Shown here in pieces: positions 1 to 32,180 of a DNA stretch of 32,180 nt; the first letter of the stretch is position 1; each line of letters starts with the position of its first letter. The translations under genes and the position numbers were made by a program. The notes beneath the pieces are model-generated. The model had not been told where the DNA came from. It did not search any database and was given only the letters and a program-made list of their open reading frames with translations. Source of the DNA: Gammaproteobacteria bacterium (GTDB taxonomy: Bacteria; Pseudomonadota; Gammaproteobacteria; Enterobacterales; Aeromonadaceae); assembly GCA_018222825.1 (NCBI GenBank), contig JAAEZO010000015.1, positions 1 to 32,180 of the forward strand, given 5' to 3'.

Positions 1-56
1 GTGAGGTGTGAGGTGTGAGGTGTGAGGTGTGAGGTGTGAGGTGTGAGGTGTGAGGT
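1..56. repeat. Heptanucleotide tandem repeat (GTGAGGT)x8, truncated by window edge
   Basis: Direct reading: eight exact consecutive GTGAGGT units from base 1 to 56; period breaks at 'gcta' (57-60). Confidence 0.97.
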
Positions 57-90
57 GCTAGTAAAATCGTTTCAGGATTTTTAAAACATT

Positions 91-118
91 AAAAAAGCCG
101 GCTTGCGCCGGCTTTTTT
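91..118 (-). terminator. Rho-independent terminator downstream of porin (potentially bidirectional)
   Basis: aaaaaaGCCGGCttgcGCCGGCttttttg: stem flanked by A-tract and T-tract, just past the porin stop. Confidence 0.85.
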
Positions 119-145
119 GTACTTCTTTATTTAACCTAGGCTAAT

Positions 146-1147
146 TTAGAAGTTATATTGAATACCAACGCCGTACAGGTCGTCTTGGTCGCCAATATCG
201 TTGATTAAGTATTCAGCATACAGCTTAGCCTTCGGTGTCAGGCTGTACTGAGCACCCAGAGTAATAGCATCAACCGTATCTACAGTGCTAGTAGAGCCAG
301 CGGCGTCGTACTCTTCATTGGAGTACTGAGCCAGTACAGTCCAAGCGTCAACTGTGTATTGCGCGTGCAGTTCATAGCCGTCGGTTTCATTTTTGCCACC
401 GATTGCATCTTTCTCCTGCGCGGTGTAGATAGCGGCAACATACAAACCATCAAGGGTATAGTTCACACCGGCAATCCAGTTATCCTGATCCGCACCGTTA
501 CCAAAGGCGATTTGCTCGTAAGCGGCACCGAAGCCCAGGCCCATCGGCAGGGTATAACCGGCAGAAACGGACCAACGGTCTTCTTCAGCCAAATTGCCGT
601 CTTGCTTGTCGGCATCGTTAAAAGAGTAACCTGCACGCAGATCAAGACCATTGGCGGCATAAGATACACGCGCCATGTCGTCAACCTTGTCAGTTGTTCC
701 CAGCGTATCACCGTATGCTGCGATACCACCGAATACGTTAAGCACGTCAGTGTAATCCAACAGCTGAGCATATGGGCTATTTACGCGGCCAAAAGTCAGG
801 TCTGTGGTGTCCATGAAACGGAAACCAGCCCAGGCGTAACGGGCATCGATATCGTCTGTCTGTGTATCATTCTCACCTTCAGCTGTTACTTGCCACTCCA
901 GCTTACCGATCAGATCCACGTCGTTGTTCAGCATGTACTTGACGTTAACACCCAGACGGGCCTCACCAACACCACCGAAATTTTCGGCTTTGTCGGTCTT
1001 TACTGTTTGATATTTTTGAGCACCCGCTTCGAACTGAACGCGGCCGTAGATATCAACCTGGGCGCCTTCGTCGGAGTATACAGTCACGGCGCTAGCAGAA
1101 GTTGCGAACAGCGCAGGAATAGTCAGTGCAAGAATCGTTTTTTTCAT
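146..1147 (-). CDS. Gram-negative general porin (OmpU/OmpC-like)
   Basis: ORF protein from internal Met: MKKTILALTIPALFATSASA signal peptide, then VDIYGRVQFEAG..., and C-terminal ...YGVGIQYNF ending in Phe as in outer-membrane beta-barrels. Confidence 0.9.
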   Translation of the reverse strand: MKKTILALTIPALFATSASAVTVYSDEGAQVDIYGRVQFEAGAQKYQTVKTDKAENFGGVGEARLGVNVKYMLNNDVDLIGKLEWQVTAEGENDTQTDDIDARYAWAGFRFMDTTDLTFGRVNSPYAQLLDYTDVLNVFGGIAAYGDTLGTTDKVDDMARVSYAANGLDLRAGYSFNDADKQDGNLAEEDRWSVSAGYTLPMGLGFGAAYEQIAFGNGADQDNWIAGVNYTLDGLYVAAIYTAQEKDAIGGKNETDGYELHAQYTVDAWTVLAQYSNEEYDAAGSTSTVDTVDAITLGAQYSLTPKAKLYAEYLINDIGDQDDLYGVGIQYNF

Positions 1148-1404
1148 GATTTTTATATGCCTACTGTTATTAAACACTAAGTCCTTGTTTTTCCCTGTGT
1201 TAGCAACGTATCACGTTACTATGTGAGGCAGACTATCACCGCATTTTTGAGCTTGCAACAAAATCGCGGGAACTTTTTGTGACAGTTGTACTCGTCTGCC
1301 ATGCAACTGTGACTCAAGGCTCTTTTCTCTGCTTCACTGCTTGCAACTGGTATAAAATCGACTGGCGGTTATAATTGCGGCGCCAATTCATCCAGCTCCC
1401 GCCT

Positions 1405-3522
1405 ATGTCACAGCCCAAGTTACAAGCTCAACCGATCGCTACGCCACCGACCAAACCAGCCGGTGATTACCAAACGCTGGTACGCGATAATTACCGCCGC
1501 CTAAGCCAGGCGCTGCCTGGTTTTATTCCCCGCCGGGAACAAAACTACCTGGTGGCTGAAATCGGCAAGGTATTGCTCGGCCGCTACGACCGGGCTCGGC
1601 GCATTCTGGTGGCCGAGGCCGGCACAGGCATCGGCAAGTCGCTGGCCTATCTGCAGGCCGGCATTCCATGGGCGCGAATGAATCAGAAAAAACTGGTGAT
1701 TTCTACCGCTACTCTGGCGCTGCAAGAGCAGTTGATAGACAAGGATCTGCCGCTGTTTCTGCCCCACTGCCAACCCGCGTTTCGTTTCGTACTGGCCAAG
1801 GGCCGGGCACGCTATTGCTGCACCCGACGGCTGGAAGCTCTGGCCCAGGGCGAGGCCCAAATCGGCATGTTTGAAACGGCGCAGGCACTGAGCCCGAGTC
1901 AACAACAACAACTGGCCGAGCTGTGGCAAGCCTTTATGGCGGGCAACTGGCCCGGCGACCGAGACAGCTGGCCGCAACCCATCGATAATGCCCTGTGGCA
2001 GCAACTGCTGGCAGAGCGGCATAGCTGTCAGCCGGCCCTTGGCCACCAACGGTGCCCCTTTCATCTGGCCCGGGCCGAGCTGGATCAGGCCGATGTGATT
2101 GTGGTCAACCATGCCCTGCTGCTGGCCGATCTGAGCATGGGCGGCGGCATAGTGCTGCCCGAGCCCGAGCAGTGCCTTTACATACTGGATGAAGCCCATC
2201 ATATCGCTCCGGTGGCCCGCGAGCAGGGTTCGGCACGGCTGGCCCTGCGCCAGAGCCGGCGCCAGCTTGAACAGTTCAACAAATGGCAGGGCGGCCTGAA
2301 CGAATTGCTGGGAGCAGACGGTCAATCGGCGCTGGGTCGTCTGCAACAGAGTCTGGCCCAGCTGATACCGGCGCTGAACGGCGTGTACCGCCAGTTGTCC
2401 GGTGCCCTGCAGCGCAAAGATCTTGAGCCCGATAACCAAGGCTGCCTGCGTTTCCCTCCCGGTGACTTGCCGGTCGGGCTGGATGAATTACTCGGGGTAT
2501 TGAAAGACGACGTTCAGGGATTTTGTCGCGCTCTCGGCCCCCTGCACAGTCAGCTGAGCGAACAGCTTAAACTCAAACCGAGCCAGGCCGCCACCATAGA
2601 GGCGGCACTGGCAACCCTGAGCCAGCAGCAGTCGCATGGCGAGCAGTTGCGCGACGGCGCCGAGCTGTTGCTGCGTGCCACCGGCCCCAAACAGACGCCT
2701 CCGGCCCGCTGGCTGGAGCTCGTTCAGCACGACAAGCAGGAACTGCTGTTGTGTGCCACGCCGCTGGCCGTGGGCCATTTGCTGGAGCAATGGTGCTGGT
2801 CGCGGGCCGCCGCCGTGGTGATGGTGTCGGCCACCCTCACCGCCCTCAACGACTTCGGCTATTTTCGGCGCGCCGTGGGACTGAGAGCCGATGACGGCAG
2901 CCACTATCTGCGGCTGAATTCGCCCTTCGATTACCAGAGTGCGCGGCTGATCATACCGCCACTGAGTTGCGAGCCGACCGATCCCGACTTCGACGCCCTG
3001 CTGGTGGAGCAAATCCCCCTGTGGCTGAAGGAGCAGGGCGCCAGCCTGGTGCTGTTCTCTTCTTACCGCCAGATGAACCAGGCTGCCGAGGCGCTGCGAA
3101 CCAGGGGGCTGTCGCTGCTGGTACAGGGCGAGGCCAGCCGTCAGGCCCTGTTGCAACTGCACAAGATGAAATGCGACGGCAAGCAGCCCAGCGTGCTGTT
3201 TGGTACCGGCAGCTTTGCCGAAGGGCTGGATTTACCCGGCCACTACCTGACCAATCTCATCATAACCAAGCTGCCCTTTGCAGTGCCCACCTCGCCGGTA
3301 GAAGAAGCCATGGCCGAGTGGATCAGCCTGTGTGGCGGTAATCCGTTCATGCAACTGGCCATGCCCGAAGCCTCGCGCAAACTGATCCAGGCCTGTGGTC
3401 GCCTGCTGCGCACCGAAACCGACAGCGGCCGTATCGTGCTGCTGGACAAACGACTGCTCAGCCGGCGTTATGGCCCGGCCCTGCTCGATGCGCTGCCCCC
3501 CTTTACCCGCGAGCTGGGTTAA
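1405..3522 (+). CDS. yoaA: ATP-dependent DNA helicase, YoaA/DinG (XPD-like) family
   Basis: Walker A AEAGTGIGKS, DEAH box (LDEAHH), Cys residues between motifs (YCCTRR..., CQPALGHQRC) compatible with an Fe-S domain, C-terminal QACGRLLRTETDSGRI. Start could be TTG at 1375; ATG 1405 preferred. Confidence 0.85.
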   Translation: MSQPKLQAQPIATPPTKPAGDYQTLVRDNYRRLSQALPGFIPRREQNYLVAEIGKVLLGRYDRARRILVAEAGTGIGKSLAYLQAGIPWARMNQKKLVISTATLALQEQLIDKDLPLFLPHCQPAFRFVLAKGRARYCCTRRLEALAQGEAQIGMFETAQALSPSQQQQLAELWQAFMAGNWPGDRDSWPQPIDNALWQQLLAERHSCQPALGHQRCPFHLARAELDQADVIVVNHALLLADLSMGGGIVLPEPEQCLYILDEAHHIAPVAREQGSARLALRQSRRQLEQFNKWQGGLNELLGADGQSALGRLQQSLAQLIPALNGVYRQLSGALQRKDLEPDNQGCLRFPPGDLPVGLDELLGVLKDDVQGFCRALGPLHSQLSEQLKLKPSQAATIEAALATLSQQQSHGEQLRDGAELLLRATGPKQTPPARWLELVQHDKQELLLCATPLAVGHLLEQWCWSRAAAVVMVSATLTALNDFGYFRRAVGLRADDGSHYLRLNSPFDYQSARLIIPPLSCEPTDPDFDALLVEQIPLWLKEQGASLVLFSSYRQMNQAAEALRTRGLSLLVQGEASRQALLQLHKMKCDGKQPSVLFGTGSFAEGLDLPGHYLTNLIITKLPFAVPTSPVEEAMAEWISLCGGNPFMQLAMPEASRKLIQACGRLLRTETDSGRIVLLDKRLLSRRYGPALLDALPPFTRELG

Positions 3523-3690
3523 GGGCATATTGGCGTGCGCTTATCGGTTATTGCGCTGCCAAGCGTAAATTGTCACAATCCTGCGGTTAACTTAAAGTAG
3601 GTTCAATTACTTAGCAGCTCATTCCGTGCAGAAAACGTGTATGAAAACTGTACATCAGGGATGGGAATACACATGGCTCAGGAGCCCCAG

Positions 3691-4323
3691 ATGAAAACAC
3701 GCTTTACCCTTGCCGCCCTCGCCCTTGCCGGCCTGTCGTTCGGTGCCAGCGCCGCCACCTTCGAGGCAGAGCAGCCCTACCAGATCCATCTGGTCAATGG
3801 CAACAAAACCGCCAACAGCATTACCAAGTCCGTTCACAAGGTAGATCTTGCTGAAGGCAAACAACAGGTTGCAGTTTCTTATACCAAAGACTTTTCAAAT
3901 CGCTCCGATCTGCGCGTACTCAATGGCGATCCTGTCATCATAACTCTTGATGTGCCTGCCGATGCCGAGCTCGTCCTCGACTATAAAGCGCCGATTAACT
4001 ATCAATTGGCACGCCAGTTTTTACGCGAGCAAGCGTCCGAGCTCTCCGTTGTAGACAAGAAAAGCGGTAATACCGTACCGTCCGAGCTCACCCTGATCCC
4101 GATGCCCGCTGGCCTGGATACCGCAGGCGGCATTCAGGAATATCTGGCAGAGCAAAACATGGCCTTTAGCGGCCGTACCGACGCAGCTGTAGCCGCCGCC
4201 CAGGCCAAGTTTGGCGATGCGGTAGTGGACGCCGACGCCCTGGGAATGCTCCAGCATTGGTGGAACGCCGCTGACAAAGACACCCAGCGCGCCTTCCAGA
4301 TCTGGGCCATTCAGCAGCAGTAA
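3691..4323 (+). CDS. DUF2057 (YccT-like) secreted protein
   Basis: Signal peptide MKTRFTLAALALAGLSFGASA; body typical of the DUF2057 family; AGGAG upstream of ATG 3691. Confidence 0.75.
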   Translation: MKTRFTLAALALAGLSFGASAATFEAEQPYQIHLVNGNKTANSITKSVHKVDLAEGKQQVAVSYTKDFSNRSDLRVLNGDPVIITLDVPADAELVLDYKAPINYQLARQFLREQASELSVVDKKSGNTVPSELTLIPMPAGLDTAGGIQEYLAEQNMAFSGRTDAAVAAAQAKFGDAVVDADALGMLQHWWNAADKDTQRAFQIWAIQQQ

Positions 4324-4347
4324 TACCTGCCGTGCAGTACCCAATAA

Positions 4348-4378
4348 AAATGCCGGGCACTGCCCGGCATTTTTGTGT
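4348..4378 (+). terminator. Rho-independent terminator after DUF2057 gene
   Basis: aaaaATGCCGGGCactGCCCGGCATttttgt. Confidence 0.85.
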
Positions 4379-4444
4379 TTTCGCTACCTTGTCATTGCTG
4401 TGCAGTCAAAAATCTATAGACCCGATGCGATAACAACACAGTAC

Positions 4445-4508
4445 CCTGGACCCCAGCCTTCGCTGGTCAGCGCCAATTCGTCATTCCTGCGCAGGCAGGA
4501 ATCCATGA
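4445..4508. repeat. REP-like palindromic intergenic repeat
   Basis: Two short hairpins: CCAGCcttcGCTGG (4453-4466) and ATTCCTGCgcagGCAGGAAT (4483-4502), in 'tggaccccagccttcgctgg...gtcattcctgcgcaggcaggaatcca', a layout resembling common proteobacterial REP-type repeats. Confidence 0.55.
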
Positions 4509-4529
4509 AGCCGGACCCAAGCGTCAGAT

Positions 4530-5066
4530 TCAAAACCCCGACCCCGGCTGTTGCAGAAATGTCTGTTCTTCTGCCGTCGATGCCCGCCCCAGTATGGCGT
4601 TGCGATGAGGATAACGCCCGAAACGGGCGATAATCTCACGATGACGCAGCTCGAAGGCCAGGTTATCGGCGATGCCGTTTTTTTCGAACAGCGCCAGAGC
4701 AACATCGTGTACCTTGAGCGACTCGCTGTGCATCATCGGCATATACAAAAATACCCGTTGCTGGGCCGTTAACCCCCGCTCCGCCCCTGCAGTTATCGCC
4801 TCCTGAGCCAGCACCAGCGCCATGCCATCGGCGGCAAAGGCCTCGGGCCGGTCACGATACATATTGCGGGAAAACTGATCGAGTACGATGATCTCGGCTA
4901 ACCTCCCCTCTGCTCGAGTACGCCACTCAAACAGCTCTCCCAGGCAGGCCCGCCGGTGCAGGTCGCTAAAACGCCGGCGAATATCCTCATCCAGCGCTTT
5001 GCTCTTTTGCCACCACTGGGCCGGTGTCAGCTCTTCAAACCAGAATGTGAGTACCGATTGATACAT
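4530..5066 (-). CDS. DUF924 family protein
   Basis: VLTFWFEELTPAQWWQKSKALDEDIRRRF...IIVLDQFSRNMYR...FGRYPHRNAILGR are characteristic DUF924 stretches; start MYQSVLTF at 5066. Confidence 0.85.
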   Translation of the reverse strand: MYQSVLTFWFEELTPAQWWQKSKALDEDIRRRFSDLHRRACLGELFEWRTRAEGRLAEIIVLDQFSRNMYRDRPEAFAADGMALVLAQEAITAGAERGLTAQQRVFLYMPMMHSESLKVHDVALALFEKNGIADNLAFELRHREIIARFGRYPHRNAILGRASTAEEQTFLQQPGSGF

Positions 5067-5135
5067 GTTGGCTCCTTGACCTTGCACCTTTCGCTCACAA
5101 CCTTAGCAGAGCAAACTGGCGCCATGTCTGCAAAT

Positions 5136-5168
5136 ACAAAAAAGCCCCGACTCAGCGGGGCTTGTTCA
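5136..5168 (-). terminator. Rho-independent terminator downstream of YjiH-family gene
   Basis: aaaaaaGCCCCGactcaGCGGGGCttgttc; the T-tract lies on the minus-strand transcript. Confidence 0.75.
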
Positions 5169-5185
5169 GACGGAAAGCGCAGTAA

Positions 5186-6553
5186 TCAGAATACCAGATG
5201 CGCGATCAGCGCGATCACCGGCAGGGTCACCAGGGTACGCAGCAGGAAGATGACGAACAGTTCCAGCACGTTCACCGGGATCTTGCTACCCAGCAACAGG
5301 GCGCCGACTTCCGACATATAGATAAGCTGGGTCACCGACAGGGCGGCAATCACGAAGCGGGTCAGGTCACTCTCGATGGACGTCGCCAGAATGGCCGGAA
5401 TGAACATGTCGGCAAAACCGACCACCATGGTCTCGGAGGCGGCAGCGGCTTCCGGGATCTGCAGCAGCTCCAGCAGCGGTACGAAAGGCATGCCCAGCCA
5501 GCTGAACAACGGCGTATTTTCGGCAATCACCAGCGCCAGAGTACCAAAAGCCATGACCACCGGCAGTACCCCAAACAGCATATCCAGCGCATTGTGAATG
5601 CCGGTACGTGCCACCTGACCCAGGCTCTCGACCTTATCGGCGCGGGCCAGTGCCAGGTGATAGCCATGACTGAGGCGAGAATAACCGACAGGTGTGGCCT
5701 CGTCATTGGCCGGGCGCGCTGCGCCGTTGATGAAAGTGTCTTTCTTCCAGCACAAGGGCGGCAGACGCGGTACTACGATGGCTGCCACTATGCCGGCCAC
5801 ACATACCGCCAAATAGAAGGGAATGAACATGTGTTCCAGCTTCACCTGGGCCAACACCACCAGGCTGAAGGTGATGGAAACCGCCGAGAAGGTGGTGCCG
5901 ATCACCGCCGCTTCACGCTGGGTGTAATGATGGCCTTCATACTGTTTGCTGGTCAGCAGAATACCCACGCTGCCATCGCCCAGCCAGGAGGCCATGCAGT
6001 CTACCGCCGAGCGGCCGGGCAAACGAAACACCGGACGCATGATGCCGGTCAGAAGAGTACCGACAAATTCCAGCAGGCCAAAGTTCAGCAACAACGGCAG
6101 CAGCAAACCGGCAAAAATAAACACCGCAAACAGCACCGGCATCAAGTCGTTCAGCACCAGGCCGCCGGTGTCGCCGCCATAAAGAATGTCAGAACCGGTC
6201 TGGGTATACACCATCACCACGAACACGGCGCCGACCAGTCGGCTGACCAACCACACCGGGCTCACATTGAACAGGGTATTCAAAAAAGAGCTGCGGGTGA
6301 CCCACGCCGGTTTGAACAGGGTGACGAACAAGGACACCAGCGCCGACAGGCTGACAATGGCGGTAACGATACTGGTCAGCGATCCAGCCAGCAGCGCCTG
6401 CAGGCTTTTGGCCAGCACCGCTATCATGATGGTCAAGTCGCCGTTATAGCTGACCGGGGTCATGAACAGCAGAATACCCAGCAACGAGGGTAATAAAAAC
6501 ATCAGCAGATTGCGTTTACCGACCGCGGCCTGCCCCTTCAAGGTCTTTTCCAT
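5186..6553 (-). CDS. YjiH-family integral membrane protein (nucleoside-recognition/Gate-type)
   Basis: Polytopic; MFLLPSLLGILLFMTPV, GRSAVDCMASWLGDGSVGILLTSKQYEGHHYTQREAAVIGTTFSAVSI typical of YjiH; ATG 6553 with AGGAGT upstream on minus strand. Confidence 0.8.
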   Translation of the reverse strand: MEKTLKGQAAVGKRNLLMFLLPSLLGILLFMTPVSYNGDLTIMIAVLAKSLQALLAGSLTSIVTAIVSLSALVSLFVTLFKPAWVTRSSFLNTLFNVSPVWLVSRLVGAVFVVMVYTQTGSDILYGGDTGGLVLNDLMPVLFAVFIFAGLLLPLLLNFGLLEFVGTLLTGIMRPVFRLPGRSAVDCMASWLGDGSVGILLTSKQYEGHHYTQREAAVIGTTFSAVSITFSLVVLAQVKLEHMFIPFYLAVCVAGIVAAIVVPRLPPLCWKKDTFINGAARPANDEATPVGYSRLSHGYHLALARADKVESLGQVARTGIHNALDMLFGVLPVVMAFGTLALVIAENTPLFSWLGMPFVPLLELLQIPEAAAASETMVVGFADMFIPAILATSIESDLTRFVIAALSVTQLIYMSEVGALLLGSKIPVNVLELFVIFLLRTLVTLPVIALIAHLVF

Positions 6554-6850
6554 GGTGACTCCTTCCTTATCGGGTTCATACCCAACTCGGCTAAAAAAAA
6601 GTAAAAACCGCTGTTTTATGCGGTCCAGCACAACAAAAAGGAATAAAACCAAGCCACAAGTGAATAAACTGTCAATGATGGATGGTCTTGCTGAATACTT
6701 ATTTTACAGCCAAATATATTTAATCAAAAGAAAAAATCAAAACATACCTCCAACCATAAAGGTTATGTTAGATTTTTGTTCCGTATTGTTAAAATCAGGC
6801 GGGAGTATAGGGACTTTTGATGATCATGAAAACCGACCCAGCGCACAAAA

Positions 6851-6878
6851 ACAAAAAAGGCTGCCGCAGCAGCCTCAA
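6851..6878 (-). terminator. Terminator downstream of tpm
   Basis: aaaaaaGGCTGCcgcaGCAGCCtc; minus-strand transcript ends in a U-tract. Confidence 0.75.
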
Positions 6879-6893
6879 AAACACATGAAAAAT

Positions 6894-7547
6894 TCACTTT
6901 CTACGCAGTACAAAACACAGTTCATCAAAAAATTGCCGCTCACCGGATGCCACGCCAGGATTACTCTGCCCTTCGGCGATACGGCCCAGCGGCTCAACGG
7001 TGAAATGGGGTTCAAATAACCGCCGAACTTCCGCCTCCGGTACCGCAAAGGGCGGAGATTGTTGCTGGGTCGGCGCATAATCCACGGTGATTAACAGCAG
7101 TGTCGCGCCCGGATTGAGCAAACGCGCCAGCAAATCCGCGTAGGCGACACGCATCTGCTCGGGCAGGGCAATCAGCGCCGCCCTGTCATAGGCGGCATCA
7201 AAACGGCGTGGCAGGCTGTCGGCCAGAAAGAAGTCGCCTTCATACAAGCGTATTCGGTCGGCATGCCAACACCGGTAGTGGCCAGATTGCTCCAAGCCGG
7301 GTGCCAGCCCGGCCTCGGTGAAAAAATTCTGCACCGCCAGCGGCGATAACTCAAACCCCGCCACCATATGTCCCTGTTCCGCCAGCCAGTGCATGTCCCG
7401 ACTTTTGCCGCACAGCGGCACCAGCACCTCGGTTTGCTTCGACAGCGATAGCCGGGGCCAGAACCGGCTTAACTGGGCGTTAACCTGCTGGCGATGAAAT
7501 CCGATGCGCGAAGACTGCCAGCGCTGATGCCAGAACTCTGCCTCCAT
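6894..7547 (-). CDS. tpm: Thiopurine S-methyltransferase
   Basis: MEAEFWHQRWQSSRIGFHRQQVNAQLSRFWP...VLVPLCGKSRDMHWLAEQGH.VAGFELSPLAVQNFF, bacterial TPMT signature; start ATG 7547. Confidence 0.93.
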   Translation of the reverse strand: MEAEFWHQRWQSSRIGFHRQQVNAQLSRFWPRLSLSKQTEVLVPLCGKSRDMHWLAEQGHMVAGFELSPLAVQNFFTEAGLAPGLEQSGHYRCWHADRIRLYEGDFFLADSLPRRFDAAYDRAALIALPEQMRVAYADLLARLLNPGATLLLITVDYAPTQQQSPPFAVPEAEVRRLFEPHFTVEPLGRIAEGQSNPGVASGERQFFDELCFVLRRK

Positions 7548-7600
7548 ATCGCCTCCTATTGTAAATAAACCGGCACTATCGCAGTTTGATGACCTGTCTA

Positions 7601-7798
7601 TCAAGCTCCCGGCTTGAACTGATTGCTGACCGGATCGTAGCGGTAACCAATTTGCGCCATCCGTGCCATCAATCGACCGCTGTCCAGCTCGTAACGCGAC
7701 AGCAAGGCGGTGAGGCTGTCGCACTCCAGCCGCAGCTTCTCATTCAGAATGCTCAGCACCATGTGAGTATCCATTCGTTCCAGTAGCGCCTTGTCCAT
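7601..7798 (-). CDS. DUF4250 domain-containing small protein
   Basis: 65-aa ORF MDKALLERMDTHMVLSILNEKLRLECDSLTALLSRYELDSGRLMARMAQIGYRYDPVSNQFK; resembles DUF4250 by eye. Confidence 0.65.
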   Translation of the reverse strand: MDKALLERMDTHMVLSILNEKLRLECDSLTALLSRYELDSGRLMARMAQIGYRYDPVSNQFKPGA

Positions 7799-7873
7799 CT
7801 TGTTCTCCTGACTGGTTTTTTACCCGGTTTCACGGAATCAACGAATACTATAGTCGGGTCGGGAAAGACTGCA

Positions 7874-7919
7874 CCGGTCAATTAAATACTGTTTATTTAA
7901 ACAGTATTTAATTGACCGG
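7874..7919. repeat. 46-bp near-perfect palindrome (22-bp arms, TT centre)
   Basis: CCGGTCAATTAAATACTGTTTA-TT-TAAACAGTATTTAATTGACCGG; arms are exact reverse complements by direct reading. Confidence 0.97.
7889..7904 (+). promoter_or_regulatory. LexA (SOS) box 1, at the centre of the palindrome
   Basis: CTGT-TTATTTAA-ACAG matches CTGT-N8-ACAG. Confidence 0.9.
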
Positions 7920-7940
7920 CATACCGGCTAGCATTACTGT
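7912..7940 (+). promoter_or_regulatory. Predicted sigma70 promoter for sulA-like gene
   Basis: TTGACC (7912-7917), 17-bp spacer, TACTGT (7935-7940); -10 overlaps LexA box 2. Confidence 0.75.
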
Positions 7941-7952
7941 ATATAAAAACAG
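7937..7952 (+). promoter_or_regulatory. LexA (SOS) box 2
   Basis: CTGT-ATATAAAA-ACAG matches CTGT-N8-ACAG; embedded in TACTGTATATAAAAACAGTA. Confidence 0.93.
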
Positions 7953-7975
7953 TAACCGAACAACAAGGATCCTGC

Positions 7976-8542
7976 ATGGCCACCCTCTTGTTATCGCGCG
8001 AACAGTTATATCGTGGGCAGTTTTTTTCATCCCCGACTCAGGAACAATCTGAGCAGAAACAAACAGACAATGCCACCATGCGTATTGCGCACTGGAGTCG
8101 TGCACAGCAGGCGCGGCTGCTGGCCAGCCTGGCCGTCATCAGCCGGCAAAACCGGGGATGGATACTGATTGCCAATGCACCGGCGCCGTTATCACGACAG
8201 GCGCTGGTTGATGCCGGCGTCAATCCGGCACGGGTAATAGAGGTAAGAAAGGCATCCGGGCTTCTGCTGCAACAGGCCATGGCCTGCACCGGCATTGCGG
8301 CCCTGGTGTGCTGGCAGCCAAAAGGTGGGACCTTGCCCTCACAGGGTCACCGGGGCCAAAGCGTTTTTATCATCACGCCGACCGGCAGGCTCCCCACTCT
8401 GGTACCGACACGATGTGCCGCCGGCACTGTCATGATGGATGCTTCGCCCAACCAGCCCGGCATCACCCGATACCGGAAACTCGTGACCGGGGACATAGGG
8501 TGCCGAGGGATAACTCGAGGATACTGCGGGTCGATTCGGTGA
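7976..8542 (+). CDS. sulA: SulA-like SOS cell-division inhibitor
   Basis: Two LexA boxes directly upstream; RIAHWSRAQQARLLASLAVISRQNRGWILIANAPAPLSRQALVDAGVNPARVIEV resembles the RecA/SulA fold of SulA ([29 protein letters not shown]). C-terminal ~45 aa not recognisable. Confidence 0.72.
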   Translation: MATLLLSREQLYRGQFFSSPTQEQSEQKQTDNATMRIAHWSRAQQARLLASLAVISRQNRGWILIANAPAPLSRQALVDAGVNPARVIEVRKASGLLLQQAMACTGIAALVCWQPKGGTLPSQGHRGQSVFIITPTGRLPTLVPTRCAAGTVMMDASPNQPGITRYRKLVTGDIGCRGITRGYCGSIR

Positions 8543-8625
8543 TACCGAGGCAAGGCCGCCTTCCGTGGCGGCTTGAAGAAGAGGCTATATAAAGAAAAGG
8601 TACACAGTGAGTGCCTTGAGCAGAC

Positions 8626-9027
8626 TCAGTGCCCGCCTTCGTCCTTGTCATAAGGAAATTTAACGTGACCGTAGCGGATCACCAGTATCGCCACCGCCAG
8701 TACCAGAGCGGCGCCGGCCACGGTGATCAGGCGTAAACTGTCCATGCCCTTCATATCCAGAATCATATAACGGGCCAGGGCCACGATGGCGATATAAAGC
8801 GGGATACGAATCGGCAACTTGCCGGAACGCAGGTAAATGCCCACCATCGCCAGCACTTCCAGATAGATGAACATCAGCAGCAAGTCGGCCAGGGTGACCG
8901 TTTTTGCACGCCACATGTGGCCGATTTCGAGGCCGACCGCCACCACGGTGGACGCCGCCACTATGATAAGGCCAATATGCTGCAACACGTCCAATACCTT
9001 GCTGCCCAGCATGCGATTGTTACTCAT
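8626..9027 (-). CDS. psiE: Phosphate-starvation-inducible PsiE family protein
   Basis: 133 aa with four hydrophobic segments; VADLLLMFIYLEVLAMVGIYLRSGKLPIRIPLYIAIVALARYMILD is PsiE-typical. Confidence 0.88.
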   Translation of the reverse strand: MSNNRMLGSKVLDVLQHIGLIIVAASTVVAVGLEIGHMWRAKTVTLADLLLMFIYLEVLAMVGIYLRSGKLPIRIPLYIAIVALARYMILDMKGMDSLRLITVAGAALVLAVAILVIRYGHVKFPYDKDEGGH

Positions 9028-9426
9028 AGACTTCCCTTATAGATGATGTGAACGGGATAAGGTGCTGTTATGGCCGCTATCCTGATGGTGTTTGCTCCCC
9101 GGTGCATACCGCCAGCCCACCCGGAAAAGGGATGACCGCATGGCTCCCAGCCGCCGGATCCGGCCTTGTTACCACCGAAGCGGCCCCCTATAATAACCGC
9201 GATTTCGCTCACATAACTTATAAGAAATTAACCTTGTATGAACTTTTTGAATAAAGCGAACACGCCGCCCTAGTCCACATACTGCATCCATTGCGCTTAG
9301 CCGCGCCTTGTCTCGCCGCTGTGCGAGCGTTTTGCCTTGTTCATACATCCGTTATATCCGTACCATTGCGCCCGCCTCGATGCCACGCCGGTACGACCCC
9401 GTCCTACAACCCTGGAACAATTAATA

Positions 9427-10911
9427 ATGCTACCGAATATCAAGCAAACCTGGTTCTTCAACATAAGGGGAGACGTGCTCGCCGGCCTGGTGGTTGCCCT
9501 GGCGCTGATCCCGGAAGCCATCGCCTTTTCCATTATCGCCGGTGTCGATCCTAAAATCGGCCTTTACGCCTCCTTCAGCATGGCGGTGGTTATCGCCTTC
9601 GCCGGTGGCCGTCCGGGCATGATTTCTGCCGCTACCGGTGCCATGGCGTTGCTGATGGTTACTCTGGTCAAAGAGCACGGTCTGCAATATCTGCTGGCCG
9701 CCACCCTGCTGTGTGGTGTGCTGCAGATCCTCGCCGGCTATTTACGCCTGGGCGAGCTGATGCGCTTTGTCTCCCGCTCGGTGGTCACCGGCTTTGTCAA
9801 CGCGCTGGCCATTCTGATCTTTCTGGCCCAGCTGCCCGAACTGACCAACGTCACCTGGCATGTCTATGCCATGACCGCCGCCGGCCTGGGCATCATCTAT
9901 CTGCTGCCGCTGGTACCGGTGGTGGGCAAGCTGCTGCCTTCTCCGCTGGTGTGCATCGTCAGCCTGACTCTGATCGCCATTGCCTTCGGTATCGATGTGC
10001 GCACCGTGGGTGACATGGGCGAGCTGCCCGACAGCCTGCCGGTGTTTCTGTGGCCCGAGGTTCCGCTCAATTTCGAGACCCTCGCCATTATCTTCCCCTA
10101 CTCCCTGTCGCTGGCCATAGTGGGTCTGCTGGAGTCGATGATGACCGCCACCATAGTGGACGATCTGACCGACACCAAGAGCGACAAAAACCGGGAATGC
10201 AAGGGTCAGGGTCTGGCCAACATTGCCACCGGCGCCCTGGGCGGCATGGCCGGTTGTGCCATGATTGGCCAGTCGGTGATCAACGTTAAATCCGGCGGTC
10301 GCGGCCGACTCTCTACCCTGGTAGCGGGCGTGGTCCTGCTGATCATGGTGGTGTTCCTCGGCCCCTGGGTATCGCAAATCCCGATGGCGGCTCTGGTGGC
10401 GGTGATGGTGATGGTGTCTATCGGTACCTTCAGCTGGAGCTCCATCATCAACCTGAAGGCGCACCCGGCCAGCTCAAGCGTGGTAATGGTAGCCACCGTT
10501 GCTACCGTGGTCTACAGCCATAACCTGGCTTATGGGGTACTGGTGGGTGTGCTGCTCAGCGCCCTGTTTTTTGCCAACAAGGTCGGTCAAATTCTGTATG
10601 TAGGCTCCGAAAAGGCCGACGATGGCACTCGTGTATACAAGGTGGTGGGTCAGGTATTCTTTACCTCTGCCGAGCAGTTTGTCGCCGCCTTCGACTTCAA
10701 GGAAGTGGTCGAGCGGGTACGCATCGATCTGAGCCGGGCCCATTTCTGGGACATTACCGCCATCAGCGCCCTGGACAAGGTGATACTGACCTTCCGTCGG
10801 GACGGTACCGAAGTGGACGTGATCGGTCTGAACGAGGCCAGCGCCACCCTGGTGGATCGCTTTGCCGAGCATAAGGATCCCAAGGCTGTTGAAAAGCTGA
10901 TGGGCCACTAA
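9427..10911 (+). CDS. SulP (SLC26A) family anion transporter with C-terminal STAS domain
   Basis: [61 protein letters not shown], and STAS-like tail [39 protein letters not shown]; start ATG 9427. Confidence 0.93.
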
Positions 10912-10924
10912 GAGAGGAATGAAT

Positions 10925-11779
10925 ATGACGACCAATGTAATGGCCTGTATCGACGGTTCCAGCCACGCCAACGCCGTATGCGATTGCGCCAGCTGGGCCA
11001 GTGTTCGCCTCCAGGCTCCGCTGACCTTTATTCATGTGCAGGACAAGCATGTCGCCCAGGTAAAAAGCGACCTCAGTGGCAGCATCGGCCTGGGTAGCCA
11101 GGAACACCTGCTGGCCGAGCTGGCCGAGCTGGATGCCCAGCGCAGCAAGCTGGCCACCAAGCAGGGTTCACTGATGCTGGAAGCGGCCCGCACCCGCGCC
11201 TCCCAGGCCGGAGTGGATGCCCCGGCTACCCTGCAGCGCCACGGCGAGCTGATCGAAACCCTGCTGGAATTCGAGGCCGATACCCGGTTGCTGGTGCTGG
11301 GGCGCCACGGAGAAACTTCCAGCTCCCCTTATGCGCACCTTGGCAGCCATGTCGAGCAGGTAATTCGCGCCCTGCACCGCCCCATACTGGTGACTCAGGG
11401 CGACTTCAAGGCACCGAAAAAGGTGATGCTGGCGTTTGATGGCAGTGCCACCACTCGCAAGGGAGTGGAAATGCTGGCCCAGAGCCCGCTGTTCAAAGGA
11501 CTTGAGCTGCACATCGTACTGGTGGGTGCCGATACCGACGATCACCGGGAGCAGCTCAAGTGGGCCTGTGATGTGCTGAACCAGTCCGGCATCGATGCTC
11601 ACACCCATATTGCAGCCGGCGATGTCGACAAGGTACTGCCGGCCTATCAGCAGCAGCAGGGTATCGACATGATGGTGATGGGCGCCTACGGCCATTCCCG
11701 TATTCGCCAACTGCTGGTGGGCAGCACCACCACCGCCATGATCAGCAATGCTCAAGTACCGCTACTGATCCTGCGTTAA
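10925..11779 (+). CDS. Tandem-domain universal stress protein (copy 1)
   Basis: MTTNVMACIDGSSHANAVCDCASWA; second domain GAYGHSRIRQLLVGS fits G-x2-G-x9-G-S. ATG 10925 preferred over 10919 (GAGG spacing; aligns with paralogue start). Confidence 0.9.
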   Translation: MTTNVMACIDGSSHANAVCDCASWASVRLQAPLTFIHVQDKHVAQVKSDLSGSIGLGSQEHLLAELAELDAQRSKLATKQGSLMLEAARTRASQAGVDAPATLQRHGELIETLLEFEADTRLLVLGRHGETSSSPYAHLGSHVEQVIRALHRPILVTQGDFKAPKKVMLAFDGSATTRKGVEMLAQSPLFKGLELHIVLVGADTDDHREQLKWACDVLNQSGIDAHTHIAAGDVDKVLPAYQQQQGIDMMVMGAYGHSRIRQLLVGSTTTAMISNAQVPLLILR

Positions 11780-11798
11780 TCCGTACTTTATTTATGTA

Positions 11799-11826
11799 CA
11801 GCACAGGGCCGCCCGGCCCTGTGCTG
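11799..11826 (+). other. Perfect 13-bp-stem hairpin between the usp paralogues, no T-tract
   Basis: CAGCACAGGGCCG-CC-CGGCCCTGTGCTG. Confidence 0.85.
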
Positions 11827-11990
11827 ACATGGCAGTCATTAAAGTCTGTTCAACGGCCTCCCCGGCCGCTATCAACCTTGTGCTGCATCAAGTCACAACA
11901 ACAATAAAGTATGATAGAGTGACTGCGAATCGGAGCCCCCTCGATTCTTTTTCTATTTAGCGTCAACCAATTACCATCAGGATCAAGGTC

Positions 11991-12845
11991 ATGAACACAA
12001 ATGTATTAGCCTGTATCGACGGCTCCGAGCACACTGCAACCGTTTGCGATTATGCCGCCTGGGCCAGCTGTCAGCTTGGCGCTCACCTGGTGCTATTGCA
12101 TGTGCTGCATAAACCCGAGCCGACCATGCTGCTCAACCTGAGTGCCGCCGCCAGCCTGCACGCGCAGGACGATATTACCGCCGAACTGGCCGCCCTGGAC
12201 AAAAAGCGGATTGAACTCGCCAAGGAGCAAAGCCGCCAGGTACTGGAACAAGCCAGCGCCCACGTGACCCAGTCCGGTTTTCCCAAGCCGCGCACCATTC
12301 AGCGCGAGGGTCGTCTGGCACAGGTACTGGATCAGTACGAAGACTACAGTCAGCTGTTGGTACTGGGCCGTCAGGGCACCAATGCCGACGACACTCCCAG
12401 CCGCCTCGGCAGCCATGTAGAACAGGTGATCCGCACCACCGACAAGCCTCTGCTGCTGACCACCGGCGAGTTCAAAAAGCCCGCTAAAATCATGCTGGCG
12501 TTTGACGGCAGCGACACCACCCGCAAGGGGCTGGACATGCTGGCAAGCTCGCCGCTGTTCCGTGGCCTGGAGTGTCATATCGTGATGGTGGCCGGCCCCA
12601 ACCCGCACAACCTGGAGTTGCTGGAAGTGGCGCGGCTGCAGCTGGAAACCGCCGGTTTGAAGGCGACCTCGGCCCTGTTGCAGGGTGAAGTGAAAAAGAA
12701 CCTGCTGGCCTATCAGGAAAAACAGAATATCGATCTGATGGTGATGGGTGCCTACGGTCATTCCCGTATGCGCCAGTGGCTGCTGGGCAGCATCACCGAT
12801 CTGATGCTGATGGAATCCCCGCAGCCCCTGCTTATCCTGCGCTAA
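11991..12845 (+). CDS. Tandem-domain universal stress protein (copy 2)
   Basis: MNTNVLACIDGSEHTATVCDYAAWA, paralogous to copy 1; GAYGHSRMRQWLLGS motif in second domain. Confidence 0.9.
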   Translation: MNTNVLACIDGSEHTATVCDYAAWASCQLGAHLVLLHVLHKPEPTMLLNLSAAASLHAQDDITAELAALDKKRIELAKEQSRQVLEQASAHVTQSGFPKPRTIQREGRLAQVLDQYEDYSQLLVLGRQGTNADDTPSRLGSHVEQVIRTTDKPLLLTTGEFKKPAKIMLAFDGSDTTRKGLDMLASSPLFRGLECHIVMVAGPNPHNLELLEVARLQLETAGLKATSALLQGEVKKNLLAYQEKQNIDLMVMGAYGHSRMRQWLLGSITDLMLMESPQPLLILR

Positions 12846-12861
12846 TCGCGACTCTTCGGCA

Positions 12862-12900
12862 CTAAAAAAACCACCGGGGCATGGCCCCGGTGGTTTTTAG
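12862..12900. terminator. Bidirectional terminator between usp copy 2 and ybiT
   Basis: aaaaaaACCACCGGGGCatGGCCCCGGTGGTttttag between convergent genes. Confidence 0.9.
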
Positions 12901-12952
12901 TGTCTGACTCAAACGGGCGGGAACCTGGTTCCCGCCCGGTCAAACAGAACGC

Positions 12953-14545
12953 TTACGCCACACCTTTTTCGCGCAGGTATTCTTCATAGTTGCCGCTGAA
13001 GTTACGCATACCGCTTTCGCTCAGCTCGATAATGCGAGTCGCCAGCGATGACACGAACTCCCGATCGTGAGACACGAAAATCAGGGTGCCCTGGTACAGC
13101 TCCAGCGCCATATTCAGTGACTCGATGGATTCCATGTCCAGGTGGTTGGTGGGTTCATCCATCACCAGGATATTGGGCTTTTGCAGCATCAGCTTGCCGA
13201 ACAGCATACGGCCCTGCTCGCCACCGGACAGCACACCCACCTTTTTCTTGATGTCGTCCTGGCTGAACAGCAAACGACCGAGAATGCCACGGATGGTCTG
13301 CTCGTCGTCACCAATCTGCTGCCACTGGCTCATCCAGTCGAATACCGTGATGTCCATGTCGAAATCTTCGGCATGATCCTGGGCGTAGTAACCGATAGTC
13401 GCGTTTTCCGACCATTTGTAATGGCCGCTGGTGGGCGCCAGCTCACCGACCAGGGTCTTGACCAGGGTCGATTTACCGATGCCGTTGGCACCGAGAATGG
13501 CGATGCGCTCACCCACTTCCACCAGCATGTTCAGGTTCTTGAACAAGGGCTCTTCGCCATAACCCTGAGACATCTTCTCCATTTCCAGCACGTTACGATA
13601 GAGCTTCTTGTCTTGCTCGAAACGCAGGAAGGGGTTCTGACGACTGGAGGCCTTGACTTCTTCCAGCTTGATCTTGTCCATCTGCTTGGCACGAGAGGTC
13701 GCCTGACGGGCCTTGGAGGCGTTGGCACTGAAGCGAGCCACAAACGACTGAAGATCGGCAATCTGGGCCTTCTTCTTGGCGTTGTCGGACATCAGACGCT
13801 CGCGGGCCTGGGTAGAGGCCAGCATGTAGTCGTCGTAGTTGCCCGGATACACCCGCAGCTCGCCGTAATCCAGATCCGCCATGTGGGTACAGACACTGTT
13901 CAGGAAGTGACGATCGTGCGAGATGATAATCATGGTGCTGTTACGCTCGTTGAGCGCGCCTTCCAGCCAGCGAATGGTGTCGATGTCCAGGTTGTTGGTC
14001 GGTTCGTCGAGCAGCAACACTTCCGGATCGGCAAACAGCGCCTGGGCCAGCAGCACCCGCAGTTTCCAGCCCGGCGCCACTTCGCTCATGGGGCCAAAAT
14101 GCTGCTCCACCGCAATGCCCACGCCCAGCAAGAGTTCGCCGGCACGAGACTCGGCGGTGTAGCCGTCGTATTCCGCGACCTTGCCTTCCAGCTCGGCGGC
14201 GCGCATGTAATCGTCGTCGCTGGCTTCCAGGTTGGCGTAAATGGCGTCACGCTCCTGAATGGCGGCCCACAGCTCGGTATGACCCATCATCACCACGTCC
14301 AGCACGCGTACATCTTCGTAGGCGAACTGATCCTGACGCAGCTTGCCCAGCCGCTCGTTGGCGTCCAGGCTGATGTTGCCGGCGCTGGGTTCCAGATCCC
14401 CACCCATGATTTTCATGAAGGTAGACTTGCCACAGCCGTTGGCGCCGATAAGGCCATAACGGTTGCCGTCGCCGAACTTGACGGAGATATTTTCAAACAG
14501 CGGCTTGGCGCCGAATTGCATGGTGATGTTATTGGTGGAAATCAA
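12953..14545 (-). CDS. ybiT: ABC-F family ATPase YbiT
   Basis: [61 protein letters not shown], second Walker [10 protein letters not shown], signature [16 protein letters not shown]; closely resembles E. coli YbiT. Apparent TTG start. Confidence 0.92.
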
Positions 14546-14849
14546 GAAGCAGACTCACAGTTAACGAAACGAAGAAAGGCGCTATCGCCGAAGGTCGCCA
14601 AGGATACCGACAGTCAGGCTAAAGTTCAAAGAATGCGCAATATTTATACTCACAAGGGTGCCGAATGGCTAGTTTTTCTGCGGTATCCGGCGATACCGCA
14701 GGATCGAGGAGAATAAAGGAAGCGAGTTCTTTGGTCGGGATCGAGATGCTCATCGAATGGGTTGACCGCTTGATGAGCCGGGTCTGACTGCATAAATAGG
14801 AATAAGCCGCGTTTTTTTATATCATATCGGCTCATTTCAAGGTCACCCT

Positions 14850-15665
<816 letters not shown>

Positions 15666-15689
15666 CAGGTACCGTTTTGATATAAACCA

Positions 15690-16550
15690 TTACCTCGCCA
15701 CCAGCACATCGCAGGGCAACGTGCTCAAGAAGCTGGTGGCGACACTGCCAATCAACAGCCGGCCAATGCCCTGTCGTCCGTGCGTACCCAACACCAGTAA
15801 ATGCGGGCCATGCTGCTCCACCGCATTCGTCAGGCAATCCTGTACGCCGCCGGTCATGATATCGGGCCGGATCCGGCTCTGATCTTCCTCGGCCAGAAAA
15901 TGCGCCATCTCGGTTTTGATTTCCTTGCGAATACGCTCCTGCTGCAGTCCGATCATGTCATCCAGATCCTGCTGGTCGTGGTGCACGAAGCCGGAAAAAG
16001 GGGGAGCGAATACATGCACCAGCCGAATCTTCGCCTGCGGTGCCAGCCACAAGGCCGCCTGCAACGCATGGTGTGAACTGCGAGAAAAATCGGTTGCCGC
16101 CAGCACATGCTCATAGCGCTCGGTAGCGTCGGTACTGACCATCAGCAAGGGAATGTCGCAGTGGCGCAACAGTCGTTCTGCGGTGGTGCCCACAAAGAGA
16201 TCCCGTAGCGGCTCGATATGATGCCGCCCCACAATCAGCAAATCGGCCTTCAGCTCCTCGACCTTTTTACCCAGGGTCTGATAAGGCTTGCCCAGCAACA
16301 CATGACAGCCTCCGCGCGCCTTGACCTCGTCGGGGACCAGCTCAAAAAAGCCCTCAAGGGCCAATTCTGCAGCCTGTTTCAGTCGGTGGCGTACCGAGAT
16401 TTCCACCATGGGTTCATAGAGAGTGAGCGTATCGTCCACCACATGCACCAGATGCAGGCTGGCCTTGAGGCGAACGGCAAGTTCGACCGCCCTCTTGACC
16501 ACCAGCAGGGACTCCTGTTCCAGATCGATAGCAGCAAGCAGCGTTTTCAT
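15690..16550 (-). CDS. Tandem-domain universal stress protein (UspE-like)
   Basis: MKTLLAAIDLEQESLLVVKRAVELAVRLKASLHLVHVVDD; LGTHGRQGIGRLLIGSVATSFL ATP-binding-type motif. Confidence 0.9.
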   Translation of the reverse strand: MKTLLAAIDLEQESLLVVKRAVELAVRLKASLHLVHVVDDTLTLYEPMVEISVRHRLKQAAELALEGFFELVPDEVKARGGCHVLLGKPYQTLGKKVEELKADLLIVGRHHIEPLRDLFVGTTAERLLRHCDIPLLMVSTDATERYEHVLAATDFSRSSHHALQAALWLAPQAKIRLVHVFAPPFSGFVHHDQQDLDDMIGLQQERIRKEIKTEMAHFLAEEDQSRIRPDIMTGGVQDCLTNAVEQHGPHLLVLGTHGRQGIGRLLIGSVATSFLSTLPCDVLVAR

Positions 16551-16757
16551 CTCGACTTTCCTTGTAGCAGTAACGAAGGGAGGACCGGAGCCATCCCATC
16601 ATGGACATATAATGAGCATTCCCGCTTTTACCTGCAAAATCAAATGAAAGCAGCGCTTTAATAGCCGGACCACCCGCGGTGACCGGCTTTTGATTTTCCT
16701 CATCCGGCCTTTGGTTTACACTAGCGGCCCTTCAAGCCCCATTTTTCAGGAATCTCA

Positions 16758-17207
16758 GTGTTAACAGCAGAAATCGCCATGCGCTGGCTAACCGCCGGTT
16801 ACATCGACCACTACATCTGTGAAAACTGTCACGGCATCCACCTTTCCGAGTTGCAGGGGCAGGACGGTGTACTGGAAAGCCGCCTGTTCGTGGAACATGA
16901 AGACGCCATTCTCACCACCGAAATAGAGGTGCGCCCCACCGCCCTGTTGTCACTGGTGGCCGATCTGGGCCGACTGAACATGAACTACCCCAGCCTCAAG
17001 GTGTTTGTCGATATCGTTGACGACAACCTGCCCCGCCTGATCGTGGCCGACTACCTGCACACCCAGGCCGGCATGGATCAGCCGCAGTTTCTGTGGATAG
17101 TGCAGCAAACCATGATGGCAACCCAGCAGCTGCTGCTCGAAATCGGTGAACTCGGCTTTTTGATGCAGGACGACGAACCGCAGAAAACCCCCTCGGCTGT
17201 GCATTAA
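16758..17207 (+). CDS. YbjN domain-containing protein
   Basis: GTG start with AGGA upstream; ...DHYICENCHGIHLSELQGQDGVLESRLFVEHEDAILTTEIEVRPTALLSLVADLGRLNMNYPSLKVFVDI resembles YbjN proteins. Confidence 0.75.
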   Translation: MLTAEIAMRWLTAGYIDHYICENCHGIHLSELQGQDGVLESRLFVEHEDAILTTEIEVRPTALLSLVADLGRLNMNYPSLKVFVDIVDDNLPRLIVADYLHTQAGMDQPQFLWIVQQTMMATQQLLLEIGELGFLMQDDEPQKTPSAVH

Positions 17208-17260
17208 GCCCGCAACTTGTTCAGGGTTCAGCCAGTCACACGTTTTTTTACGAAAAAGCC

Positions 17261-17289
17261 TTGAACAAGCACCGGCAAGTCGTTAGATT
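17261..17289 (+). promoter_or_regulatory. Predicted sigma70 promoter for tRNA-Ser
   Basis: TTGAAC - 17 bp - TAGATT, followed by GC-rich acGCCCCGttccc. Confidence 0.7.
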
Positions 17290-17347
17290 ACGCCCCGTTC
17301 CCAAGCGGGGCCGGTCAGGCAAGACCGTAACCAAATGCTGACAATCT

Positions 17348-17435
17348 GGTGAGGTGTCCGAGTGGCTTAAGGAGCACGCCTGGAAAGCGTGTATACGGCA
17401 ACGTATCGAGAGTTCGAATCTCTCCCTCACCGCCA
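17348..17435 (+). tRNA. tRNA-Ser (anticodon GGA), CCA encoded
   Basis: Acceptor GGTGAGG/CCTCACC, discriminator G + CCA, anticodon arm CACGC-CTGGAAA-GCGTG, long variable arm, TTCGAATC T-loop. Confidence 0.96.
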
Positions 17436-17439
17436 CATT

Positions 17440-17472
17440 AAAACCCCGAGCAGCAATGCTCGGGGTTTTTTC
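17440..17472 (+). terminator. Terminator downstream of tRNA-Ser
   Basis: aaaaCCCCGAGCAgcaaTGCTCGGGGttttttc. Confidence 0.93.
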
Positions 17473-17622
17473 ATGCCCGAAAGCAAATGTCTTCGCCCCC
17501 TTTGGGCAATCGAATGACAAGCTCGTCCTCGAACAGTACTCTCGTTCTTCACATGCAGTTTTTCTTTCTGGCTACCCGAGTCGTAATGGGTGTACATAGG
17601 CGCTCCTGATGGAGGGTTCGAC

Positions 17623-18261
17623 GTGAATGCAGTTGTACGGCTTGAACATGATTTTACCGCGATAGTGGATGCCATTGCCGGCCCCGGTATCGGTATTTTT
17701 CCCGACTTTATCGATGCCGATATGGTCGCCGCCCTGCGCCACGATCTGGCAACCCTCCCCCCCTGGGAATTGACCCCCGCCGCTATCGGACGGGCGCGGC
17801 TGCAACAGACCAATGAGCAAATCCGCACTGACAAGACTCGCTGGCTGGAAGGTGACACCCCGATACAGCGCGGCTACCAGGCACAGATGGCCGACCTGCA
17901 GCTGCAACTGAACCGCCAGCTGTTCATGGGGCTGAAAGACTACGAATGTCACTATGCGCTTTATCAGACCGGCGACTTTTACAAAAAGCACCTGGATGCC
18001 TTTCGAGGCCGGGGCAACCGCCGGTTGACCACTGTGCTGTATCTCAACGACGACTGGCAAGCGGGTGATGGCGGCGAGTTACTGGTTTATGCCGCACGCG
18101 GAAAAACCGTCACCCACCGGGTATTACCCCAAGCCGGCACCCTGGTGTGCTTTCTGTCGGAAGACTTTCCGCACGAGGTGTTGCCGGCCAGGCGGGACAG
18201 GCTGAGCATTGCCGGCTGGTTTCGTATCGACGATCCGGTCGCCCCGGCCATTCAGCTGTAG
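17623..18261 (+). CDS. 2OG-Fe(II) oxygenase, prolyl-4-hydroxylase-like (PPHD-like)
   Basis: Fe ligands HLDAF (HxD) and distal H in FPHEVLPARRDRLSIAGWFR with the 2OG-binding Arg; GNRRLTTVLYLNDDWQAGDGGELLVY. GTG 17623 preceded by GGAGGG. Confidence 0.85.
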   Translation: MNAVVRLEHDFTAIVDAIAGPGIGIFPDFIDADMVAALRHDLATLPPWELTPAAIGRARLQQTNEQIRTDKTRWLEGDTPIQRGYQAQMADLQLQLNRQLFMGLKDYECHYALYQTGDFYKKHLDAFRGRGNRRLTTVLYLNDDWQAGDGGELLVYAARGKTVTHRVLPQAGTLVCFLSEDFPHEVLPARRDRLSIAGWFRIDDPVAPAIQL

Positions 18262-18276
18262 TCGACACCATTATAT

Positions 18277-18310
18277 AATCATCAAAATATTGCGCGATAT
18301 TTTAATGATT
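18277..18310. other. AT-rich imperfect dyad (14-bp arms) upstream of asnB
   Basis: AATCATCAAAATAT-tgcgcg-ATATTTTAATGATT, one mismatch between arms. Confidence 0.75.
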
Positions 18311-18451
18311 TAAAAAATAAAGCCCCTTTAAATATCGATCAGCATTCAAGATGGCTTTATTTATCACATTTCAATATTTTTACTTTTCATCCGAGTGTCA
18401 CTCTGCCAACCTGAGTTCATTCTCTTGGAGCAAGACATTAAGGACGATCAC

Positions 18452-20116
18452 ATGTGTTCTATCTTCGGTATTCTCGAACTCAAATCCGACGCCGCCGCCC
18501 TGCGCGGCCGGGCGCTGGAACTGTCCAAACTGTTGCGTCACCGCGGCCCGGACTGGTCTGGCGTGTACAGCAGCGACAACGCTATTCTGGTACATGAGCG
18601 ACTGGCCATCGTCGGCCTCGACAGCGGCGCCCAGCCGCTGCTGAACCCGGCCAAGACCCACGCCTTGGCGGTAAACGGCGAGATCTACAACCACAAGGAG
18701 CTGGAAGCCGCGCTGACCAGTGACTTCGAGTTTCAGACCCAGTCCGACTGCGAAATCATCCTGGCGCTGTACAAGGAAAAGGGGCCCGAGTTTCTCGACG
18801 ATCTCAACGGCATTTTCGCCTTCGTACTCTACGATGAGGAGCAGGACACCTACCTGATTGGTCGAGATCACATGGGCATTATTCCGCTCTACACCGGTCA
18901 CGACGAACAGGGCAACTTCTATGTGGCCTCCGAGATGAAGGCGCTCACGCCGGTGTGCAAGAGCATCAAGGAGTTTCCCCCCGGCCACCTGCTGTACAGC
19001 AAGGAAGGTCAGCTGCGCCGCTATTATCAACGCGACTGGGAACAGTATGCGGCGGTCAAGGACAATAGCTCCAGCGTGAGCGAGCTGCGCGAGGCACTGA
19101 TGGCGGCGGTCAAACGCCAGCTGATGTGCGACGTGCCCTATGGTGTGCTGCTGTCCGGTGGCCTGGACTCGTCGGTGATCTCCGCCATCGCCAAGATTTA
19201 TGCGGATCGCCGGGTAGAAGACGGCGACAACAGCGAGGCCTGGTGGCCCCGGCTGCACTCCTTTGCCGTCGGCCTGGAAGGCGCACCGGATCTGATTGCC
19301 GCCCGCAAGGTAGCCGATCACCTGGGTACCGTGCATCACGAGCTGCACTACACAGTACAGGAAGGGCTCGACGCCCTGCGCGAGGTGATCTATCACCTGG
19401 AAACCTACGACGTCACCACCATTCGCGCCTCGACCCCCATGTATCTGATGGCGCGGCGCATCAAGGCCATGGGCATCAAGATGGTGCTGTCCGGCGAAGG
19501 CTCGGACGAGCTGTTCGGCGGCTACCTGTATTTTCACAAGGCGCCGAATGCCAGGGAATTCCACGAAGAAACCGTGCGCAAGCTACAGGCGCTGCACCAG
19601 TTCGACTGCCTGCGTGCCAACAAGTCGATGGCCGCCTGGGGGGTGGAAGCCCGGGTGCCCTTCCTCGACAAGGAATTCATGGACGTGGCCATGCGCCTGA
19701 ACCCGGCCGACAAGATGTGCGGCAACGGCAAGATGGAAAAACACATACTGCGCGAAGCCTTCAGCGACCTGCTGCCCGATGAAGTGGTCTGGCGTCAGAA
19801 AGAACAGTTCTCAGATGGTGTCGGCTACTCCTGGATAGACAGCCTGAAAGAAATGGTGGACACAGAGGTGACCGATCAGATGATGGCGGCGGCGGCATTC
19901 CGGTTTCCGCTCAACACCCCCACCAACAAGGAAGCCTATTATTACCGGGCCATCTTTGAAGGCCACTTCCCGCAGGAGTCCGCCGCCCACTGCGTGCCCT
20001 GCGGTCCGTCGGTGGCCTGCTCCACCCCCACCGCGCTGGAGTGGGACGAGCAATGGAAAAACATGGCCGATCCGTCCGGCCGGGCGATAAAAGGCGTTCA
20101 TACCCAGTCTTACTGA
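18452..20116 (+). CDS. asnB: Asparagine synthase B (glutamine-hydrolysing)
   Basis: MCSIFGIL (catalytic Cys2), LRHRGPDWSG, VLLSGGLDSSVISA PP-loop, VLSGEGSDELFGGYLYF. Confidence 0.97.
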   Translation: MCSIFGILELKSDAAALRGRALELSKLLRHRGPDWSGVYSSDNAILVHERLAIVGLDSGAQPLLNPAKTHALAVNGEIYNHKELEAALTSDFEFQTQSDCEIILALYKEKGPEFLDDLNGIFAFVLYDEEQDTYLIGRDHMGIIPLYTGHDEQGNFYVASEMKALTPVCKSIKEFPPGHLLYSKEGQLRRYYQRDWEQYAAVKDNSSSVSELREALMAAVKRQLMCDVPYGVLLSGGLDSSVISAIAKIYADRRVEDGDNSEAWWPRLHSFAVGLEGAPDLIAARKVADHLGTVHHELHYTVQEGLDALREVIYHLETYDVTTIRASTPMYLMARRIKAMGIKMVLSGEGSDELFGGYLYFHKAPNAREFHEETVRKLQALHQFDCLRANKSMAAWGVEARVPFLDKEFMDVAMRLNPADKMCGNGKMEKHILREAFSDLLPDEVVWRQKEQFSDGVGYSWIDSLKEMVDTEVTDQMMAAAAFRFPLNTPTNKEAYYYRAIFEGHFPQESAAHCVPCGPSVACSTPTALEWDEQWKNMADPSGRAIKGVHTQSY

Positions 20117-20132
20117 GCCACATCAGCTCACC

Positions 20133-20174
20133 ACAGCGGACGGCGCCTGTCAGGGCGCCACCCGCTGTTTTTTT
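20133..20174 (+). terminator. Terminator downstream of asnB
   Basis: CAGCGGacGGCGCCtgtcagGGCGCCacCCGCTGttttttt. Confidence 0.9.
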
Positions 20175-20283
20175 GAGTACAAAACACAGATTCATTCATA
20201 TCCTTATCATTGTTCATCGCGCAGTTCTGTTACTGCCCCCGACTATGCTAATGTAACCGCAAACCTGTTCAGACCGAGTTAGC

Positions 20284-22836
20284 GTGATCCCCTTCGATTC
20301 CAGCACCCCAGACCTGCCCGTTGAACGCCTGATGCACAGTGGCCTGCTTAGCTGCAGCCCGGATACCCCGGTACATGAAGCCGCAGAGCGCATGGCCAGC
20401 CGCCGATGCAGTTCCGTGCTGATCATGGATCACGGTGTGGCCGTGGGGATCTGGACCGAACATGACAGCCTGCGACTCGACTTCAACGCCCCGGACTCGC
20501 TGCGCATTCCCATCAAGGATGTCATGAGCAGCCCGGTAAGCAGCCTGTACCTGAACACCCCCGTGTCGGAGGTAGCCCGACGCTTTCACGAAGAGCAACG
20601 GCGACATTTTCTGGTGGTGGACGATAACGACCAGCCACAGGGTATCGTGTCCCAGACCGACATCGCGCTGAAACAGGGCATGGAACTGTACCTCAGCCTG
20701 CGCCAGGTGCACGAGGCGATGGACAGCCAGCCGCTGGTGCTGCCGGGCACCATCACCCTAGGTCAGACCGCGCCGCTGATGCTGGCACAAAAGCAGGATG
20801 CCGCCGTGGTCGACTGTGGTGGCGGAGAATTCGGCATTATTACCGAGCGTGACATGGTGCGTTTTGCCGCTCGCCACCCGGGCGACACGCCGCTGAGCAA
20901 GCTCGCCAGCCGCCCGCTGTTGAGCATAGCCCCCGATGACTCGCTGCTGCGGGCCAGAGACATGCTGATCGACCATCGGCTGCGCCACCTGGCGGTACAA
21001 AACAAGCACAATCCATCACACGTCGTCGGCCTGCTCGGCTTTCGTCATATTCTGGAAGGCGCCGAGCAGGATTATCGGCTGGAGTTGAAGCAGGCACTGA
21101 GCCAGCGCGATCAGGCCCTGAGCCGCTCCAGCCTCAACCTGCAACTGGCCGAACGGGTGATAGACGCATCGCTCGAAGGCGTGGTGATCACCGATGCCCG
21201 GGGCAACATCGAGTTCGTTAATCCGGCCTTTATCCATACCACCGGTTACACACTGGAAGAAGTACTGGGTAAAACGCCTGCCGTCTTGTCTTCCGGCCGT
21301 CACGATGCGGCCTTCTACGACGTGATGTGGAAAACACTGCAACAGAAAGGCTACTGGCGCGGCGAGATCTGGAATCGGCGCAAGAGCGGCCAGCTTTATC
21401 TCGAATTGCTGACCATCACCGCCATTCATGATGCCGACGGCAACACCAGTAATTACGCGGCCCTGTTCAGCGACATCACCCATATTCGGGAAAACGAAGA
21501 TCAGATCCGCCAGCTCGCCTATTACGATGCCCTGACCAAGCTGCCCAACCGTCGTTTGCTCGAAGACCGGCTGGAACTGGCCATCCGCCATGCCAATCGT
21601 CACAAACAACGGCTGGCGGTGCTGTTTCTCGACCTCGATCACTTCAAACGAGTCAACGACAGCCTGGGGCATGCCGCCGGCGACGAGCTGCTGCTCGATG
21701 TGTCACGACGCATGAACGCCCGACTGAGGGAAGACGACACCCTGGCCCGGCTGGGTGGGGATGAGTTTATTGTCCTGCTGCCGGACCTGAGTGAACCGGA
21801 TGAAGTGACTCGCATCGCCCGCCGCCTGATCGACGCCATTGCCGAGCCGTTTCGAATCAAGAATCAGACCTTTCGTATCGGCTGCAGCCTGGGGATCAGC
21901 CTCTACCCGGACGATGCCGCCAATGCCGAGCAGCTGTTGCACCATGCCGATTCCGCCATGTACCGGGCCAAGCAGGAAGGTCGCAACACCTTTCGACTGT
22001 ACAGCAACCACATGGACATTCGCGAACATCGCTGGCTGGAGATGGAAACGGCGCTGCGTAATGCCATCGACAACGGCGAAGGACTGAGCCTGCACTATCA
22101 ACCCCTGGTCGATCGGGACAGCCGACGGCTTTGCAGCCTGGAAGCGCTGGCCCGCTGGCATCACCCGGAGTTTGGCCAGGTCTCTCCCGGCGACTTTATC
22201 CCCCTGGCCGAGCGCTCCGGGCTGATACTGCCGTTGAGCCGCAACCTGATGCGACAGGTTGCCGCCCAGTTGCGTGCCTGGCTCGATGCGGGGTTAACGC
22301 CGGTGCCGGTGGCCGTCAATCTGTCGGCCCAGCAGTTCTGGCAACAGGATCTGATTGAACAAATCCGGGCCCTCTATGATGAATATCAACTGCCACCGGG
22401 TCTGATCAGCTTTGAGCTGACCGAAAGCATGCTGCTCGACAAACAGCAACAGGCGGTACGGGTGTTACATCAGCTGCGTCAACTGGGTTGTCGGGTGGCG
22501 ATGGACGACTTCGGCACCGGCTATTCTTCCCTCAGCTATTTGCACCAGCTGCCGATCACCACCCTCAAGATTGACAGATCCTTTATTCAGCAACTGGGTG
22601 AAAACCAGGGCAGCGAAACCATACTCGCCGCCATTACCGGCATGGCCCAGGGGCTGAAGCTGAGGGTGGTGGCCGAAGGAGTGGAAACCGAGGCCCAGCT
22701 GAACACCCTGCGCCAGTATCACGTCAACCTTATCCAGGGCTACCTGACCGGCCGGCCGGTACCGGCCGAACAGATCACCGAACACTATCTGGCCGTGGTG
22801 CGCGAATCATGCACTCATACCGCCTTGTATGAATGA
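20284..22836 (+). CDS. Four-CBS (2 Bateman modules) - PAS - GGDEF - EAL c-di-GMP signalling protein
   Basis: CBS repeats in residues ~1-250; PAS (VIDASLEGVVITDARGNIEFVNPAF); GGDEF with REDD-TLARL-GGDEF (RxxD I-site); EAL signatures SLEALARWHHP, ELTESMLL, DDFGTGYSSLSYL, KIDRSFI, AEGVET. GTG start. Confidence 0.92.
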   Translation: MIPFDSSTPDLPVERLMHSGLLSCSPDTPVHEAAERMASRRCSSVLIMDHGVAVGIWTEHDSLRLDFNAPDSLRIPIKDVMSSPVSSLYLNTPVSEVARRFHEEQRRHFLVVDDNDQPQGIVSQTDIALKQGMELYLSLRQVHEAMDSQPLVLPGTITLGQTAPLMLAQKQDAAVVDCGGGEFGIITERDMVRFAARHPGDTPLSKLASRPLLSIAPDDSLLRARDMLIDHRLRHLAVQNKHNPSHVVGLLGFRHILEGAEQDYRLELKQALSQRDQALSRSSLNLQLAERVIDASLEGVVITDARGNIEFVNPAFIHTTGYTLEEVLGKTPAVLSSGRHDAAFYDVMWKTLQQKGYWRGEIWNRRKSGQLYLELLTITAIHDADGNTSNYAALFSDITHIRENEDQIRQLAYYDALTKLPNRRLLEDRLELAIRHANRHKQRLAVLFLDLDHFKRVNDSLGHAAGDELLLDVSRRMNARLREDDTLARLGGDEFIVLLPDLSEPDEVTRIARRLIDAIAEPFRIKNQTFRIGCSLGISLYPDDAANAEQLLHHADSAMYRAKQEGRNTFRLYSNHMDIREHRWLEMETALRNAIDNGEGLSLHYQPLVDRDSRRLCSLEALARWHHPEFGQVSPGDFIPLAERSGLILPLSRNLMRQVAAQLRAWLDAGLTPVPVAVNLSAQQFWQQDLIEQIRALYDEYQLPPGLISFELTESMLLDKQQQAVRVLHQLRQLGCRVAMDDFGTGYSSLSYLHQLPITTLKIDRSFIQQLGENQGSETILAAITGMAQGLKLRVVAEGVETEAQLNTLRQYHVNLIQGYLTGRPVPAEQITEHYLAVVRESCTHTALYE

Positions 22837-22886
22837 AGAAGGGAGTTATCGAGGTCTGTTAGCCAAACCACCACACAGGAAGGCCG

Positions 22887-24215
22887 ATGACCACCGACAA
22901 CAAGAAAGGATCCGCAGTAAAGCAGCACCGATTTTCGCGCATGGCCAGTCTGGCTTCGCTTGCCACTCGGGTGGCCGGGGGCATGCTGACCGAAGGTGCA
23001 CGCCAGCTGGCGCAGGGTAACCGCCCCCGAGCGAAAGACCTGCTGTTGACGCCGGATAATGCCCGGCGCATTGCCGGACAACTGGCGCAATTGCGCGGGG
23101 CGGCGATGAAAGTCGGTCAGTTGCTGTCGATGGATGCCGGCGATTTACTGCCGCCGGAGCTTTCCGCCATACTGGCCCGCCTGCGTTCCGATGCCAGCCC
23201 CATGCCGCCACGCCAGCTGGTGCAGGTGCTGGAGCAGGAATTGGGCCCGGACTGGCAACAACATTTCGCGCAATTCGGCTTTAACGCCATGGCCGCCGCC
23301 TCCATCGGTCAGGTACATCAGGCCCACGCCGATGATGGCCGCCCGCTGGCGGTAAAAATCCAGTATCCGGGCATCAATGCCAGCATCGACAGCGATGTGG
23401 ACAACGTGGTGACCCTGCTCAATATCAGCGGCCTGATCCCCGCCTCGGTGGATTATCGCGAACTGCTGATCGAAGCCAAGCGCCAGCTGCACGCCGAAGC
23501 CGACTATGAGCTGGAAGCCCGCCAGCTCGGCACCTTTGCCAGTCTGCTGGCAGACGATAACGACTTTGCCTTGCCGCAGGTCGACGCGACGCTCAGCACC
23601 CCGCGACTGCTGACCATGAGCTACATGGAAGGCTGCCCCATCGAGCAACTGGAAACACATCCGCAGGAGGTGCGCGACCGCGCCGTCGGCCTGTTGTTCG
23701 CACTCCTGTTTCGGGAACTGTTTGAATTTCGTCTGGTACAGACCGATCCCAATTTTGCCAACTATCTCTATCAGCCGAACGGCGGCCGCCTGGTGCTGCT
23801 CGACTTCGGCGCCACCCGCGCCTACCCCGCCACCATCAGCGAAGGCTACCGCCAGCTGTTTGCCGCCGCCTTGCAGCAAGACACCGCCGGTATCGAGCAG
23901 GCGTTGACCCAAATCGGCTTTTTCAGCCGGGATATTATTCCTGCCCAGCGCCAGGCGGTGGTGAACATGGTGCAACTGGCCTGCGAGCCGGTGCGCAACG
24001 ATGCATACTACAACTTTGGCGACAGCGATCTGGCCGGCCGCCTGCGAGACGCCGGCACCCGGCTCAGCATGGAGCAGGACTACTGGCACGCGCCACCGGC
24101 AGACGCACTGTTTCTGCATCGCAAGATTGGCGGCCTCTACCTGCTCGCCACCCGGCTCAAGGCCAACATCAACCTGCACCAGCTGTTGCAGCCCCACCTG
24201 GAGTCTCGTACCTAG
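22887..24215 (+). CDS. ABC1/UbiB-family atypical protein kinase-like protein
   Basis: LRGAAMKVGQLLSMDAGDLLPPEL (KxGQ motif), AAASIGQVHQAHADDGRPLAVKIQYPGI, QTDPNFANYLYQ...LLDFGATR. Confidence 0.92.
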   Translation: MTTDNKKGSAVKQHRFSRMASLASLATRVAGGMLTEGARQLAQGNRPRAKDLLLTPDNARRIAGQLAQLRGAAMKVGQLLSMDAGDLLPPELSAILARLRSDASPMPPRQLVQVLEQELGPDWQQHFAQFGFNAMAAASIGQVHQAHADDGRPLAVKIQYPGINASIDSDVDNVVTLLNISGLIPASVDYRELLIEAKRQLHAEADYELEARQLGTFASLLADDNDFALPQVDATLSTPRLLTMSYMEGCPIEQLETHPQEVRDRAVGLLFALLFRELFEFRLVQTDPNFANYLYQPNGGRLVLLDFGATRAYPATISEGYRQLFAAALQQDTAGIEQALTQIGFFSRDIIPAQRQAVVNMVQLACEPVRNDAYYNFGDSDLAGRLRDAGTRLSMEQDYWHAPPADALFLHRKIGGLYLLATRLKANINLHQLLQPHLESRT

Positions 24216-24247
24216 CGGCGGCATCGTTGAACCGGCGGCGCCTTCGG

Positions 24248-24952
24248 TCAGATTTCCACCATTCGGCCGATATACTGGATGGGCCCGGTAGGCAGACCCG
24301 TCGGTGAGCCTCCGGCCTGTTCCAGGGTCAGCTCGAACAACTGATTCGGAGCCAGGGGCGGCAAGGTATCAAGCGGCACCCGCAGGCGTTGGCCCGGCTC
24401 CACCAGGCCGAGGGAAACAGGTCTGGTCCAGTCATCGCCCTTGGTCCAGAGCTCCAGCACCTGGTCCGCCGGCACTTCCACCGCAGCCAGGGGGATCAAC
24501 TGAATTTCACTGGGGTCGCGGGCCTGAACCAGCCAGCCCGGCGCCCTGTTTTCCGGTGCTGCCAGCACGACGATGTAGCGGGGCTCTGGCAAGGGACGAT
24601 ACACGACGACCGCGGCAAGCAACAAACTCATGGCCAGACTGGTGGCAGTCAGCCCCCGCCACAGCCCCAGCCGCTGCCACCAGCGGGCTGGCTCGGCTAC
24701 CGCCCTGGCCCGGGAAAGGGCATCCAGGCTGCGCTCGACCCGGGGCCACAGCCGGGGGGAAGGTGTTTGTGCCTCCGCCAGCCCGGTCAGTGGATGCAGT
24801 CGCTCTTCCCACTGTGCCACCGCCGCCTGCAACGGTTCATCGTGCTCCAGCCGCTGCTCCAGTCGTCGCCGTTGTTCGGCAGTCAAGGTGCCCAGCACAT
24901 ATTCCCCGGCCAGGGCATACCGTTCAGAATCGCCCCGCTCTCCCTCGTTCAT
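24248..24952 (-). CDS. RskA-like anti-sigma factor
   Basis: YALAGEYVLGTLTAEQRRRLEQRLEHD...W.RLGLWRGLTATSLAMSLLLAAVVVY TM segment, extracytoplasmic RskA-C-like region; ATGA overlap with sigma gene. Confidence 0.88.
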   Translation of the reverse strand: MNEGERGDSERYALAGEYVLGTLTAEQRRRLEQRLEHDEPLQAAVAQWEERLHPLTGLAEAQTPSPRLWPRVERSLDALSRARAVAEPARWWQRLGLWRGLTATSLAMSLLLAAVVVYRPLPEPRYIVVLAAPENRAPGWLVQARDPSEIQLIPLAAVEVPADQVLELWTKGDDWTRPVSLGLVEPGQRLRVPLDTLPPLAPNQLFELTLEQAGGSPTGLPTGPIQYIGRMVEI

Positions 24953-25515
24953 GCCATGCACTCCCTCAGCACTATCAGACTGCGCCGTATCCAGGCTTTG
25001 ACCGTGCCCAGCGGCGCGTCCATCCGGTTGGCAATTTCATGATGAGTACAACCGTCTACATAAGCATGCAGAAGGCAATTTCGCCGTTCAGGCTCCAGCT
25101 GATCCAGGCAATGTTCAACCCGTTTGCCGTGATCATGCCAAGATTCCCCATCCCGGTTCTGCTGCCAGTGTTCGTATGACTGCCGGGTATCCAGAGCCGC
25201 AGCGCCGTGCTGATCCAGACCAAGTTCCCGCCCCCGGTTGCGCACCGTATTCAGGGCCAGATGCCGGGCCACACTGTAAATCCAGCCCCGGGCCGAGCCC
25301 CGGGCCGGGTCGAAGCTGTCGGCACGCAGCCAGATGTTGATCAGCGCATCGTGCACTATGTCTTCCGCCAGTGCGTGATCGCGCACGATGCGCAGCACCA
25401 CTCCCAGCAATCGCCCTCCCTCCTGTTCATACAGGGCCTGAAGGCCTTGGCGATCCTGACGGGCACAGGCCGCTAACGCGGCCTGGTAATCAAAATCCTG
25501 ATTGGGTTTTGTCAT
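24949..25515 (-). CDS. ECF-type sigma-70 family RNA polymerase sigma factor
   Basis: LYEQEGGRLLGVVLRIVRDHALAEDIVHDALINIWLRADSFDPARGSARGWIYSVARHLALNTVR (region 2), CTHHEIANRMDAPLGTVKAWIRRSLIVLRECM (region 4). Confidence 0.93.
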   Translation of the reverse strand: MTKPNQDFDYQAALAACARQDRQGLQALYEQEGGRLLGVVLRIVRDHALAEDIVHDALINIWLRADSFDPARGSARGWIYSVARHLALNTVRNRGRELGLDQHGAAALDTRQSYEHWQQNRDGESWHDHGKRVEHCLDQLEPERRNCLLHAYVDGCTHHEIANRMDAPLGTVKAWIRRSLIVLRECMA

Positions 25516-25608
25516 CGGTGCAGCACCATCCGCATTGGTCTTCAAACGAAGCCCTTCTTGTAATGTCGAGTGTAGACCACTACACCACGGATGGCGCTGC
25601 GCGCTTCT

Positions 25609-26139
25609 TCAGCCGGCTTTCCAGAAAATATAATCGGCCTGGTATTTGACGATTTGACGTTCGCCCTTGTTGGCCTCGCTGCAGGCCATAGAGGGCGCCA
25701 CCCCACCCTGGGTATCCAGCCGCTGGATATAAGTGACACCGGTCATAGCCCCCTCTCCCATCGCCGGGTTGGCCTGTACCAGCTGAAAGGGAATATTACC
25801 TTCGCCCCCCGAAGCCACGGCCAGCTGAGTGCCGGTTACCTTAGATCCATCCATCGCCTCCCAAGTGGCCGGCGGCCCGAAATAACGACCCACCTGCTTG
25901 CCGCTGCTATCGTTCAGCGCCGCATCCGGCCCGGCAAATGCCCAAGCCAGCTCCCCAGGAGCATCGGGTTTGTCGCGGCATTCGTAGGTAATTTTCCCGA
26001 CTCCCACCGTTTCCAGCGCGACCTTGTGGCCTGCCGGCACCTGCATGCTTTCGGGCACCATGGCGTGGGCAAGGGAAGACAGGCCCAGCAGCAGGGTCGT
26101 GGCCAGTACCGGGGGCATTTTGAGCTGAATATTGTGCAT
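25609..26139 (-). CDS. DUF3455 secreted protein
   Basis: Signal peptide MHNIQLKMPPVLATTLLLGLSSLAHA; VPAGHKVALETVGVGKITYECRDKPDAPGELAWAFAGPDAALNDSSGKQVGRYFGPPATWEAMDGSKVTG typical of DUF3455; AAGGAGA upstream. Confidence 0.85.
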   Translation of the reverse strand: MHNIQLKMPPVLATTLLLGLSSLAHAMVPESMQVPAGHKVALETVGVGKITYECRDKPDAPGELAWAFAGPDAALNDSSGKQVGRYFGPPATWEAMDGSKVTGTQLAVASGGEGNIPFQLVQANPAMGEGAMTGVTYIQRLDTQGGVAPSMACSEANKGERQIVKYQADYIFWKAG

Positions 26140-26284
26140 GTCATATCTCCTTGTGACGAACGCTAGTATCAAGAGCGGCAACAGATGCCACCCTTGTACT
26201 ACCCGCCAGAGGGATAAACGGATGCAGCAATAAACAGATTTTTTCACATTTCTTGAAATACAGGGATCATGGCCCTTTGTCGGC

Positions 26285-28300
26285 TCACTCTTCCTGCAAC
26301 TCGGCCAGCAGGCCGCTGCGCCGCTCGACCCGGCGACCGATGGCCTGCTCAAACACACCGGCGCGAGGCTCCAGCAGGGTAAACCAGTGCCGGGCCCGGG
26401 TAATGGCGGTATACAGCAGCTCCTTGGTCAACACCGGGTTCAGCGCATCCGGCAGGATCAACGCGGTGTGTGCAAATTCCGAACCCTGGGACTTGTGCAC
26501 TGTCATGGCGAACACCGTCTCCACCTCCGACAACCGGCTGGGCAGCACAAAGCGCAGCCCGCCACCGCCATCGTTGCGGGCAAACACCACTCGCAAGACC
26601 CGGCGGCCATCTTCTTCCGGCAGGCGCAGCGCAATACCGATATCGCCGTTCATCAGCCCCAGGCCATAGTCGTTGCGGGTCACCAGCACCGGGCGACCTT
26701 CGTACCAGCCTTCTTCCGCTTCCAGCAGGCCCCGCCGATGCAGCAAGCCGGCAATTCGCTGATTGAGGCCTTCCACTCCCCAGGGCCCCTTGCGCACGGT
26801 GCAGAGCAGACGAAACTCGTCAAAGGCGGTCAGCACCTGCCCCGCCCAGTTCGTCCAGGCAGGGTCGTCATGAGCGGCGTCGGCCGCCGGTCGGCCGGCA
26901 CTCAGCAACTCGAGGTAATGGCCGTACCCCACCGCCTGCCCGCGACCACCGTGCAACAGCCGGTTCAGCGCCGCATCCTGTTCGCCCTTGAGGCTCACAG
27001 TAGCCACATCGTCCCGGCCAAACTGCTGGCGAGCCAGGCCGGCCAACTGCTGGTTGACCGCCCCCGCCAGACGACCAATGCCGGAGCCACCGGCGAAACG
27101 ACGGGAATAACGCAGCATCAGAATGCGCTGCGCCAACGGATACCCGCCGGGCTCGCCCGCCTGCAAAGCCGGGTGCTCGAGTCGTTCACCGCTGACCCGC
27201 TCCAGCCAGGCCACCCGCTCGGGCTGATAATGCCCCTGATCCGCATCCCGGCACAGATCGCCCAGCAAGGCCCCCGCTTCTACCGAGGCCAGCTGATCCT
27301 TGTCGCCCAGCAACAGCAACCGGGCATGGGGTGGCAGCGCCGACAACAGGCAGGCCATCATTTCGAGATCGATCATCGAGGCCTCGTCCACCACCAGCAC
27401 GTCCAATGCCAGCGGGTTGCCGGCATGATGGCGAAAGTGCCGGCTGTTGGGCAGGCTACCCAGCAGCCGGTGCAGGGTGCTCACCTCGGTGGGAATGCGC
27501 TCGCGCACCGCCTTGTCGACCGGCAGCGAGGCTACCTGGGCGCCAATCGACTCGGTAAGCCGGGCCGCCGCCTTGCCGGTGGGCGCGGCCAGCCGAATGC
27601 GCAGCGGCTTGTCGGCGGTGCCCTGCAGCAGGGCCAGCAGCCGCACGACGGTGGTGGTTTTACCGGTGCCGGGACCGCCGGTGATCAGGGTAAAACCGCT
27701 GCTGGCCGCCAGCGCACAGGCCAGTTTCTGCCAGTCGGTCTGGCGTTCGCCATCCAGCACCAGCGGCTCCGGGAACAGCCGGTTCAGCCACTCGGGCAGA
27801 CTGTCGGGCACCGGTCTGTCGTCCCTGATGCGCACCGCCAATGCCCGGGCCACGCTTTGCTCATAGTTCCAGTAGCGCCGCAGATACAGTCGCTCGGCGT
27901 GCAATACCAGCGGGCGATCGGACTCGCCGTGCGCGCCCGCCACCAGCGGGCTTCGCGCCAGGGCCTGTAGCCAGTCGGCAAGCTCCAGACCGGCCAGCAT
28001 ACGCGACGGCAGCAGCATATCGGCCAGGCTTTCTTCCCCTTCCGGCGGCAGCGACAGGGCAAAGTCCGGCTCGGCAAGCGTGGCCGCCAGATCCAGACAC
28101 ACATGACCATGCCCCAGCTGATGGCTGGCCAGCGCCGCCGCCAGCAGCACCGATGCGTCGGCGCTGGCGTCCAGATCCACAAAAAAACCGGCCAGCGCCC
28201 GGTCGAGCGGGCGTAACCAGCCCAGACCGACCCATTGATCAAGCAATTCAAGCAGGCTGTTCTGACTGGTAAGCGGTGCCGTGATGACCGTGGCCGTCAT
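26285..28300 (-). CDS. recD: Exodeoxyribonuclease V subunit alpha
   Basis: FTLITGGPGTGKTTTVVRLLALLQ, VDEASMIDLEMMACLLSALP, FAMTVHKSQGSEF; directly downstream of recB. Confidence 0.95.
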   Translation of the reverse strand: MTATVITAPLTSQNSLLELLDQWVGLGWLRPLDRALAGFFVDLDASADASVLLAAALASHQLGHGHVCLDLAATLAEPDFALSLPPEGEESLADMLLPSRMLAGLELADWLQALARSPLVAGAHGESDRPLVLHAERLYLRRYWNYEQSVARALAVRIRDDRPVPDSLPEWLNRLFPEPLVLDGERQTDWQKLACALAASSGFTLITGGPGTGKTTTVVRLLALLQGTADKPLRIRLAAPTGKAAARLTESIGAQVASLPVDKAVRERIPTEVSTLHRLLGSLPNSRHFRHHAGNPLALDVLVVDEASMIDLEMMACLLSALPPHARLLLLGDKDQLASVEAGALLGDLCRDADQGHYQPERVAWLERVSGERLEHPALQAGEPGGYPLAQRILMLRYSRRFAGGSGIGRLAGAVNQQLAGLARQQFGRDDVATVSLKGEQDAALNRLLHGGRGQAVGYGHYLELLSAGRPAADAAHDDPAWTNWAGQVLTAFDEFRLLCTVRKGPWGVEGLNQRIAGLLHRRGLLEAEEGWYEGRPVLVTRNDYGLGLMNGDIGIALRLPEEDGRRVLRVVFARNDGGGGLRFVLPSRLSEVETVFAMTVHKSQGSEFAHTALILPDALNPVLTKELLYTAITRARHWFTLLEPRAGVFEQAIGRRVERRSGLLAELQEE

Positions 28301-31300
28301 GGATGGATCTCCTCATGTTGTTCGGTGCTGAGCTGTTCGTTTCTGAACAGGGCGTCCAGGCTTTCAATCAACTCTCTGGGCGGCTTGTCGAACCAGGCAG
28401 CACCGGGCCGGCGCACAAACAGATAAAGCGCACCGCCCAGGTGGGTATCGTAGTCGTAGTCGGGCAGGCGCAGCATCAGCTGGCGATGCAGCGCCAGCAG
28501 GTAGAGCACATATTGCAGATCGTACCGGTGCTTGAGCACCTGGCCCTGCATGGCCGCCAGGGTGTAATCGGCGTCTTCCTGACCCAGCCAGTTCGACTTG
28601 TAGTCCACCACGTAATAACGCCCCTCATGCTCGAACACCAAATCGATAAAGCCCTTGAGCATGCCGTTCAGGGTGTCGGGCGCCAGCGCATTTCTGGGCT
28701 GGCCCGGCAGTATGTGGTGCTGCACCAGTGCATCCAGGCGCTGCACATTCACCCGGCTGACCTCCAGCCAGAACTCCATCTCGGTCTGATATTGGGCAAG
28801 CTCGCCCAACACCGGCCCCTGCTCGAACAGCGGTGTGACCAGCAGCCCCTGCAGCCAGTCGATGAGCGGCTCTGTCCATTCGGGCATGCCCCGTAGCTGG
28901 CAACGGCGGGCCAGCTGGTTTTTCAGCTCGTCGGGTTCGCCGACAAGCTCCTGGTCCAGCGCCAGCTCCAGCAGGCCGTGCAAAAAGGTCCCCGCCGCCG
29001 GCCCGCGGGCAAAGCGGTGCAGGCTCGGCGTATCGCCCGGGCGCAACGGCATAAAGGGCAGCTCCAGCTCGTCGTCACCGGCCTTGCCCGCCTCGGGTCG
29101 TTCGGGCGAGGCATCGTCAAAACGCTGGCCCGCCGTTTCCTGGGTGCGCAGCGCACTGTAGGAGGCAATCCACCAATGCTCGGCAGCCGTTCGAGTCGGC
29201 GTGGCCCACACCGGATCGGTCAGGGTCTCATCGGTCGGACTCCACTGCTGTTCATCCGGCTCGGGAGCCGGACACAGGGCGGTGTCCGGCGCCACCAGCG
29301 GTGTGAGCCAGTCGGCCAGACTGCCGGCCAGTTCGGCACCGCCACCCAGTACATACCCCATGGCCGAGTCATGCAGCCGCGAGGCCTTGGCATTACCGAC
29401 CTTGATGTCGCTCAGCCCCAGCCAGCAGGCGTGACGAGCGCGGGTCATAGCCACATACAGCAAACGCAAGTCTTCGCCCAGCCGTTCCCGCTCGGCCAGT
29501 TCCAGCTCGTCTTCGGACGGATTCAGCACCAGCCGGCGGCCCTGCGCATCCTGCACTCGAACCGCCCCCTTGCCGACCCCGCGAAAAGAGCAAATGAACG
29601 GCAGAAACACCAGCGGATATTCCAGCCCCTTCGACTTGTGAATGGTGACCACCCGCACCAGGGCGGCGTCACTTTCCAGGCGCAGCACCTGCTCGTCGGC
29701 GGCCTCGGCCTGCCCCTCCAGGCACTCGGCCAGATGGCGGATCAACGCCTGCTCGCCATCCAGCCCGGCGGCGGCCTGCTGCATCAACTCGGCCAGATGC
29801 AGAATATTGGTCAGGCAGCGCTCGCCGTCGGCGCGGTCGGCCAGCCGCGCCGGTAGCCTGAAGTCGTGCAGCAGTCGGTGCACCATGGGCAGCAGCCCCT
29901 GGCGCTGCCAGCAGCGACGATATTCCCGAAACTGCATCACCCGCCGTTCCCAGTGACGTTCGTCCTGATTGAGCCGCTCAAGCTCTGCCAGGGGCTGTCC
30001 CAGGGTGGCGGTGGCCAGCGCCGCCCTGAGTTTGCCGTCCTGCTCCGGCTCGGCGCAGGCGCGCAGCCACAGCAACACATCGTTCGCCTCGGCGCTGGCA
30101 AAAATGGAGTCCTTGTCGGACAGATAGACGCTGCGCACCCCTTTTGCCGCCAGCGCATGGCGAATGGCCTGCGCCTCCTTGAAGCTGCGCACCAGTACCG
30201 CTATATCACTGGGCTGCACCGGGGCCAGCTCACCGTCTTTGGCAAAGCCGGCCTTGCCCTGCCTGCCCTGATTCAGCAAATGAGTGATATGACCGGCACA
30301 GCTCAACGCCATTTGCTGCACATAGGGCGTGGCAGCAAGCGGCAGGCCTTTTTCGTTGTCCAGCTGCCAGAGGGTCAATGCCGGCTGCGTCTCACCGTCG
30401 CATTGCCATTGCTCCTCCCGCCCCCTGGCGGCCACCGACACAAAAGGCAGCGGGTTGTGCTGGTCGTCACGAAACAGAAAGGCGCCCTCGGGGTACTGCT
30501 CGGCCCGCTCGAACACTCGGTTGACCGCCGCCACCATGGCGGTGGAAGAACGAAAGTTGGTGTCCAGGGTATAGTGCCGACCGTCGGTGGCCTCCCTCGC
30601 CGCCAGATAGGTGTGAATATCGGCACCGCGAAAGGCGTAAATCGCCTGCTTGGGATCACCAATCATGAACAGGCCGCTGTCGGGGCTGTTGTCCGCCACC
30701 CGGTAGATGGCGTCGAAGATGCCATATTGCAGCGGATCGGTATCCTGAAATTCATCGATCATCGCCACCGGAAACTGACGCCGAATAACCTCGGCCAGAT
30801 GAGCACCGTTTTCTCCCTGCAGCGCCTCGTCCAGCCGGGTAAGCATGTCGTCAAAGCCCATTTCGGCCCGGCGGCGTTTTTCCGCCTCAAACTGGCACCG
30901 TACCCAGGCGGCGGCATGGCGCAGCGCCGGCTCGGCCGGATCGGGCAAGGCCGCCAGCTGTTGCTCCAGCTCCGCCATGGCCACCAGCGCCGCATGCACC
31001 GGTGGCTCGCCTTTTTTCCAGGCCTCGGCCATGCCCGCGGGCGTGAGCCGAACAAAACCGGTGCCCAGCTCCAGCTCGGCGTCCAGCGACCCCGCCCAGG
31101 CCCTGAGCTTGGCCAGCCACGGTTGGTAGAAACGCGCCTGCAACTTGCGCCCGTCCACTACCTTGTCGGCCACCGCCTTGTCGAGCAGCAGCTCCAGCTC
31201 GTCGGCCCAGCGCGACCAGGGCGCCTTGAGCTTCGCCAGCGCCAGCTCCCGCTCGCACAGCGCCTGCTGGAGCAAGTCGGCCAGCTCTCCGCTGGCTTCG

Positions 31301-31917
31301 CCCTGCTCGCCCAATAACGGGCGCAGTTTCTTGAGCAGCACGCCCGGGGTTTGCCACTGATCAATCACCCAGTCGAGCGGCGCCTCGCTCAGCGGATAAC
31401 ACTGGCGACGCCAGTAATCGCGCGCCACCTCGGCCAGCAGCTCGCTGTGATCGGTTTCCAGGGTCTGGGTAAACAAGCTGCCGCTGTCGAAGGCGTGCTC
31501 GCGCAACATGCGCTGGCACCAGCCATGAATGGTGGACACCGCCGCTTCGTCCATCCACTGGGCGGCAATATCGAGCCGATGAGCACAGGCCGGCCATTGC
31601 TCGGGAGTAAAGTCGGCCTTGAGCACATCGAGCAGTGCATCGCCCTGTGCCTCACCGCGAAACACCGCCGCCGCCTGCACCAGCCGAACACGAATGCGGT
31701 CGCGCAGCTCACGGGTGGCCGCATCGGTAAAGGTCACCACTAGGATCTCGGGCGGCAGCAGCTCACGCACAAAGCCCAGCTCGTCGCCGTGGCCGAGCAC
31801 CAGCCGCAGATAGAGGGCCGAAATGGTAAAGGTTTTACCGGTACCGGCACTGGCTTCAATCAGGCGGCTGCCGTGCAGCGGAAAGGCCAGCGCCAGCGGG
31901 CGCGCCGATGGGCTCAT
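28297..31917 (-). CDS. recB: Exodeoxyribonuclease V subunit beta
   Basis: LIEASAGTGKTFTISALYLRLVLG, IDEFQDTDPLQYGIFD, nuclease motif GFIDLVFEHEGRYYVVDYKSNWLG; start ATG 31917. Confidence 0.97.
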   Translation of the reverse strand: MSPSARPLALAFPLHGSRLIEASAGTGKTFTISALYLRLVLGHGDELGFVRELLPPEILVVTFTDAATRELRDRIRVRLVQAAAVFRGEAQGDALLDVLKADFTPEQWPACAHRLDIAAQWMDEAAVSTIHGWCQRMLREHAFDSGSLFTQTLETDHSELLAEVARDYWRRQCYPLSEAPLDWVIDQWQTPGVLLKKLRPLLGEQGEASGELADLLQQALCERELALAKLKAPWSRWADELELLLDKAVADKVVDGRKLQARFYQPWLAKLRAWAGSLDAELELGTGFVRLTPAGMAEAWKKGEPPVHAALVAMAELEQQLAALPDPAEPALRHAAAWVRCQFEAEKRRRAEMGFDDMLTRLDEALQGENGAHLAEVIRRQFPVAMIDEFQDTDPLQYGIFDAIYRVADNSPDSGLFMIGDPKQAIYAFRGADIHTYLAAREATDGRHYTLDTNFRSSTAMVAAVNRVFERAEQYPEGAFLFRDDQHNPLPFVSVAARGREEQWQCDGETQPALTLWQLDNEKGLPLAATPYVQQMALSCAGHITHLLNQGRQGKAGFAKDGELAPVQPSDIAVLVRSFKEAQAIRHALAAKGVRSVYLSDKDSIFASAEANDVLLWLRACAEPEQDGKLRAALATATLGQPLAELERLNQDERHWERRVMQFREYRRCWQRQGLLPMVHRLLHDFRLPARLADRADGERCLTNILHLAELMQQAAAGLDGEQALIRHLAECLEGQAEAADEQVLRLESDAALVRVVTIHKSKGLEYPLVFLPFICSFRGVGKGAVRVQDAQGRRLVLNPSEDELELAERERLGEDLRLLYVAMTRARHACWLGLSDIKVGNAKASRLHDSAMGYVLGGGAELAGSLADWLTPLVAPDTALCPAPEPDEQQWSPTDETLTDPVWATPTRTAAEHWWIASYSALRTQETAGQRFDDASPERPEAGKAGDDELELPFMPLRPGDTPSLHRFARGPAAGTFLHGLLELALDQELVGEPDELKNQLARRCQLRGMPEWTEPLIDWLQGLLVTPLFEQGPVLGELAQYQTEMEFWLEVSRVNVQRLDALVQHHILPGQPRNALAPDTLNGMLKGFIDLVFEHEGRYYVVDYKSNWLGQEDADYTLAAMQGQVLKHRYDLQYVLYLLALHRQLMLRLPDYDYDTHLGGALYLFVRRPGAAWFDKPPRELIESLDALFRNEQLSTEQHEEIHP

Positions 31918-32180
31918 GGGTGATCCTCCTGTTTGAGCCGTTGCGGGCCCAGATCTTTCAGTGGGGCATAGAGTTGTTTGCACCAGTCAAAAAAGGTGTC
32001 GTCGGCCACCAGGGCGTCAAATTCCGGAAACTGGCGCGCCAGGGCGCCGCTTTCGCTGCGTTCACCGGCGTAATTGAAGTCGTCGCCATCGTAGCCGCGC
32101 CTGGCGGCGATCAGGGCCTTTTGCTCGTCTTCCTGCTCCAGCCAGGCCATGGCGGTTTTAAGCGCCACCGGCAGCGGGGC
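31914..32180 (-). CDS. recC: Exodeoxyribonuclease V subunit gamma, C-terminal part (truncated by window edge)
   Basis: RRGYDGDDFNYAGERSESGALARQFPEFDAL resembles the RecC C-terminus; ATGA overlap with recB. Confidence 0.88.
   Translation of the reverse strand, partial: APLPVALKTAMAWLEQEDEQKALIAARRGYDGDDFNYAGERSESGALARQFPEFDALVADDTFFDWCKQLYAPLKDLGPQRLKQEDHP

Follow-up and report, generated by a model that had tools for sequence, protein, structure and literature searches.

Why should a LexA box in front of a small SOS-type gene lie at the centre of a perfect palindrome of 46 bp, when the LexA dyad accounts for only part of that symmetry? The question is raised by a stretch of 32,180 nucleotides from a marine bacterium, called the window here. 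A sequence-only reading of this DNA had described an SOS promoter with two LexA boxes, the first of them on the dyad of the palindrome, and had offered four explanations for the surplus symmetry: extrusion of a cruciform, masking of the -35, binding of a second regulator, or a relic of template-switch correction of a quasipalindrome. We compared the locus with its counterparts across the genus and with the remainder of the host genome, and conclude that the promoter and the palindrome probably have separate explanations.

The geometry proposed for the palindrome is correct. It spans 46 bp (7874-7919), its two arms of 22 nt each (7874-7895 and 7898-7919) are 100% complementary around a central TT, and LexA box 1 sits on the dyad. 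The 20-bp LexA consensus covers the inner 10 positions on each side and leaves 13 outer pairs per arm, of which 12 were counted in the comparisons below, so that the symmetry does extend well past the LexA dyad, as had been claimed. Within 452 kb of contigs from the host genome, taken as the background for inverted repeats, the palindrome exceeds in length every other perfect inverted repeat whose spacer is at most 6; the runners-up have arms of 17 bp, and many of the other close inverted repeats resemble terminators. A terminator reading of the palindrome itself was rejected, its stem having no adjoining T-run and lying upstream of both predicted start sites. Among 20 LexA-like CTGT-N8-ACAG sites examined in the host genome, long outer symmetry is found at this site alone (15 paired bases past the 16-mer, the next best site having 6). 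The palindrome core has no exact match in the viral contigs searched, and the sole match in a plasmid search was a stretch of 31 bp surrounding the box, on a plasmid of Pseudoalteromonas. The features of the region are collected in Table 1.

Table 1. Features of the divergent DUF4250/sulA-like region, with positions numbered along the window.
Feature	Position	Strand	Remarks
DUF4250 gene, 65 aa	7601-7798	-	Pfam PF14056, E 9.6e-20
Putative DUF4250 -10, TATAGT	7847-7852	-	Outside the palindrome
Left outer arm	7874-7888		Derived, as judged from relatives; reverse complement of 7905-7919
LexA box 1, CTGTTTATTTAAACAG	7889-7904		Palindrome centre, ~50 bp upstream of the predicted transcription start; consensus or one mismatch in 22/22 genus loci
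Right outer arm	7905-7919	+	Ancestral, as judged from relatives; holds the sulA -35
Predicted -35, TTGACC	7912-7917	+	In the right arm
Predicted -10, TACTGT	7935-7940	+	17 bp past the -35
LexA box 2, CTGTATATAAAAACAG	7937-7952		Overlaps the -10; 22/22 genus loci, with one mismatch in locus L019
sulA-like gene, 188 aa	7976-8542	+	Product of the SOS-type promoter; Pfam matches sub-threshold

The promoter layout put forward earlier, with TTGACC, a 17-bp spacer and a TACTGT that runs into box 2, was found exactly where it had been placed, and its assignment as an SOS-type promoter with two LexA boxes is borne out by the genus. The sulA-like gene is present in 22 of 23 genus genomes (Oceanisphaera and relatives), and the loci were oriented before comparison. 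All 22 loci that carry the gene keep two LexA-type boxes 48-50 bp apart, their CTGT and ACAG halves exact or with one mismatch, and a TTGA(C/T)-type -35 between them. This -35 reads TTGACC or TTGATC in 21 of the 22 loci and TTGACG in locus L023, at an about constant distance from box 1. In a second genus of the family, four genomes carry a distant homologue with only one consensus box in front of it. Both boxes have the CTGT-N8-ACAG form and box 2 overlaps the -10, as is characteristic of SOS genes in gammaproteobacteria; box 2 would cover the -10 and the start region, and box 1 would lie just upstream of the -35, where contacts of an UP element with alpha-CTD would be made. Four putative elements are backed by conservation: box 1, the -35, the -10 together with box 2, and the TATAGT/TATACT -10 of DUF4250. 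Both the architecture and its conservation are direct readings of the aligned loci, by which the divergent region is an ordinary promoter of the LexA-repressed type with two operators kept across the genus, at which LexA would be expected to bind.

For LexA itself, no match to PF01726 was obtained in the host assembly, which is 84.8% complete in 330 contigs. LexA is encoded in all 22 other genus genomes, where lexA is preceded by its own CTGT-N8-ACAG box, and the host lexA most likely sits in the missing 15% of the assembly. The host genome holds a further pair of LexA-like boxes (locus L082, 16103-16138, on contig G000:C143), spaced 20 bp start to start, which recalls the closely paired boxes of the colicin type.

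We call the downstream gene SulA-like on the strength of a weak profile match, the size of the gene and the presence of the SOS boxes. The Pfam SulA model matches the window protein with E 0.13 (13.0 bits) and its orthologues, which include those of Oceanisphaera arctica and O. litoralis, with E down to 0.011 (up to 16.3 bits); the matches run along residues 46-113 and all fall below the cut-off of 23.1. The named orthologues place the window in Oceanisphaera or a close relative. The ImuA model, which is related to SulA, matches the window protein with E 1.7e-4, far under that model's own cut-off, and a search of solved structures with the SulA-like protein returned nothing related. In the host, in G019 and in O. 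arctica, the protein carries a C-terminal extension of ~50 residues ending in GxTRGYCGSIR (8380-8542 in the window; L003 and L004); many other members of the genus have SulA-like proteins that end near ...LH or ...KH, with a C-terminal histidine. Lon recognises the C-terminal histidine of E. coli SulA. The extension may have deleted a degradation signal, and codon-position differences suggest that it is weakly constrained.

DUF4250 is the divergent neighbour of the sulA-like gene in 21 of the 22 loci. The motif ACTATAG upstream of it is kept in the window, in three relatives (G019, G015, G012) and, with changed flanks, in G007, and TATACT stands at the equivalent place in the others. The kept TATAGT, present also in relatives that have no left arm, is the likelier -10 of this gene. 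The earlier reading had pointed to a second TTGACC that the left arm creates on the opposite strand, facing DUF4250. This hexamer exists, but because the nearest -10 (TATAGT, minus strand, 7852-7847) is 23 bp distant, it is unlikely to be part of a promoter, and no credible DUF4250 promoter results; a new divergent promoter was rejected on account of this spacer. In loci L014 and L019, LexA box 1 lies just 12-13 bp from the DUF4250 start codon. Given this proximity and the position of box 1 where an UP element would be, bidirectional repression is possible: box 1 may act in both directions, and DUF4250 may be SOS-controlled too.

It had been laid down beforehand that arms with a function should be kept in relatives, and it is here that the two sides of the palindrome part. 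The boxes and the -35 are kept, whereas the left outer arm drifts freely. Outer pairing is complete in the window (12/12) and reaches 0-6 of 12 pairs in the 21 relatives, a mean rate of 0.254 that equals chance; the outer arms are thus neither conserved nor covarying, and the host locus is the one of 22 that has the outer symmetry. On the right, the window (TTTAATTGACCGG) and O. arctica (G015; TTTTATTGACCGG) share 12 of 13 outer bases and differ by 1 edit in 20. The left arm, by comparison, is absent from all 21 relatives, which match the window at 2-6 of 13 positions, and this side is 8-10 edits away from every close relative. The left arm of the window is 2 bases longer than the corresponding sequence of G019 and O. 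arctica and is the reverse complement of the window's own right arm; the ancestral-type left flank of the relatives resembles ...ACTGCCTC.TTAAAA..TACTG. When the five closest genomes are aligned, ACTATAG..CGG..CG..ACTGC proves well kept right up to where the left arm begins; with such a flank just left of the replaced tract, the change amounts to a cluster confined to this spot, which alters the length by 2 bp. The core of box 1 has shifted toward symmetry as well: a left-half base that is G in O. arctica and A in G019 has become T in the window and so agrees with the right half. The comparison shows the paired arms to be unique to the host, the right arm to be ancestral and the left arm to be new. 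The ideas of a cruciform, of -35 masking and of a second regulator are without comparative support, the outer symmetry being absent from the 21 relatives.

The sole one of the four explanations to gain support is the template-switch relic, the left arm being derived and the change one-sided. With a probability of roughly 0.77, we regard the region as an ordinary two-operator LexA promoter whose long palindrome is the product of a template-switch quasipalindrome correction confined to the host and of little regulatory effect. In the host lineage alone, box 1 and its flanks, a short quasipalindrome, would have made replication pause; the new strand would have folded back on itself, copied the right arm already made and then rejoined the template. 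A single event of this kind would put the right arm's mirror image in place of ~14-20 bp on the left, so that a short, imperfect palindrome became a perfect one of 46 bp, although its exact switch points and the strand involved are what we infer. Template switching predicts that the derived arm is the exact reverse complement of the ancestral arm, as observed, and that an imperfect inverted repeat was there beforehand. In relatives the LexA dyad and its flanks provide such a repeat: the equivalent site of O. arctica, which is ancestral-like, can fold into a 10-bp hairpin (-7.1 kcal/mol, against -21.2 for the window) and so supplies the presumed substrate, an imperfect repeat, that the mechanism needs. 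Nascent-strand templating is known from E. coli reporters to make imperfect inverted repeats perfect (PMC7202029), and single template-switch events that make perfect stems have been inferred across taxa including bacteria (PMC8794818).

The replication mechanism is thus probably a template switch, and because one event would have mirrored the right arm onto the left, the extra symmetry would be a mutational footprint. Apart from making box 1 slightly more symmetric, the extra arms most likely have little regulatory effect. The evidence for the event is a comparison of species in which the closest relative has a SulA 72% identical to the window protein and the palindrome occurs in one draft assembly. 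The arms are perfect despite this appreciable divergence of the lineages, which implies a late event, unless renewed correction or selection has preserved them.

Selection is central to the first alternative, in which the arms, once gained, are now kept as a species-specific functional palindrome that binds a second regulator, extrudes a cruciform or masks the -35 and so tightens control of the SulA-like inhibitor. Arms without any decay, the location of the -35 within them and a predicted fold of -21.2 kcal/mol, against -2.6 for shuffled sequences, are what such a palindrome should show. Nevertheless, we consider it unlikely, as it is missing from 21/21 relatives whose promoters keep the remaining architecture. 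In addition, the 46-mer occurs once in the host genome and none of the other LexA-like boxes examined is similarly extended; a recurring site that a second regulator might use was therefore not seen.

It is quite improbable that the left arm was created by the library or the assembly, whether by a chimera that folded back during amplification or by a mistake of the assembler at the inverted repeat. The palindrome is known from one draft assembly of 330 contigs, and no independent copy was found, but it lies within a 32-kb contig with the normal gene order of the genus on both sides, and close inverted repeats show no excess in this assembly (53 per Mb versus 47 per Mb in a relative whose genome is complete). 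Chimeras of the fold-back type as a rule duplicate longer stretches, without a return to the original template after ~20 bp. Very improbable, too, is an extended form of the template-switch reading, by which LexA operators, as short natural dyads at promoters that are active while replication is stalled, seed template switches, and the -35 half-site mirrored in this host now provides a further level of SOS control that is functional and peculiar to the species. Independent point mutations with drift, or an old shared palindrome lost elsewhere, are scarcely credible: O. arctica, it is true, has 6 of the 12 outer positions paired already, but outer pairing in the relatives runs at the chance rate, at which (0.25, 12 positions) 12/12 has a probability of ~7e-8 per operator, and an old palindrome would have to have disappeared from 21 genomes and survived in one, which is not parsimonious.

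The palindrome is a clear natural example of an apparent single mutational event rewriting a regulatory region into a long palindrome, and a warning that symmetry should not be taken for function without recourse to relatives. The genus-wide promoter with two boxes in front of the sulA-like gene offers a variation on SOS control that is modest and can be tested.

Set against known systems, the locus resembles the LexA-repressed sulA of gammaproteobacteria in its TACTGTATATAAAAACAGTA-type box over the -10, its CTGT-N8-ACAG form (consensus quoted in PMC8072944) and its division-inhibitor-like gene, but it differs in the second LexA box, kept across the genus ~48 bp upstream and above the -35. 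The part of the literature searched holds no direct precedent for a sulA promoter with paired LexA boxes. The promoter would be occupied by two LexA dimers, as at other SOS genes that have more than one LexA box, namely lexA, recN and the colicin genes with their overlapping boxes (PMC2994835, PMC8072944); unlike the latter, the boxes are 48-50 bp apart here and flank the -35. Lastly, the palindrome shares with quasipalindrome template-switch mutations the rewriting of one arm as the reverse complement of the other, by which the repeat is made perfect (PMC7202029, PMC8794818). In contrast to the mutations observed in the laboratory, it is a natural case, deduced from a comparison of species, and would have been seeded by a repressor operator.
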